Positions 1 through 64,000 of a DNA stretch of 64,000 nucleotides are shown in pieces (within the stretch, counting starts at the first letter, position 1; each line of letters begins with the position of its first letter). Where the stretch lies: NCBI RefSeq assembly GCF_000317575.1, contig NC_019748.1, positions 372,001 to 436,000 on the forward strand. Reading direction: 5' to 3'. The stretch comes from Stanieria cyanosphaera PCC 7437 (GTDB taxonomy: Bacteria; Cyanobacteriota; Cyanobacteriia; Cyanobacteriales; Xenococcaceae). The notes under the pieces were generated by a model. It was not told the origin of the DNA. It did not search any database and saw nothing but the letters and a program-made list of their open reading frames with translations. The translations under genes and the position numbers were made by a program.

Positions 1-1939
1 AGGCAGCAACTACGTCTAACTCGTGACGACTTTCGATAGGAGAACAACTTTGCCATGACTTAGTTTTAAAACGACGTTGGTCAGCGTGTTCTGTCCCGAT
101 TTTGTAGCCTCCAGCTAAAAGAGAACGAATTTGTTCTAAAGCTTCTGGAGTGAGGTGACGATTGCTGAATTCATTGCTATAACGAAAACCGTTGCCATTG
201 CCGTTGCTCTGACTAGAGGTAGAGGATGTGGTATTTGCTTTTACTGTTTTGGGAGTATCGCCAGGACGCTGAATGATCGTTTCGGAAACTCGGCGTTTAG
301 CATTGGAGTCAATGCCAATCATACGAACGTATTCGCCTGCGTGTTCAGCTAGACAAGCTTCTAAGGCTGCTACTACTTCAGCTTCTCGTTTACTATCAAT
401 TGGAGAACAGCTTTGCCACGACTTAGTTTTAAAACGACGTTGGTCGGCGTGTTCTGTACCGATTTTATAGCCACTAGCTAATAAAGAACGTACTTCTTGC
501 AATATTTCTGAACTTAGGCTGTTACTGCCAACCTTGTTACTGCTATAGCTTTTACTACGACCATTGCTATAACTAGAAGCACCATTTGATTTAGAAGAGT
601 GATTGGAACTATCTCCAGGTCTTTGGATAATAATTTCTGCTAATCTGCTTTTAGCATTAGAGTCTACGCCAATTAAGCGGACATATTCTCCAGCATACTC
701 ATTTAAAGCAGATTCAACTTGACTGATAACCTGATTCGTATTGCCACTAAATTGTCCTGCTGTTAACCAAGATTTAGTTTTGAAGCGACGTTGATTAGCG
801 TGTTCAATCCCAATATCACATCCTTGATTGAGCAAAGAACGGACTTGTTGTGCTATTGCATCACTTAAATGTCCATTACCATTACCGTTACTATGACCGT
901 TACTACTGCCGTTACCATTAGAGTGACGGTTGCTAGTGTATGATTTAGCTTTGCTAGTAGTTGTTTTGGTTGTAGTTAAACTATCTCCAGGTCGTTGGAT
1001 AATAATTTCTGCTACTCTTCGTTTCGCTTGTGGATCTACTCCAATTAACTGGACATATTCTCCTTGATGTTGACTGAGAATATTTTCTAGTTCACTGAGG
1101 ACTTGGCTTTCTTTTGTGCTATTGATTTGTCCTCCAGTTAGCCAAGATTTAGTTTTGAAACGACGTTGATTGGCATACTCAATACTAAGAGAACAACCTT
1201 GGTTCAATAGCGATCGCACTTGGGCTTTAATATCTGAATTTAAACTCATATTTCCTACTGAATTTATATAGTTATTACCATTAGTTTCTTCAGTTCTGCT
1301 TGGTTGAGAAAAACCACGTTCTTCGCGGAGGGGAGTAATACAAGCAGCATTTTCCGCACAATGATATCCCGCTAAAAGTGCTTCGTTGATTTCAACGACA
1401 TGATGCGCAAAAGCGCGATCGCTATCTTGAATATCCGATAAGCGATCGGCTTGTTGTTGATTAGTAATCACTGCCCCTGAAGGAACATATTTTCCCGGAG
1501 GTATTTCTACATCTTGAATCAAGGCGTGCATCATCACGATACAACCTTTACCGACTTTGGCATTAAATACTGTAGATCTAAAACCAATAAAGCACTCATC
1601 TCCTACATATGCAGGTCCATGAATTAGTGCCATATGGGTGATACAAGAATTTTTGCCAATCCAGACAGAATAATCTTTGCCGTCGTCGCCCCTCACCCGA
1701 CCTTGTTCTAAGCCGTGAATCACGACTCCATCTTGGATATTAGTATTGTCCCCAATATAAAACGGAGTACCTTCATCAGCCCTAATAGAAGTGCCAGGAG
1801 CAACTAAAACGTTTGCACCAATTTGGACATCACCAATCAAATTGGAAAACGAATGGACATAAGCACTTTCATCTATTTGGGGTTCAGCTAAATCTTTCGA
1901 CCAAGGAGTCGGGGGAGCCGCTTTGGTGCGGACTACCAT
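1..1939 (-). CDS. ccmM: CcmM, carboxysome scaffold with gamma-carbonic-anhydrase-like domain and SSUL repeats (3' end cut)
   Basis: This is the beta-carboxysome assembly protein that gathers RuBisCO and links it to the shell. The ATG at 1939 opens a left-handed beta-helix domain (about residues 20-200) related to gamma-carbonic anhydrase. His75, His102 and His107 sit in the contexts VIHG, CITHM and LIHGP, matching the zinc ligands of active CcmM enzymes. From residue 231 onward come RuBisCO-small-subunit-like repeats, each ending in a SWLTGGQ- or SWQSCS-like stretch. Three are complete (roughly 1249-1000, 880-690 and 510-290) and a fourth is cut by the window edge (about 150-1). The linkers between them are rich in Ser, Asn and Gly. 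The gene is last of the visible ccmKKKLM operon. Its stop and any ccmN lie outside the window. It is too long and too open at the left edge to be scored as a closed reading frame. Confidence 0.97.
1247..1260 (-). promoter_or_regulatory. Internal ribosome binding site and start in ccmM (short CcmM isoform)
   Basis: On the minus strand AGTAGGAAAT precedes an in-frame ATG at 1249, so an AGGA core lies about five bases before Met231. This Met ([10 protein letters not shown]) is exactly where the first RuBisCO-small-subunit-like repeat begins. Other beta-cyanobacteria make a short CcmM (M35) of SSUL repeats only by internal initiation. The same arrangement here is an inference from position and spacing. 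Confidence 0.6.
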
Positions 1940-2041
1940 TGTCTCAAATCCTCCTAATAATAATTAAGCCATTTGTTACCCGCTTAACTTAAACTTCCAA
2001 TGTAATCAACACTTCAATTTAAGTTTTTTTGTAAAAATGCT

Positions 2042-2350
2042 TCACAAAAAACGTTCTGCTTCTTTTTTACTGTAAAGCGGTCGATTATCTACACTTACTG
2101 TATCTATAATTCCCACTACTATCGCATCTAGCGGTCGATGTTCGTGTCCAGTTTCGGTACGAGCAGCACTACCTCTACTCACTAGAACCCACTCATTAAC
2201 ACCAGCACCAACTGGATCGCCAGCAACTTCATATTTTGGTAAAAGTTGTCCCTGCTCATCAATATATTGAACCAGCAACAACTTAACTCCTGTCATGCTA
2301 GAGGATTTGTGGGTGCTTACCACTGTGCCACGAACTTTAGCGATTTTCAT
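2042..2350 (-). CDS. ccmL: CcmL, carboxysome shell vertex protein
   Basis: A 102-residue EutN/CcmL-family protein starting MKIAKVRGTVVST, whose family forms pentamers that cap the twelve vertices of the carboxysome shell. The length and the central GAGVNEWVLVSRGSAAR segment are typical of the family. It starts 4 bases after the stop of the upstream ccmK, so translation is probably coupled. About 100 bases separate it from ccmM. The gene order K-L-M is standard for beta-carboxysome operons. Confidence 0.96.
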   Translation of the reverse strand: MKIAKVRGTVVSTHKSSSMTGVKLLLVQYIDEQGQLLPKYEVAGDPVGAGVNEWVLVSRGSAARTETGHEHRPLDAIVVGIIDTVSVDNRPLYSKKEAERFL

Positions 2351-2354
2351 CTGC

Positions 2355-2693
2355 TTATGGTCTTCTTAAAGGCTGAGGATTGACACTTTCCCTAAATTGT
2401 TCGACAGCTTCGGTATAACGAATTGGTAGAACATATTCGAGGTTTTCGTGAGGACGAGCGATAATGTGATGAGACAAAACACTACCACCGTTAACTCTTC
2501 TGACGTTTTCAATTCCCGCCGAAACAGAAGCCTGTACTTCAGAAACATCTCCTCGCACAATGACGGTTACTCGTCCTGTACCGATTTTTTCGTAGCCGAC
2601 TAAAGTAACACGAGCTGCTTTTACCATCGCGTCAGCAGCTTCTACTACTGCTGGGAAACCCAAGGTTTCAATCATTCCTACTGCAATGGACAT
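2355..2693 (-). CDS. ccmK1: CcmK, carboxysome shell hexamer protein (CcmK1-like)
   Basis: A BMC-domain shell protein of 112 residues forming the hexameric facets of the carboxysome. The pore-forming segment reads [15 protein letters not shown], as in CcmK1/CcmK2. Unlike its two neighbours it has a C-terminal extension ([13 protein letters not shown]), which is why CcmK1 is the best match. A good Shine-Dalgarno (AAGGAGT) lies about 9 bases before the ATG. The 5' end and leader are almost identical to those of the next ccmK, a sign of tandem duplication or gene conversion. The K1 versus K2 assignment is inferred from length and order only. Confidence 0.93.
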
Positions 2694-3096
2694 ATAACTC
2701 TACTCCTTAAATATTAATAAATTTGATTTTGATTGATTGGGCTAGTAGGATCTAAACTGCTCTACTTCTTCGGTGTAGCGTATTGGCAGAACGTATTCTA
2801 GGTTTTCGTGAGGACGAGCGATAATGTGAGTAGACAATACTTTTCCACCGTTAACTCTGCTGACGTTTTCAATTCCCGCTGCAACTGAAGCTTGTACTTC
2901 AGAAACATCTCCTCGCACAATGACAGTTACTCGTCCTGTACCGATTTTTTCGTAGCCGACTAAAGTAACACGAGCTGCTTTTACCATTGCGTCAGCAGCT
3001 TCTACTACTGCTGGGAAACCCAAGGTTTCAATCATTCCTACTGCAATGGACATATAACTCTACTCCTTAAATATTAATAAATTTGATTTTGATTGA
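2641..3096. repeat. Tandem ccmK duplication footprint (360-bp offset)
   Basis: Bases 2641-2736 are identical to 3001-3096, a block covering the start of two ccmK genes, the ribosome site and the AT-rich spacer. The similarity continues into the coding region, with only a few changes between 2541-2640 and 2901-3000. Identity in a noncoding spacer cannot be explained by protein conservation, so it points to recent duplication or gene conversion. Confidence 0.85.
2742..3053 (-). CDS. ccmK2: CcmK, carboxysome shell hexamer protein (CcmK2-like)
   Basis: A single-BMC-domain shell protein of 103 residues with the [15 protein letters not shown] pore region, ending VEQFRSY. Its length and ending are those of CcmK2. 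It differs from the downstream ccmK mainly in the last third and in [13 protein letters not shown], while the first half is almost the same. A strong AAGGAGT ribosome site precedes it. It is the middle of three tandem ccmK genes. The usual operon has two, so one of the 103-residue copies is the extra one. Confidence 0.93.
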
Positions 3097-3106
3097 ATTG
3101 ATTGAA

Positions 3107-3418
3107 TTAATAAGTTCGGAACTGCTCTACTTCTTCGGTGTAGCGTATTGGCAGAACGTATTCTAGGTTTTCATGAGGACGTGCAATAATGTGAGTAGAC
3201 AATACTTCTCCACCATTAACTCTGTTAGCAGCTTCAATTCCGGCCGAAACAGAAGCTTGTACTTCAGAAACATCTCCTCGTACGATGACGGTTACTCGTC
3301 CTGTACCGATTTTTTCGTAGCCGACTAAAGTAACACGAGCTGCTTTTACCATAGCATCAGCAGCTTCTACTACTGCTGGAAAACCTAAAGTTTCGATCAT
3401 TCCTACTGCAATTGGCAT
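3107..3418 (-). CDS. ccmK: CcmK, carboxysome shell hexamer protein, first gene of the operon
   Basis: The third BMC-domain shell protein, 103 residues, starting [23 protein letters not shown] and ending VEQFRTY. It keeps the same pore motif KIGTG. It is nearly the same protein as the neighbouring CcmK2, differing at position 2 and around [14 protein letters not shown]. Being first, it is nearest the operon promoter in the spacer to ndhF4. All three ccmK copies should be able to mix in hexagonal shell layers. Whether it is CcmK2 proper or the extra duplicate cannot be settled without alignment to relatives. Confidence 0.92.
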
Positions 3419-4224
3419 CTAATTATTCCTCCGCGCTCAAGCCAAAATTTTTGAAATTTTAAATAAAAAGTAGAGTCATTTGATAAATTACATCAAACAA
3501 AATTTCTCCATTGTTACTATCAATCATAAATGAAAGACCAGGCTTTTATTTGTTTTTGTGCTGGTAATTTTGATTGCTAGTGAACGCCATTAATCTAAAA
3601 CAATTATTTTTTTTAGAAATAGGCTGGCAAAATTTTGACGGTCTTGGGTAATTTACCACTCTATAGTCAAGCATAAATAACCTTGTACCCTTTGACAATA
3701 TAAACTATGATTATATTTTTTAATTTGATTGTTAATAAGAATTAATACCTAATTATTTTAGGCTGATTGACACAAGTTTAGTAATGTGCGTTTGTCGAAG
3801 TATTAAACTGTTTTATAATTTTTTTATTGTGTCTGGATAGAACGGTAAAACTGAAGGCCTGATTCAATGAGTTCTGTTTGGAATGATGTGAGTAGATGTT
3901 TTGTGCTGAAAGCGATCCCTATCTTCGATAAAATAACTTGGACTGAAGCTATTTTTCAGTAACAAGGATGGAGCATTAGCTCAAAAAATCAATAATAACC
4001 TGTATGATAATAAAAAAAATAACAACTTTTGGTAGTTAAAAATATTTATATGACAGGTATTTATAAAAGGTAAACAACCTAGTTCAACAAAAGCTTAATT
4101 TCAATATACAAGATTTTAGAGTTGAAATTAGAGATAGTAATTATCTAAAAAAAATCGGCTTTAAAATAAAAAAATTAAGATAAAAATTTTAGATAAATGT
4201 TGTTAACTAATCAGGGGAGTTTTG
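3419..4224. promoter_or_regulatory. Divergent spacer between the ccm operon and the ndhF4 operon
   Basis: 806 bases, very AT-rich, separate the outward-reading ccmK and ndhF4 genes and must hold promoters for both CO2-related operons. I could not fix a promoter or a CcmR/CmpR site by eye. A 31-codon open frame starts at 3867 (MSSVWNDVSRCF), but it has no good ribosome site and is not called as a gene. Just before ndhF4 the sequence AGGGGAG is its ribosome site. Confidence 0.6.
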
Positions 4225-6123
4225 ATGACTGACTTTTTTTTACAAACTACTTGGATTGTGCCTTTATACGGTCTTTTGGGGTCTATTTTGACTTTACCTT
4301 GGTCTTTGGGTATTATTCGCAAAACAGGACCTAGACCTGCAACTTATCTCAATTTATTGATGACTATAGTAGCTTTAATTCATGGCTCGATTGTCTTCAA
4401 TTTAATTTGGATTCAACCAACTCAACAGATAGTTTTTCATTGGCTTAAAGTAGCAGATTTGGACTTGACCTTAGCAATTGAACTTTCTCCTGTAAGTGTT
4501 GGAGCATTAGAGTTAGTTACAGGCATCAGTTTGCTAGCTCAAATTTATGCTCTTGGTTATATGGAAAAAGATTGGTCTTTGGCTCGTTTCTTTGGTTTGA
4601 TGGGCGTTTTTGAAGGAGCTTTAGGGGGAATTGCTTTGAGTGATTCTTTACTCTTGAGTTATGCCTTATTAGAGTTGTTAACTTTATCTACTTATCTCTT
4701 GGTAGGTTTTTGGTATGCTCAACCTTTAGTAGTTACAGCAGCTAGAGATGCATTTTTAACCAAGCGAGTTGGAGATATCATCCTACTGATGGGTTTAGTA
4801 GCTCTTTCTGCCTATGGTGCAGGATTGAATTTTTCTCAGTTAGAAAAATGGGCTAATACTTTTCCTTTAACACCATTAGCTTCGGCTTTGTTGGGATTAT
4901 CTTTAATTGCAGGACCTACTGGAAAATGCGCTCAATTTCCTCTGAATTTGTGGTTAGATGAAGCGATGGAAGGTCCTAACCCTGCCGGAATTATGAGAAA
5001 TTCTATTGTTGTCTCGGCGGGTGCTTATGTGCTGATTAAATTGCAGCCTGTTTTTACTCTCTCGCCTGTTTCTTCTGATGTTTTAATTATTTTGGGAACA
5101 GTAACGGCGATTGGGACTTCTTTAATGGCGATCGCGCAAATTGATATTAAACGAGCTTTATCCCACTCTACTAGTGCTTACTTAGGATTAGTCTTTATTG
5201 CGGTAGGACTAGGACAAGTAGATATTGCATTTTTACTGTTATTTACTCATGCGGTTGCCAAAGCCTTACTCTTTATGAGTGCGGGGTCGATTATTTTGAC
5301 GACTAGTAATCAAAATATCACCGAGATGGGGGGATTGTGGTCACGGATGCCTGCTACGACTATGGCTTTTGTAGTTGGTAGTACAGGATTGGTTGCTTTG
5401 ATGCCAATGGGTATGTTCTGGACTTTCCAGCGATGGTTTAATGGTTCGTGGGAAGTTGATTGGTGGTTACTGGGAGTTTTATTGTTTGTTAATACTCTAT
5501 CTGCCTTAAATTTGACCAGAGTATTTCGGTTAGTATTTTTGGGCGAACCACAAATGAAAACCCGTCGTGCGCCTGAAGTACCTTGGCCGATGGCATTGCC
5601 AATGGTATCTTTAACAATTTTAGTTTTGTTAGCACCAGCAGCACCAATTAAATGGCCTTTGTGGTTGAGTCCAACTACTCCATTGGCTTTGGGAGAGGAA
5701 ACTCTTATTCAATTAGCTACACCCCTTTTGATAGTTTCTGGGTTAGTCGGTTGTGCAATAGGAGCAACACTTCATTTACACAAAGCTTGGGCTAGACCAA
5801 CTCAAGTTGTTTGGAGATTTTTCCAAGATTTGTTTGCTTACGATTTTTATATTGACCGTTTCTATCAACTCACTGTAGTGGCAGCCGTGACTGGATTGTC
5901 TAAATTAACTGCTTGGATTGATCGCTATGTAGTAGATGGTGCAGTCAATTTGGTGAGTCTGTTTACAATTTTTAGTGGTAATGCTCTCAAATACAATGTT
6001 TCTGGGCAGTCTCAATTCTATATCCTGACAATTCTGGTGGGTGTTAGTTTGCTGCTTTGGTCGGTACTTAGTGGTCAATGGTCAATTGTTACCAATTATT
6101 GGTCATCTCTAATCAATCAATAA
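4225..6123 (+). CDS. ndhF4: NdhF4, NDH-1 CO2-uptake complex subunit
   Basis: A large proton-channel subunit (ND5/NuoL family) of the specialised NDH-1 complex that drives CO2 hydration at the thylakoid. About 630 residues, almost all hydrophobic, with many membrane helices. Where respiratory NdhF1 has AMEGPTP followed by SALIHAATMV, this protein has AMEGPNP followed by AGIMRNSIVVSAGAYV. That form is typical of the CO2-uptake NdhF3/NdhF4 branch. The ATG at 4225 has a GGGGAG site upstream; a TTG just before it would add one codon. It is followed by ndhD4 and a CO2-hydration gene. Absence of cupS and location beside ccm genes favour NdhF4 (constitutive system) over NdhF3. Confidence 0.85.
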   Translation: MTDFFLQTTWIVPLYGLLGSILTLPWSLGIIRKTGPRPATYLNLLMTIVALIHGSIVFNLIWIQPTQQIVFHWLKVADLDLTLAIELSPVSVGALELVTGISLLAQIYALGYMEKDWSLARFFGLMGVFEGALGGIALSDSLLLSYALLELLTLSTYLLVGFWYAQPLVVTAARDAFLTKRVGDIILLMGLVALSAYGAGLNFSQLEKWANTFPLTPLASALLGLSLIAGPTGKCAQFPLNLWLDEAMEGPNPAGIMRNSIVVSAGAYVLIKLQPVFTLSPVSSDVLIILGTVTAIGTSLMAIAQIDIKRALSHSTSAYLGLVFIAVGLGQVDIAFLLLFTHAVAKALLFMSAGSIILTTSNQNITEMGGLWSRMPATTMAFVVGSTGLVALMPMGMFWTFQRWFNGSWEVDWWLLGVLLFVNTLSALNLTRVFRLVFLGEPQMKTRRAPEVPWPMALPMVSLTILVLLAPAAPIKWPLWLSPTTPLALGEETLIQLATPLLIVSGLVGCAIGATLHLHKAWARPTQVVWRFFQDLFAYDFYIDRFYQLTVVAAVTGLSKLTAWIDRYVVDGAVNLVSLFTIFSGNALKYNVSGQSQFYILTILVGVSLLLWSVLSGQWSIVTNYWSSLINQ

Positions 6124-6156
6124 TTTAATTTTGTTTAAAAGCGACTATCACAAATT

Positions 6157-7614
6157 ATGCTCAGTGCTTTAATCGTAATTCCTTTGCTTGGTGCAGCGTT
6201 AATTGGCTTTTGGCCTCAACAAATTGAAGGAAAAACTACTCGTTCAATTGCTTTAGTTATCGCAATCAGCACAATTGTTGTCAATTTGATTTTGGGATTG
6301 AAATTCGATCCTAGTATTGCTCAATTTCAATTTTCGGAAGATATTGCTTGGATAGAGTGGCTGGGATTAAATTATCATTTGGGCATTGATGGATTATCTT
6401 TCCCTTTGATATTTTTAAATAGTTTATTGACTTTCATTGCCGTAGTTAATAGCAAGAAGCTGATTGAAAGACCCCGATTGTATTACTCAATGTTGTTATT
6501 TTTGAGTGCGGGGGCTGCGGGAGCTTTTTTAGCACAAGATTTATTGCTGTTTTTTCTCTTTTATGAGTTAGAAATTATTCCTCTTTATTTCTTAATTGCG
6601 ATTTGGGGAGGAAAAAGAAGAGGTTATGCAGCAATGAAGTTTTTGCTATATACAGCAGTATCGGGAATTTTGGTGTTGGCTTCTTTCTTAGGATTGGTAT
6701 GGCTGACAGGTTCTCATAGCTTTGATTATCAAGCATTGCGATCGCATAATTTATCACTCAATAGTCAACTGTTATTGCTAGCACCATTGTTAATTGGTGT
6801 TTTTATCAAAATTCCGATTTTTCCTTTTCATACTTGGTTACCAGATGCTCACGTCGAAGCTTCGACTCCAATTTCTGTATTACTAGCAGGAGTGTTATTA
6901 AAACTCGGTACTTATGCCTTACTTCGTTTTGCAGTAGGGTTATTCTTAGATGGATGGGTAGTGTTAGCTCCTTGGATGGCAATTTTAGCTGCAATTAGTG
7001 CCTTATATGGAGCGTCTTGCGCGATCGCTCAAAAAGATATGAAAAAGGTTGTTGCTTATTCTTCGATTGCTCACATGGCTTATATTCTGTTGGGTGCATC
7101 TGCTACTACAAGATTAAGTATTACTGCTTCCGTGTTTCAAATGGTTAGTCACGGTTTAATTTCTGCCCTATTATTTTTATTAGTAGGAGTAGTTTATGAA
7201 AAAACTGGAACTCGCGATGTTGATGCGCTCAGAGGTTTATTAAATCCAGAAAAAGGTTTACCTGTAACTGGTAGTCTAATGATCTTAGGAGTAATGGCAA
7301 GTTCGGGAATACCAGGAATGGTAGGTTTTATTGCTGAATTTTTGGTTTTTAGAGGAAGTTTTCCAATCTTTCCCATTCCAACTCTTCTTTGTTTAGTTGG
7401 GACAGGATTAACTGCTGTTTATTTTCTTTTGGTAATCAACCGAGTTTTCTTTGGTCGTTTGACAGATAATTTAGCTCAATTACCTCCAGTAAAATGGGCT
7501 GAACTCGCTCCTGCTTTTGTTTTGATTACTTTAATTTTTGCTTTTGGCATTCAACCAAGCTGGGTAGTTCATTGGAGTGAAGTACAAGCAGTTGCTTTAT
7601 TGACTGCTGGTTAA
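6157..7614 (+). CDS. ndhD4: NdhD4, NDH-1 CO2-uptake complex subunit
   Basis: A 485-residue ND4/NuoM-family membrane subunit. It carries the family signatures FPFHTWLPDAHVEAST and SVLLAGVLLKLGTYALLRF in the proton-antiporter-like core. It starts 33 bases after ndhF4 and ends 29 bases before the CupB gene, so the three are one operon. Several NdhD paralogues exist in cyanobacteria. The partnership with a CO2-type NdhF and a Cup protein places this one in the CO2-uptake group. D4 rather than D3 is inferred from context. Confidence 0.85.
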   Translation: MLSALIVIPLLGAALIGFWPQQIEGKTTRSIALVIAISTIVVNLILGLKFDPSIAQFQFSEDIAWIEWLGLNYHLGIDGLSFPLIFLNSLLTFIAVVNSKKLIERPRLYYSMLLFLSAGAAGAFLAQDLLLFFLFYELEIIPLYFLIAIWGGKRRGYAAMKFLLYTAVSGILVLASFLGLVWLTGSHSFDYQALRSHNLSLNSQLLLLAPLLIGVFIKIPIFPFHTWLPDAHVEASTPISVLLAGVLLKLGTYALLRFAVGLFLDGWVVLAPWMAILAAISALYGASCAIAQKDMKKVVAYSSIAHMAYILLGASATTRLSITASVFQMVSHGLISALLFLLVGVVYEKTGTRDVDALRGLLNPEKGLPVTGSLMILGVMASSGIPGMVGFIAEFLVFRGSFPIFPIPTLLCLVGTGLTAVYFLLVINRVFFGRLTDNLAQLPPVKWAELAPAFVLITLIFAFGIQPSWVVHWSEVQAVALLTAG

Positions 7615-7643
7615 TTGAGTTATTAAGGACTAACAAATTACTT

Positions 7644-8780
7644 ATGGTTACTACAACTAAAAATAAATTTTCTCAATCGCGTTTAATCGAAGAATATATT
7701 CAAAAATTGGAATTGGGAGAAGCATTACTTCAAGATTCTCCTACTAATTTAATTGAAGTTGTTGGCATTTTAAAAAGTTATGGCGTGGTTTTAGATGCTT
7801 ATTCTAATAATCTTTGCTATATTGCCAACCATCAATTTTTAGTTTTATTTCCTTTTTTTAAATACTTTAATGGAAAAATTAATTCCGAAAAATTATTACA
7901 CCATTGGTGGCATGACAGAATTAACTATGAATATGCTGAATATTGTATGAAAGCAATGTTTTGGCATGGTGGCGGTGGTTTGGATGCCTACGTTGATTCA
8001 CCAGAATTTTTGCAAGTAGTTGAAGAAGTAATTCAAGCTAGATTTAAATACAATCCTTTATTATTGGGGTTACATAAAATCTTTAAGGATTTTCTCCCTG
8101 AACAGATGCGCCAAATGGCTTACTATAGCGGATTGGGTCAATTTTGGCGAGTCATGGCAGATATGTTTCTCAGTTTATCAGACCGATATGATCGCGGAGA
8201 AATCAAATCTATTCCTGATGTTGTTCAACATATCCTTGATGGTTTAGTAGCTGATGCTGCACGTCCGATTACCTACAAAGTACAAATTCGAGGTAAAGAA
8301 TACGAATTAATTCCCCAATCTGCTGGCTTAACTTTTCTTCCTGATACAGCAGTACCATATGTAGAGGCTGTATTTTTCAGAGGAACTCCTTTTCCTGGCA
8401 CAGTTTCTTATAATGCTCAAGCTTATCAAATTCCTTACGATCAGGGTATGTTTAATTATGGGGCTTTGTATGCAGATCCTCTACCCGTTGGTAGTGCAGG
8501 TATTCCGCCCACATTGTTGATGCAGGATATGCGGCACTTTTTACCTGATTATCTACTAGATTTTTATCATCAAGGAATTAGAGGCGAAGGCGATTTGCGG
8601 GTCAAAATTTGCCAAAGTTTCCAAAAATCGATGTTTTGTGTAACTACAGCAGCTATTAGGGGATTAGCTCCTCATCCACTTAATACTAATGATCCTAAAG
8701 AACAACAGGCAAATCGAGTTTATCTAACAGGATGGTTAAAACGTTTACAAGATTCTCGTTTAATTACAGTTAATAGTTAA
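7644..8780 (+). CDS. cupB: CupB/ChpX, CO2 hydration protein of the NDH-1 complex
   Basis: A soluble-type 378-residue protein of the CO2 hydration (ChpXY/Cup) family, which docks on NdhF3/F4-NdhD3/D4 complexes and converts CO2 to bicarbonate. Family-like features include LLHHWWHDRINYEYAEYC near residues 85-102, the run MFWHGGGGLDAYVDSPEF, and YYSGLGQFWRVMADMF. It closes the ndhF-ndhD-cup operon. No cupS gene follows, since the next gene is priA on the other strand, so CupB is preferred to CupA. Which paralogue it is remains the main uncertainty. Confidence 0.85.
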   Translation: MVTTTKNKFSQSRLIEEYIQKLELGEALLQDSPTNLIEVVGILKSYGVVLDAYSNNLCYIANHQFLVLFPFFKYFNGKINSEKLLHHWWHDRINYEYAEYCMKAMFWHGGGGLDAYVDSPEFLQVVEEVIQARFKYNPLLLGLHKIFKDFLPEQMRQMAYYSGLGQFWRVMADMFLSLSDRYDRGEIKSIPDVVQHILDGLVADAARPITYKVQIRGKEYELIPQSAGLTFLPDTAVPYVEAVFFRGTPFPGTVSYNAQAYQIPYDQGMFNYGALYADPLPVGSAGIPPTLLMQDMRHFLPDYLLDFYHQGIRGEGDLRVKICQSFQKSMFCVTTAAIRGLAPHPLNTNDPKEQQANRVYLTGWLKRLQDSRLITVNS

Positions 8781-8950
8781 GTAGGTAGGCATCATTAGTT
8801 ATAGATGAAGTTCGGTTGAATAGTTAAACCTTAGTGAGAAGAAAGTAAAAAGTAACAAGAAGGAGGACGGGGCGTTGCTATATATAGCCAGAATTCATTA
8901 AGCGACAGTTTCTCCAGAAGAATTTCACAGAATAAAATTGATTTGAGTCG

Positions 8951-11551
8951 TCAATCAATATTCATCGGATCGACATCAATAACCATACTTACCGATTGAG
9001 GGCAAAGAGAACGTAATTGATTTAAATCTGGTAGTTGTTCTTTTTCTTCAGTAGCGAACTTAATTAAGATTTGCCAGCGATAACGACGCGCAATCCTCAT
9101 AATACTAGCAGGTGCAGGCCCTAAAATCTGAGTTTGAGAACTTAATAAATTAATACATCGCTCGGCTACAATTTCTGCGGTTTGTTGTACTTGCTTTTCT
9201 TCCACTCCACTGAATTTGATTAAAATTAAATTGCCATAAGGAGGATAATTTAATTCTGCTCTTTGTTGCAGTTCAGTATTACTAAAACTAACATAATCAT
9301 GCTCTTGAACTGCTTTAATCACTGGGTGTTCAGGTGAATAAGTTTGAATAATAACTCTACCTGTTTCTTCTCCTCTGCCTGCCCTTCCTGCTACTTGAGT
9401 TAGGGTTTGAAAAGCTCTTTCTCCTGCCCGATAATCTGAACGATGCAATAAACCATCCGCAGCAACTACCCCCACAACAGTTACTCCTGCCACATCTAAT
9501 CCTTTAGTCAGCATTTGGGTACCAACCAAAATATCTGCTTCACCCGCAGCAAAACGCGCTAACAGTTGACGGTGTGCGCCTTTAGTTCTGGTGGTATCGC
9601 TATCAAAACGAATACATTTGAGATTGGGAAAAAGTTTATTTAATTCTTGAGTAACTTTTTGAGTACCACTACCAAAAAATTTGAGATAGGGAGACTCGCA
9701 TTCAGGACATTGTTTGGGTTGCAGGGCAACATAATTACAGTAGTGACAACGTAGTAGGGGAGTTGCGCCTTCATGCGTGTAGTGATAGGAAAGGGAAACA
9801 TCGCAATGGGGACATTCGACGACATAACCACAACTGCGACAAGAAACAAAAGTACTGTGTCCCCTTCTAGGAATAAATAAAATGCCCTGTTGTCCTCGCT
9901 CTTTCATTTGTACCAAAGCTGATTGAAGGGATTTACTAAAAATCGAACGATTACCCCGATTTAACTCCTCTCGCAAATCAACTATTTCGATGGATGGTAA
10001 AGAGCGTGCTTGAATTCTTTCTGGTAGAGATAAATAATAAAATTCAGAATTTTCAACTGGTAAGTGATTAATTTGCTCCCAACTTTCTAGGGAAGGAGTT
10101 GCCGAACCTAAAATAAGGGGACAATTTTCTAATTGCGATCGCACTTGGGCTACTTTTCTAGCATGATAAGTAGGAATGGGAGAGGTTTGTTTGAAACTGG
10201 AGTCGTGTTCTTCATCAAGTACAATCAATCCTAAATTAGGTAATGGTGCAAATATGGCTGAACGAGTACCAATGACTACCTGGGGTTCTCCTTGAATCAT
10301 TTGTCGCCAGGTATCATAACGTTCTCCATCGGACAAAGCACTGTGATAAACACAAACTTGTTCGCCAAAACGAGCGCGAAAACGATCTGTAAGTTGGGGA
10401 GTTAAACCAATTTCAGGAACTAACACTAACGCAGATTTACCTGCTGCTAAAATTGGTGCGATCGCTTGTAAGTAAACTTCTGTTTTTCCCGAACCTGTTA
10501 CCCCATGCAATAATATTTGGGCAGTTCCTGTTAAATTTTGGATACTAGCTAAAGCTTTGGCTTGAGCTTGATTAAGTTTTTTAGGAATGTCTTGTGGTTG
10601 AGCAATTCCTTGTTCTTTTCTCAGTATTTCTCGTTCTGATAAAGTTACATAGCCTTTTTGAGCTAATTTCTTAACTGTCGCTGGGGTAGTACGACACAGT
10701 TGGATTAATTCCGTCAGCCAGATTTCCCCTCCATTGTTTTTGAGGATTTGTAAAACTTCCCCTTGGCGAGAAGTCAAATCGAGCAGGAAATTATCATTAA
10801 TCAGCGTAACCGCAGTTTTTAATTTAGCTTGAATCGGTCGAGGTGGTTCAAGATAACTTTCGATCCAACCGCGCTTATTCAATTCTCTGATACCTCTAAT
10901 TGCACCTTTAATTTGATTTTTTAAATAGTTAACGCTGTAATCTCCCTCTGCTTGATTTTGCAGTAATCGTAAAATCTTTCCTGCAACTACACTACAAAAG
11001 GTTTCTGCACCAGGGGGAATTGATTCTAGTTTAAGACGAATTCTGCGCTGCGATCGCCCTAATAAACCAGGAGGAAGTGCTACCCGAATCACACTCATCA
11101 AATCACTACAGTAATATTGAGCTATTTGCTGAAGTAATTGCCAATAAGATTGAGGAAAAAAACCTGAAGTAATTACGTCTTCTATTGGACGAATACGACT
11201 TAATTCTAAATCTACTGGTGGTGTATAACAAAGCCTAATCGCAATACCTCCAATAATTTGCGCCCCAAAAGGCACGCTGACAATATCGCCTGGGTTGACT
11301 ATTAAATCGGTTGGTAAGTAATAAGTGTACAAACCTTGAATACCTGGACAATCTACTAAAACTTCAACCCATTGTTGCTGATTCGATTCGGTCTGGTAAA
11401 GTTTAGTCTCTTCCGCTACGCACATTACTGCTTTTGTTGGTGAGGAGGTAAAAGCAGTATTTGGTTCGACTCGATCAACCATCTGTGCCGAATAGCAGCT
11501 TAGTGCTTCAGAATACACCTCGTGAAAGCGAGAAAATTGATTACTTTCCAC
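8951..11551 (-). CDS. priA: PriA, primosomal replication-restart helicase
   Basis: A superfamily 2 3'-to-5' DNA helicase that restarts stalled replication forks. Seen in order: an N-terminal DNA-binding region (WVEVLVDCPG...GLYTYYLP), Walker A GVTGSGKTEV, the DEEHD box, SATPSLESW, and a zinc-binding insert with four CxxC-like pairs (CRSCGYVVECPHC, CHYCNYV, CPEC). Then come GTQMLTKGLD and QVAGRAGRG. The longest frame starts at a GTG (11551) without a ribosome site. ATGs at 11482 and 11425 are possible, and the conserved domain begins only near residue 60, so the true start is uncertain. The upstream neighbour is the divergent sigma factor. Confidence 0.95.
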   Translation of the reverse strand: MESNQFSRFHEVYSEALSCYSAQMVDRVEPNTAFTSSPTKAVMCVAEETKLYQTESNQQQWVEVLVDCPGIQGLYTYYLPTDLIVNPGDIVSVPFGAQIIGGIAIRLCYTPPVDLELSRIRPIEDVITSGFFPQSYWQLLQQIAQYYCSDLMSVIRVALPPGLLGRSQRRIRLKLESIPPGAETFCSVVAGKILRLLQNQAEGDYSVNYLKNQIKGAIRGIRELNKRGWIESYLEPPRPIQAKLKTAVTLINDNFLLDLTSRQGEVLQILKNNGGEIWLTELIQLCRTTPATVKKLAQKGYVTLSEREILRKEQGIAQPQDIPKKLNQAQAKALASIQNLTGTAQILLHGVTGSGKTEVYLQAIAPILAAGKSALVLVPEIGLTPQLTDRFRARFGEQVCVYHSALSDGERYDTWRQMIQGEPQVVIGTRSAIFAPLPNLGLIVLDEEHDSSFKQTSPIPTYHARKVAQVRSQLENCPLILGSATPSLESWEQINHLPVENSEFYYLSLPERIQARSLPSIEIVDLREELNRGNRSIFSKSLQSALVQMKERGQQGILFIPRRGHSTFVSCRSCGYVVECPHCDVSLSYHYTHEGATPLLRCHYCNYVALQPKQCPECESPYLKFFGSGTQKVTQELNKLFPNLKCIRFDSDTTRTKGAHRQLLARFAAGEADILVGTQMLTKGLDVAGVTVVGVVAADGLLHRSDYRAGERAFQTLTQVAGRAGRGEETGRVIIQTYSPEHPVIKAVQEHDYVSFSNTELQQRAELNYPPYGNLILIKFSGVEEKQVQQTAEIVAERCINLLSSQTQILGPAPASIMRIARRYRWQILIKFATEEKEQLPDLNQLRSLCPQSVSMVIDVDPMNID

Positions 11552-12164
11552 CGTAAATTAAGACGCTCAAGCTTAACTAAAGATATTATCTTACCTTATT
11601 AATTATTTTTCTGTCTTTTTCTTAGAAATCAATTCCAAGTTTTGTTATTTATAAAACAATTTTCTTTTGATAAATTATTAAGTTTTTTTACTATGTGCAT
11701 AAAAAAGACTTAATTCCTTGGAGTAGTTAATGGTTGCTCAATTAATTCAATCGGTCATTCCTAATAAAACCATAGAAAATTATCTATTCCCTTTTCATAA
11801 ATTATTCCTGCTTTTTTTAAATCTCAAGATTATAAATTGTAAAATGTCAGTTTAATTATCATTTTGTAACCATCTAAACAAAAGCATAAGTTACTTTTGG
11901 TACTCTGAAGATGTACTTAGTAAATTAGACTGCTTTACCCTAAATAAACATAAAAATACCAATAAGAATCTTAAGAAAAAATTTATTTTAGGGGAAAACT
12001 TCACTAATAACTAGATAGTATTCTTAATCATCAAAATTTTTTCCCAAAAATCTGCCAGTAATTAAATATAACAACTATCTCAATTAAAATAGCCTTTTTT
12101 GAAAATCAGTTCGCTTAATTAACTTTACTGTTAATTAGCAATAGCTAAAATTACTAACACAATT
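11552..12164. other. AT-rich spacer upstream of the sigma factor, with a possible 41-residue ORF
   Basis: A 613-base gap between divergent priA and the sigma-factor gene. It probably contains the sigma-gene promoter, but no box could be assigned. A small frame at 11730-11855 (+) starts with ATG preceded by TTGGAG and reads MVAQLIQSVIPNKTIENYLF. The ribosome site is fair, but nothing else supports it as a gene. The rest is A/T tracts. Confidence 0.4.
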
Positions 12165-13271
12165 ATGAACGTAACAAAATTAACAGAATACGAGTTTAAT
12201 ACTGATACTAGCCTAGATACTAGTCAATTAGATGCAGATTTTAAACAAGTTGAAGTCGAATTTTCTAGTGAACCAGAGGAATTTGGAGAAAGTCCAACTT
12301 CTAGTTATCGCAAAAGTTATATAGATGATAATATTGGCGCGTTCTTTAAAGAAATGGCTCGTTATCCACTGCTTAAACCCGAAGAAGAAGTAGAGTTAGC
12401 CAATTGCGTTAAAGTGATGGTACAAGCAGAAGAAATACGACAACAATTAAAAGAACAATTAAACAGACAACCAACTAAAGAAGAGTGGACAAAGGCACTT
12501 CAATTAGAATCTATCCGTCAATTAGAAAATCGATTATATCGTGGTCGAGTTGCTAAAAGAAAAATGATTCGCTCTAATCTAAGGTTAGTAGTTTCGATCG
12601 CAAAAAGATATTTAAATCGGGGAGTTCCTTTTTTAGATTTAATTCAAGAAGGAGCGATTGGATTAAACAGAGCTACAGAAAAATTTGATCCAAATAAAGG
12701 TTATAAATTTTCTACTTATGCTTATTGGTGGATTCGTCAAGCAATTACGAGAACAATTGCCAATGATGCGCGCACAATTCGTTTACCAATTCATATTGTT
12801 GAAAAGCTCAACAAACTTAAAAAAGCTCAACGTAATCTCAAACAGCAATTGCAAAGAAATCCAAATGAACAAGAATTAGCTAACGAATTAAATGTTTCTT
12901 TATCTCAATTGCATCAGTTGTTAGAATTACGCCGTCAATCTTTATCTCTAAATCATCGGGTAGGTAAAGCAGAAGATACAGAGTTAGTAGATTTACTTGA
13001 AGATAGTGAATTGCAACTACCAGAAGAGCGTATGAGTGAGGCGATGATGCGTCAAGAAATTTTTACTGTCTTGAGTGATGTTTTGACAGAAAGAGAAAAA
13101 GATGTAATTTCTTTACGTTATGGATTGGCAACTAATCAACCCTATACTTTAGAAGAAGTAGGGGGAATGTTTAATCTCTCGCGGGAACGAGTTCGTCAGA
13201 TTCAAAGTAAAGCAATGCGAAAATTGCGTCGTCCCCAAGTAGCTCGTCGTTTGAAAGGATGGTTAAATTAA
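12165..13271 (+). CDS. Group 2 sigma-70 factor (RpoD paralogue)
   Basis: An alternative, non-essential type of primary-like sigma factor of 368 residues. Region 1.2 is present (DNIGAFFKEMARYPLLKPEEEVELA). Region 2 has NLRLVVSIAKRYLNRGVPFLDLIQEGAIGL and KFSTYAYWWIRQAITR. Region 3 begins RLPIHIVEKLNKL, and region 4.2 ends with FNLSRERVRQIQSKAMRKLRR, the -35-binding helix-turn-helix. There is no long region 1.1, and the N-terminus is acidic. The region 1.2 wording recalls the SigC lineage, but SigB/SigD cannot be excluded by eye, so no symbol is given. Group 2 factors adjust transcription to stress, light and nitrogen. Confidence 0.93.
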   Translation: MNVTKLTEYEFNTDTSLDTSQLDADFKQVEVEFSSEPEEFGESPTSSYRKSYIDDNIGAFFKEMARYPLLKPEEEVELANCVKVMVQAEEIRQQLKEQLNRQPTKEEWTKALQLESIRQLENRLYRGRVAKRKMIRSNLRLVVSIAKRYLNRGVPFLDLIQEGAIGLNRATEKFDPNKGYKFSTYAYWWIRQAITRTIANDARTIRLPIHIVEKLNKLKKAQRNLKQQLQRNPNEQELANELNVSLSQLHQLLELRRQSLSLNHRVGKAEDTELVDLLEDSELQLPEERMSEAMMRQEIFTVLSDVLTEREKDVISLRYGLATNQPYTLEEVGGMFNLSRERVRQIQSKAMRKLRRPQVARRLKGWLN

Positions 13272-13308
13272 CAGTTAGTTTTGATTAAAAATCAATCAAA
13301 TCATATAG

Positions 13309-13386
13309 TACATCCACTCTGCTAATCCTAATGATGTGGAGGAAATTTGTGCGTTGATTCAAGCTTTAGAAAAATACAGAAAGTAA
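13309..13386 (+). pseudogene. Possible 3' coding remnant
   Basis: After an in-frame stop, 25 codons read YIHSANPNDVEEICALIQAL followed by EKYRK and TAA. The composition looks protein-like, but there is no start and no 5' part. I do not recognise the parent gene. Its stop codon overlaps the first bases of the 28-bp palindrome at 13383. Confidence 0.25.
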
Positions 13387-13449
13387 AGACGTAATATGTT
13401 ACGTCTCTACACCAGTTACCAATCAACAATCAACCATTAACCATTAACT
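13383..13449. repeat. 28-bp palindrome (13383-13410) followed by degenerate 7-bp repeats
   Basis: The palindrome has arms GTAAAGACGTAA and TTACGTCTCTAC around a 4-base centre. It belongs to the same family as 42044, 43546, 54943, 57898 and 27999. It is followed by heptamer-like units (CAATCAA twice, CCATTAA twice), the short tandem repeat type common in cyanobacterial spacers. No T-run follows, so it is not a standard terminator. Confidence 0.75.
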
Positions 13450-13454
13450 CTAAA

Positions 13455-14351
13455 TTATATATTTAGATATTCAGAAGCAACGATCATTGAACCAATTCCT
13501 TCATCAGTCAAAATTTCCAATAACAAGGCATGAGGAATACGACCATCAATGATATGGGCAGCGCGGACTCCTTGTGCTAGAGAACGAACACAACAATTAA
13601 CTTTGGGAATCATTCCCCCAGAAACAATTCCTTTTTCAATTAATTCCCTTGCTTTTTGAATATCTAGTTTGGTTAGCAGAGTACTAGGGTCATGATAATC
13701 TTCCAAAATGCCTGGAGTATCAGTTAATAAAATCAATTTTTCTGCATCTAAGGCAGCAGCAATTTCTCCAGCTACAGTATCGGCATTAATATTGTAAGCT
13801 TGCCCTTCTTCATCAGCAGCTACACTAGAAATGACAGGAACATAACCATTACTAACCAAAGATTTAATCAGTCGAGTATCAACACTGGTAACTTCGCCAA
13901 CAAATCCAATTCCTTCTTGACCGACGGGACGAGCTTTAATAAAATTACCATCTTTACCACACAACCCAACTGCTACTGCACCAGCTTGACTAATTAAAGA
14001 CACCAATTCTTTGTTAACTCGACCGACTAAAACCATTTCGACTACATCCATCGTCGCTGCATCGGTAACACGCAAACCGTCTTTGAATTGAGGTTCAATT
14101 CCCAATTTATCCAACCAACTGTTGATTTCTGGTCCTCCTCCATGAACAACTACAGGGCGAACTCCGACACAAGAAAGAAAAACAATATCTCGAATTACTT
14201 TATCTTTAAGGGTGCTATCTTTCATTGCTGCACCACCGTATTTAATTACAACGGTACGATTAGCAAATTTTTGGATGTAAGGCAGTGCTTCACTTAAAAC
14301 TCGAACTCGGTTAGCTTCTGTTTCTTTGATGTATTCGCGATCGCTTGACAT
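13455..14351 (-). CDS. argB: Acetylglutamate kinase
   Basis: Phosphorylates N-acetyl-L-glutamate in arginine synthesis, and in cyanobacteria is the target of PII (GlnB) activation. The 298-residue protein has the amino-acid-kinase features [10 protein letters not shown] (Lys for ATP), VVHGGGPEI (substrate loop), [12 protein letters not shown] and [11 protein letters not shown], and an [10 protein letters not shown] stretch. The N-terminal helix [19 protein letters not shown] is the arginine-sensing type found in PII-regulated enzymes. It stands alone, with aroK behind it in the same direction after a 75-base gap. Confidence 0.97.
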
Positions 14352-14426
14352 ATTGAATTTAATTAGGAGTTACCAGTTATTGATTATTCAAGATGGAGTA
14401 CTTACTCGATTGTTCACTACTAACAG

Positions 14427-14975
14427 TTAGGAATGAGAAAATTCAGATTCAGATTTAATTACTGTAGGAATAAGTTCTAAAATTTGCTCAACAATAGCTT
14501 CTGGAGTTTGATTTGCTGCAATTTTAAGTCGTAAGTCAGCTTGAGCATATAAAGAAGAACGTTTTTGAAGCAATAATTCTAGTTTGTCAGCTAGAGGTCT
14601 ATTTTGATCTTCTGCTAAACGTTGTTTTAATACTTCTACTTCTACATCCAACCAGATAATTAAACCTTGTTGCAGATAACTCCAATTGATTTGCCTCTCG
14701 ACAATCCCACCGCCTGTAGCAATTACACTTTTGGTTTCGACGGAGATTTCTTGTAATACTTGATGTTCTAATTCTCGAAAATTATCCTCTCCCGACTCGG
14801 CAAAAATTTCAGGAATGCTTTGCTGGGTAACTCTTTCTATTAGAACATCTGTATCAAAAAAACGATAATTTAATTGATGAGCTAATAGTTTCCCAATCGT
14901 AGTTTTACCTACACCCATCATCCCAATTAGGTAAATACTAATTCCGTGTAATGATTGTTCAATTGAAGTTGACAT
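14427..14975 (-). CDS. aroK: Shikimate kinase
   Basis: A 182-residue P-loop kinase that phosphorylates shikimate at O3 on the way to chorismate. Walker A is GMMGVGKTT at residues 18-26. DTDVLIE binds shikimate and magnesium, ATGGGIV is the glycine-rich loop, and RPLAD is the lid region. Its ATG comes one base after the stop (TAG) of the upstream NB-ARC gene, so the two are very probably cotranscribed and translationally coupled. The pairing has no obvious metabolic logic. Confidence 0.95.
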   Translation of the reverse strand: MSTSIEQSLHGISIYLIGMMGVGKTTIGKLLAHQLNYRFFDTDVLIERVTQQSIPEIFAESGEDNFRELEHQVLQEISVETKSVIATGGGIVERQINWSYLQQGLIIWLDVEVEVLKQRLAEDQNRPLADKLELLLQKRSSLYAQADLRLKIAANQTPEAIVEQILELIPTVIKSESEFSHS

Positions 14976-14976
14976 T

Positions 14977-16446
14977 CTAAGTGCGATGCAAATTATGATT
15001 TCTTAATAAAGCTTCAGCGAGAATATGTTGGACTAAAAGAAATAATTCTCGGTCTAACAAATTTGATTCTACCCTCTCTATTAATTTTTCCAGAAGATAG
15101 GGTCGAAGCAGAGATTCTTGACAGAATTGTAGAGAATTTAACTTAATTAGCGATCGCCTTTGTAAAGATTCGACTACTTCTAATTGTTTACTCATCGAAA
15201 AATTAAAATTAATTTCCTTACCAATTCCACGTAATTGTTTTAATTGTTCGTTAACTGCGATCGCATCAACTAGCTTTTTTTCTTCTTCACACAAACGATT
15301 GAGATGTTCTTCCAGTAAGTCGCGAATGTTACTAACTAAACGCACATTAGTTGCTAAAAATTCCGTAAGATTACCTTGAAATAAATTTTTAATTGTTAAC
15401 GCAACTGAATTTATCGCTAACGGATTATTAGCGTAAAGATTAACAAAATATTCTTTTTCTAAGTAAGACCCGCTCACATCTTGTAAACTAACTAACTTAA
15501 GAGCAGATTGGGTATTTAAACCCGATAAATATAGACTTTGCACTCTACCGTTTTCTGCTTCCCAGCAAGTAATTTCTTGAGGTTTTTCACGACTAACAAT
15601 CAAACAACAACTGGGATGATTTTCAGTCGCTAAACGATGCAGTAATTCCCCATAAATTGTTTCTTGGCAGTCGTACAATCCTGCTAATTTTCCATGGAGA
15701 AACGCCGATTCAAATTGATCTAAAATTAATAGACAACGATAAGAATGTAAGAATTCTAGTATAAAAGAGATTGGATCGCTAGGCTGTGATTTTAATTCTT
15801 GATCAACCCGATTTAATAAAGATTTAATCAAACCTTCCAAAAAATCAGCAGTTGAAACATTTGTTGCTAGAGAAAACCAAATAATATGTTCAAAATTACT
15901 TTGAAGCTGTTCAACTAATTTAGCAGCCAACCAAGTTTTTCCTAAACCCCCCATTCCCAAAACCGCTACCAGTCTGCAATGACGAGTAACAATCCAAGAT
16001 TTTAGTTGATTTAATTCAAATTCTCGACCAACAAAATTCGTTAAATCAATTCGAGCAGAAACATTTTCTTGAATTGAGGTGAATCGCTCTCTACAATTTG
16101 TTGCCGAGGTTGTTTTTTTATATCCAGCTTGCTCCAATAAATTAGTAATATTACTCCAGTTGAAAATTTTTATTTCTTTGCCATTATGAGCAAACAATCC
16201 TTGTATATATTTATATAAGCCGTTAGATAAATATACCCTCACCGAAGAACTGCTACGATTTTGATAAACTTGCTCGGCAATTTCTGCTGGAGAATAGCCA
16301 CACAGTAAACCTTGAAGAAATTTTTTTTCAAGAGGTGTCAGTCCTCTTCCTTTAATATCCGCTAAATCAAGATAAAGTTTTTCTAGTTGCCAATAATCGG
16401 CTGCTGCAATAAACTCGGGTTCTTCAGATTTGCGCTCGGATGTCAT
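14977..16446 (-). CDS. STAND-type NB-ARC ATPase with N-terminal helix-turn-helix-like domain
   Basis: A signalling ATPase of about 489 residues. The longer frame begins at a TTG (16482); the ATG at 16446 (MTSERKSEEP) is preferred. Numbering from the long frame, residues 45-97 resemble the small N-terminal helical domain of cyanobacterial NB-ARC proteins (LTPLEKKFLQGLLCGYSPAE). Then come a linker, VGRE at 151, Walker A GMGGLGKT at 176-183, Walker B CLLILDQFES at 250-259, and a winged-helix region. There is no WD40 or TPR sensor tail, unlike most large relatives, so it is a short STAND protein ending at the ARC/winged-helix part. The target is unknown. A perfect 18-bp palindrome lies upstream at 16602. 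Confidence 0.8.
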   Translation of the reverse strand: MTSERKSEEPEFIAAADYWQLEKLYLDLADIKGRGLTPLEKKFLQGLLCGYSPAEIAEQVYQNRSSSSVRVYLSNGLYKYIQGLFAHNGKEIKIFNWSNITNLLEQAGYKKTTSATNCRERFTSIQENVSARIDLTNFVGREFELNQLKSWIVTRHCRLVAVLGMGGLGKTWLAAKLVEQLQSNFEHIIWFSLATNVSTADFLEGLIKSLLNRVDQELKSQPSDPISFILEFLHSYRCLLILDQFESAFLHGKLAGLYDCQETIYGELLHRLATENHPSCCLIVSREKPQEITCWEAENGRVQSLYLSGLNTQSALKLVSLQDVSGSYLEKEYFVNLYANNPLAINSVALTIKNLFQGNLTEFLATNVRLVSNIRDLLEEHLNRLCEEEKKLVDAIAVNEQLKQLRGIGKEINFNFSMSKQLEVVESLQRRSLIKLNSLQFCQESLLRPYLLEKLIERVESNLLDRELFLLVQHILAEALLRNHNLHRT

Positions 16447-16601
16447 AACTAATAGTGCTGAAAATATAAGATTAATTGGCAATTTTGGCTTAACGATATC
16501 TTATGTAAACACTCTAAGCAATTAAAAATACAAACTAAATTAATCAGAGGTTAATTATTTTTATTAACACTGTTAACATATAGGCTAATTTAACTAAGCC
16601 T

Positions 16602-16619
16602 TTGTGAAGATCTTCACAA
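16602..16619. promoter_or_regulatory. Perfect 18-bp palindrome, candidate operator
   Basis: TTGTGAAGATCTTCACAA is a perfect inverted repeat with no loop, between the divergent NB-ARC gene and the small gene at 16801. A second, shorter inverted repeat (TTAACAC/TGTTAA type) lies at 16563-16575. The lack of a loop favours a dimeric protein-binding site over an RNA hairpin. The regulator is unknown. Confidence 0.5.
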
Positions 16620-16800
16620 GAAATAGTTGTTTAGATTACAGAAAGTTCACCCAGAGTTTATTAAAATTTAATAAAATCAGAATAAAACTGGATAAAAATT
16701 ATCAATCAATCGTACAAAATCACACCAGTCAGACAAAGTAGTGGATACACTTATAAAATCTTATACTTTAATTATTGGTTTATACTTAGGTGTAGGTAAT

Positions 16801-17019
16801 ATGGGAGGGAAGTTTGTGGAGTTAATTAGAGAAGTAGTACAACACGCAATCAAGACTGGCTATTTGACTGTTGAAGCGGAAGAGAAACTAAGAAGTATGC
16901 TCAAAAAAAAATATGAAGTTGAAGATTTTGAAGCCTTTATCTTGTTACAACAGGCTGCCATGCTTGGTAAAGTCAAACAAGAATCTCGCGAACTACTAAT
17001 TTCTTCTCGAAGCTATTAA
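16801..17019 (+). CDS. Small protein of unknown function
   Basis: A 72-residue soluble, helical, charged protein if the ATG at 16801 (MGGKFVELIREVVQHAIKTG) is used. The frame also extends back to a GTG at 16741 that would add 20 hydrophobic residues (SYTLIIGLYLGV). The downstream ATG is preferred because everything after it looks like a compact helical domain. GYLTVEAEEKLRSMLKKKYE and FEAFILLQQAAMLGKVKQES are coding-like. I do not recognise the family. It converges with the LapA-type gene, leaving 10 bases between them. Confidence 0.65.
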   Translation: MGGKFVELIREVVQHAIKTGYLTVEAEEKLRSMLKKKYEVEDFEAFILLQQAAMLGKVKQESRELLISSRSY

Positions 17020-17029
17020 TTTAACGAGT

Positions 17030-17704
17030 TCAAACCCAATCTTCGTCGTCGTCATTGGGAATTGATTCATTAGTTTGTGTTTGACTAGGCGGTTTGATTG
17101 TTCTGTAGTTGGCATCATAAACGTTTTCTTCTACTTGGTCTGACTGTTTTGCTCCTGCTTCCCGATATGTATAGGAATAAGTTGAGCCAGAATGTTTAAC
17201 ACTAGTGGGCTGCTGCTGAACTTCATAATTAGTTTTTGGTTGGGTATAAGAGGGGTCTGTTTCAGGATATTCACTGGTAAAGGCACGAGAGGTGGGTTCT
17301 TGGCGATCGCGAGTAGTAGTTTCTGAAGGTGCTTCTTCAATATTCCACTCATCTTGACCTCCTTGTTCCCAATCAGGAGGAGCATTTCTATAATTCAAGC
17401 GTTCATTAATTCCCGAGGGATTTTCTCTAACGGTAGTATAAGGTTGAGAGCGAATTCTTTCTGATTGAGGATTAGAAATCAAACTATTGAAAAATTGCCA
17501 AATTAGACTTGTAATCACTCCAGCAAAGATAAATATTCCCAGCCATGCTGCCAAGGGTAAATTAATCGAACGATACAGACAAGCTTGATTGAGACCGCCA
17601 CAAAAAAATTTGAGTGCAATTAACTCCTGATTCTGCACAAATAAAATACCCAAAACTCCTGCAATGATCAGGACTAGCAACAGCTTCAAACGAATAGAAA
17701 ACAT
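17030..17704 (-). CDS. LapA/DUF1049-domain membrane protein
   Basis: A 224-residue inner-membrane protein. The first 75 residues form two membrane helices (LLLVLIIAGVLGILFVQN and LAAWLGIFIFAGVITSLIW) around a short loop (FFCGGLNQACLYRSINLP). This is the LapA-domain layout. The remaining 150 residues are hydrophilic, disordered-looking, and rich in Gln, Ser, Thr, Pro and Tyr, ending NDDDEDWV. Cyanobacterial proteins of this build are common and functionally unassigned. It may be cotranscribed after ubiX, from which 31 bases separate it. Confidence 0.8.
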   Translation of the reverse strand: MFSIRLKLLLVLIIAGVLGILFVQNQELIALKFFCGGLNQACLYRSINLPLAAWLGIFIFAGVITSLIWQFFNSLISNPQSERIRSQPYTTVRENPSGINERLNYRNAPPDWEQGGQDEWNIEEAPSETTTRDRQEPTSRAFTSEYPETDPSYTQPKTNYEVQQQPTSVKHSGSTYSYTYREAGAKQSDQVEENVYDANYRTIKPPSQTQTNESIPNDDDEDWV

Positions 17705-17735
17705 AATCTTGGTTGAACAGTATTTATTTTATATC

Positions 17736-18344
17736 TTAGTGTCCTTGCCAACGATTGAGGGGGACACAATCTAGGTCTAACTGATCCAAAGTCCGAGCCA
17801 CTACAAAATCAACCAAATCCTCCACTGTTTGAGGAGCATGATACCAGGCAGGGATAGCAGGGACAATTTTGACTCCTGCTTCAGCTAAAGTGGTTAAATT
17901 ACGCAGATGAATCAAACTCAAAGGAGTTTCTCTCGGTACAACCACCAAAGGACGACTTTCTTTAATTTGAACATCGGCTGCTCGCTCCAGTAAATCTGAA
18001 CTTAAACCAGCAGCTATTTTGGCAACTGTACTCATGCTACAAGGTATGATAATCATGCCTAGAGTCCGAAATGAACCACTAGCAATATTCGCCCCTACAT
18101 CGCCCCAATGATGACAAATTAGTTTTCCGCGACCGCTCACTTCTGCTTGTTCTCGCCAAAACTCCTCTTGTCGCTCTGGTTCAGTGGGCATTCGGATATT
18201 TTGTTCTGCTTGCCATACCATATAAGTAGCGCGTGAAGCCACTAATTCGATCTGATGATCTGCTTGCAGAAGAAACTTAAGGGTACGAACAGCATAAATC
18301 AGTCCTGAAGCCCCACTAATGCCTAGTATTAAAGGTTTGGTCAT
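17736..18344 (-). CDS. ubiX: UbiX flavin prenyltransferase
   Basis: Makes prenylated FMN, the cofactor of UbiD-type decarboxylases; in cyanobacteria this serves plastoquinone synthesis. The 202-residue flavoprotein shows GISGASGLIYAV at the N-terminus for FMN binding, PCSMSTVAKIAAGLSSDLLERAADV in the middle, and PLVVVPRETPLSLIHLRNL. These are all hallmarks of the UbiX/Pad1 family. It begins 3 bases after the HEAT-repeat gene ends, so the pair is an operon. No ubiD is in the window. Confidence 0.95.
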   Translation of the reverse strand: MTKPLILGISGASGLIYAVRTLKFLLQADHQIELVASRATYMVWQAEQNIRMPTEPERQEEFWREQAEVSGRGKLICHHWGDVGANIASGSFRTLGMIIIPCSMSTVAKIAAGLSSDLLERAADVQIKESRPLVVVPRETPLSLIHLRNLTTLAEAGVKIVPAIPAWYHAPQTVEDLVDFVVARTLDQLDLDCVPLNRWQGH

Positions 18345-18347
18345 TGG

Positions 18348-19106
18348 TTAAATTAGACCTTCAAATTCTAAATCTTCAATCATTTGTAGTCCTCTGGGAT
18401 CTCCGACTTTGAGTAGAGCAGTTTTGGCATCTTCTTTGACTCCGAGATCTTCATCTTCTACTAACGCTTCAATCAAAGCATCAATTGCTGTGGCATAAAC
18501 CACATTAGACGGTAATTCACGACATAACTGTCCTAATGCCCAAGCACAATTACTTCTAACTGCTGCGGTTGGATCTTTTCTTAACCCTGCAATTAAAGGA
18601 GGGATTGCTGCGATCGCATCTTCATATTTTAGTTTACCAATTTGTGCCAAACCACTAGCAGACCAAAGACGAACCGCAGAAATATCAGTTTTAAGAGCAT
18701 GAATGAGGGGCTGTAAAGCACGGCGATCGCTACTATTACCTAAAGCCCAAACAATTCCTTTGCGAACATAACCATTCCAATCTTGAGCGAGCAATTCAAT
18801 TAAAGGTGGAACAGCTTCTGGACTAGTATTTCTGCCTAAAGCATAAGCTGCACTAACTCTAACTAAAGGACAAATATCTTGAAGTAACTCAATCAAGTAA
18901 GGAATTGAACGTTGTTCGTGAATTTCGCAAAAAGCTCGTGCTGCCAACATCCGTTGGGACGCTTCTGGATGAGACAACAGCGTCAACATTTCTTCTGGAT
19001 CTGGCGGAGGAAGTTCTGGCTCTGTACCAACTGGCTCAATTTCATCCAGAGGACTAAGCAGTTCTTCATCAGTATCTAAGAGACTCAATTCATCATTATT
19101 GTACAT
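18348..19106 (-). CDS. HEAT-repeat protein
   Basis: A 252-residue protein with an acidic N-terminal tail (residues 1-45, rich in Asp, Glu and Pro) followed by about five HEAT/PBS-lyase-like repeats. Examples are SIPYLIELLQDICPLVRVSAAYALG, AVPPLIELL, ALQPLIHAL and AIPPLIAGLRKDPTAAVRSNCAWALGQL. Such repeats make a curved helical scaffold for protein binding. In cyanobacteria they occur in phycobilin lyases and in NblB-like proteins. No lyase-specific signature could be assigned, so a general binding role is all that is safe. It is cotranscribed with ubiX (3-base gap). Confidence 0.85.
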   Translation of the reverse strand: MYNNDELSLLDTDEELLSPLDEIEPVGTEPELPPPDPEEMLTLLSHPEASQRMLAARAFCEIHEQRSIPYLIELLQDICPLVRVSAAYALGRNTSPEAVPPLIELLAQDWNGYVRKGIVWALGNSSDRRALQPLIHALKTDISAVRLWSASGLAQIGKLKYEDAIAAIPPLIAGLRKDPTAAVRSNCAWALGQLCRELPSNVVYATAIDALIEALVEDEDLGVKEDAKTALLKVGDPRGLQMIEDLEFEGLI

Positions 19107-19270
19107 AATTGATTAAATTATCTTATCTTTGGTAATTTCTCAAATGCGAACGAAAAATACTGTCAGAGCAAAACAATTACTGACCAATGAAATAGAAAGA
19201 ATGAGGTCATATGAACTCAAAAGCAATTACTGATTACCACAATCTAGTTAGAGTGATCAATTGATCCTTC

Positions 19271-19732
19271 TTAAAGATATTTAATCATTGATAATGACTG
19301 AGTTTGAAATCCAAGCTGGTGATAGAGTTTTAAAGCGGATTGGTTATGAGAAAATACTTGTAACCCAATTCGATTAATTCCTCTAGCTTTTGCCCAGTTT
19401 TCTGCTGTAGCGATCAATCTCGTACCAATGCCTTGACGACGATACTGCTTTAAAACCATTAATAGAAAAATATAACCATAAGATTTTCCACTAGCTTGAT
19501 CAATCGCTGTTCCCATCCATAAACAGGCTACAGGCTGTTGAGATAAATTTTCTACCCACCATAAGGGAGTTTCTACAGAAAAATATTTTTTAACTGTGTC
19601 GGTCAAATGATTAAAGGAAGATTGGCTAGGAAATAACTCTTGATAAGTCAAAGTCATAAACTTAACCAACAAAGCGCGGTCTTTGCCTGTTCCTATCCTT
19701 AGTTGATAGCCTGGGGGAAAGTCCGCATTCAT
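19271..19732 (-). CDS. GNAT-family N-acetyltransferase
   Basis: A 153-residue acetyltransferase of unknown substrate. The acetyl-CoA-binding motif is clear: QYRRQGIGTRLIATAENWAK, followed by the C-terminal motif GLQVFSHNQSALKLYHQLGF. The ATG at 19732 fits the normal GNAT length. It is a single gene with spacers on both sides. Similar enzymes acetylate small molecules or protein N-termini, and nothing here decides between them. Confidence 0.88.
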   Translation of the reverse strand: MNADFPPGYQLRIGTGKDRALLVKFMTLTYQELFPSQSSFNHLTDTVKKYFSVETPLWWVENLSQQPVACLWMGTAIDQASGKSYGYIFLLMVLKQYRRQGIGTRLIATAENWAKARGINRIGLQVFSHNQSALKLYHQLGFQTQSLSMIKYL

Positions 19733-19885
19733 GAAATATTGACCTAAATAATATTTATCAAGAAATAATTTGGTTGTTGAGCAGCAATATGCTAAGATTC
19801 ATCACTAATTCAGCTATCAGTACCTCAAAATTAGGAACTGCTTAGAGTCATTATGGCAAAAAATCACCGAAGCCATTGCTTATCC

Positions 19886-20062
19886 TTAAGAAAAAGTGTA
19901 ATTAATTAATTCTGGTACAAAAGAATTTAATTCTTCAGGAGTAACGGGAGCAGGAGCAGCTAAATCTGATGGTAAAAAGATTCGCGCACTTACTGCGACT
20001 AAAGCTACTAGAAAAATTAAAATTGTTAACAAAGGAGTAAGGTATTGTCTAAAAAAATTCAT
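19886..20062 (-). CDS. Small single-pass membrane protein (58 residues)
   Basis: An open frame from ATG at 20062 encodes MNFFRQYLTPLLTILIFLVA and continues through LVAVSARIFLPSDLAAPAPV to a short polar tail ending NYTFS. It has one membrane helix (about residues 8-25) followed by a Pro/Ala-rich segment. The even, protein-like composition and clean helix argue for a real gene rather than chance. It is the kind of small thylakoid or plasma-membrane protein often missed by annotation. I could not identify the family. The ribosome site is weak. Confidence 0.6.
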   Translation of the reverse strand: MNFFRQYLTPLLTILIFLVALVAVSARIFLPSDLAAPAPVTPEELNSFVPELINYTFS

Positions 20063-20550
20063 TGTTTGATTAATTACGTAGGTTAAAAGAATTTATTTGC
20101 TTAATTTAATTTTATATATTGTTTGCTATATTTACCTAATTTTAGCTTTAATTTAGACATTTTTGTAAACTCCTAAACAAAATTTCCAAGACAGAAATAA
20201 ATTGGAAATTTTAGCTTTCTCAACTAAAAAAAGTGAGTGTTAGAAAAAAATTAACCGAGAGTTCCAATTTAGTAGTAAAAAATTTTTTAGTTATTAAGAA
20301 ATATTACTTAGTTATTATTAACCACGTAAGGGAAAGGATATTTAATTTTATTCTAACCAAGGAACTTGTACACTCGGTGGGGAATCCAATTCGCTCTCTT
20401 GTTTCCCCTTCGAGATGGTCGATCAATCGAAGCAATGTTTATGTCTTAAATTCTGTTGAGGTTTTATTTTTTTGCAGGAAATTTTTTTCAGACAAGTATG
20501 TGAAGCTTAAGCTTCGCTAGAATTTAAACACCTCGTGTTTATCGCACGCT
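20063..20550. other. Spacer upstream of the kinase gene
   Basis: 488 bases without a convincing gene. A 95-codon GTG-started frame (20233-20520) has a composition driven by A/T tracts and no domain, and is treated as chance. No Shine-Dalgarno is seen before the kinase ATG, and no promoter box could be fixed. Confidence 0.4.
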
Positions 20551-23115
20551 ATGTCAGATCCAGACTACACTATACCAGTTTCTCAATCAAAGGAGTCTCA
20601 TCCTAATCTAGCCAAAATTGAGTATGGCTATAAAATTCTTAATGCCGGAGATGTAATCGGCAAACGCTATCGTATTGTTAAAGAACTAGGTAGTGGAGGA
20701 TTTGCTACAACCTATCTCGCCATAGATGAACAATCGCAATCTCCCCTTAAATGTGTTGTCAAACAATTACAGCCTAGGTTTAATAGTCCAGCAATATGGG
20801 AGAGTGCTAAAGAAAGATTTGCTACCGAAGCAGTTGTTTTACAATGGCTGGGTAATCATGACCGAATCCCCCAACTTCTAGCTCATTTTGAAGAAAATCA
20901 ACAATTTTATTTAATTCAAGAATTTATTGAAGGGGAAGAATTTGAACAAGAAATTCATCGGTTACAATTATCAGAATTTGAATTAATTCGCTTTCTATGT
21001 GATGTTTTAGAAATTCTTAATTTTGTTCATCATCAAGGGGTAATTCATCGCGATATTAAACCCTCTAATTTAATTCGGCGACGTAGCGATCAAAAAATAG
21101 TTTTAATTGATTTTGGTGCAGTCAAAGAAATTGGTACTTTAGTATTTGATCTGGAAAAAGAGACTATTCAGACTCAGATTATTGGTACTCCAGGCTATAT
21201 GCCTCCAGAACAACACAATGGTAAGCCAGTTTATGCTAGTGATATTTATGCTTTAGGAAAAACAGCTATTTTTGCTTTAACAGGGCGATCGCCTTTAGAA
21301 TGGGAAGATACTGAAGTAGACGATCTAGAAAGTTGGCAACAACGATTAAATGTAAGTCCGCAGTTAATTGCTATCCTCAATCGTATGACTCGTTCTAAAG
21401 TTAGTGAACGTTATCAAACTGTGAGCGAGTTATTAGCAGAATTGAAGCCTCTTTTATTAGTAGAAACAATTATTGAAGATAAATATCAAGTTATTAATTA
21501 TTTAGGTGGCAAAAGAGGAATTTATAGTTATGTAGTTAAAGATTTGCAGCAATCGGCACAACCTTTATATATTTTAAATCTATTAAAACTCCAAAAAATT
21601 GAATCACAAACTTTAGAAAATGTCTTTCACCGCCTTAGACAAGAATTAATTCATTTAGCTAAATTAAATCATCTTGATCGTATTCCGAAAACTCAAGAAT
21701 ATTTTATCAGTCAAAATCATATATATTTAATCCAAGAATATATTGAAGGAGAAAGTCTCAAAACAATTATTAATCGAGAATTTAATCTCGATGAAGAAGA
21801 AGTAATCGATTTATTAGAAAATACTGGCGAAATTTTAAGAGAGATTCATAAACATAAAATTATTCATGCTAATATTCAACCTTCTAGTTTAATTAAAAGA
21901 AGCTCTGATGGGAAAATAGTGTTAATTAATTTTGGAGCAATTCAAGAAATTACTAATGTATTTCCTGATAGCAAAACTGGCTATTTACCTCCCGAACAAA
22001 TCGCTGGAAGACCCATAACTAGTAGTGATATTTATGCTCTAGGAATGACAGCAATTTATGCTTTGACAGGAATTCGACCAGAAAGATTAGCTAAAAATCC
22101 CAACACTGGGGAAGTAATTTGGCAACAAAAAGCAAGAGTAAGTTCGGAGTTAAGTAAAATTTTAAATAAAATGGTACGTCTGGATAAACAACAGCGTTAC
22201 CAGTCAATAGAACAAGTTTTAAAAGCTTTAAAAAAATTTAAATTTAAGTCAAAAATTAAACCTTGGCATAAATATGTAATTATTTTTCTTTCTTTATCTA
22301 TGCTGCTATTCTTTAGTAGATATTTTTGGTTGCAATACCAAGCAATTCTTTTGTTTAAACAAGCTGATTTAGAATTGCAATATCAACGTTATGAAACAGC
22401 AATTGAATATTATGACCGAGGTATTCAAAAAGTAAGTGGTAAAGTCAATCTATTTCAAGGTGCATGGTTACGTAAAGCTCAAGCCTTGGGTAATTTAAAA
22501 CGCTACGATGAAATGTTGCAAACTTGTCAAGAAGGATTGCAAAAAACTAACAATGTTTATTTTTGGAATTGTCAAGGTTTAGCTTTAGAAGGATTAAAAC
22601 GCTACGATCAAGCGATCGCGTCTTATAATGAAGCAATTAAACTGAAACCAGATTTTTTTGTTCCTTTTAACAATCGAGGAGAAGTTTATACTAAACTCGG
22701 AAGAATTGATAGTGCGGTCGCAGATTTTCAAGCTGCTGTTAAACTAAGTCAAGCAGAAAGTTATGTTCCTTGGAATAACCTCGGGAAAATTTATTTTCGG
22801 CAACAAAAATACGAGGAGGCGATTAATGCTTATCAACAAGCTATTGCAGTTAAAGAAGATTATTTACCTGCTTTAATAGGTTTAGGAAATACGCAAAAAG
22901 CATTAAAACAATATTCACAAGCTCTTGTGGCTTATAATAAAGCAATTGAAGTTAATAGCGATTCTTATGAAGCTTGGTTTGGCAAAGGGTTAGTTGAAGA
23001 AGCTTTACAACAATATCGTGAAGCAATCAAAGCTTACGAAAAAGCAATTGTTTTGAAACCTAATTGGCAAACAGGTATTGATGCTTTAAAACGAGCAGAA
23101 CAAAAATTAAACTAA
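20551..23115 (+). CDS. Serine/threonine kinase with a second, degenerate kinase domain, membrane helix and TPRs
   Basis: An 854-residue membrane signalling protein. The first kinase domain (about 38-300) is intact: glycine loop ELGSGGFATTY, Lys in CVVKQL, VIHRDIKPSNLI, LIDFGAVKEI and GTPGYMPPEQ. The second (about 315-565) has kinase folding features (YLPPEQIAG, SSDIYALGMTAIYALTG). However, HRD-K is replaced by HANIQPSSL near residue 436, and DFG by NFG near 458, so it lacks the catalytic Asp and is a pseudokinase. A membrane helix follows (WHKYVIIFLSLSMLLFF, about 571-590), then about seven tetratricopeptide repeats to the C-terminus. The expected topology is kinases in the cytoplasm and TPRs across the membrane. 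Confidence 0.93.
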   Translation: MSDPDYTIPVSQSKESHPNLAKIEYGYKILNAGDVIGKRYRIVKELGSGGFATTYLAIDEQSQSPLKCVVKQLQPRFNSPAIWESAKERFATEAVVLQWLGNHDRIPQLLAHFEENQQFYLIQEFIEGEEFEQEIHRLQLSEFELIRFLCDVLEILNFVHHQGVIHRDIKPSNLIRRRSDQKIVLIDFGAVKEIGTLVFDLEKETIQTQIIGTPGYMPPEQHNGKPVYASDIYALGKTAIFALTGRSPLEWEDTEVDDLESWQQRLNVSPQLIAILNRMTRSKVSERYQTVSELLAELKPLLLVETIIEDKYQVINYLGGKRGIYSYVVKDLQQSAQPLYILNLLKLQKIESQTLENVFHRLRQELIHLAKLNHLDRIPKTQEYFISQNHIYLIQEYIEGESLKTIINREFNLDEEEVIDLLENTGEILREIHKHKIIHANIQPSSLIKRSSDGKIVLINFGAIQEITNVFPDSKTGYLPPEQIAGRPITSSDIYALGMTAIYALTGIRPERLAKNPNTGEVIWQQKARVSSELSKILNKMVRLDKQQRYQSIEQVLKALKKFKFKSKIKPWHKYVIIFLSLSMLLFFSRYFWLQYQAILLFKQADLELQYQRYETAIEYYDRGIQKVSGKVNLFQGAWLRKAQALGNLKRYDEMLQTCQEGLQKTNNVYFWNCQGLALEGLKRYDQAIASYNEAIKLKPDFFVPFNNRGEVYTKLGRIDSAVADFQAAVKLSQAESYVPWNNLGKIYFRQQKYEEAINAYQQAIAVKEDYLPALIGLGNTQKALKQYSQALVAYNKAIEVNSDSYEAWFGKGLVEEALQQYREAIKAYEKAIVLKPNWQTGIDALKRAEQKLN

Positions 23116-23130
23116 ATTATTGATTAGTAA

Positions 23131-23310
23131 TTAACCAAAATTATAATGTTTGCGAACATTACTGTTAATTTGCCAAGTGCAAGAGATACCCGCAGAAAAA
23201 GTTACTAAATCTCTTTTACCCATAGCGACTGGAGTAACAATAACATCGCCTTCAAGAAAATAACAGGTTTCTGCTTCGACTTCGTAAAATCTAAGAAAAA
23301 TTATCAAAGC
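23131..23310 (-). pseudogene. 5'-truncated cupin (DUF861-type) remnant
   Basis: On the minus strand, sequence ending at TAA 23131-23133 encodes VEAETCYFLEGDVIVTP, then LVTFSAGISCTW and VRKHYNFG. This matches the second half of small cupins of the ureidoglycine-aminohydrolase-like (DUF861) type. The first 40 or so residues (normally ending near FPWTYDE) are gone: an in-frame TAA occurs at about 23332, with no start in between. A few residues of the glycine-rich turn before MGKRDL also seem deleted. The remainder of the gap to clpB holds nothing recognisable. Confidence 0.65.
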
Positions 23311-23450
23311 TTTAAATATATTTGTGATAAGTTAAAAAAAAGATAAATTAACTTATTTTGCTAGGTTCAACTACCTCTTCGGATGCGTCTAGCTTGCTAT
23401 ACTAAGCACTAAAACTACAGATAATAAAGGGTCTTTATCATAAATTAAGA

Positions 23451-26108
23451 ATGCAGCCTACCGATTCTAGTAAATTTACCGAACAAGCTTGGGATGCGAT
23501 CGTCAAATCACAAGAATTTGCCAAATTATTTCAAAATCAAAATTTAGAAGTAGAACACGTAATTTTAGCGCTAGTGGAACAAGAAGGATTAGCTCAAACT
23601 ATTTTTAGTAAAGCTAATATTGATGTTGCTCGCCTCAAACAACAGCTAGAAGTATTTACCCATCGCCAACCTAAAACTGGTGCCACTCAACTGTATCTCG
23701 GTCGTGCTTTAGATGAAATGTTAGATCGTGCCGAGTCTTGTCGTGCGAGTTGGCAAGATAAGTTTATTTCTATCGAACACTTGTTGATGGGTTTTGCCGA
23801 AGATAATCGGATTGGTAAGCGTACGCTACGAAATTTCAGTTTAGACCCCCAAGACTTAGAAAAAGTGATTAAATCGATTCGGGGTAGTCAAAAAGTAACT
23901 CAACAAAATCAAGAAGAAAGATATCAGGCGTTAGAAAAATATGGTAGAGATTTAACTCAACAAGCTAAAAATGGCAAGCTAGACCCCGTTATCGGTAGAG
24001 ATGAAGAGATTCGTCGAGTAATACAGGTGCTTTCGCGTCGTTCTAAGAATAATCCTGTTTTAATTGGTGAACCTGGAGTCGGAAAAACTGCGATCGCGGA
24101 AGGATTGGCACAACGAATTGTCAATGGAGATGTACCCGAATCGCTCAAAAACCGTCAGTTAATTTCTCTAGATATGGGTAGTTTAATTGCTGGGGCGAAA
24201 TATCGTGGGGAATTTGAAGACAGATTGCGTTCGGTACTAAAAGAGGTAACTCAATCAGAAGGACAGATTGTTTTATTTATTGATGAAGTTCATACCGTAG
24301 TTGGTGCAGGTTCTCGTGAAGGTTCGATGGATGCAGGAAATCTGCTCAAACCAATGCTAGCTAGAGGCGAACTACGTTGTATTGGGGCGACTACTTTAGA
24401 TGAGTATCGTAAACATATTGAAAAAGATCCTGCTTTAGAAAGGCGCTTTCAACAGGTTTATGTCAAACAACCAACGGTAGAAGATACTGTTTCTATTTTA
24501 CGGGGATTAAAAGAACGTTATGAAGTTCATCATGGAGTTAAAATTACCGACTCTGCTTTAGTTGCAGCAGCTACTCTTTCCCATCGTTATATTACAGATA
24601 GATTTTTGCCTGATAAAGCGATCGATCTAGTAGACGAAGCAGCAGCAAAATTAAAGATGGAAATCACTTCTAAACCTGTAGAATTAGAAGCGATCGACCG
24701 TCGGTTGATGCAGCTACAGATGGAAAAACTTTCCTTAGAAGGAGAAAGTCAACGTCCTGGTATTCTAGTAGTTGATCGTGCTTCCAAAGAAAGATTAGAA
24801 AGGATTCAAGAAGAAATTAAGGAACTCGAAAGTAAACAAACCGAACTTTCTTCTCAATGGCAATCAGAAAAACAACTTTTGGATGAAATTAACGCTCTTA
24901 AAGAAGAAGAAGAACAACTACGTTTACAAGTAGAACAGGCAGAAAGGGCTTACGATCTCAATAAGGCTGCTCAATTGAAATACGGAAAACTGGAAATCTT
25001 GCAGCGAGATTTAGAAGCTAAAGAAACTCAACTGCTAGAAATTCAATCCGAAGGTGCAGCTTTACTGAGAGAACAAGTAAGCGAATCTGATATTGCGGAA
25101 ATTGTCGCGAATTGGACAGGAATACCTGTTAATCGGCTGTTAGAGTCAGAAAAGCAAAAACTTTTACAACTAGAACAACATCTGGCAAAAAGAGTCATTG
25201 GACAAAAAGAAGCTGTCGAAGCTGTAGCAGCAGCAATTCGTCGTGCTAGGGCTGGAATGAAAGACCCCAGTAGACCGATTGGTTCATTTTTGTTTATGGG
25301 TTCAACAGGGGTAGGTAAAACTGAATTAGCTAGGGCGTTAGCTGCTTTCCTCTTTGATAGCGAAGATGCCATGGTGCGGATTGATATGTCCGAGTACATG
25401 GAAAAACACGCCGTTTCTCGTTTGGTAGGTGCGCCTCCTGGATATGTCGGTTATGAAGAAGGAGGACAATTATCAGAAGCGGTACGCCGTCGTCCTTATT
25501 CGGTAGTTTTATTAGATGAAGTAGAAAAGGCACACAAAGATGTTTTTAATATTTTGCTGCAAGTTCTTGATGATGGCAGAATTACTGACTCTCAAGGCAG
25601 AATAGTTGATTTCCGCAATACTATTATTGTCATGACTAGCAATATTGGTAGTGAATCTATTCTTAGTGGGATGGAAGAAAAAACTGACTACTATACGATT
25701 GAAAAACAAGTAACTCAGGCTTTAAGAAAACATTTTCGTCCAGAATTTCTCAACCGAATTGATGATTTAATCTTTTTCCATACGCTTGGGCGAGAACAAT
25801 TACGTCAGATCGTTCGGATTCAAATTAAACGCATTCAAAATTTATTAGCTGAACAAAAAATTAGACTGGAATTATCAACTTCGGCTCAAGATTATATTGT
25901 CGATATTGGTTACGATCCTGCTTATGGTGCGCGTCCTTTAAAACGAGCAATTCAGCGAGAATTAGAAAATCCGATCGCAACTAAAATTTTAGACAATACC
26001 TTTACAGAAGGAGATACCATCTTTGTCGATTGTAGCGATCATCATCTTACTTTTGCCGACTCGGAAAAACTTTTACCAATAGTCCCAGAAGTACTTAATT
26101 CTAATTAA
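23451..26108 (+). CDS. clpB: ClpB disaggregase chaperone
   Basis: A hexameric AAA+ chaperone that threads aggregated proteins together with DnaK. The 885-residue protein has the N-terminal Clp repeat domain (about 1-150). The first ATPase domain has Walker A GEPGVGKT (about 206-213) and [22 protein letters not shown]. The coiled middle domain runs about 405-530, and the second ATPase domain has GSTGVGKT near 617. The C-terminus contains [16 protein letters not shown]. Cyanobacteria have two ClpB paralogues. I cannot say which this is, although the long middle domain indicates a true ClpB rather than ClpC. The gene stands alone. No CIRCE element was found in the leader. Confidence 0.97.
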
Positions 26109-26145
26109 GATGATGCCTTGATTAAAATTGGTGATCAAATCTATT

Positions 26146-26182
26146 AACCCGTGGTAACTAAGAGTTATAACCAGAGCGGGTT
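26146..26182. terminator. Hairpin between convergent clpB and the SPOR-like gene
   Basis: Outer arms AACCCG and CGGGTT enclose inner arms GGTAAC and GTTATAACC. The hairpin lies between two converging genes, 38 bases after the clpB stop, so it could stop transcription from either side. The T-run is weak. Confidence 0.45.
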
Positions 26183-26670
26183 TATTGAATTTTAATTCGC
26201 GCCCATAATCCCTGTAAAGCTAGTTTACGCACCATGTCTTCCGCATTCTTCTGATCGCTAAAAATACCAACTTGAATAATATCTCCTTTGCGAAAAGCTT
26301 TTGGTTCTATATCTCTAACTTGACTTAATAAAATATCACTATCACCAAAAACCTCTACTCGATAACCTTGTGCTTTTTCAGAAGAGGAAGAAACTGGCGC
26401 GCTAAAAGTATATTCTCGTTTATTTTGATTACGATTGGAAATGATAGGTTTAGATTGAGTGTCTTGATTTTCCCAAATTGAACTGCGAGGAGATTGAACC
26501 AATGGTGGAGGTGGTAAAGTTTCTGCGATCGCAGAGTTAACTTCAACTAATGTAGTAGGAATCAAAGTTAGTAGGAAATATCCACTAAGCGAAAAAGCTC
26601 TAATGAGTTTGAGCAACAAAGATAATTCAGAATTCAGAAATTGATTGAGAAATAAGAGCTTAGTTGTCAT
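26182..26670 (-). CDS. Secreted SPOR-like protein
   Basis: A 162-residue protein with a signal-like N-terminus (basic start, hydrophobic FSLSGYFLLTLIPTTLVEV, then SAIAETLP), so it is probably exported. Residues 50-95 are a Pro/Ser/Asn-rich linker. The last 60 residues (YRVEVFGDSDILLSQVRDIE, then RKGDIIQVGIFSDQKNAEDM and VRKLALQGLWARIKI) look like a SPOR domain, which binds denuded peptidoglycan. The match is by pattern only. It is divergent from mnmA and convergent with clpB. Confidence 0.7.
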   Translation of the reverse strand: MTTKLLFLNQFLNSELSLLLKLIRAFSLSGYFLLTLIPTTLVEVNSAIAETLPPPPLVQSPRSSIWENQDTQSKPIISNRNQNKREYTFSAPVSSSSEKAQGYRVEVFGDSDILLSQVRDIEPKAFRKGDIIQVGIFSDQKNAEDMVRKLALQGLWARIKIQ

Positions 26671-26741
26671 AATAAATAGAGCGAACTTACGATAAAAAAA
26701 GCCTTACATTATATAGAAGTTAGTATTCCCATTTTAGTTTC

Positions 26742-27794
26742 ATGAAAAAGGTCGTTGTCGGCTTATCAGGTGGTGTTGATAGTTCTGTTGCTGCTGCCAC
26801 CTTACAAGATCAAGGTTATCACGTAGTTGGTCTTACTCTCTGGTTAATGAAGGGTAAGGGTCAATGCTGTTCGGAAGGAATGGTTGATGCAGCGCGAATT
26901 TGTGAGCAATTGGGAATAGAACATCAAATTGTTGATATAAGAGACGTATTTCAAGAGAATATTATCGATTACTTAGTTTCAGGTTATGAAGCGGGTGTAA
27001 CTCCTTTGCCTTGTTCGCAGTGTAACCGCACGGTGAAATTTGCACCGATGCTGCAATATGCCAAGGAAAAGTTAGGTATTGATCAAATTGCTACTGGTCA
27101 TTATGCCCGAATTCGGTATGATGAGCATAGCGATCGCTTTCAGTTATTACGGGCTGTTGATCCCAAAAAAGACCAATCTTATTTTTTATATGATCTGACT
27201 CAAGATTTGTTGGCAGGGTCATTATTTCCTCTTGGTAATCAAACAAAAGAAGAAACCAGAAGATTTGCTAACCAATTGAACTTAAAAACGGCTAATAAGC
27301 CTGAAAGTCAGGATTTATGTTTGATCGAAGCCCACGGTTCGATGCAAAAGTTTTTGGATAAATATATTAATCAGCACGAAGGCGATATTGTTGACTTAGA
27401 AGGTAAAGTCTTAGGGAAACACCAAGGCATTCATCACTATACCATTGGACAAAGAAAAGGTTTAGGTATTGCTGCTGCCGAACCTTTGTATGTGGTAAAA
27501 ATCGATCCTGTGATGAATCGAGTCATTGTTGGTAATCGTGCTGCGGGTGGTCGTAGTGAATGTACTGTGAGTAGAATGAATTGGGTTTCTATTGCCGAAA
27601 CGACTACACCTATTCGTAGTGAAGTACAAGTTCGCTATCGTTCTCAACCTGTTCCTGTTAATGTAATTCCTTTAGATAATTTTCGCGTCAAATTAATATT
27701 TGAGCAACCAATTTTTGGTGTTACTCCTGGTCAAGCTGCGGTTTTATATGATGGAGAAATACTGTTAGGTGGTGGTATTATCGAACCAGATTGA
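26742..27794 (+). CDS. mnmA: tRNA-specific 2-thiouridylase MnmA
   Basis: Thiolates U34 of tRNAs for Lys, Glu and Gln. The 350-residue enzyme has the PP-loop SGGVDSS at residues 9-15, catalytic Cys94 (SQCNRTVKF) and Cys193 (ESQDLCLI), the tRNA-contact segment ATGHYARI, and the [11 protein letters not shown] loop. The C-terminal barrel includes [13 protein letters not shown]. Start and length are normal. The stop codon abuts an IS-end-like hairpin at 27792. Confidence 0.97.
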
Positions 27795-27865
27795 CGCTCC
27801 CTTCACGCCTAGGTGAGGGATTCTTGGACTCACCATAGCCCGTTCTGGTTTCCCTTACTACAGAA
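27792..27865. mobile_element. Possible right-end remnant of an IS200/IS605 (TnpB-type) element
   Basis: Directly at the mnmA stop, TTGACGCTCCCTTCACG and AGGTGAGGGATTCTTG form a bulged hairpin (CCCTTCAC / GTGAGGG), followed by GACTCACCATAGCCCGTTC. The arrangement resembles the sequence following tnpB genes in cyanobacterial IS200/IS605 elements. No tnpB is left. It could equally act as the mnmA terminator. The assignment rests on remembered pattern, not on a comparison. Confidence 0.4.
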
Positions 27866-28104
27866 AAACTAATATTAATTTTTAAACATCAAGAGTTAAC
27901 TTGAACAAAATATTTGACTTTTGAGCTAATGTTTTTAAATTTTATATAATATTAATTTTTGATAATATAGCGATATCAATCAAGATTAAGATAAACCATA
28001 AAGGACAATTTATAAATCGTCCCTACAGAGTTATGTTATCAAAATTGCTATCATAAAATATTCTTTTTTAACTACAACATAAGCTTGTTGGTGTAGTCTA
28101 ATTT
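27866..28104. repeat. AT-rich spacer with a degenerate 28-bp palindrome at 27999-28026
   Basis: The palindrome reads TAAAGGACAATTTA / TAAATCGTCCCTAC. Its right arm ends CGTCCCTAC, like the family at 13383 and 43546, while the left arm has lost the first G and pairs less well. The remainder of the 310-base gap before the glycosyltransferase gene is A/T-rich, with no gene seen. Confidence 0.5.
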
Positions 28105-29907
28105 ATGAATTTAACAATGAAGCGGAAAGGAACTAAAAATATTGTTCGATGGTGGCAATATTTTGAACAGTATCCTCAATTATACTGGCTAATCTCTGCG
28201 ATTTGGTTAATATTTATTAGTTGGTTCGCTTTTTTATGGCATTTAGGAGATGTAGGCTTAGTTGATGAAACTGAACCTTTATTTGCTGAAGCAGCCCGTC
28301 AAATGGACGTAACAGGAAATTGGATTACACCTTATTTTAATAGAGAAACTCGTTTTGATAAACCGCCTCTAGTTTATTGGTTAATGGCGATTGGTTATCA
28401 ACTAATTGGAGTTAATGAATGGGCGGTACGTCTGCCTTCTGCTTTAACTGCGATCGCTTTAGTGATATCAGTTTTTTTTACTTTAAAATATTTTGGTTTT
28501 AGTAATATTTTAAATAATCAAAGTAACCAAGCAAAAATTAAGCGTCAACTCTGGTTTTCTGCTTGGATTGCTTCAGCTTTAACTGCTTTTAATGTTCAAA
28601 CAATTATTTGGGCGCGTACAGGAGTTTCTGATATGTTGCTTAGTGGTTGTATGGGAACTGCTTTATTATGTTTTTTTTGGGGTTATGTAACTTCAGAACA
28701 AAAACCTCAAGCTTTTAATTATTGGTATTTTGCTTTTTATATTTTAATATCTTTAGCTGTTTTAACTAAAGGGCCAGTTGGGATAGTTTTACCTGGATTA
28801 ATTATTTTAAGTTTTTTAGTTTATGTTGGTAATGTTTGGTCGGTTGTTAAAAGTATGAATTTACTGGAAGGAGGATTAATTTTTTTGTGTATTACTCTTC
28901 CTTGGTATATTTTAGTATATTTAGAAAATGGTCAAATCTATCTTGATTCTTTCTTTGGTTATCATAACTTTCAACGTTTTACTGATGTAGTCAATGGTCA
29001 TGATGCGCCTTGGTATTTTTATTTTTTGATTGTATTAGGTTTGTTTGCTCCTTGGTCGGTTTATTTGCCTTTATCAATATTCAGAATTCGTTTTTGGCAA
29101 CGCAACTTTTGGCAGCAACAACCTCGAAATAATCAGCTTGGTTTATTTGCTTTTGTATGGTTTGTTTGTATTTTTGCATTTTTTACAATCTCTGTAACTA
29201 AATTACCTAGTTATGTTTTACCTTTAATTCCTGCTGCTAGTATTTTAGTGGCTTTAACTTGGAGTAATATTTTAACTAACAAACTTCCTGCTCAAAAAAA
29301 ATCAGGTTTATTAATTACTATTATTAGTAATTTAATTTTAGTTACAGTTATGGCGATCGCTTTTTTAACTGCTCCTCAATTTATTGGTAACGACCCAGCT
29401 ATTTTAAATTTTAAAGAGTCATTATTAAGTTCTGGATTAAATTGGCGTGGTGGAATTATTTGGGGAATTGCAGCAGTTTTTATTGCTATTTGTTTGAGTT
29501 ATCGAAAATGGTGGTATGCAATTTTTAGTATTAATTTAATTACTTTTATTTGTTTAATTATTTTTGTTTTGATTCCCGCTTCTTTTTTTATCGATCAAAA
29601 TCGTCAATTACCTTTAAGAGAAATCGCTCAAACTATTATTCAAGAGCAACAACCTCAAGAAGAATTAATTATGGTGGGCTTTAAAAAACCTTCGTTGGTG
29701 TTTTATACGCAACGTCCTGTTAACTTTATCAAACATCCCAAAAAGGCTAATAATTATTTAAATCAACAACAAAATGAGCAAAACAATTCCAATTCAAGTT
29801 TATTAGTTTTACGTACCAAAGAAATGAAAGAAATGAATTTACAACCTCAAAACTATCGACAATTGAACCGCCAAGGAGTTTATCGCTTAATTCGGATTAT
29901 TCAATAA
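28105..29907 (+). CDS. GT39-family glycosyltransferase (ArnT/PMT-like)
   Basis: A 600-residue integral membrane transferase that probably moves a sugar from a polyprenyl-phosphate donor to an envelope glycan or protein. The first outer loop carries VDETEPLFAEAARQM (the catalytic DE pair of GT-C enzymes) and RFDKPPLVYWLMAIGYQ, then WAVRLPSAL. These are diagnostic of the PMT/ArnT group. About eleven membrane helices follow, with KLPSYVLPLIPAASIL in the usual place, and a soluble C-terminal domain from about 500. The substrate is unknown. The start could also be the second Met (MKRKGTK, five codons in). Confidence 0.88.
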   Translation: MNLTMKRKGTKNIVRWWQYFEQYPQLYWLISAIWLIFISWFAFLWHLGDVGLVDETEPLFAEAARQMDVTGNWITPYFNRETRFDKPPLVYWLMAIGYQLIGVNEWAVRLPSALTAIALVISVFFTLKYFGFSNILNNQSNQAKIKRQLWFSAWIASALTAFNVQTIIWARTGVSDMLLSGCMGTALLCFFWGYVTSEQKPQAFNYWYFAFYILISLAVLTKGPVGIVLPGLIILSFLVYVGNVWSVVKSMNLLEGGLIFLCITLPWYILVYLENGQIYLDSFFGYHNFQRFTDVVNGHDAPWYFYFLIVLGLFAPWSVYLPLSIFRIRFWQRNFWQQQPRNNQLGLFAFVWFVCIFAFFTISVTKLPSYVLPLIPAASILVALTWSNILTNKLPAQKKSGLLITIISNLILVTVMAIAFLTAPQFIGNDPAILNFKESLLSSGLNWRGGIIWGIAAVFIAICLSYRKWWYAIFSINLITFICLIIFVLIPASFFIDQNRQLPLREIAQTIIQEQQPQEELIMVGFKKPSLVFYTQRPVNFIKHPKKANNYLNQQQNEQNNSNSSLLVLRTKEMKEMNLQPQNYRQLNRQGVYRLIRIIQ

Positions 29908-29975
29908 AATTATTTTCATACTTTAAAGGGAATTGAGCAATTTTTTTACCAATCAAATCTATATAATTAGTAATT

Positions 29976-30010
29976 ACTAACTGGTCCCTGGTAACTGATA
30001 ACTGATAATG
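29976..30010. repeat. Degenerate 7-bp tandem repeats
   Basis: Units such as GGTAACT, GATAACT and GATAATG recur in phase after TAGTAATTACTAACT. This is the heptamer repeat type also present near 13411, 42072, 56068, 56155 and 57672. It lies in the 228-base gap before the hybrid kinase gene. Confidence 0.5.
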
Positions 30011-30135
30011 CTCATGAGTCTAAGAATTGCTATATCTTGAGATTGAAGTTTGTTGAGTCAAAAGCAAAAACATTTTAAACTACTAACTATTAGCATAAAA
30101 GTATGAAGACTTTTTGTAATTTGTAAAGATTTCCT

Positions 30136-33100
30136 ATGAGCCAGACACAGCGCACAGTTTTAATGATTGATGATAGCCAAGAAGACTGTGAGCTTATCAA
30201 GCGTTATTTACAACAGCAAGAAGATTATCTTTACAATTTTATTCAAACTGAAACAGGAGAAGAAGGATTAAAACTTTATGGTCGTTATCAACCAGATGTC
30301 TTGTTGCTTGACTATCAACTAGCTGACTTAACAGGATTAGAATTTCTCAAACAACTACAAACTCAGACTCGGCAGTTATGTTTGCCAGTAATTATTGTCA
30401 CGGCTTTGGGAAATGAAGCGATCGCAGTACAATGTCTTAAAGCAGGCGCACAAGACTATTTAGTAAAAGAACAAATTTCTGCCCAGAAGCTTTTACTCGC
30501 AATTGATAGCACCATTGAACGAGTAAAACTACAACTACATTTAAACCAGCGCATACAGAGTGAGCGAGTTATGGCTCACATTACTCAACAAATATATCAA
30601 TCATTGGACTTAGATCAGGTTCTTCAGACTACAGTCGATCAAGTAAGGCAGTTTCTTAAAACTGATCGCGTGGTGATCTTTCGGTTTGAATCAGATCATA
30701 ATGGTAGAGTTTTGACAGAATCTTTAGATTCTAAATATCAATCGCTTCTGAATGCTGAAATTGAAGATATTGGGTTAGTTGAGGCAGAAATCAAGTTATA
30801 TCACCAAGGACAAATTAGTTCTCTGTCCAATCTTGAAAATAAGGCAATTGATTCTCAAATTCAGGTACAAGCAGAACTAGTAGTACCGATTTTACACGAA
30901 AAGCAGTTGTGGGGATTATTGATTGCTCATTCTTGTCAAAAATCTCGTTGGTGGCAACCGTTAGAAATTGAATTACTGCAACAATTAACCACTCAAGTTG
31001 CGATCGCTATTCGCCAAGCAGAATTATATCAACAAACACAAGCTGAACTTCAACAACGCAGAGAAGCAGAGACAATTCAAAAAGAAAGTGAAACTCGATT
31101 TCGCATCATGGCAAACAATGCCCCCGTGATGATTTGGATGTCAGGAGTTGATAAACTATGTAACTTTTTTAACCAACCTTGGTTAGATTTTACTGGTAGA
31201 ACCTTGAAACAAGAATTAGGCAATGGTTGGACTCAAGGAATTCATCCCGAAGATCTTGAACGTTGCTGGAATACTTATTCATCTTCTTTCGATCTTCGTC
31301 GAGAGTTTAAGATGGAATATCGTCTCAGAAGGGCTGATGGAAAATATCTTTGGGTTTTAGATCATGGTGTGCCACGTTTTTGTGAGGAGGTCAATTTTGC
31401 TGGCTACATTGGTTCTTGTATCGAAATTAATGACCGCAAGCGTGTAGAAGAAGAACGTCAAGAAACAGCAGAAGCTTTACGAACCAGCGAAGAATTTAAA
31501 CAGCGTATCTTAGAAAGTAGTAGCGATTGCATCAAATTACTAGATCTTAATGGTCGTCTCCTCTATATGAATGCAGGAGGAATATGTTTGATGGAAATTG
31601 AAGATTTCACCTGTTTTCTCAACGCCGAGTGGGTTAATTTTTGGCAAGGTGAAAGCCAAGCAGCAGCCCGCAAAGCGATCGCTACAGCTAAAGCAGGTAA
31701 GATAGGAAAATTTCAAGGTTTGTGTTCTACTGCCAAAGGTACATCTAAATGGTGGGATGTTGTGGTTACTCCGATCCACGATGCTACTGGGCAAGTAATT
31801 CAACTTTTATCGGTATCACGAGATATTACCGACCGCAAACAAACTGAAGAAGCATTACGACAAAGCGAAGTACAATTTCGCACTCTGGCAGACAATATGT
31901 CTCAGTTTGCCTGGATGACAGATCAAAACGGCTGGATTTTTTGGTACAACCGTCGTTGGTTTGAGTATACTGGTACTACTTTGGAGTCAATGCAGGGTTG
32001 GGGATGGCAAAAAGTTCATCACCCAGAACATCTGGATCGTGTAGTCAGATATTTTAGCCACTGCATTAAAACAGGTCAATTATGGGAAGATACCTTTCCC
32101 CTAAGAGGAAAAGATGGCATTTATCGTTGGTTTCTCTCTCGTGCTACACCCATTCGCGATGAGCAAGGACAAATTATTTGTTGGTTTGGTACAAATACTG
32201 ATATCGACGACCAAAAACAAATAGAAGAAGCATTACGACAAAGTGAAGAAAGATATCGCTGTTTGGCAGAATTGATTCCTCAATTGATCTGGACAACAGA
32301 TACAGAAGGAGTTGTCCTCGATGTTAATCAACGCTGGACAGAATATACCGGTTTAACTCTAGCCCAAGCACAAAGCCAAGGCTGGGAAAACCTCGTTTAT
32401 CCTGAAGATTTACCTTCTCTGACTCAGCATTGGGCAGCAGCTTTACAAGCTGGAACTTACTACCAAGCGGAAGGTAGAATGCGAAGAGCAGATGGTTCTT
32501 ATCGTTGGCATTTGCATCAAGCTGTACCACAGAAAAATGAACAGGGACAGATTATCAAATGGTTTGGCACAGCTACAGATATTGAACTTCAAAAACAACT
32601 CGAAAGAGAACGCGATCGCTTGCTACAACTAGAACAATCGGCACGGGCAGCAGCCGAACAAGCCAACCGCGTTAAAGATGAATTTCTGGCAATTCTTTCC
32701 CACGAGTTGCGATCGCCTTTGAACCCGATTCTCGGTTGGACACAACTGATGCAATCAAATAAATTCGATTCGACTCGCATCAGTGAAGGTTTAGCAATTA
32801 TTGAACGCAATGCCAAATTACAAACTCAACTAATTGACGATTTACTCGATGTTGCTAAAATTCTTCGGGGTAAATTAAATCTCAATCTTGCTCCTGTCAA
32901 TTTAGAAGTAGCGATCCGTCAGGCAATTGAAACTGTAAACGCAGCAGCAGTTGCTAAATCAATTGTTATTGAGCCGTTAATAGCAAAAACTCGGTTAATT
33001 TCTGGTGATTATGCTCGTATTCAGCAAATAATTTGGAATTTACTTTCTAATGCAATTAAATTTACTCCCAACGGGGGAAAAGTAGAAATCCGCTTACAAC

Positions 33101-33792
33101 AAGTAGGAAATCAAGCTCAAATTATCGTGATCGATACTGGAAAAGGAATTAAACCCGACTTTTTACCATATATTTTTGAGTCTTTTCGTCAAGAAGATCT
33201 TTCCATCTCCCGCAAACACGGTGGTTTAGGGTTGGGGCTTTCTATCGTTCGGTATTTAGTCGAAGCTCACGGAGGAAAAGTTTCAGCCGATAGTTTAGGC
33301 GAAAATCAAGGAGCTACTTTTACAGTTGAATTACCACTGATCGAGATTGAGCCAGCTACAAATCAAACAGAAAGGTTACTTGAACACAAAATCGATCTAA
33401 CTGGCATTCGCATCCTAACTATTGACGATCATCCCGATGCCCGTTTGATTCAGACTTTATTACTCAATCAATACGGTGCAGAAGTAATGAGTGTCGCTTC
33501 TGTGGCTGAATTTTGGCAGGCTTTATCATCATTTCAACCTCATATTTTGATCAGTGATATTGGTATGCCAGAGGTGGATGGTTACACTTTACTTCGGCAG
33601 TTGCGTTCTTTACCCGCCGAACAAGGCGGTCAAATTCCTGCGATCGCTTTAACAGCCTATGCAGGAGAAACAGAACGACAAAAAGCGATCGCAGTTGGGT
33701 TTCAGCAACATTTAGCCAAGCCGATCAATTCCCATCAGTTAGTTCAAGCTGTAGTCAAACTTGTTTCTAAACCAACGAAAGAAAAACATTAG
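30136..33792 (+). CDS. Hybrid sensor histidine kinase with receiver-GAF-PAS4-kinase-receiver layout
   Basis: A 1218-residue cytoplasmic signalling protein. Order: receiver 1 (about 8-120, phospho-Asp59 in LLLDYQLADL), GAF (about 145-300), and four PAS/PAC units (about 318-440, 455-575, 580-700 and 703-825). HisKA follows with His856 in LSHELRSPLNPILGW, then HATPase (about 960-1075: NLLSNAIKF, DTGKGI, GLGLGLSIV). Receiver 2 has Asp1141 in ISDIGMPEVDGY. The GAF has the cyanobacteriochrome-like ending LWGLLIAHSCQKSRWW. However, the stretch before VVPIL has no Cys-His pair and looks shortened, so a bilin is not expected at the usual site. No membrane helix is seen. The signal and targets are unknown. 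No separate response regulator gene adjoins. Confidence 0.93.
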   Translation: MSQTQRTVLMIDDSQEDCELIKRYLQQQEDYLYNFIQTETGEEGLKLYGRYQPDVLLLDYQLADLTGLEFLKQLQTQTRQLCLPVIIVTALGNEAIAVQCLKAGAQDYLVKEQISAQKLLLAIDSTIERVKLQLHLNQRIQSERVMAHITQQIYQSLDLDQVLQTTVDQVRQFLKTDRVVIFRFESDHNGRVLTESLDSKYQSLLNAEIEDIGLVEAEIKLYHQGQISSLSNLENKAIDSQIQVQAELVVPILHEKQLWGLLIAHSCQKSRWWQPLEIELLQQLTTQVAIAIRQAELYQQTQAELQQRREAETIQKESETRFRIMANNAPVMIWMSGVDKLCNFFNQPWLDFTGRTLKQELGNGWTQGIHPEDLERCWNTYSSSFDLRREFKMEYRLRRADGKYLWVLDHGVPRFCEEVNFAGYIGSCIEINDRKRVEEERQETAEALRTSEEFKQRILESSSDCIKLLDLNGRLLYMNAGGICLMEIEDFTCFLNAEWVNFWQGESQAAARKAIATAKAGKIGKFQGLCSTAKGTSKWWDVVVTPIHDATGQVIQLLSVSRDITDRKQTEEALRQSEVQFRTLADNMSQFAWMTDQNGWIFWYNRRWFEYTGTTLESMQGWGWQKVHHPEHLDRVVRYFSHCIKTGQLWEDTFPLRGKDGIYRWFLSRATPIRDEQGQIICWFGTNTDIDDQKQIEEALRQSEERYRCLAELIPQLIWTTDTEGVVLDVNQRWTEYTGLTLAQAQSQGWENLVYPEDLPSLTQHWAAALQAGTYYQAEGRMRRADGSYRWHLHQAVPQKNEQGQIIKWFGTATDIELQKQLERERDRLLQLEQSARAAAEQANRVKDEFLAILSHELRSPLNPILGWTQLMQSNKFDSTRISEGLAIIERNAKLQTQLIDDLLDVAKILRGKLNLNLAPVNLEVAIRQAIETVNAAAVAKSIVIEPLIAKTRLISGDYARIQQIIWNLLSNAIKFTPNGGKVEIRLQQVGNQAQIIVIDTGKGIKPDFLPYIFESFRQEDLSISRKHGGLGLGLSIVRYLVEAHGGKVSADSLGENQGATFTVELPLIEIEPATNQTERLLEHKIDLTGIRILTIDDHPDARLIQTLLLNQYGAEVMSVASVAEFWQALSSFQPHILISDIGMPEVDGYTLLRQLRSLPAEQGGQIPAIALTAYAGETERQKAIAVGFQQHLAKPINSHQLVQAVVKLVSKPTKEKH

Positions 33793-33850
33793 CTATTAAT
33801 AATTACTAAACACTTTATTTAGATTGAATATTTAGCTAAGAGTCAATAGC

Positions 33851-36439
33851 TTAATTAATTCCAGCAGCGATTTGAATCACTTGTGCTAAATCTAAAATAG
33901 TTCTTTCTTCAGCAGGCACTAAACAAGGAAATACCGATAACCCTTCAATCTGATTAGCTGCTGCGGTAGTTTGAGCATCTAAAGTTACTAACGGTAAAGC
34001 AGCCAACACTGACAAGCTTTTTAGCGATCGCAAAAAACTCACAGGCTCAACCAAAAGACTACCATCAAGTAAAATAGCATCGATCTGCCAAATCCGAGCT
34101 AATAATTCTCCTTGCTCTAAACAATCGGCTTCAATAATACGATGATCGAGATGATCTAATCCAGCTTTCAACGAAAAGTCTAACTCCCAATTAACAGAAG
34201 TGATCGACTTATCACTAAGATTAGAATTGGGATGTAAACTCAGAATTGTTAAGCGTTTTTTCGGAAGAACTTCTGATTTAACAGGTGTAAACATCTGAAG
34301 CAAAGTTGATCTTTCTAAGGGAAATTTTAAACAACCATCTAATAACTGAATGTTATTAATACCTAACTCATCGCAATCACTTTTGAGTAGAAAAACAGGA
34401 ATTTTTTGAGTACGAACATCAGCTTTTAATAAAGTTAAAATATCGTCCGTAGTCAGCAAAGGTAAAGAAGCATTAATTAAAATTTTACTAGGTTGTAATT
34501 GACGTGCTTTTTCAAGTATTTCTATACCTGTTGAAGCCATCACTGGCTGATAACCAAACTCAAGCAATTGAGTAGTTAGCTCATTAATCTGGTTAGGATT
34601 GGTTACTCCTATTAAAATTTTTAAATTACGCTCTGTCACAATCGGAATATCATTAGATTCTAAATTCAAATTGCAATTAAAATTCTGGTTTGGTATCAAC
34701 AAAGTATATTCAATGCCATAATCTTCTTGAAATAAACAAGCAATATTTCCACCATAAGATTTAGCTATTTGTTGAGCAAGCATCAAGTCTAATTCCAAAT
34801 CTTTTTGCGGATGAGCTAGATTTTGTTGCGATTGAAGAGAAAGTTCCCAGGCTAAATCTTGAGAGTTTTCAGAGAAAGTTGATTTTGAATTTCCAATTGT
34901 AATAGCAATCCAATTTTTCCACTGTTTTACCGAAACAATAATCTCTGATTGAGTTGGAATTAGTTTTAAAACAGCTTTTAATAAACGAGACAAAATTTGA
35001 TGTAAACGAACTTGGTTTCCAGCAATAGTTTCTAGTTCAATTTCAAACTTTAATTGAGGATAATTAACTAAAGAGTTTTTTAAGGTAGTGTTATCTTCTA
35101 ATTTATTAAGCAGTTGTTGATATATTTCTTGACAAAAACTTTTGATTTCAATCTGTTCTAAATTTAGTGAAGTTTGATCGGTAGTTAAGCGAGTTAAGTC
35201 TAATAAATCATTAACTATATTGATTAATTTACGTCCACCACTATAAATTAACTCTGCATAGCGAGTTTGACGTTGATTTAATTGTCCCAATTTTTGTTCT
35301 TTTAAGAGACTTGATAATCCCACAATTGCTGTCAGGGGTGACTTTAGTTCGTGACTTATATGGCTTAAAAATTCATCTTTAAATTGATTGAATTGTTTTG
35401 ATTCAGAAACAGATTGAGGCTTGGTTAAATCCTTTGTTTTGGTTAAAGATTGAACTGCTAAGACTAACCAATAACTAACTCCTGAATCATTAAAAGGTAA
35501 ACGATAATAATGCCATAGCGGTTGAAGATTCGCATTTTTCTGAGAATTTATACCTAATTTATTACAACTCAACTTAGAATTAACTTCTTGCATTAATTCT
35601 AAGAATTGACCATTTTTAATAGGCAACAAGGAAGAAGGAGATTTGAATAAATAAGAATTGCTTTTTAAACAATAAGGGTCGAGTTTAATTGACTTAATTT
35701 CAGCTTTTTCAGAAGTTTCTTGACTAAAGTTGGGACTTGAATTGAATGAATTTTTGTCAGGAAAATAACAATGTATTTCTTGAGAAAAATGTATTTGCTT
35801 CCGCCAAACTTGATTGCGATATACAATCTTTCCTTGCTGAGTTTGAATACTTAAAGGTAGAGGAATTTGCTCAATTAAATTAAAATAATATTTTGGTAAA
35901 ACTGTGGTTAAATTATAATTGTTACTATTAGCCTTAGCCTGCTCTAGAACTAGATATTTCATCAATTTTTGACTGTCCAACCATCCTAAAAGTTTTCCTT
36001 CTCGATCAACTACTAAATAGTTGACTTGGTTACTAATAAAATGAGTTTCCGACTGAAGCTGAGACAAAAAACTTTCTCTGCTCATCTCAGATGTCAAAAT
36101 AATAGTAGGCTTAATGACAGACTGTAAATCACAAATAGAAGAAAATAACCCAATACTTTTACTGACAGTAGCAACTGATAGTGAAGATGACTTTTGTACT
36201 ACAGTCGAAGCTACTCCACCTGTAAAAGGGGAAAAGCTATTGAGCAACTCATTGCTTAACCACGAAAGTAAACTCTCCGAGTTAATTATCCCGATAGGGT
36301 ACTCTCGATCATTTAATACTGCGATCGCGTTAGATTGACTAGAGTTGAGTAAATTAAGTATTGTCGGCAAATTGGCTGTTTGCCTACAAGTAGGAATCGG
36401 ATCTACAAATTCTTTGAGCGTAAAACGAGAATTAGACAT
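33851..36439 (-). CDS. CBS-domain pseudo-histidine kinase with degenerate receivers, divergent from kaiABC
   Basis: An 862-residue protein. Residues 7-165 hold two CBS-like motifs (FTLKEFVDPIPTCRQTANLP; FISNQVNYLVVDREGKLLGW). A PAS-like region follows, then HisKA with His363 kept (ISHELKSPLTAIVGLSSLL). The ATPase domain (about 450-580) is damaged: the N-box reads SRLLKAVLKLIP with no Asn, the G1 box is IGNSKSTF instead of DTGKG, and the G2 box lacks Gly-x-Gly (LELDLMLAQQI). Receiver 1 (about 605-720) has INASLP where Asp is expected and no acidic pair at its first strand. Receiver 2 (about 735-862) has ILLDG but again no acidic pocket. It cannot be a normal kinase. The location, 270 bases from kaiA, suggests a clock-linked role, which is inference. 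Confidence 0.85.
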   Translation of the reverse strand: MSNSRFTLKEFVDPIPTCRQTANLPTILNLLNSSQSNAIAVLNDREYPIGIINSESLLSWLSNELLNSFSPFTGGVASTVVQKSSSLSVATVSKSIGLFSSICDLQSVIKPTIILTSEMSRESFLSQLQSETHFISNQVNYLVVDREGKLLGWLDSQKLMKYLVLEQAKANSNNYNLTTVLPKYYFNLIEQIPLPLSIQTQQGKIVYRNQVWRKQIHFSQEIHCYFPDKNSFNSSPNFSQETSEKAEIKSIKLDPYCLKSNSYLFKSPSSLLPIKNGQFLELMQEVNSKLSCNKLGINSQKNANLQPLWHYYRLPFNDSGVSYWLVLAVQSLTKTKDLTKPQSVSESKQFNQFKDEFLSHISHELKSPLTAIVGLSSLLKEQKLGQLNQRQTRYAELIYSGGRKLINIVNDLLDLTRLTTDQTSLNLEQIEIKSFCQEIYQQLLNKLEDNTTLKNSLVNYPQLKFEIELETIAGNQVRLHQILSRLLKAVLKLIPTQSEIIVSVKQWKNWIAITIGNSKSTFSENSQDLAWELSLQSQQNLAHPQKDLELDLMLAQQIAKSYGGNIACLFQEDYGIEYTLLIPNQNFNCNLNLESNDIPIVTERNLKILIGVTNPNQINELTTQLLEFGYQPVMASTGIEILEKARQLQPSKILINASLPLLTTDDILTLLKADVRTQKIPVFLLKSDCDELGINNIQLLDGCLKFPLERSTLLQMFTPVKSEVLPKKRLTILSLHPNSNLSDKSITSVNWELDFSLKAGLDHLDHRIIEADCLEQGELLARIWQIDAILLDGSLLVEPVSFLRSLKSLSVLAALPLVTLDAQTTAAANQIEGLSVFPCLVPAEERTILDLAQVIQIAAGIN

Positions 36440-36713
36440 AAATTTTTATTAGTCAAATTTCTCCTAAGCAGCCTAGAGTTACTAAATTTTCGTTAGGCTG
36501 TTGTTGTTAAATTTGGTTTGCTGTTTAAGCTGAAATTAAACAATCTGAGAAGAAGCTACTGCTTAATTATTACTTGAAATGAACAAGAGAATGCACTCTA
36601 TACTTACAATTAATTACAATTCTCATAATCATTCAATAAATGTTAAGTTTTTATAAGATTCTTGTCTAAATTAATTACAGGAGGATGGCAATCCTACTAT
36701 CACGACTGTGCCG

Positions 36714-37682
36714 ATGTCAAACCAGCAACATTACCCAGATTCATCCAAATATTCTGCCTCTGAACGACTTTTCCTTTGTCTGTTTCCTTCTAACCGACAA
36801 TTAGCTTCTTCGTTAAGTGATTTCCTTAGTCGCGATCGCTATAAACTAAAACTGATTGAACTAGCTAGTGATTTACAAGAGTTTATTGAACAACACAAAG
36901 AACAAATTGATTGTTTAATTTTTATTAAAGATAGTTCCTTTGAACCCATACTGACTCAATTAGTTCAACAAGGCATTTTATTACCAATTGTGATCATTGA
37001 TTCTACAAAAATTGCTAATCATAACGAACATGATTCTTTTGTTAGTTCGTTTTCGGAAGGATTTAATTGTTTAAAAAACAAAATTTATCACAACGCTGAA
37101 GTATGTCTAGCAAACAATCAGGTTGAGCAAATCGCTTCTGTGATCAATATAGCTATTACTAAGTTTCTCAATCTTGCGCCTAACTGTATTTTAGAAAAAT
37201 CTGCCTCAGAAACTCAATTAACTCAAAATTATCAAAGTTTCTTGCTACTTCAACAACGTCGATTAGCAGAAAAACTTAAGGAAAGATTAGGTTATTTAGG
37301 GATTTATTATAAACGTAATTCTCAAGATTTTTATCGGAATCTTTCTCAAGCAAAAAAACAAGAATTATTTCGTCAATTAAGCTCAGAATATCGTCAAATT
37401 ATTTTGAGTTATTTTAATGAAGAACAAGATATTAATAAACTAATTGATCAGTTTGTCAATCAAGCCTTTTTTGCTGATTTATCTGTTTCCCAGATTCTGG
37501 AAATGCACATGGAACTAATGGATGAATTTGCTCAACAACTTAAATTAGAAGGGAGAAATGAAGAAATTCTCTTAGATTATCGTTTGGCACTGATTGATAT
37601 TATTGCCCATTTGTGTGAAATGTATCGTCGTTCTATTCCCAGAGAAGATTTACCTTTAGATTTATTCTTTAGATTAGATTGA
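36714..37682 (+). CDS. kaiA: KaiA, circadian clock protein
   Basis: Stimulates KaiC autophosphorylation. This is the full-length form of about 322 residues. The N-terminal pseudo-receiver runs about 15-130 (LFLCLFPSNRQLASSLSDFL, DCLIFIKDSS, LPIVIID). A linker follows, then the C-terminal four-helix KaiC-binding domain (about 190-320: LKERLGYLGIYYKRN, EYRQIILSYFN, LIDQFVNQAFFADLSVSQIL, HMELMDEFAQQLKLEGRNE). The ATG at 36714 is preferred to a GTG two codons earlier. An AGGAGG lies 30 bases upstream, too far to serve either directly. It is first of the kaiABC cluster, with 98 bases to kaiB, and the promoter must lie in the 274-base spacer. Confidence 0.96.
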   Translation: MSNQQHYPDSSKYSASERLFLCLFPSNRQLASSLSDFLSRDRYKLKLIELASDLQEFIEQHKEQIDCLIFIKDSSFEPILTQLVQQGILLPIVIIDSTKIANHNEHDSFVSSFSEGFNCLKNKIYHNAEVCLANNQVEQIASVINIAITKFLNLAPNCILEKSASETQLTQNYQSFLLLQQRRLAEKLKERLGYLGIYYKRNSQDFYRNLSQAKKQELFRQLSSEYRQIILSYFNEEQDINKLIDQFVNQAFFADLSVSQILEMHMELMDEFAQQLKLEGRNEEILLDYRLALIDIIAHLCEMYRRSIPREDLPLDLFFRLD

Positions 37683-37780
37683 CAATATTCTAAATAAATT
37701 AGCAGAGATAATTTTCTCTTTTTCAATGCTAAGTTTATCTTTGGTACTTTTTTGAATATTATATTTTATTATTTTTTCTT

Positions 37781-38143
37781 ATGACTAAATTTAGAAAAAC
37801 CTATGTATTAAAGTTGTACGTTGCAGGAAATACACCAAGCTCAGTCAAAGCCTTAAAAACTTTAAAAAATATTTTAGAAAAAGATTTTCAAGGAGTGTAT
37901 GCCTTGAAAGTGATTGATGTACTAAAAAATCCTCAATTAGCAGAAGAAGATAAAATTTTAGCCACACCAACCTTATCTAAAGTTTTACCTCCGCCTGTAA
38001 GAAAAATCATCGGTGATCTTTCAGACCGAGAAAAAGTGTTGATCGGTTTAGATTTACTATACGAAGAAATTCGCGACCGCGAAAGCGACTACCAAAAATC
38101 TCGCGAAGGCACCAGTGAAGATGACCGCGAGTTAGAAATTTAA
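37781..38143 (+). CDS. kaiB: KaiB, circadian clock protein
   Basis: A fold-switching thioredoxin-like protein that binds phosphorylated KaiC and sequesters KaiA. The 120-residue sequence has the family core: [60 protein letters not shown] and [19 protein letters not shown]. It ends with an acidic, Asp/Arg-rich tail (about 103-120) that is a little longer than in the minimal 102-residue form. The gaps to kaiA (98 bases) and kaiC (85 bases) allow a kaiBC transcript with its own promoter, as known in other cyanobacteria. Confidence 0.97.
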
Positions 38144-38228
38144 CAATCTTATCCGTATCATTATTAGTTATTGTAGTTTTTACCTGTTTAAATAATCACT
38201 TAAAAAATTCCAAATTTAAACTCTCAAG

Positions 38229-39791
38229 ATGAACCAAGCAAATCCGAATAGTCCCCAACCAGAAGCGCAGTCTATTCCAGGAGTCAAAAAAATCCGAACC
38301 CTGATTGAAGGATTTGATGAGATCACTCACGGAGGAATGCCAGAAAATAGAACAACTCTGGTTAGCGGTACATCTGGCACAGGAAAAACTTTACTCGCTA
38401 TTCAGTTCCTTTATCACGGCATCAAACATTTTGATTATCCAGGCATATTTATCACTTTTGAAGAATCTCCTCAAGATATTATTCAAAATGCCCATAGTTT
38501 TGGCTGGGAACTACAAAGTTTAGTCGAAGGAGGGAAATTATTTATTCTTGATGCCTCTCCCGATCCCGAAGGGCAAGAAGTAGTTGGTAATTTCGATCTT
38601 TCTGCTCTAATTGAGCGAATTCAGTACGCAATTCGCAAATATAAAGCCAAATTAGTTTCAATTGATTCAGTTACAGCAGTATTTCAACAATACGATGCTG
38701 CCCCAGTTGTCCGCAGAGAAATTTTTCGTCTAATAGCACGTCTCAAACAATTACAAGTCACTTGTATTATGACTACCGAACGAGTAGAAGAATACGGACC
38801 AATTGCTCGATTTGGAGTTGAAGAATTTGTCTCGGATAACGTAATTGTGATTCGGAATGTTTTAGAAGGAGAACGTCGTCGCCGTACGATTGAAATTCTC
38901 AAACTACGCGGAACAACTCACATGAAAGGAGAATATCCTTTTACGATTACCAACGACGGGATCAATATTTTTCCTCTCGGCGCAATGCGACTTACTCAGC
39001 GTTCTTCCAACACGCGGATTTCTTCGGGGATCAAAATTTTGGACGAAATGTGTGGTGGAGGTTTTTTCAAAGATTCAATTATTTTGGCAACAGGGGCAAC
39101 TGGTACTGGTAAAACCTTGTTAGTGAGTAAGTTTTTGGAAGAAGGTTGTCGTCGCGGAGAAAGAGCAATTTTATTTGCCTATGAAGAATCGAGGGCGCAG
39201 TTATCCCGTAATGCTTCTTCTTGGGGCATTAACTTTGAAGAGATGGAACAAAAAGGCTTGCTAAAACTGTTTTGTAATTATCCAGAATCAGCAGGTTTAG
39301 AAGATCATCTCCAAATGATCAAATCAGAAATTACTCAGTTTAAACCCTCACGCATTGCCATTGATTCTCTTTCTGCCTTAGCTAGGGGAGTTACCAATAA
39401 TGCTTTCCGTCAATTTGTGATTGGTGTAACAGGTTATGCCAAGCAGGAAGAAATTACTGGCTTTTTTACGAATACTACCGATCAGTTTATGGGAACTCAT
39501 TCGATTACTGAATCCCATATTTCGACTATTACTGATACAATTCTACTACTGCAATATGTAGAAATTCGCGGTGAAATGTCTCGGGCAATTAACGTCTTTA
39601 AAATGCGTGGTTCTTGGCATGACAAAGGTATTCGCGAATATGTTATCAGTCATGGTGGTGCGGATATCAAAGATTCTTTCCGTAATTATGAACGAATTAT
39701 TAGTGGTTCTCCGACCAAAATTGCGATCGATGAAAAAAGTGAGCTTTCTCGAATTGTTCGTGGTGTCAAAGATAAAACTATGGACGAGTAA
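38229..39791 (+). CDS. kaiC: KaiC, circadian clock ATPase/autokinase
   Basis: A double-RecA hexameric ATPase at the heart of the clock. The CI domain has Walker A SGTSGTGKT and the Glu78-Glu79 pair in ITFEESP. CII has ATGATGTGKT and LFAYEES. The phosphosites are in HISTITDT: Ser432 and Thr433 here correspond to Ser431/Thr432 of the Synechococcus elongatus protein, and Thr427 to Thr426, a one-residue offset. The C-terminal A-loop and tail (DSFRNYERIISGSPTKIAID, then EKSELSRIVRGVKDKTMDE) that binds KaiA is intact. Everything needed for a standard oscillator is present. It ends 3 bases from the convergent winged-helix gene. Confidence 0.98.
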   Translation: MNQANPNSPQPEAQSIPGVKKIRTLIEGFDEITHGGMPENRTTLVSGTSGTGKTLLAIQFLYHGIKHFDYPGIFITFEESPQDIIQNAHSFGWELQSLVEGGKLFILDASPDPEGQEVVGNFDLSALIERIQYAIRKYKAKLVSIDSVTAVFQQYDAAPVVRREIFRLIARLKQLQVTCIMTTERVEEYGPIARFGVEEFVSDNVIVIRNVLEGERRRRTIEILKLRGTTHMKGEYPFTITNDGINIFPLGAMRLTQRSSNTRISSGIKILDEMCGGGFFKDSIILATGATGTGKTLLVSKFLEEGCRRGERAILFAYEESRAQLSRNASSWGINFEEMEQKGLLKLFCNYPESAGLEDHLQMIKSEITQFKPSRIAIDSLSALARGVTNNAFRQFVIGVTGYAKQEEITGFFTNTTDQFMGTHSITESHISTITDTILLLQYVEIRGEMSRAINVFKMRGSWHDKGIREYVISHGGADIKDSFRNYERIISGSPTKIAIDEKSELSRIVRGVKDKTMDE

Positions 39792-39794
39792 GCT

Positions 39795-40031
39795 TTAATT
39801 GGGAGCAAAGCGAGGATAATACTTAATTTGTCTAGCATTTGCGTCAGCTTGAGCATAAATTTGTTGAGATGATTTAAGGTTTTTTAGACAAATCTGCACC
39901 ATCGAAACTGGACGATTTAATGCTCGGCAAATTTCTTTGGCTGTAATTCCTTGTGGTGAAGCAACAATTAGTTGAAAAACTTCTTCTGTCGTAGTTGGGC
40001 CCGATGAACCTTTGATAATACGGATAGACAA
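39795..40031 (-). CDS. Small winged-helix-like DNA-binding protein, convergent with kaiC
   Basis: A 78-residue protein whose middle, TTEEVFQLIVASPQGITAKE followed by ICRALNRPVSMVQICLKNLK, reads as a helix-turn-helix/winged-helix domain. Hydrophobic positions fit and a basic recognition helix is present. The tail QADANARQIKYYPRFAPN would be the wing. Its stop lies 3 bases from the kaiC stop, so the two transcripts must overlap at their 3' ends. I do not recognise a named family. It could be a stand-alone regulator, but a link to the clock is only positional. Confidence 0.7.
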   Translation of the reverse strand: MSIRIIKGSSGPTTTEEVFQLIVASPQGITAKEICRALNRPVSMVQICLKNLKSSQQIYAQADANARQIKYYPRFAPN

Positions 40032-40457
40032 AATGTACCTTTGAAAGTCTACCGCTATAGAGTTCCCTATTTATCACTGAAAGTAACAGTTTTTAGCTAT
40101 AATTGAACGAAATTTTGGCTCGGTCAAATAAAATAAATTAACTAATTGATAAGATAAGTTAAAGATTGAAAGATAATTTTGGGGATCGTCATAGGATCGC
40201 AATACACAAATTCAAGATTTTATTTTCGCCTTTACCAGTAGCAAATATTTTGTTAAGTGACAGCATTACTACTAATCAATTAAATTAAAAGGAATTACCC
40301 TAAAACTTTCTAATTCTGAAAGAGCAAAATCGAGGAAGTTCAAACTGCGATCGCTCACTTCAGGATGCTCAAAGTAATAGTTGGTAAATAAGTTCCTCAA
40401 AAGCAACTGTCATCAAATGCTGGAAAGGCTATTTTTGTGTCTGATCAAGGAGAGTTC
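40032..40457. other. Divergent spacer before pntA
   Basis: 426 bases between the winged-helix gene and pntA, holding both promoters. No gene, hairpin or repeat family member was found. AAGGAGAG just before 40458 is the ribosome site of pntA. Confidence 0.4.
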
Positions 40458-42047
40458 ATGACAGCAACTGCAACAAGAATTGAAACTGACCAACAGCTAC
40501 CACAACATTCATATAAAATTGGCGTTTTAAAAGAAATATATCCTGATGAATGCCGAGTGGCTGCTACACCTGATACAGTGAAAAAATTACAAAAAATAGG
40601 GTTTGACGTTTTAGTTCAGTCAGGTGCAGGAGTAGCTGCTAATTTTACCGACGAAGCTTATCGAAAAGCAGGATGTCAAATTATTGAGCAAGCTCAAGCT
40701 CTTTTAGAGCAAGCTGATATTATTCTAAAAGTTCGTCCTCCTCAAGATGAGGAAACAGAAACTTTTCCGAAGGGAAAAACTTTAATTAGTTTTATTTGGC
40801 CTGCGCAAAATTCAGAGTTATTAGATAAATTAGCAGCCCGTCAAGCGACAGTTTTGGCAATGGATGCAGTACCTAGAATTAGTCGCGCTCAGAAAATGGA
40901 CGCTCTTAGTTCGATGGCGAATATTGCTGGTTATCGTGCGGTGATTGAAGCTGCTAATAATTTTGGTCGTTTCTTTACAGGACAAATTACGGCTGCGGGT
41001 AAAGTTCCTCCTGCTAAAGTCTTGGTTATTGGTGCTGGAGTAGCTGGCTTGGCTGCTATTGGGGCTGCTAGAAGCTTGGGCGCAATTGTAAGAGCGTTTG
41101 ATACTCGTCCTGTAGTAAAAGAACAAGTTGAAAGTTTGGGAGCAGAATTTTTAGAGCTTGATTTTGAAGAAGACGGTACAGGGCAAGGTGGTTACGCCAA
41201 AGTAATGAGTAAAGAATTTATCGAGGCGGAAATGGCTTTATTTGCCGAGCAAGCGCAAGATGTAGATATTATCATTACCACAGCCTTGATCCCTGGTAAA
41301 CCTGCTCCCAAATTAATTACTATAGACATGGTGGAATCGATGAAGGAAGGTTCTGTCATTGTCGATTTGGCAGCCGAACAAGGAGGTAATTGTGCGGTAA
41401 CCAAACCAGGCGAAATTTATCAATACAACGGGGTTACTATTGTTGGTTTGACAGATTTACCTAGTCGTATGGCAGCCCAGTCTAGTCAGCTTTATGGGAC
41501 TAATCTATGGCATCTACTCAAAGATATGGGTGGTGGAGAAAATTATAAAGTAGATTATGACGATGAAGTGGTTCGAGGTGCATTAGTACTGCATGAAGGT
41601 AAAATAACTTGGCCACCACCAAAGATTAATAATCCATCCCCGACACCGAATCAAATTGCGACTACAGAAGCTAAAACTGTTGTAAATAAAGAAGAAAAAC
41701 AGTCTTCAGCTAAGGGTTTACTGTGGATTGCGATCGCATCTTTAGCTTTGATTGGCATTGGTGTTGGTGCGCCTGCTTCTTTTTTGTCTCATTTCACAGT
41801 GTTTGTTTTGGCTTGTTTTGTCGGTTGGCAAGTAATTTGGAATGTTTCCCCTGCTCTACATACTCCTTTGATGAGTGTCACAAATGCCATCAGCGGGATC
41901 ATTATTATTGGTGGGATGTTGCAGATTTCTGGCGAATTGAGTTCCCCTACTACTATTTTAGGTGCGATCGCAATTTTAGTCGGTACGATCAATATTTCTG
42001 GTGGCTTCCTGGTTACTCAAAGAATGTTGAAAATGTTTCAGAAGTAG
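40458..42047 (+). CDS. pntA: Proton-translocating NAD(P) transhydrogenase alpha subunit
   Basis: Couples hydride transfer between NADH and NADP+ to proton flow in the membrane. About 529 residues from the ATG at 40458 ([12 protein letters not shown]), which has AAGGAGAG close upstream. A GTG 7 codons earlier lacks this and is rejected. The NAD-binding domain is alanine-dehydrogenase-like: [40 protein letters not shown] and [21 protein letters not shown] Pro-rich hinge (about 395-425) leads to four membrane helices, so the alpha-1 and alpha-2 parts are fused in one chain. pntB follows after 60 bases that contain a 28-bp palindrome. Confidence 0.96.
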
Positions 42048-42105
42048 AGACGTAACCTGTTACGCCTGTACCTCAGTTATCAATCTACTATCAATCATTA
42101 ACAAA
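42044..42105. repeat. 28-bp palindrome at the pntA stop (42044-42071) plus heptamer-like tail
   Basis: Arms GTAGAGACGTAAC and GTTACGCCTGTAC. The palindrome starts inside the codon before the pntA stop: its bases 2-4 are the TAG. It is followed by degenerate units (TATCAATCTACTATCAATCA) up to pntB. The same palindrome-plus-heptamer composite stands at 13383-13449. Confidence 0.7.
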
Positions 42106-42107
42106 CC

Positions 42108-43541
42108 ATGTCAAATAATCTAGTTACAGTTGCATATATTGCAGCGAGTGCCTTGTTTATTCTCAGTCTGGGAGGTTTATCCAATCAGGAATCAGCCCGC
42201 AGAGGAAATTTGTATGGGATTGCAGGAATGGCGATCGCATTTGTAGCTACTGCTTTGAGTTCTCAAGTTACAAGTTACACTACTTTAATTGGCGCGATCG
42301 TTCCTGGTGCAATTATTGGTTCAGTTTTGGCTGCTAGAGTAGCCATGACTTCCATGCCTGAATTGGTAGCAATTCTCCATAGTTTTGTGGGTTTAGCTGC
42401 TGTCTTGGTTGGAGTTGCTAATTATTTACAACCAGAGTCTTCTTTAATAGGTGTAGAAGCTACTATTCATCAAATCGAAATTTATCTGGGTGTGTTTATT
42501 GGGGCGGTTACTTTTACTGGTTCAATTATTGCCTTTGGTAAGTTAAGAGGTTTAATTGGTTCTAAACCCTTATTATTACCAGCCCGTCATCTGCTCAACA
42601 TTGCCATGCTAGTTGGTTGTATTGTTTTGGGCGTACAGTTTATGACTGTGGCTAATGGCTTACAACCACTATTAATTATGACGCTCATTGCCTGTGTTTT
42701 AGGAATTCACCTGGTTATGGCAATTGGCGGTGCCGATATGCCCGTAGTTATTTCGATGCTGAATAGCTATTCTGGTTGGGCTGCTGCTGCTGCTGGTTTT
42801 ATGCTTTCTAACGATTTACTAATTATTACTGGTGCTTTAGTTGGTAGTAGTGGCGCAATCCTTAGCTACATTATGTGTAAAGCCATGAATCGTTCTTTTA
42901 TCAGCGTTATTTTAGGCGGTTTCGGTGAAGGTACAGGTACACCTACTCAAGCTAGTCAAACACCTCAAGGCGAAGCTACTGCTACAACCGTCGAAGAAAC
43001 GGCTGAATTACTCAACAATGCTAAAAGTGTAATTATTGTTCCTGGTTATGGGATGGCAGTAGCCCAAGCTCAACACGCTGTATCAGATATTACTAACATC
43101 TTACGCAAGCGCGGTACTAAAGTTCGGTTTGGAATTCATCCTGTAGCTGGAAGAATGCCTGGACATATGAATGTACTTTTAGCCGAGGCAAAAGTTCCTT
43201 ATGATATCGTTTTAGAAATGGACGAGATCAACGAAGATTTTCCCGATACAGATGTAGTTTTGGTTATTGGTGCTAACGATACAGTTAATCCTAGCGCAAT
43301 GGAAGACCCCAATAGTCCAATTGCAGGAATGCCTGTGATGGAAGTTTGGAAATCTGAAACAGTGATAGTAATGAAACGGAGTTTGGCTAGTGGTTATGCG
43401 GGGGTAGACAATCCCTTATTTTACAAAGAAAATAGTTTGATGCTCTTTGGTGATGCCAAACAAAACGTTAGTGCAATTTTGAGTAAATTATCAGAAAGTA
43501 ATAATCAAGAAAAAGTTACCAAAGAGTTAGTTGTTGTTTAA
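42108..43541 (+). CDS. pntB: NAD(P) transhydrogenase beta subunit
   Basis: The partner of PntA; binds NADP(H) and carries much of the proton channel. The 477-residue protein has about eight membrane helices (1-265), including [40 protein letters not shown] and [13 protein letters not shown]. The soluble NADP domain follows, with [37 protein letters not shown] and [12 protein letters not shown]. It lies in operon with pntA. Downstream is another 28-bp palindrome in place of a clear T-tailed terminator. Confidence 0.97.
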
Positions 43542-43545
43542 ACCA

Positions 43546-43573
43546 GTAAGGGCGAAGGTTGGTTCGCCCCTAC
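43546..43573. repeat. 28-bp palindrome after pntB, arm variant GGGCGAA/TTCGCCC
   Basis: GTAAGGGCGAA and TTCGCCCCTAC pair around GGTTGG. The length and the GTA...TAC ends match the family, while the inner arm bases are changed on both sides together, so base pairing is kept. No T-run follows on either strand, apart from a short A5 downstream that would read as T5 on the minus strand. Confidence 0.7.
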
Positions 43574-43659
43574 AAAAATGATGTGTCGCATTCTTGTTTC
43601 AAATTGATATAAGAAAAAACTTCCTAGAGATTAATTAGTAATAAATACAAAAGACAAAA

Positions 43660-44409
43660 TTAATCTGCTTTAATTCCGTATCGAGCAAAAATTTCTTTGG
43701 CTTGAACAACTAATTCTGGGGATGCTGCTGGTGTGTCTTTGAGTTCGTATTGATAACCTAGTTGTTCCCATTTGTATTCCCCCATTTTATGAAAAGGTAA
43801 AATTTCTACTCGTTCGACATTGCTTAAACTAGAGATAAACTGAGCGAGTCCTTTAATATTTTGAGGAGGATCGGTAAGATCAGGTACTAGAACGAATCTA
43901 ATCCAAGTAGGTTTAGCGATTTGGCTTAAATAACAAGCAAAATTTAGAGTTGGTTCGAGAGAAACGCTAGTAACTCGATGATAAATTTTGGGATCGAAGG
44001 ATTTAATATCTAACAAAACTAAATCTACATATTTGAGGATTGGTTTAGCTACTTCTAATTGCACATATCCCGAAGTATCTAGTGCGGTATGAATTCCTAA
44101 CTCCTGACAACGACGAAAAATTTCTCCGACAAACTCTGGTTGCATCAGAGGTTCACCTCCAGATACTGTTACTCCTCCGCCAGAAGATTTCATATAGGAG
44201 CGGTATTTTTGGATATCTGCAATCAATTCTTCTACCGTTACTTCTTTTCCTTCATGGGGTTGACGACAATCGGGATTATGACAGTAAAGACATCTGAGGG
44301 GACATCCTTGAGTAAAGATTACATAGCGAATCCCAGGACCATCAACAGTTCCGCAAGTTTCTATTGAATGAATTCTACCTTTATTGGTTGATTGAGGAGT
44401 TAAGATCAT
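43660..44409 (-). CDS. pflA: Pyruvate formate-lyase activating enzyme
   Basis: A radical-SAM enzyme of 249 residues that puts the glycyl radical on PflB. The iron-sulfur ligands Cys36, Cys40 and Cys43 are in QGCPLRCLYCHNPD. SGGGVTVSGGEPLMQPEF is the SAM-binding segment, and DLVLLDIKSFDP is conserved. It starts 413 bases behind pflB on the same strand, a larger gap than usual, which contains a palindromic repeat. It may therefore have its own promoter. The substrate protein is clearly the neighbouring PflB. Confidence 0.96.
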   Translation of the reverse strand: MILTPQSTNKGRIHSIETCGTVDGPGIRYVIFTQGCPLRCLYCHNPDCRQPHEGKEVTVEELIADIQKYRSYMKSSGGGVTVSGGEPLMQPEFVGEIFRRCQELGIHTALDTSGYVQLEVAKPILKYVDLVLLDIKSFDPKIYHRVTSVSLEPTLNFACYLSQIAKPTWIRFVLVPDLTDPPQNIKGLAQFISSLSNVERVEILPFHKMGEYKWEQLGYQYELKDTPAASPELVVQAKEIFARYGIKAD

Positions 44410-44822
44410 AAGATCGCGGTTGATTTAGTTCATCAAGGTAGTAAAAAGCTGTAACTTATATCGAGTGATGATCGCAAACTAAAGAACAATTTCCGCACTT
44501 TAAAAACGAAGATCGTAAAAATTTCATCTGTCTAATTCTTAATGCGATCGCATTTTGTCCGACGTATTATTTCTATCTTGGTGACAAAAAATAAATAAAT
44601 TAACCAATAGTATAATCATCAAGTTTTTTACTACATAATCTATTTATTTTATTAGTTTCGACTTAAGTTTATCTTGATTTTTACTTTATTATAAGACTTA
44701 AGGGCGATCTCGCTCAGGAGCGAGGCGCTGGGCGATCGCAGCATATATAAAAAAAGTAAGGCGAGGCAATCACCCCACCATACTAATAACAAAGAACAAA
44801 TGACTAATGACCAATAATAAAC
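44410..44822. repeat. pflB-pflA spacer with GC-rich hairpin repeat at 44704-44741
   Basis: The repeat contains a CTCGCT/AGCGAG hairpin with a CAGG loop and ends in a HIP1 octamer. It shares GCGATCTCGC and CGAGGC blocks with the repeat at 47088. Heptamer-like units (CAAATGA, CTAATGA) occur at about 44797-44815. No gene was seen in this gap. Confidence 0.6.
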
Positions 44823-47051
44823 CTATACCCTTTCGTGGAAGGTGCGATTAATCACATCCAACTGTTGTTCGCGAGTCAGTTTGATAAAGTTGACCGCATA
44901 ACCCGATACCCGAATAGTCAATTGAGGATACAATTCTGGACGATCCATCGCATCGATCAGGGTTTCGCGATTTAGGACGTTAACGTTGATATGGTGTCCT
45001 CGATCGTGGAAATAACCATCTAACATTCCTGCTAGGTTATTGATCTTACTATCTTCAGTTTTCCCCAAAGCTTCGGGGACGATGGAGAAAGTATAAGAAA
45101 TACCATCTTGGGCGTGTTCGTAAGGTAGTTTAGCAACAGATTCTAAAGCTGCGATCGCGCCTTTGGTATCTCGTCCGTGCATTGGGTTAGCACCAGGGGC
45201 AAAGGGTTGTCCTGCTTTGCGTCCATCAGGGGTGTTACCTGTTTTCTTCCCATAAACCACGTTAGAAGTGATAGTAAGGATGGATTGGGTAGGTACGGCG
45301 TTGCGATAGGTTTTGTGTTGGCGGACTTTATTCATAAAGTCTTCTACCAATTGGGCAGCAATAGTATCGACGCGATCGTCATTGTTACCGAATTTGGGAT
45401 AATCTCCTTTTATTTCGTAATCTACTGCCAAACCATCTTGGTTACGAATCACTTTAACTTTGGCGTATTTAATTGCCGATAGGGCATCTGCGACTACCGA
45501 TAAACCAGCCACTCCACAAGCCATTGTCCGATAAACATCGCGGTCGTGTAATGCCATTTCCAGCCTTTCGTAGCAGTATTTATCGTGCATATAGTGGATG
45601 ACGTTGAGAGTATTGACGTAGAGTTTTGCCAGCCAACCCATCATTAGATCGAATTTAGCGCTAACTTCTTCATAATTTAAATATTCGGAAGTTATCGGTG
45701 CAAACATCGGGGCGATTTGTTCTCCTGCTTGTTCATCTTTACCGCCATTGATAGCATAGAGTAAGGCTTTGGCTAAATTGACCCTCGCCCCAAAAAATTG
45801 CATCTGTTTGCCAATTCGCATTCCCGAAACACAACAAGCGATCGCGTAATCGTCGCCGTAGTAACTCCGCATTAAGTCATCGTTTTCGTATTGGATCGAA
45901 CTGGTATCGATCGAGATTTTAGCGCAGAAGTTTTTAAATTCTTTAGGCAATCTTTCCGACCATAATACAGTTAAATTGGGTTCGGGGGCAGACCCTAGGT
46001 TATATAAGGTATTTAAGAAACGGAAGCTGTTTTTAGTAACTAAAGTTCTACCATCTTCACCCATACCACCAATCGATTCAGTTACCCAGGTAGGATCGCC
46101 AGAAAATAATTCGTTATAAGCAGGATGACGCAAAAAACGCACCATCCGCAATTTCATGACAAAATGATCGATTAATTCTTGAATTTGGGCTTCGGTAACG
46201 TCACCATTATCTAAATCTCTTTGGCAATAAATATCGAGGAAAGTCGCTACCCTACCTAAAGACATGGCTGCACCGTTTTGTTCTTTAACTGCACCTAAAT
46301 ATGCAAAATAAGTCCACTGTAGGGCTTCCTTGGTATTACTGGCAGGTTGAGAGATATCGTAACCATAACTAGCTGCCATTTCTTTTAATTCATTGAGGGC
46401 GCGTATTTGTTCGGAAATTTCTTCTCTGAGACGAATTACCGATTCATCAATGGTATCTACTTCTAAAGAAATTAACTGTTGTTGCTTGTCTTCAATTAAG
46501 CGATCGCAACCATACAAAGCTACCCTACGATAATCGCCAATAATTCTACCTCTACCGTAAGCATCGGGCAAACCTGTAATAATTCCCGAATGCCTTGCCA
46601 GTTTCATTTCGCGAGTATAGGCATCAAAGACACCATCGTTATGAGTTTTACGGTATTTGGTAAAAATTTCTTCGGTTTGTGGATCTAACTGATAACCATA
46701 GGCTTCTAAAGAATTTTTCACTACCTTAATGCCACCATAAGGCATAATTGCCCGTTTTAAAGGTTTATCTGTTTGTAAGCCGACGATCTTTTCTAAATTG
46801 CGATCAATATAACCTGGTGCATGAGAGGTAATCGAAGAAGGCACTTTGGTATCTGTATCTAAAATACCTTTTTCTCTTTCAAATGCCATTAAACCTTTAA
46901 CTTTTGACCAGAGTTGATGGGTGATTTCGGTAGGGCTTGCTAAAAACGAACCATCTCCTTCGTAAGGGGTATAATTTTTTTGAATAAAGTCGCGGACGTT
47001 AATTTCTTTCGTCCATGTTCCTGAAACGAAACCTTTCCATTGTTGTAACAT
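44823..47051 (-). CDS. pflB: Pyruvate formate-lyase
   Basis: A glycyl-radical enzyme that splits pyruvate with CoA into formate and acetyl-CoA without oxygen. 742 residues when started at the ATG at 47051 ([13 protein letters not shown]), which has GGAGG 8 bases upstream. A 20-residue longer frame (from 47111) would begin inside a palindromic repeat and gives an Arg-rich sequence foreign to the family, so it is rejected. Active-site Cys406-Cys407 is in [11 protein letters not shown], and radical Gly717 is in VSGYAVNF, 25 residues from the end. PFL is found in only part of the cyanobacteria and indicates fermentative capacity. Confidence 0.97.
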
Positions 47052-47087
47052 TCTCTTAACCTCCATTAGTTCTATTTTTTGAGGTTG

Positions 47088-47176
47088 GCGATCTCGCCTT
47101 CGGCGAGGCACTGCGTGGTCAGGCTTTGTCTGGCGCGTACGCGGTCTCAGCGAAGCTGAGGCACTTCGTGATCGCT
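47088..47176. repeat. Cluster of GC-rich hairpin repeats upstream of pflB
   Basis: Three small hairpins in a row: CTCGCC-TTC-GGCGAG, GCGTACGC, and CTCAGC-GAA-GCTGAG, ending near a HIP1-like GTGATCGC. The base content is unlike the AT-rich surroundings. Related blocks occur at 44704 and 56094. They sit in the pflB leader and may form RNA structure. Confidence 0.65.
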
Positions 47177-47653
47177 TAATTTCCTTTATTCCAAACTTAT
47201 AGCTAATTAATTCAAAGTTTAGTGTTGTTAGTAACTAAGTAAGTTTAGAAATTATCTATTATTTTAAGTACATCTAAATAAACTCTTTTCACTTTATTAA
47301 TAGAGTCTGTTAGTCCTTAATCCAACTATTAGTTATTGTTAACTTGATTGCTTGGCTTTTCTGAGCTTAACTCACTTACTCTTCTAAACTAACAAGAAAA
47401 ATCCTATTTTAAATGATTGCTTCACAAAAGATTAAAATATTTTATTTTCTCAAATAAACAACCTCAAGATTGTTTTAGTCTGAATTTGTGTAGTTGCTAA
47501 CCACTGATTTTTTTCTAAAAATATTAATTAAAAGCCAAATTAACAACATTTAACAAAAAATTATTTGTTTATAATCAAAAAAATCGATTAAAAAAAAAAT
47601 TCAGCCCAATTAATTTAAGAAAAAACTAATTATTCATTTTATTTATGACTATT
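47177..47653. other. AT-rich pflB leader and promoter region
   Basis: 477 bases with no gene or recognisable binding site. The sequence is dominated by A/T runs, consistent with a promoter region for pflB or the edge of decayed insertion DNA. Confidence 0.3.
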
Positions 47654-47910
47654 CTAAGTACAGGACAAAAACTGTAGAAAATGAAGAAAATCGTCTTCAC
47701 GTTCGTCTAAATTCAAGAAGATAGAGCGTAAACAGTCGAAACCATAACGGAAGATGCTTTTAGCTTTCTTACGTGATTGCACAAGCTGGGGTTTTCTCAA
47801 GGTGCCTCACGCGCTTTCGACCATGTTTTTTAATCAGAATCGGTTTTGTTAACGAGAGCCACTGAAATAGGCGACTCAACCGTTCCGAATCAACCAATAG
47901 CAAGCCTTTT
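47654..47910 (-). pseudogene. Decayed transposase C-terminus (IS4-like family)
   Basis: Read leftwards, one frame gives LLLVDSERLSRLFQWLSLTK and PILIKKHGRKR. After a break a second frame gives KAKSIFRYGFDCLRSIFLNL, then DEREDDFLHFLQFLSCT and a stop at 47654-47656. KPILIKKHGRK, SIFRYGFDxLRxIFLNL and the terminal FLSCT are typical of the C-terminus of IS4-type DDE transposases common in cyanobacteria. There is at least one frameshift, and the catalytic part is missing. No inverted repeats could be recognised. The family name is from memory of the pattern. Confidence 0.7.
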
Positions 47911-47930
47911 TGATTTAAATAAATTTTCTC

Positions 47931-47963
47931 TCTTTGCGCCTTTGCGACTCTGCGCGAGACTCA
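47931..47963. repeat. Dispersed repeat of the TTTGCG type
   Basis: CTTTGCGCC, TTTGCGACT and CTGCGCGAGACTCAT are degenerate copies of a CTTTGCG unit. The type is frequent between genes in cyanobacteria. It lies about 70 bases before alaS. Confidence 0.45.
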
Positions 47964-48031
47964 TACAACCCCAAAAATGCAAGAATAAATAAATATCATC
48001 GCATACAACAACTTGCATTAGACAAACTACT

Positions 48032-50665
48032 ATGGCTGACTCCCTCCAGTACTTTAGCGGTAGCGACATCCGCGATAAATTTCTGAAATTCTTTGAAGAA
48101 AAACAACACAAAATCTTACCCAGTGCATCCTTAGTACCAGAAGATCCCACAGTACTATTAACTATAGCAGGGATGTTACCTTTTAAACCTATCTTTCTCG
48201 GACAACAAAAAGCACCCCAACCCCGCGCTACTACTTCCCAAAAATGTATCCGCACCAATGATATCGAAAATGTGGGACGTACTGCCAGACATCATACTTT
48301 CTTTGAGATGTTGGGTAATTTTAGCTTTGGGGATTATTTTAAAGAACAAGCTATACAATGGGCGTGGGAACTTTCTACAGAAGTATTTGGTTTGCCACCA
48401 GAAAGAATAGTTGTCAGCGTTTTTGAAGAAGATGATGAAGCCTTTGCTATTTGGCGAGATCGAATAGGAATTCCTGCACACCGCATTCAACGCATGGGAG
48501 AAGATGATAACTTCTGGGTTTCTGGCCCTACAGGCCCTTGTGGTCCTTGTTCAGAATTATATTATGATTTTCATCCAGAATTAGGGGATAAGAAAATTGA
48601 TTTGGAAGATGATACCAGGTTTATCGAGTTTTATAACTTGGTATTTATGCAATACAATCGCGATGTGGATGGCAATTTAACACCTCTACAAAATAAAAAC
48701 ATTGATACGGGGATGGGTTTAGAGAGAATGGCGCAAATTCTCCAGAAAGTCCCAAATAATTACGAAACTGATTTAATTTTGCCGATTATTAAAACTGCTG
48801 CGGAGATTGCAGGAGTTGATTACACTAAAGCTGATCAAACAACTAAAACATCTTTTAAAGTAATTGGCGATCATGTCCGTGCTGTAGTTCATATGATCGC
48901 AGATGGCATTACTGCGTCGAATACAGATAGAGGATATGTCTTGCGTCGTTTGATTCGACGAGTGATTCGTCATGGTAGATTGATTGGGATAGAAGGAAAC
49001 TTTATTAATCAGGTAGCAGAAACAGCTATTTCTCTCTCGGAGTCTGCCTATCCTAATGTTAGAAAAAGAGAACAATCAATTAAAAACGAATTACAAAGAG
49101 AAGAAAATCAATTCCTCAAGACGTTGGAGAGAGGAGAAAAACTTCTTGCAGAAATATTAGCGAAAAAACCGCAACAGATTTCTGGTGTTGATGCGTTTAC
49201 TCTTTATGACACCTATGGTTTTCCTTTGGAATTAACTCAAGAAATCGCAGAAGAACAAGGTTTGACTGTTGATGTAGAGGGATTTAATGCAGAGATGGAG
49301 CAACAGCGCGATCGCGCCAGAGAAGCACATCAAACGATCGATCTTACTGTTCAAGGTAGCATAGATCAGCTGGCAGAACATATTCATTCAACTCAATTTT
49401 TGGGTTATAAACAACTACAAGTAACAGCTAAGGTAGAAGCTTTGTTAGTTGAAGGAAAATCGGTTGAAAAGGCAGAAGCTGGCACAGAAGTACAAATAAT
49501 TTTGGATCAAACTCCTTTTTATGCTGAGTCTGGAGGACAAATTGGTGATAAGGGTTATCTATCTGGGGATAATCTCTTAATTCGGATCGAAGATGTGCAA
49601 AAAGAGTCTGGTTTCTTTGTTCATTATGGCAAGATTGAACGAGGTACTCTTGCTGTAAATGATACAGTTAATGCAACTATCGATCGCGCTTGTCGTCGTC
49701 GTCTTCAGGCAAATCATACCGCAACTCATTTATTACAAGCTGCTTTAAGGAAAGTTGTAGATGATTCTATTTCTCAAGCAGGTTCGTTAGTAGACTTTGA
49801 TCGCCTTCGTTTCGATTTTCACTGTCCCCGTGCATTAAAAGCAGAAGAAATTCAGCAGGTAGAAGATTTAGTTAATAGTTGGATTTCTGAGGCACACGAA
49901 GCGGATGTAAATATTATGCCTTTAGAAGAAGCCAAAGCTAAAGGCGCGATCGCTATGTTTGGAGAAAAATACGATTCGGAGGTTAGAGTAATCGATTTTC
50001 CTGGCGTTTCGATGGAACTTTGTGGTGGTACTCACGTACACAACACTGCCGAAATTGGCATTTTTAAAATCATTTCCGAAACAGGTATTTCTTCAGGAAT
50101 TAGAAGGATCGAAGCGGTAGCTGGTGCATCGGTTTTAGACTACTTAAATGTTAGAGATAAAGTAGTTAAAGAATTGAGCGATCGCTTTAAAGCCAAACCC
50201 GAAGAAATTAGCGATCGAGTTAACAATTTACAAGCAGAATTAAAGGCAACTCAAAAAGAATTGGAAGCAGCAAAACAAGAATTAGCTGTTGCTAAATCAG
50301 ATGGTTTATTATCTCAAGCAGAATCTGTTGGTGAGTTCAAAATCTTAGTAGCAAATATGGGTGATATGGATGCTAAATCTTTACAAGCTGCTGCGGAAAG
50401 ATTGCAACAAAAATTAGGAGAATCCGCCGTAGTTTTAGCTTCAATTCCTGAAGCAGGAAAAGTAAGTTTAGTTGCTGCTTTTAGTCAGAAAATAATTAAA
50501 GAAAAACAATTACAAGCTGGTAAATTTATCGGTGTAATTGCTAAAATTTGTGGTGGTGGAGGTGGTGGCAGACCAAATCTGGCACAAGCTGGCGGAAGAG
50601 ATGCGAGTAAGTTAGGTGAAGCTTTGGATACAGCGAAGCAGCAATTAATTGAAGGTTTGAAGTAA
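48032..50665 (+). CDS. alaS: Alanyl-tRNA synthetase
   Basis: Charges tRNA-Ala and edits mischarged Ser/Gly. The 877-residue protein has the aminoacylation domain ([41 protein letters not shown]-like [20 protein letters not shown]). The editing domain has zinc-binding His562-His566 (NHTATH) and Cys664-His668 (CGGTH). The C-terminal oligomerisation domain ends with the glycine-rich [16 protein letters not shown]. Length and start are normal. It is a single gene with a clear terminator. Confidence 0.98.
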
Positions 50666-50672
50666 GTTTTTG

Positions 50673-50696
50673 GGTGGGTTAATTCCCACCTTTTTT
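50673..50696 (+). terminator. Rho-independent terminator of alaS
   Basis: GGTGGG and CCCACC form a perfect six-pair stem with a TTAATT loop, followed directly by six T. It starts 8 bases after the alaS stop. It is the clearest intrinsic terminator in the window. Confidence 0.88.
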
Positions 50697-50828
50697 ATAT
50701 TTAAAAATGAAAATATTAACTCATCTTTTAAATTATCCTGAACTTACTAATACGGAGGATGCTATCTAGAAACATTACCAACTCCCGAACAAGTTTAAAA
50801 TTTCAAAAATACAGATTTGAACTTGAGA

Positions 50829-51500
50829 TTAAATATCTCCCCACTTCCGCAAAAGATTAGCAATACTTTTGGAAAGTAAATCAAACTCTGAAGTTTTTCC
50901 TTCTCTGGCAAAAATACTACGTCTAGCTGTCTCTAAATCAAACAGAATTTCTCTTTCACTTGCTTCTCTAATTAAACTTTGTACCCAACCTACTACTACT
51001 AAACGAGTTCCTTTTGTTACTTTTTCAACTCGATGCAAAGTAGTCGAAGGATAGACAATTGCTGCACCAGCATCCAATTTATAAGCTTTTTCATCGTCGG
51101 CACTTTCAATAATTAATTCTCCCCCCTCATAAGTCGCAGAAGATTGTAAAAATAAGGTAAAAGAAACATCCGAACGATAAATAGTCGAACTTCCCATGAA
51201 GGCATTATCTACATGGCGATCATAAGACATTCCTACTTGATAGCGACTAAAAAGCAGAGAATGAATTGCTTTGGGATGAATAGCAGTTTGAAATAAAGCA
51301 TTTCGATTTAATGCGCTAACGACTTTTTCTTTTAATTTTTTAACTTGAGTAGTTCCTTGTTTTAACTGCTGATTGTTTTTAACTAATTTGGCGTGCCATC
51401 CTGCGGTTAGTTTACCATCCACAAATTCGGCTTCTGCCAGAGTAGTAGTAATTTCTGTTAATTCTTCTGGAGTGAGCAAGTTAGGAATTGAAAAAATCAT
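50829..51500 (-). CDS. PKHD-type Fe(II)/2-oxoglutarate dioxygenase
   Basis: A 223-residue hydroxylase of the PiuC/PKHD family. The iron-binding facial triad is visible: His and Asp in YDRHVDNAFM, the distal His in YPSTTLHRVEKV, and the 2-oxoglutarate Arg in TKGTRLVVVGW. The N-terminus reads MIFSIPNLLTPEEL as usual. In other bacteria such genes are often iron-responsive and lie beside siderophore receptors. Here they neighbour a secreted GGE-repeat protein and a multicopper oxidase. The substrate is unknown. A start at 51500 fits family length. Confidence 0.92.
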   Translation of the reverse strand: MIFSIPNLLTPEELTEITTTLAEAEFVDGKLTAGWHAKLVKNNQQLKQGTTQVKKLKEKVVSALNRNALFQTAIHPKAIHSLLFSRYQVGMSYDRHVDNAFMGSSTIYRSDVSFTLFLQSSATYEGGELIIESADDEKAYKLDAGAAIVYPSTTLHRVEKVTKGTRLVVVGWVQSLIREASEREILFDLETARRSIFAREGKTSEFDLLSKSIANLLRKWGDI

Positions 51501-51576
51501 TGAATTTAACCAAAATAAGCAAATAATATGAAAAATACAAGATTAATAAACTGCTTTTACCCCAGAAGCACAATAT

Positions 51577-52440
51577 TTATTTATTTAATTCAATTACCGA
51601 AACTAATCCATAAACTTCTGAACTAGATTTAATCGGAGTTTCAGGAGGTGTTACCGAAGGCCAAGCAGTTTTGAGATCTGCTAAAGTATCGAGAATAACT
51701 TGATGATTGTCAGGTTTTTCTTGACTCATTTGATCGCTAATATTTTGATAAAGTTGTTCGCTATAAAGAACAAATCCTCTAGAGTCTTGATATTCTTCTA
51801 CTTCAACAAATTTATTATCCGCGATCGCTGCTTTGTATTCATCTGCTGCAGTTTTTAATAGTTCTGAGATCACATCCATGACAAATTCAGGAGATTGTAA
51901 TTGCTCTTGAGGTATAGCAGCAATAGCCTGATCGATTGAGTCCATCGATTTGTTAAACGATTCTTTCATCTGAGGAGAATCTGGTGCTGATTTTGATAAA
52001 TCTTGCATTTCTGTTAAAGTAGCTCTAAAATCAGGTACGTTACGCTCTGGTAATTCTGTTTCAATTGCACTATATAATTCTTCAACAGGATGTGCGATGT
52101 GAACTTCTGCTTCGGTATAGTTACCTGCTGCAAGTAATTCTTCGGCGACGATTAAATGACCTTTCATTAATCCTAATGTAGTTACATAATCAACATCAGG
52201 GTTACCACTGCTTGTAGCAGCTTCACCACCTTCACCGCCTTCACCACCTTCACCGCCTTCACCGCCTTCACCACCTTCACCCCCATGAGTGCCTTGAGCT
52301 AAAAAGGGTAAAGTTTCAGAAGTTGATTGATTAAATATTTCGCGATCGCTAGTATTAGTAGCCAAAGCACTACTAACACCGATACTAGTTGCAAAACTTA
52401 CCGCTAAAAATAATTCTACGGGTTTTAATTGCTTGGTCAT
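51577..52440 (-). CDS. Secreted protein with (GGE)7 tract and helical C-terminal domain
   Basis: A 287-residue protein with a signal peptide (LFLAVSFATSIGVSSALA). After a short spacer comes the run THGGEGGEGG..., seven Gly-Gly-Glu units (about residues 53-73). The following 210 residues are helical and acidic (VTTLGLMKGHLIVAEELLAA; HIAHPVEELYSAIETELPER), with several His and Glu residues that could bind metal. I do not know a named family. The downstream domain loosely recalls imelysin-like iron proteins, but I cannot support that. It lies 90 bases behind the multicopper oxidase on the same strand and is probably cotranscribed with it. A role in metal handling is inference. Confidence 0.75.
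   Translation of the reverse strand: MTKQLKPVELFLAVSFATSIGVSSALATNTSDREIFNQSTSETLPFLAQGTHGGEGGEGGEGGEGGEGGEGGEAATSSGNPDVDYVTTLGLMKGHLIVAEELLAAGNYTEAEVHIAHPVEELYSAIETELPERNVPDFRATLTEMQDLSKSAPDSPQMKESFNKSMDSIDQAIAAIPQEQLQSPEFVMDVISELLKTAADEYKAAIADNKFVEVEEYQDSRGFVLYSEQLYQNISDQMSQEKPDNHQVILDTLADLKTAWPSVTPPETPIKSSSEVYGLVSVIELNK
52222..52284. repeat. Seven 9-bp coding repeats (TTCACCNCC)
   Basis: Seven back-to-back copies of TTCACC(A/G/C)CC encode the Gly-Gly-Glu tract of the protein at 51577. Only the seventh base varies (A, G or C), all silent changes. Near-perfect tandem units of this sort can gain or lose copies by replication slippage. Confidence 0.9.
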
Positions 52441-52530
52441 AATAATTGATAATTTATATCAGTGCTGAAGTGATAGAGTACTGGTAATGCTATTCCTTGT
52501 CAATTATTAGGAAATAATTCTTTGTGAGAG

Positions 52531-53532
52531 TTAACTAGAAATAACCTCAAACCAACCCATACAACCGTTTTCAGCAATGTAATCTTGATGGGGATGAAAC
52601 ATATATCGACCAGGATAAGTATAAGTAAACTCTATAATATGCCGTTCTGCTGTACCAAGAGTAATTACATCGCTTTCTTCACAAGGTTTTAAAGTTCTAC
52701 CTGTGCGATAAACTTGAAACATATTGGCATGAATATGAAAGGTGATGGCTGGATCGAACTCAATCATATTCAATAGATAAATTCGGATTAATTGATTTTG
52801 ATAAATAGCGATCGGATTATCTCGGTAGAAATTAGGAATGCCATTAAAAGCATAAAGTTCATTTTGTTCGTTATCATCTAAGTCATAACCACTCATCACC
52901 AAAACCATCTCATCAGCAGGTGGACGACCTTGAGGTGGATCTACAATTAGTAAACCATATAACCCCTTGCTGATATGACGAGTAATCGGCGCCACATGGC
53001 AGTGATAAGGATGAACACCATAAGGTTTAGCCTCAAATTCATAAACTGTTGTCTCACCACGACGAATTGGTTCAATACCATCCATTTCAGATCGATGGAC
53101 TCCATGAAAGTGAATACTATGGGAACTCCCATCTTCGTTATGGAAAATCACCCGAATTATTTCACCTTCTTTAGCTCTAAAAGTAGGACCCGGTACGCGA
53201 TTATTTAAACTCCAACTAACAAAAGAAATAGCACTATTGAGTTGAATTGGAGAGCTATTGGCAGTTACTTCAAATTCTCTGATCGTACGTCCATTTTCTC
53301 GTTTAACTTTGCCATAATCAAAGTCTCGCAAGACAGACATGGGATTAAACCCTAGATTAGAAGTAGAAGTAGTTTCTTTGATGGGTGGAATTTTGACAGC
53401 AGCTAAAGAACGATTATTTTGTAGAGCGATCGCTGTTCCTAGTGCCGAAGCTCCTAATACTGTAACCCCTCGCACCAATAACTGACGACGTGTCCAGGAG
53501 TTTTGATTAATAAGTTTATATGAAGGTAGCAT
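52531..53532 (-). CDS. Two-domain multicopper oxidase, Tat-exported
   Basis: A copper oxidase of about 333 residues. The ATG at 53532 is preferred to a TTG 7 codons earlier. The twin-arginine signal reads WTRRQLLVRGVTVLGASALG, so folded export is expected. The first cupredoxin domain has HSIHFHGVH and YHCHVAPITRHISKGLYG, the second has FHIHANMF and FHPHQDYIAENGCMGWFEV. The Cys of the blue copper site is present only in domain 1 (HCH); domain 2 has HPH in its place. Small trimeric laccases and copper nitrite reductases share this build. The HCH motif argues for an oxidase. A role in copper or iron oxidation is possible. Confidence 0.88.
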   Translation of the reverse strand: MLPSYKLINQNSWTRRQLLVRGVTVLGASALGTAIALQNNRSLAAVKIPPIKETTSTSNLGFNPMSVLRDFDYGKVKRENGRTIREFEVTANSSPIQLNSAISFVSWSLNNRVPGPTFRAKEGEIIRVIFHNEDGSSHSIHFHGVHRSEMDGIEPIRRGETTVYEFEAKPYGVHPYHCHVAPITRHISKGLYGLLIVDPPQGRPPADEMVLVMSGYDLDDNEQNELYAFNGIPNFYRDNPIAIYQNQLIRIYLLNMIEFDPAITFHIHANMFQVYRTGRTLKPCEESDVITLGTAERHIIEFTYTYPGRYMFHPHQDYIAENGCMGWFEVISS

Positions 53533-53723
53533 TAATGAATGAATGTTATACAAGTCACCTAAATAATTTAGGTTTTATTGCAAATTATTTTAAATAAAGT
53601 TCAATTTAACTAATACCATATTTGGTTGGAAAAGATAACTTGTTGAGAGTTGTCATTAAATAATTAGTTTATTGATTAAAATTTTGGGATATAAAATTTG
53701 CCAAATATCTCAAATAATCTATT

Positions 53724-54929
53724 ATGAGCGCAACCAATCTTAAACCAGTCGAGCCTGTCAATTTAGGAAGATGGTTAAAGAACAATCTGTTTAGTAGTTG
53801 GCACAATACTCTTCTGACTCTTGTTAGTTTATCTCTTATTTATTGGCTGGGATTAGGGTTGATTCGTTGGGCATTTTTTCAAGCTCAATGGCAAGTAATA
53901 GATGCTAATTTGCGCTTATTTTTTATTGGTCGTTATCCTGTTAAAGATATCTGGCGAACTTGGGCAACATTAGGTGTAATTGTTGGTTTGGGAGGTATTT
54001 CCTGGGGTGTTTTGGCTCAAGCAACTGCTAATTTATTTAATCGCCGAATTTTAATTATTTTAGGCATTATTACTGCTACTTGTATTGCCGTTGCTATACC
54101 TGCGGGACAACAATCTAGTTTAATCCTAGTAGGGATGGTAATTGAATTTGCGATCGCAGCAGTTCTTGGTAAGCAATTAAATAAAACAATACCTCAATTA
54201 AGAAGTTGGTTACCTTTACTTTGGTTACTGGCTTTTTTTCTCAATCTTTGGCTACTTTTGGGGGTAAGTAACGTTAAATTAGATAATCTGAGCGGACTGA
54301 TTTTAACTATTCTTGTAGCAGTGGTTAGTATTGTTCTTTGTTTTCCGCTAGGAGTTTTGTTAGCTTTGGGAAGACAAAGCAATTTACCAATCATTAGATG
54401 GCTATCAATTGCTTATATTGAAGTAATTCGGGGTTTACCTTTAATCGGAATTTTGTTCATGGCACAGGTAATGTTACCTTTAGTATTACCTAGTTATATT
54501 AGACCAGACCGAGTTGTTAGAGCGATCGCAGGATTTACAATTTTTAGTTCTGCTTATTTGGCAGAAAATGTTCGTGGTGGTTTGCAATCAATTCCTCGCG
54601 GACAAACCGAAGCAGCTAAAGCTTTAGGTTTAAATCCTGTTTTAACTTTAGTATTTATTATTTTGCCTCAAGCTCTCAAGGCAGTCATTCCCAGTATTGT
54701 GGGACAATTTATCAGTTTGTTTAAAGATACATCTTTACTAGCAATTGTCGGATTAGTGGATTTACTCGGTATTTCCCAAGCAATTTTGGCTAATCCTAAG
54801 TTTTTGGGACGTTATGGAGAAGTATATCTATTTATTGCTACTATTTATTGGATTTGTTGTTATTCAATGTCCATTGCTTCTAGAAAATTAGAACAACAAT
54901 TAGGTACTTCTAGCCATCAGGGAAGATGA
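53724..54929 (+). CDS. Polar amino acid ABC transporter permease
   Basis: A 401-residue inner-membrane permease of the HisMQ/GlnP family, resembling the long AapM/BztC-like subunits (NatH type in cyanobacteria). The N-terminal half has about five helices, and the transport domain starts near residue 190 (GLILTILVAVVSIVLCFPLG). YIEVIRGLPLIGILF and the EAA loop GQTEAAKALGLNPVLTLVFI followed by ILPQALKAVIPSI are diagnostic. No binding protein, partner permease or ATPase is next to it. The other subunits must be encoded elsewhere or the gene is an orphan. Confidence 0.88.
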   Translation: MSATNLKPVEPVNLGRWLKNNLFSSWHNTLLTLVSLSLIYWLGLGLIRWAFFQAQWQVIDANLRLFFIGRYPVKDIWRTWATLGVIVGLGGISWGVLAQATANLFNRRILIILGIITATCIAVAIPAGQQSSLILVGMVIEFAIAAVLGKQLNKTIPQLRSWLPLLWLLAFFLNLWLLLGVSNVKLDNLSGLILTILVAVVSIVLCFPLGVLLALGRQSNLPIIRWLSIAYIEVIRGLPLIGILFMAQVMLPLVLPSYIRPDRVVRAIAGFTIFSSAYLAENVRGGLQSIPRGQTEAAKALGLNPVLTLVFIILPQALKAVIPSIVGQFISLFKDTSLLAIVGLVDLLGISQAILANPKFLGRYGEVYLFIATIYWICCYSMSIASRKLEQQLGTSSHQGR

Positions 54930-54942
54930 GTAAAAGGCAATT

Positions 54943-54970
54943 GTAGAGACGTTCCATGGAACGTTTCTAC
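54943..54970. repeat. 28-bp palindrome (family with GTTCCATGGAAC core)
   Basis: Arms GTAGAGACGTTCC and GGAACGTTTCTAC with an AT centre (NcoI-like CCATGG), 13 bases after the permease stop and between two convergent genes. One arm position differs from perfect pairing. Confidence 0.75.
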
Positions 54971-55011
54971 TGATAACTGGTATGTGTTTTACTAACCTGA
55001 AAATTGCTGGA

Positions 55012-55413
55012 TTAAAATTTGAAGCCAATTTTTCCATTAATACCACGAATCGAATGATAACCACCGCCAAAGAAAAAATTACCAGGAGGATTAATATGTA
55101 CGCCTCCAGAATAAGCCACAGTATCATCACCAGAATAAATACCTAAACCAACGTAAGGAGAAACAACAGGCAAAGGAAAGAAAGTTAAAATATCTCCTCC
55201 TGTTGCACCTTCTTCTCCTGTACCTACTTCCACACCGAAATTGAGTAATCTAACTCCAGCACCATAACTAATATCATCATCCTTAGTACCCACTGTTCCC
55301 CAAACTTGAGGTAACAACTGACTAGCAGCAGGTTTGGGAAGAATAACGGTAAAGTTTGCGATCGCAAGACTTAAAAGACCAACTTTGGTGAGATTTTTGA
55401 AGAGTTTAGGCAT
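55012..55413 (-). CDS. Small exported beta-barrel-like protein
   Basis: About 133 residues from the ATG at 55413 (MPKLFKNLTKVGLLSLAIAN), which begins a typical signal peptide ending near KPAASQ. The frame extends 15 codons further to 55458, but that would bury the signal. The mature part is Gly-rich with alternating hydrophobics (GAGVRLLNFGVEVGTG, SPYVGLGIYSG, VAYSGGVHI, FFFGGGYHS) and ends GKIGFKF. A terminal Phe and this pattern suggest outer-membrane beta strands. I know no named family. Function unknown. Confidence 0.7.
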   Translation of the reverse strand: MPKLFKNLTKVGLLSLAIANFTVILPKPAASQLLPQVWGTVGTKDDDISYGAGVRLLNFGVEVGTGEEGATGGDILTFFPLPVVSPYVGLGIYSGDDTVAYSGGVHINPPGNFFFGGGYHSIRGINGKIGFKF

Positions 55414-55585
55414 TTTAAATTGGTGTTTATAACTGATCAGCTTTTTAAGATACACCAAAATAGCAAAAAAATAGATTGCTGCGATTTAATGATCAACAGC
55501 AATTATATTTTTTATAACTAGTCACAACAAGAGCAATGAGATTTAAAGCGATCGCTCGATGAGGAGTAGAACATTAAATCAATTG

Positions 55586-55831
55586 TTAGATTTTGACTCG
55601 TTTCGGAGTTGTTACAGCAGATGAGATTGTCAGTGATTCTTCTACCTGATCTTTTTCGTTGTCGGCAGGTTTTTTATTCAACAACGCGTTGGCAACTACA
55701 TAATCTTTATTACACTCAAAAATGTATTCGCTGTAATCTGCTATATTATCAAGCCCTACGAAATTAAGCCAAATTTCCGCCAATAACCAAAAAGTTATTT
55801 TGATGAGAAACTTGTTGTTTTGCTTGTTCAC
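55586..55831 (-). CDS. Doubtful small ORF
   Basis: An 81-codon frame from a GTG at 55831, starting MNKQNNKFLIKITFWLLAEI. The second half (NALLNKKPADNEKDQVEESL, then TISSAVTTPKRVKI) looks like coding sequence, but there is no ribosome site or domain. Another frame just upstream (NDPNCTVLDRTGRLLGEQAK) also looks protein-like, so this may be the tail of a frameshifted gene. Function unknown. Confidence 0.35.
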   Translation of the reverse strand: MNKQNNKFLIKITFWLLAEIWLNFVGLDNIADYSEYIFECNKDYVVANALLNKKPADNEKDQVEESLTISSAVTTPKRVKI

Positions 55832-56000
55832 CCAATAGTCTGCCAGTTCTGTCTAATACAGTGCAATTGGGATCATTTCTTGAACTCCGTTAAATTACCT
55901 AACTTTTCGTAGTCACTTCCACTTTACCCGTAGAATTGCGTAAATAATTGCTGAAGAGGTCGGATTGCCTATAATTTCCTAAATATTCTTACTTATAGTT
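55832..56000 (-). pseudogene. Possible decayed gene fragments
   Basis: On the minus strand two short open stretches without starts look protein-like: EYLGNYRQSDLFSNYLRNST followed by GKVEVTTKS and a stop (about 55914-56000), then NDPNCTVLDRTGRLLGEQAK followed by QQVSH (about 55800-55886). They are in different frames and are interrupted by stops. No parent gene is recognised. The remainder of the 414-base gap up to the pirin gene holds repeats at 56068-56190. Confidence 0.3.
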
Positions 56001-56067
56001 TTCTCTATATTTTCTTAAGACTATAGCGTTTCTTAATTAAATGAGACACACTCTAAAATACTGGTTT

Positions 56068-56190
56068 TTGTTGATGGTTGATAGTTGATGGTTAGTCGCG
56101 CAGCGCACCTTCGGCTGATGATGACGCGTCATCATCGGGGTTGATTGTTTGTCCCTAATAATTAGTAATTAGTAATTAGTAACTGTTTTA
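56068..56190. repeat. Heptamer repeats flanking a GC-rich palindrome
   Basis: TTGTTGA, TGGTTGA, TAGTTGA, TGGTTAG precede a GC-rich block holding the perfect 20-bp palindrome GATGATGACGCGTCATCATC (56117-56136). Three copies of AATTAGT follow (about 56158-56182). The mosaic of heptamers around a GC-rich hairpin is like that near 47088 and 44704. Confidence 0.7.
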
Positions 56191-56245
56191 GTAACACTAG
56201 AAAAAAGTAGAGGAAATTAATTAACTCCCCCTACTATTAATTAAA

Positions 56246-56944
56246 TTATGCCAAGTCAAACAATAACACTTCTGTATCAGTGACTGCTTGTAGAACTAGT
56301 TCTGATTCTTGACTTACTGCTAAACCATCTCCTGCTTCTACAGAATGACCATTAATTGTTAATTTACCTTCAGTTACTTGTAGCCAAGCAAATCGATTTG
56401 GTAAAAGAGAATAATTAATTGTTTCACCTGATGATAAGCGTGTTGCTAGTAAATCAACGTCTTGATGAATCAACAAAGAACCTTCTCTACTGTCACGACT
56501 AGCTAAAAGTTGCCATTTTCCTTCCCTTTCGGTTACTGAAAATTGTTTTTGTTCGTAACCTGGTTCTAAACCTTGTTGTTCTGGGAAAATCCAAATTTGC
56601 AATAAATGAACGGCTTGATCTGAGGAAAGATTGTATTCACTATGTTGAATTCCTGTACCTGCCGTCATCCGTTGTAATTCCCCTGCGGTAATGGCAGCTT
56701 GATTACCAATACTGTCTCGGTGAGTTAACTCTCCACTCATGACATAGGTAATGATTTCCATATCTTGATGTCCGTGAGTGCCAAAACCAGTACCAGCTTT
56801 GATAATGTCTTCATTGATGACTCTTAATTCACGAAAATGAACGTGACGAGGATCGTAATAGCTACCAAAAGAGAAAGTGTGGTGACTATCTAACCAGCTT
56901 AATTGAACATGACCTCTTTCTTGTCCTGGGCGAATAGTAATCAT
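56246..56944 (-). CDS. Pirin-family protein (quercetinase-like bicupin)
   Basis: A bicupin of 232 residues. The N-terminal cupin keeps all four metal ligands of the YhhW/pirin group: His57, His59 (GTHGHQDMEI), His101 and Glu103 (GIQHSEYN). The C-terminal cupin (about 120-232) ends VLLFDLA and lacks such ligands, as usual. Members show quercetin dioxygenase activity in vitro, but their natural role is unclear. It shares direction with the nitroreductase gene 58 bases upstream, so the pair is probably cotranscribed and may act together in redox or xenobiotic stress. Confidence 0.93.
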   Translation of the reverse strand: MITIRPGQERGHVQLSWLDSHHTFSFGSYYDPRHVHFRELRVINEDIIKAGTGFGTHGHQDMEIITYVMSGELTHRDSIGNQAAITAGELQRMTAGTGIQHSEYNLSSDQAVHLLQIWIFPEQQGLEPGYEQKQFSVTEREGKWQLLASRDSREGSLLIHQDVDLLATRLSSGETINYSLLPNRFAWLQVTEGKLTINGHSVEAGDGLAVSQESELVLQAVTDTEVLLFDLA

Positions 56945-57002
56945 GATTTGACCTCTGCTATGTTGTAGAGATTGGGAAAAATGTAATTAAATTTGATGGG
57001 AT

Positions 57003-57662
57003 TTAAAGATTCAAGCGATCGCCATAAGTTTCGCTGTAACAAACTTGTTCGATCTCAAATCTGCCTCCGTAGGTTTTGAAGGGTTCGTCAGCATATCCCA
57101 TCGGTACTAAACAACAAACATCAACTTCTTCAGGAATGTTAAATGCTTCTTTTACTTGTGCGGTGATAAATCCTTCCATCGGACAACTATCAACACCAAA
57201 GCTTTTAGCTACAATCATTAAATGAGCTACAGCTAACATAGTATGTCGGTTGGTCCATGCTTCTAGAGAACCAAACGAAGTATGATTATCAAATAGTTGA
57301 GGAATTGCCGAACGCAAGTAGTTAGCATAATTGTCGTTCATTGCACCTGCATCGATTCCCAATTGAATAATAGATTCGATGTATTCTAAACGGTTCATCC
57401 TGCGATCTCCGCAACAAATTAACACAACGGGTGCTTCACTAACTTGACGTTGATCGAAAGCACAAGCACGAAGTTTATCTTTATTAGCTTGTTCTTGAAC
57501 CACAATAAAACGCCAAGGTTGTAGATTAAAACCTGAAGGGGAACGAGTTCCTAAACGTAAAATTTCTTGTAATATTTCTGTGGGAATAGGATCGCTTTTA
57601 AATGAACGAGCAGCGCGTCTTTGTTCGATTGCTTCTGTTAAAGTTAATGTTGGTTTAGGCAT
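57003..57662 (-). CDS. Nitroreductase-family flavoprotein
   Basis: An FMN-dependent NAD(P)H oxidoreductase of 219 residues. The N-terminus TEAIEQRRAARSFKSDPIP binds the FMN phosphate through its Arg residues. GTRSPSGFNLQPWRFIVVQE is the second FMN contact, and FGVDSCPMEGF and VPMGYADEPFK follow. The substrate (quinone, nitro compound or other) cannot be told. The divergent LysR gene starts 376 bases away, an arrangement in which LysR proteins often control the enzyme gene. Confidence 0.93.
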   Translation of the reverse strand: MPKPTLTLTEAIEQRRAARSFKSDPIPTEILQEILRLGTRSPSGFNLQPWRFIVVQEQANKDKLRACAFDQRQVSEAPVVLICCGDRRMNRLEYIESIIQLGIDAGAMNDNYANYLRSAIPQLFDNHTSFGSLEAWTNRHTMLAVAHLMIVAKSFGVDSCPMEGFITAQVKEAFNIPEEVDVCCLVPMGYADEPFKTYGGRFEIEQVCYSETYGDRLNL

Positions 57663-58038
57663 AATTTTTTAGTGGTTAATAGTTAATAAGTAATGGTTAA
57701 TAATTGATTATCTATCAAACCCAAAATAAGATACTTCTTGAATTAACCAAGCAAATTTTTATTAAGACTTCTCAAAAGCTATTTCAGAACTGCATAAATA
57801 AAGCCACTATTTGAAAAGATCAAAAGCTGACAAAATAAATATTTTTCTTTTGATTTTTGACACATTCACTTGCGCTCAGTGCAAGCTTTTAACTTTTGTA
57901 CAGACGTTCCATGGAACGTCTCTAATGTTGCTTTTTGACTTTTTATTTTCCATATTTAAAGCATAATTAATTAGCATCATACTTTGCAACACTAGTTTTA
58001 ACGTCATCCGATACCTTTAGAGGTATCAGTATTCAGAT
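57663..58038. promoter_or_regulatory. Divergent nitroreductase-LysR spacer with heptamers and a 28-bp palindrome
   Basis: Heptamer-like units (TGGTTAA, TAGTTAA, TGGTTAA) lie at 57672-57700. At 57898-57925 is another 28-bp palindrome (GTACAGACGTTCC / GGAACGTCTCTAA), sharing its core with 54943. Near LysR, GATACCTTTAGAGGTATC (58010-58027) is a nearly perfect inverted repeat and a candidate operator just before the start. Confidence 0.6.
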
Positions 58039-58929
58039 ATGTTTTCTAATCTCGATTTACAGCATCTTCAAACCTTTTTAGTAGTGGCAGAAGAAATGAA
58101 TTTTGGACGTGCAGCAGAAAGACTGCATATTGCTCAACCGCCTTTATCTCGTCAAATACAGCGTTTAGAAAAAAACTTGGGAGTAGAACTTTTTAATCGC
58201 AGTAAACCGCAAATTCAGTTGACTTCGGCAGGAAAAGTTTTTGTTAGAGAAGCAAAAAAGATTTTGAAACAGGTAGACTTAGGTGTACAGTTGACCCAAA
58301 GAGCAAGTCGCGGAGAAATTGGTAAAATAGCGATCGCTTTTGAAGGGAGTTCTCTATCTGATTTAGTTCCTCGCTCAATTCAAACGTTTCGTCAACAATT
58401 TCCTGAAGTAGAAATTTTAATTCAAGAAATGCCTACTAAACAACAAATTCAGGCGTTACTAGAAGAAAGAATCGATCTGGGTTTTATTGTTCCGCAACAG
58501 CAGTTGGATAATTTAATGAGTGAAATTATTCTGGAAGAATCTTTAGTAGTTGCGATCGCACAAGCTCATCCTTTAGCTAGTCAGGAAAAAATCGAGATTG
58601 AACAACTTCAACAGGAATATTTTTTAGTTGGTTTTAATGATGGTAGTTGTGGTTTGGATCGAACTGTAGTTAAGGTTTGTCAACAGGCAGGTTTTGAACC
58701 GAAATTAATGTCTGTTACTAATGAGATGCAATTAATTTTAGGTTTTATCTCCACAGGAATGGGAGTAGCTTTATTACCCAATTCGATTAGAAATATTCAA
58801 AGAAAAGGAGTTGTTTATCTTTCCCTTCAATCTTCAACGGTAACTAGTTCCTTAGCTATTGCTTGGCGAGAAGATACTCCTTGTTCGACTCTCGATAATT
58901 TTTTAAATATCGTTAGAACTAAACCATAA
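58039..58929 (+). CDS. LysR-family transcription regulator
   Basis: A 296-residue regulator with the standard N-terminal winged helix-turn-helix (LQHLQTFLVVAEEMNFGRAA, ERLHIAQPPLSRQIQRLEKN) and a substrate-binding-like domain from about residue 90. GEIGKIAIAFEGSS and DLGFIVPQQQL are conserved positions of the effector domain. The effector is unknown. It is divergent from nitroreductase-pirin and followed 3 bases later by a methyltransferase gene, so it may control both sides. Confidence 0.94.
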   Translation: MFSNLDLQHLQTFLVVAEEMNFGRAAERLHIAQPPLSRQIQRLEKNLGVELFNRSKPQIQLTSAGKVFVREAKKILKQVDLGVQLTQRASRGEIGKIAIAFEGSSLSDLVPRSIQTFRQQFPEVEILIQEMPTKQQIQALLEERIDLGFIVPQQQLDNLMSEIILEESLVVAIAQAHPLASQEKIEIEQLQQEYFLVGFNDGSCGLDRTVVKVCQQAGFEPKLMSVTNEMQLILGFISTGMGVALLPNSIRNIQRKGVVYLSLQSSTVTSSLAIAWREDTPCSTLDNFLNIVRTKP

Positions 58930-58932
58930 ATT

Positions 58933-59736
58933 ATGAATGAATACAAACAACAGGTAATCGATTTCTTTAATCGTCGGACAAACTATGATGATGAAGGAAT
59001 ACGACATCCTCGTGAAGCTAAACGTTTACTAGCATCTATTCCAATTCAACCAGGACAAAAAATACTCGATCTCGCGACAGGAACTGGTTTATTAGCAATT
59101 GCAGCAGCACGACAAGTAGGTAAAACAGGAACAGTAATTGGAGTTGATTTTTCTCCAGAAATGTTACAACAAGCTAGACAAAAAATTTTAGCTTTGGGAA
59201 TAGATAATCTGAAATTAATTGAAGCAGATATCGAGTCAATTCAGTTTAATCCTAACAGTTTCGATGCGATTTTCTGTTGTTCTGCTATTACTTACCTAGT
59301 TGATATCCCTACCGCCTTACAAAACTGGTATCAGTGGCTTAAACCAAAAGGTTATCTTGCTTTTACTACTCCTGCCAAAACCGCTTATTTGGCATCAATT
59401 CAAGTAAAAGTATGCGAAAAGATTTTAGGTATTTCTTTACCTCATATCAACGAACCACTTTGGACTCCTGAAAAATGTCACAATCTCCTTCAACAAGCAG
59501 GTTTTAGTGAGATCGAAGTTGAAATTGAGGAATCGGGAGAATATCTTCCTTTTAATAATCGTTGGGTGAATTGGAGTGGAAATGGTTTTTATCCAAGAGG
59601 TAATCCTTTGGTAAATTTATCATCTCAACAATTAGAACAACTTAAGGCTGAATATCAGCGTGAAATTGAAAAATTGGCAACAGATCGAGGAATTTGGTAC
59701 GATCGCACTACTTTTTTCGTTCAGGCTCGTAAATAA
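58933..59736 (+). CDS. Class I SAM-dependent methyltransferase
   Basis: A 267-residue methyltransferase with motif I ILDLATGTGLLAIAAARQ (about 46-63), acidic motif IGVDFSPEML, DIESIQFNPNSFDAIFC and a WLKPKGYLAFTT strand. This is close to the UbiE/COQ5-like group. The C-terminal half (about 145-267) probably sets the substrate, which is unknown. The start lies 3 bases after the LysR stop, so both are on one transcript. Confidence 0.92.
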   Translation: MNEYKQQVIDFFNRRTNYDDEGIRHPREAKRLLASIPIQPGQKILDLATGTGLLAIAAARQVGKTGTVIGVDFSPEMLQQARQKILALGIDNLKLIEADIESIQFNPNSFDAIFCCSAITYLVDIPTALQNWYQWLKPKGYLAFTTPAKTAYLASIQVKVCEKILGISLPHINEPLWTPEKCHNLLQQAGFSEIEVEIEESGEYLPFNNRWVNWSGNGFYPRGNPLVNLSSQQLEQLKAEYQREIEKLATDRGIWYDRTTFFVQARK

Positions 59737-59851
59737 TCCTCGTTGATATCAAGTACCGAATAATTGGTTGAAATAACAAAATTTGTTGCATTCGTCTTAC
59801 TAGTCATAAGGCAGGAGGCAGAAAATTTAAAATTTTATTACCTATTAGTAA

Positions 59852-61270
59852 TTATTTAATAGTATGAATCTTGAGAAAATTAGTACCTCCAGCAATCTGG
59901 GTTGGAATACCACCCATAATCAAAATGTGATCGCCTGTTACAACTAAATTCCGTTGCAGCAACAGAGTTTCAGCTTGGGTAACCAATTCTTCAAACGTAA
60001 TCACTTCGCGATCTAATAAAATTGGTTTCACTCCCCAAATTAAATTGAGACGATGATAAACCTCAAGATTAGGAGTAAAAGCAACTACGGGTGATTGGGG
60101 TCGTTCTCCAGAAGCAAGTAAAGCTGTATAACCACTACTGGTAAAAGTTACAATACAACGTAAATTTAAAATAGAATCGATCGCATTTAGTGCTTCACTT
60201 AAAGCATGAGTTTCATCATTACCAGCAGGAGGATTGTTAACAAAGTTAATTTCTGGTTCAACATCGGTTGCAATTCGCGCTAACATTTGTACTGCTTTAA
60301 TCGGATAATTGCCTACTGCCGACTCTCCAGACAACATGACTGCATCTGTACCATCAATAATCGCATTGGCCACATCACTAGCTTCAGCGCGAGTAGGATA
60401 GGGATTGTTAATCATGCTTTCCAGCATCTGAGTAGCAGTAATAACAGGAATATTTCTTAAATTACATTGACGAATAATTTCTTTTTGCAGCATCGGTACT
60501 CTTTCAGGACGCATTTCTACGCCTAAGTCTCCTCGCGCTACCATTAAACCATCGCATTGATCGAGAATTTCTTTTAAGTTGGCAATGGCTTGAGGTTTTT
60601 CTATTTTGGCAATGACTGGAAGATCTGACCCTTTTGCTGTTAATAATTGTTTGAGAGTTTTAAGATCTTCTGCACGACGCACAAAACTTAAAGCAACAAT
60701 ATCTATTCCTTGAGAAATTCCAAATTCTAAATCTTGTTCGTCTTTTTCTGTCAAAGATGGTAACTTAAGGGTAAGATTGGGCAGATTTACCCCTTTACGA
60801 CTTTTAAGTTGACCTCCTTCTACTACCTGACATTTAACTATACTTCCTTCAATAGATACGATAGTTAATTCCAATAAACCGTCATCGAGTAAAATTTTTG
60901 CGCCTATTTCTGCTTCTTCTGCTAAATAAGGATAATCTATCGGAACAGTATCAGGTTGAGAATTAAATGCAAAAAGAGGAACTAAATCTATCGTAGCTCC
61001 TTTTTCTAAAGCGATCGCGTTATTGGGTAAATAACCAACTCGAATTTTTGGTCCTTGTAAATCCTGTAATAAAGTAATTGGCGTATCTAAATCTTCTGCT
61101 ACCGAACGCAATAAATGAACTGTTTTGGCATGATCCTCATAAGTACCGTGAGAAAAGTTTAATCTTGCTACACTCATCCCAGCTTCAATCATTTGTTTGA
61201 TTATTTCTGGAGAGTTACTAGCTGGCCCAATGGTCGCAACAATTTTAGTACGATGATTGAGAGAAATCAT
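59852..61270 (-). CDS. pyk: Pyruvate kinase
   Basis: Converts phosphoenolpyruvate and ADP into pyruvate and ATP. The 472-residue protein begins [16 protein letters not shown]. It has [35 protein letters not shown] (metal/substrate site) and [11 protein letters not shown]. The C-terminal allosteric domain is complete ([20 protein letters not shown]). It lacks the extra C-terminal phosphohistidine-like domain of longer cyanobacterial isozymes, so it matches the short (Pyk2-like) form. A single gene with spacers on both sides. It supplies pyruvate that PflB could use. Confidence 0.97.
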
Positions 61271-61787
61271 AGTTTAATAGCAATTTGATTGATAATACAG
61301 TAGTAAAAATTTCTTAATCTGAAATAAAATATTAACTGGGTTAGAACAATAGGAAAATTTTTTGTTCTCGCATTGTAATTATTCAATTTGTCATTTTATA
61401 TACATCTTTCAGCAATTTTGCTTTAACTGTGAGTATATACTTAATTTTCCTAAGATTTGATATATTTTAGCTTTTAATAATAAGTTCCTATCTAAAATTA
61501 ATTGTTCTTTGATTAAAATTTTAGAACCGAGAAGAGGTAACAAAAAGTTATCTAGCTCAGTAGTAAATATATATACAAATAATTTTGTTTTACCTACTTA
61601 ACTAAATTATTCATTATTTAAAAAATTACCTTGTCAAAAAAATATTAAATTATCTAAAAAAGTAATGAATTAGATTGAAGATTTTTTTATATTTAGTTTA
61701 TAAACTGGTTAATTGCTAACTAAAAAATTGCCAATTAAAAATGTTTCTTAAGGTCAAAATTTACAAGTTTTTTTAACTAAGCAACCA
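61271..61787. other. AT-rich spacer upstream of pyk
   Basis: A 517-base divergent spacer between pyk and the small gene at 61788. The pyk promoter must be here. It is dominated by long A/T stretches, with no repeat family member, hairpin or gene recognised. Confidence 0.35.
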
Positions 61788-61967
61788 ATGAATAACTCTT
61801 CTACTTCTTGTTTGACTGACGAAGAATGGTTTAACCAAGGTAAAGCAGATGCCTGGGCGAAAAAACCCAAACAACCACCCGAACACGATCCGCAAGCTGC
61901 CAGTATGTATGATTTAGGATATAGCGAGGGAGAAATTGAGCGATCGCCTTATGAGCGAGGAGTTTAA
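61788..61967 (+). CDS. Small conserved-looking protein (59 residues)
   Basis: From ATG 61788 the frame encodes MNNSSTSCLTDEEWFNQGKA, continuing DAWAKKPKQPPEHDPQAASM and YDLGYSEGEIERSPYERGV. The composition (Trp, Gln-Gly-Lys-Ala, Tyr-Asp-Leu-Gly-Tyr) is clearly protein-like. DEEWFNQGKADAW and YDLGYSEG recall repeats of short helical regions with a GxxDA pattern. It is too short for usual ORF cut-offs. I do not know the family. It converges on mltG with 6 bases between. Confidence 0.7.
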   Translation: MNNSSTSCLTDEEWFNQGKADAWAKKPKQPPEHDPQAASMYDLGYSEGEIERSPYERGV

Positions 61968-61973
61968 TTAATC

Positions 61974-63055
61974 CTAAAGTTGATTTTGTCTTTGACGACG
62001 AATTTGTTTAGTAGCAGCCTCATGTTCGGCTAAAGTTTTACTAAAAACATGAGTACCATCGTAACGAGCTACAAAATATAAATACTCAGTACTTTCAGGT
62101 TTCAGAGTAGCTTCCAAACTAGCAATTCCTGGACTAGCAATCGGGGTTGGCGGTAAACCAGCATTAATATAAGTATTATAAGGAGAAGGAGTTGCTACTT
62201 CGGCAAAGGTAAGGGGACGATCCGCAGTTTGTTTAATTCCCAAACCATATTCAACTGTAGGATCTGAACCCAATGTCATGCCACGTTTTAGCCTTTGAGT
62301 AAACACACCAGCAATTAAACCACGTTCGTCTTTGACTACTGCTTCTTTTTCCACAATACTGGCAAGAGTGACCCACTCTAATAAACTAAGATTGGTTTGT
62401 TTTTTATTTTCTTGATAGACAGGCAGGGCAATTTGTTGAAATTGATTTAACATTACCTCAATAATATCTTGAGGATTACCAATGCGATCGCTACTAATTT
62501 TATAAGTATCGGGATACAAAAATCCTTCTAGATGAGGTAAATTTGGAGGTAACCAAGGATATTTATCTGTCGGAATTTTACTAGCAGCAGCGACAAAATC
62601 TTCCGCACTAAAATAACCAACCGATTCAAAATATTGAGCCATTTGTTGAATTGACCAACCTTCAGGAATGGTAAACTTAGTTTGCATCAATTCGCCACGC
62701 CAGATTTTTTCTGCGATCGCAGGTAGGTTATCTTGAGGAGAAAGTAAATAAGTACCTGCTTTAAAACCACCAGTCGGATCTTGTTTTTGTTGCCACCACA
62801 CCCATAATTTCCAAGCTTCTGACGATTTAATCAAACCAGCTTGTATTAACTGTTGACCGATTTGTTGTCCAGCAGTACCTGGAGAAACAGTAAACTGAAT
62901 TGGTTCAAGAGAAGAATTATTTTGTTGTTGGGTTGCGCTTGGAGCAATCTGCGATCGCCACCACAACCATCCTAGTCCAATTCCAATCCCAGTTACTAAA
63001 ATTAATAACCCAAGGATTGAAGAAATTTTAGTTTTTTTTTAGGATATTTCATCAT
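61974..63055 (-). CDS. mltG: MltG-type endolytic transglycosylase with a frameshift in an A9 tract
   Basis: Cleaves nascent peptidoglycan strands and sets glycan length. The periplasmic part has FTVSPGTAGQQIGQQLIQAG (LysM-like), LEGFLYPDTYKI and the catalytic Glu in ASIVEKEAV, then LGSDPTVEYGLG and SPYNTYINAGLPPTPIASPG. In the sequence as given, the long frame opens only at a TTG (62966) inside the membrane helix. The natural start ATGATG at 63055, directly after the DUF3727 stop codon, is out of frame because nine A (63032-63040) stand where ten would restore MMKYPKKKTKISSILGLLIL and GLGWLWW. Either a sequencing error, a mutation or slippage explains it. The two genes form an operon. Confidence 0.88.
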
Positions 63056-63634
63056 TTACTCTGGTTCATCTGCTAATAATTCTTCCAGAATTGGTTGAAA
63101 CTCTTCGGCATCTGGAGAAACTAATTCTAATTCATTGTCCAGATTGTATCTTGCAAAAAACAATAAAGGTGTTAAGGGAGTATAAATAGAATATTTTTGC
63201 TCGGCATGATAAAAGCTCGCTAAAAACTGTAACTCCTCTGGTTCTAGCTGACTATCTTCTTCTTCAAGATTCAAAGTTAAAATTTGTTCTTCATCAATAG
63301 GAGGTAATTCTCCCGTCGCAGTAAGAGTATAGGCTGTATGTTTAAGAGTAAGATTTTGTTCAGCTAGCACTGCTTTGGCATCAGCAAAAATGGCTTCAAT
63401 TTCTTCTCCATCTTCGATCATCTCTGCTTCGACTAAATCTTCTTCTTCCTCTTCTTCATCCCAACTCATCATAACAATTGGAATATCTACAGGCATTAAA
63501 AGTAAATAAGTCATGCCCTCGTATTCAAGATATTGTTCAATATAACAAAGCAAAGTACGTCCGTCTGAATCAATCAGAGTGACTAATTCTTCTTCATACT
63601 GCTCGTGTTCTTTTTCAAATTTAGACGAAGACAT
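63056..63634 (-). CDS. DUF3727 acidic protein
   Basis: A 192-residue, strongly acidic protein. The N-terminal part (LVTLIDSDGRTLLCYIEQYL, YLLLMPVDIPIVMM) is DUF1292-like. A Glu/Asp tract (DEEEEEEDLVEAEMIEDGEE) follows, and then the DUF3727 region (TLTATGELPP, YSIYTPLTPLLFFARY, LELVSPDAEEFQPILEELL). Such proteins are conserved in cyanobacteria and plastids. Its TAA is followed at once by the mltG ATG, so the two are translationally coupled. No enzyme motif. Function unknown to me. Confidence 0.85.
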   Translation of the reverse strand: MSSSKFEKEHEQYEEELVTLIDSDGRTLLCYIEQYLEYEGMTYLLLMPVDIPIVMMSWDEEEEEEDLVEAEMIEDGEEIEAIFADAKAVLAEQNLTLKHTAYTLTATGELPPIDEEQILTLNLEEEDSQLEPEELQFLASFYHAEQKYSIYTPLTPLLFFARYNLDNELELVSPDAEEFQPILEELLADEPE

Positions 63635-63819
63635 GATTTAAAGATTTAATAGGTTCTAATCGAGATTGGTTAAACTAACAACTCTTCAATGAGAGTCTAA
63701 ATATTTTTACCACAGAAAGTGATCATCCCAGGCACTTCCTTTCTAGGTAATGTATTGATGACTGTAAACAACAGAATATCATTTTACGGCTTCACGACGT
63801 TGAAGCAGATCTCTTTGTT

Positions 63820-64000
63820 TCAGTATGGTTCGGAAAACCAATTAAGATTGTAAAGATGTTGAACAATCATGCTATCGGTGAGGTTATATCGCAGAGGAGT
63901 GATGGTGATATAGCGATCGCGAATTGCTTGAACATCAGTCATAATATGAGGAGGTAAACTGCTATCTTCTGGCTGTTCAATATCTTCAATAATTTCTCCT
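63820..64000 (-). CDS. surE: 5'/3'-nucleotidase SurE, C-terminal end (cut by window)
   Basis: Read leftwards from the window edge, the frame gives [20 protein letters not shown], then [20 protein letters not shown] and [19 protein letters not shown], with a TGA at 63820-63822. [16 protein letters not shown] is the usual end of cyanobacterial SurE, which removes phosphate from nucleotides under starvation. Only about 59 residues are inside the window. The start and catalytic Asp pair lie beyond position 64000. The 185 bases up to the DUF3727 gene hold no gene. Confidence 0.8.

Follow-up and report, generated by a model that had tools for sequence, protein, structure and literature searches.

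A kaiA-linked family of hybrid histidine kinases in cyanobacteria, with a very probably kinase-dead member in Stanieria cyanosphaera

RetS of Pseudomonas and DivL of Caulobacter are atypical HisKA-family proteins, thought to pair with or steer another kinase. In some CBS-pair proteins, the tandem CBS module binds adenine nucleotides. As for the cyanobacterial clock, its metabolic setting has been studied mainly in one lineage. The pseudo-receiver of the clock kinase CikA is described as inhibiting autophosphorylation, binding quinones and binding KaiB (PMC12632262).

A hybrid histidine kinase homologue encoded beside kaiABC in Stanieria cyanosphaera PCC 7437 is considered here. No description of this gene or of its linkage to kaiA was found in the open-licence literature, as far as its texts were available (including PMC2633013, PMC5520375, PMC12084410, PMC12632262, PMC13421787 and PMC11372060), nor was there in it any paper on kaiA together with a CBS domain. 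Most subscription papers lie outside that literature, hence this is no proof of novelty. The family of kaiA-neighbouring kinases is apparently unstudied.

The locus and its family

The window, i.e., the whole stretch analysed, comprises 64,000 nucleotides. The features below are given with their positions in the window and, where applicable, the residues of the 862-residue protein.

33851..36439, minus strand: hybrid histidine kinase homologue of 862 residues, divergent from kaiA, very probably kinase-dead (open reading frame and translation; family and linkage)
36254..36403, minus strand: first CBS motif, residues 13-62 (protein score of 29.1 bits with Pfam PF00571; matches of profile A5 to solved structures)
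35942..36127, minus strand: second CBS motif, about residues 105-166 (second Pfam stretch; limits by eye from alignment A5)
35405..35893, minus strand: weak PAS-like region, about residues 183-345 (in one orthologue, PAS matches below threshold; otherwise by eye)
35183..35380, minus strand: HisKA dimerisation/phospho-acceptor domain, residues 354-419 (Pfam E 4.6e-17)
35351..35353, minus strand: codon of His363 (His in 123/123 aligned members covering the site)
34691..35020, minus strand: degenerate HATPase domain, residues 474-583 (22.5 bits, below cut-off; 5/5 scored residues lost)
34274..34630, minus strand: predicted pseudo-receiver 1, residues 604-722, Asn at the Asp site (profile A3 against receivers 3.8e-18; Asn in 99/110)
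33854..34267, minus strand: predicted pseudo-receiver 2, residues 725-862, hallmark domain of the family (weak receiver match, 0.004; profile A2 family-specific; dN/dS 0.13)
36440..36707, no strand: intergenic region of 268 bases separating the kinase homologue from kaiA, possibly a promoter region common to both (read directly)
36708..37682, plus strand: kaiA (Pfam KaiA 3.5e-64, KaiA_N 4.8e-39)
37781..38143, plus strand: kaiB (NCBIfam PRK09301 2.5e-60, above cut-off)
38229..39791, plus strand: kaiC (NCBIfam TIGR02655 2.5e-302, above cut-off)

The kinase homologue lies on the minus strand and the kai genes (36708-39791) on the plus strand, in agreement with the divergent arrangement noticed in a sequence-only reading of the window. 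That reading had also mentioned CBS-like motifs, which proved to be a real CBS pair: Pfam recognizes two stretches, and the family's CBS profile matches tandem-CBS proteins of known structure at up to 3.7e-21. The PAS-like region is defined by sub-threshold matches to PAS_4 and PAS_8 (E about 0.1). Across the family, the architecture consists of the CBS pair, the PAS-like region, HisKA, HATPase and two or three predicted pseudo-receivers. Elsewhere in the S. cyanosphaera genome, matches to the protein are confined to the HisKA-HATPase-first-receiver part, the next best at 1.5e-23. At 30136-33792, a large hybrid kinase (receiver, GAF, several PAS, HisKA, HATPase, receiver) is convergent with the gene, and a kinase frame occupies the equivalent position at the congener locus L184.

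The family was found in 103 of 386 cyanobacterial genomes with a profile of the last receiver, with a clear gap to weaker matches. This profile matched 105 genomes at 1e-6 and 103 at 3.2e-19 or below; the two weak genomes (G296, 5.8e-10; G133, 6.4e-7) were dropped, as were four weak second matches in genomes already counted. With the 862-residue protein as query, 98 of the 386 genomes matched at E 1e-30. The protein itself matches over its full length, shares the domain order of the family and has its hallmark receiver at the end, and 26 of the 27 genomes in the host's taxonomic family have a match. A scan of genome contigs with the protein returned one unrelated Bacillota kinase and was unusable. 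The locus tag all2883 and five others may denote orthologues in named strains; all2883 is listed in a table of predicted CRP sites, and the other five tags occur in no paper of the open-licence literature.

Whether the gene stays next to the clock genes across genomes had been raised in the sequence-only reading. It is adjacent to kaiA in 93 of the 103 carriers, the window's genome included, spanning 21 families and 54 genera. This count combines 86 genomes placed by coordinates and five more placed by those of the KaiA and last-receiver matches, all divergent, with two placed by a fetched stretch (G298 and G091). The head-to-head layout, shown in 91 genomes, and the start-to-start spacing (median 588 bases, 90 loci) would fit regulatory DNA shared with kaiA, the kinase then being a clock-controlled output regulator or serving the control of kaiA transcription, with the Kai proteins left untouched. 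However, the spacing ranges from 156 to 3065 bases, and therefore the layout does not call for one compact promoter common to both genes. We consider this explanation possible, though rather unlikely.

ATPase domain, receivers and selective constraint

A functional HisKA kinase combines the phospho-accepting His of the H box with the ATP-binding N, G1 and G2 boxes. The protein has the former, His363 within HELKSPL of a clear HisKA domain, and lacks the latter, both as the sequence-only reading had stated. In the alignment to intact orthologues, the N-box Asn is replaced by Ala489, the G1 motif DTGIGIP by NSKSTFS and the G2 motif GTGLGL by DLELDL, and all five scored residues are gone. The HATPase_c match of 22.5 bits (Pfam cut-off 26.4) compares with 89-102 bits in five orthologues that are intact, out of eight relatives put through Pfam; in the same scan, L170 reached 31.5 bits although its boxes are altered, and two of the eight gave no HATPase match. 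The losses are real and not sequencing errors, because a genome of the same genus (G396, 77% identity) carries the identical five. A pseudogene was likewise ruled out, the frame being open and full-length in two congeners at 77% identity. Judged by its residues, the protein is very probably kinase-dead. Single-sequence structure predictions of the HisKA-HATPase and receiver parts were discarded (mean pLDDT 39 and 32).

A canonical receiver has a phospho-Asp, an acid pair and a Lys, and neither receiver of the protein has the full set. Receiver 1 is a clear receiver by its relatives' profile; it has Asn at the phospho-site, lacks the acid pair and has the Lys at the strand-5 site in the alignment. 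In receiver 2, strand 1 does not end in acids and strand 5 lacks the Lys. The Asn and the missing acidic pockets had been noted from the sequence and are confirmed; the retention of Asp792 at the phospho-site of receiver 2 is an additional point. Both domains look like pseudo-receivers. By its residues, receiver 1 is a pseudo-receiver almost family-wide (Asn in 99/110 members, Asp in 4, Ser in 4). In receiver 2, the strand-1 acids are absent family-wide and the Asp is kept in 97/121 members; Gln776 and Trp784 never vary among the 121 rows covering them, and Cys839 is kept in 106/121. More than 100 further residues are present in 67 of 124 aligned members. This third receiver-like stretch has a weak receiver match (0.006) and resembles receiver 1 in a profile comparison (E 1.6e-6). 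Structures of the CikA or KaiA receivers were absent among the matches listed for the receiver profiles.

The sequence-only reading had proposed a catalytically dead scaffold as a new type of clock accessory. The very probable kinase death of the protein, the predicted pseudo-receivers, the CBS pair and the kai linkage are upheld. A family of dead scaffolds is not, because 92 of the 124 aligned members keep all five scored ATPase residues. Most members therefore look like catalytically competent kinases. At least one of the five residues is lost in 30 members, and two are too short to judge. Homologues with intact boxes and measured autokinase activity had been named as evidence against the proposal; the homologues exist, and no measured activity is known for them. 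The N-box Asn is kept in 104/122 members and lost in 15 of 24 determinable rows of the host's taxonomic family. The phospho-acceptor His is kept in 123/123, including all dead members covering the site, and the acid following it in 121/123.

A tree of 71 of the 124 rows was built with the ATPase and first-receiver columns left out; its bootstraps are unsettled and some long branches uncertain. On this tree, loss of the N-box Asn needs four changes, and the broader dead label eight, at least six of them forced by well-supported branches. The rows nearest the window protein and its congener, L185 and L194, keep the five residues, and have lost parts of the G1 and F boxes despite this. On this basis, kinase death is derived, having arisen in this lineage and separately in others.

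As for selective constraint, dN/dS against the congener was estimated with NG86 (95% codon bootstrap, dS about 0.5), since YN00 gave values in three of the six domains only. The estimates were 0.09 (0.04-0.18) for HisKA, 0.13 (0.06-0.21) for receiver 2, 0.22 (0.13-0.45) for receiver 1, 0.32 (0.18-0.48) for HATPase, 0.38 (0.23-0.62) for CBS and 0.41 (0.23-0.72) for the PAS-like region, all six intervals lying below 1. Moreover, 23 intact and 4 dead pairs were compared, i.e., 27 of 29; L130/L132, in which one glycine is changed, and L188/L204, whose ATPase parts do not overlap, were excluded. Median HATPase dN/dS was 0.09 in intact and 0.29 in dead pairs (p 0.002), so constraint on the ATPase domain is loosened in dead pairs without being lost. 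In receiver 2, with medians of 0.11 and 0.175 (p 0.07), there is hardly any relaxation. For HisKA, the medians were 0.02 and 0.235 (p 0.001). Three of the four dead pairs are relaxed in this domain, the pair of the window falling inside the intact range, and this relaxation speaks against a fully preserved phospho-acceptor role.

The relaxed ATPase and HisKA domains, the loss of all five scored residues and the further loss of receiver 1 in related genera (11 rows) could all be read as a kinase on its way out in this lineage, with no function beyond residual constraint. We think this improbable in view of the full-length frame in the congeners, the constraint on every domain, above all on the last receiver, and the near-complete retention in the host's taxonomic family. 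Judging by these substitution patterns, the gene in this lineage is not simply decaying.

Persistence of the linkage to kaiA

The kai linkage is strong. KaiA was found in 159 of the 386 genomes, and kaiA is present in 102 of the 103 carriers (Fisher 2e-50, uncorrected for kinship). As a control, 72 loci reaching 600 bases or more past the kinase gene were compared on the other side (1.5 kb), where the gene was homologous in 77 of 2212 inter-family pairs; within families, this held for 125 of 263 pairs of genera.

Homologues without kai linkage had been named in the sequence-only reading as evidence against its own proposal, and they exist marginally: 5 of the 103 carriers are unlinked, 4 end at or near contig ends and 1 lies beside a collapsed kai cluster. 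Of the unlinked, four (G123, G111, G157 and G203) carry kaiA on a different contig, the roughly 3 kb read upstream being free of it, and the gene in G111 lies about 4.3 kb from the contig end; G255 has the family gene and no kaiA match in its genome. In G097, G207 and G262, a contig end is reached at once or within about 0.7 kb, and the 1.7 kb that G105 has upstream on its contig contain no kaiA. In G326, the intact kinase gene (L092) stands beside a fused kaiA/kaiC remnant; at about 2251-2966 of this locus, the two remnants lie almost end to end and kaiB is missing. An ordinary hybrid kinase, functionally unrelated to kaiA and beside it through inherited gene order, would account for the five unlinked copies and the one beside the collapsed cluster, but it is very unlikely, as families share almost no gene order on the other side and kaiA is present in all carriers but one.

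These unlinked copies and G326 were also counted against the clock-related reading given below, as were G147, in which the kinase copy is broken and kaiA retained, and the absence of CikA and KaiA receiver structures among the matches listed. The same applies to the 57 of 159 kaiA genomes without a strong profile match. One of them, G036, has a KaiA 86% identical to a structure-bank KaiA, which we take to be that of the clock model S. elongatus. The KaiA in the genome of L170 is 99% identical to another structure-bank KaiA, presumably from Thermosynechococcus.

Some further observations concern the state of individual genes. Three stops lie inside the last receiver in G147 (G147:C1:539351-539587), and the adjoining kaiA is apparently intact. 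KaiA domain matches at G334:C1:927460-927774 and G300:C43:34907-35236 contain one in-frame stop each. In genomes of family f6, most KaiA frames measure about 120-205 residues and cannot accommodate the N-terminal pseudo-receiver; a third receiver-like stretch is frequent in the kaiA-linked kinase genes of these genomes.

Possible role and comparison with known systems

The reading we prefer, with roughly even chances of being right, is a family of kaiA-linked hybrid histidine kinases acting on the clock or its output, the dead form here working without catalysis. Most members would probably be active kinases or phosphatases reading a metabolic signal, plausibly an adenine nucleotide as the putative ligand of the CBS pair. 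Because their own receivers cannot take the phosphate, these may be used for binding or control, as in CikA. In the lineage of S. cyanosphaera, the protein, CikA-like in layout, probably acts through HisKA pairing and pseudo-receiver binding. The HisKA helices would maintain a dimer, possibly with another kinase, for which the pairing of RetS with another kinase is a precedent. Trans-phosphorylation of His363 by such a kinase would be possible, and a partner may be held by the last pseudo-receiver. That the CikA pseudo-receiver binds KaiB and inhibits the kinase counts in favour of the preferred reading (PMC12632262).

A kinase kept beside kaiA in 93 of 103 carriers from 21 families, and not found in the S. 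elongatus relative, is a candidate for a missing input or output of the clock. Furthermore, the repeated ATPase losses with the His retained are natural experiments on the non-catalytic parts. A more speculative and doubtful extension is a third clock kinase besides SasA and CikA. Across much of the phylum, it would be an energy sensor with CBS domains that reports the adenylate state to the Kai oscillator or to RpaA, and its absence from the S. elongatus lineage would explain why it was overlooked; catalysis would have been dropped repeatedly, with HisKA and the pseudo-receivers still doing the job.

Among known systems, SasA is likewise a clock-linked HisKA kinase, and the SasA-type model PRK09303 matches the protein at 46.6 bits. 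This score is far below the cut-off of 342 and the KaiB-like N-terminal domain of SasA is absent, which rules out membership. AMPK gamma and other CBS-pair proteins share the tandem CBS module, and AMPK gamma chains are among the weak matches. RetS and DivL chains match the protein at 5.7e-14 and 9.2e-9, since the HisKA-HATPase fold is common to them; they differ in having other sensors and no kai linkage. As for CikA, a search of the S. cyanosphaera genome led to one candidate, which was examined and is not CikA. The 862-residue protein is not CikA either, as it gives no GAF match with Pfam, a CBS pair standing in place of CikA's GAF. Among the matches listed for its relatives' receiver profiles, there was no specific one to the CikA receiver. 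Nevertheless, both proteins place a pseudo-receiver, in our case a predicted one, behind a HisKA-HATPase kinase, and CikA is tied to the Kai clock (PMC12632262, PMC13421787). In contrast to CikA, the kaiA-linked family has two or three receivers and is encoded beside kaiA.
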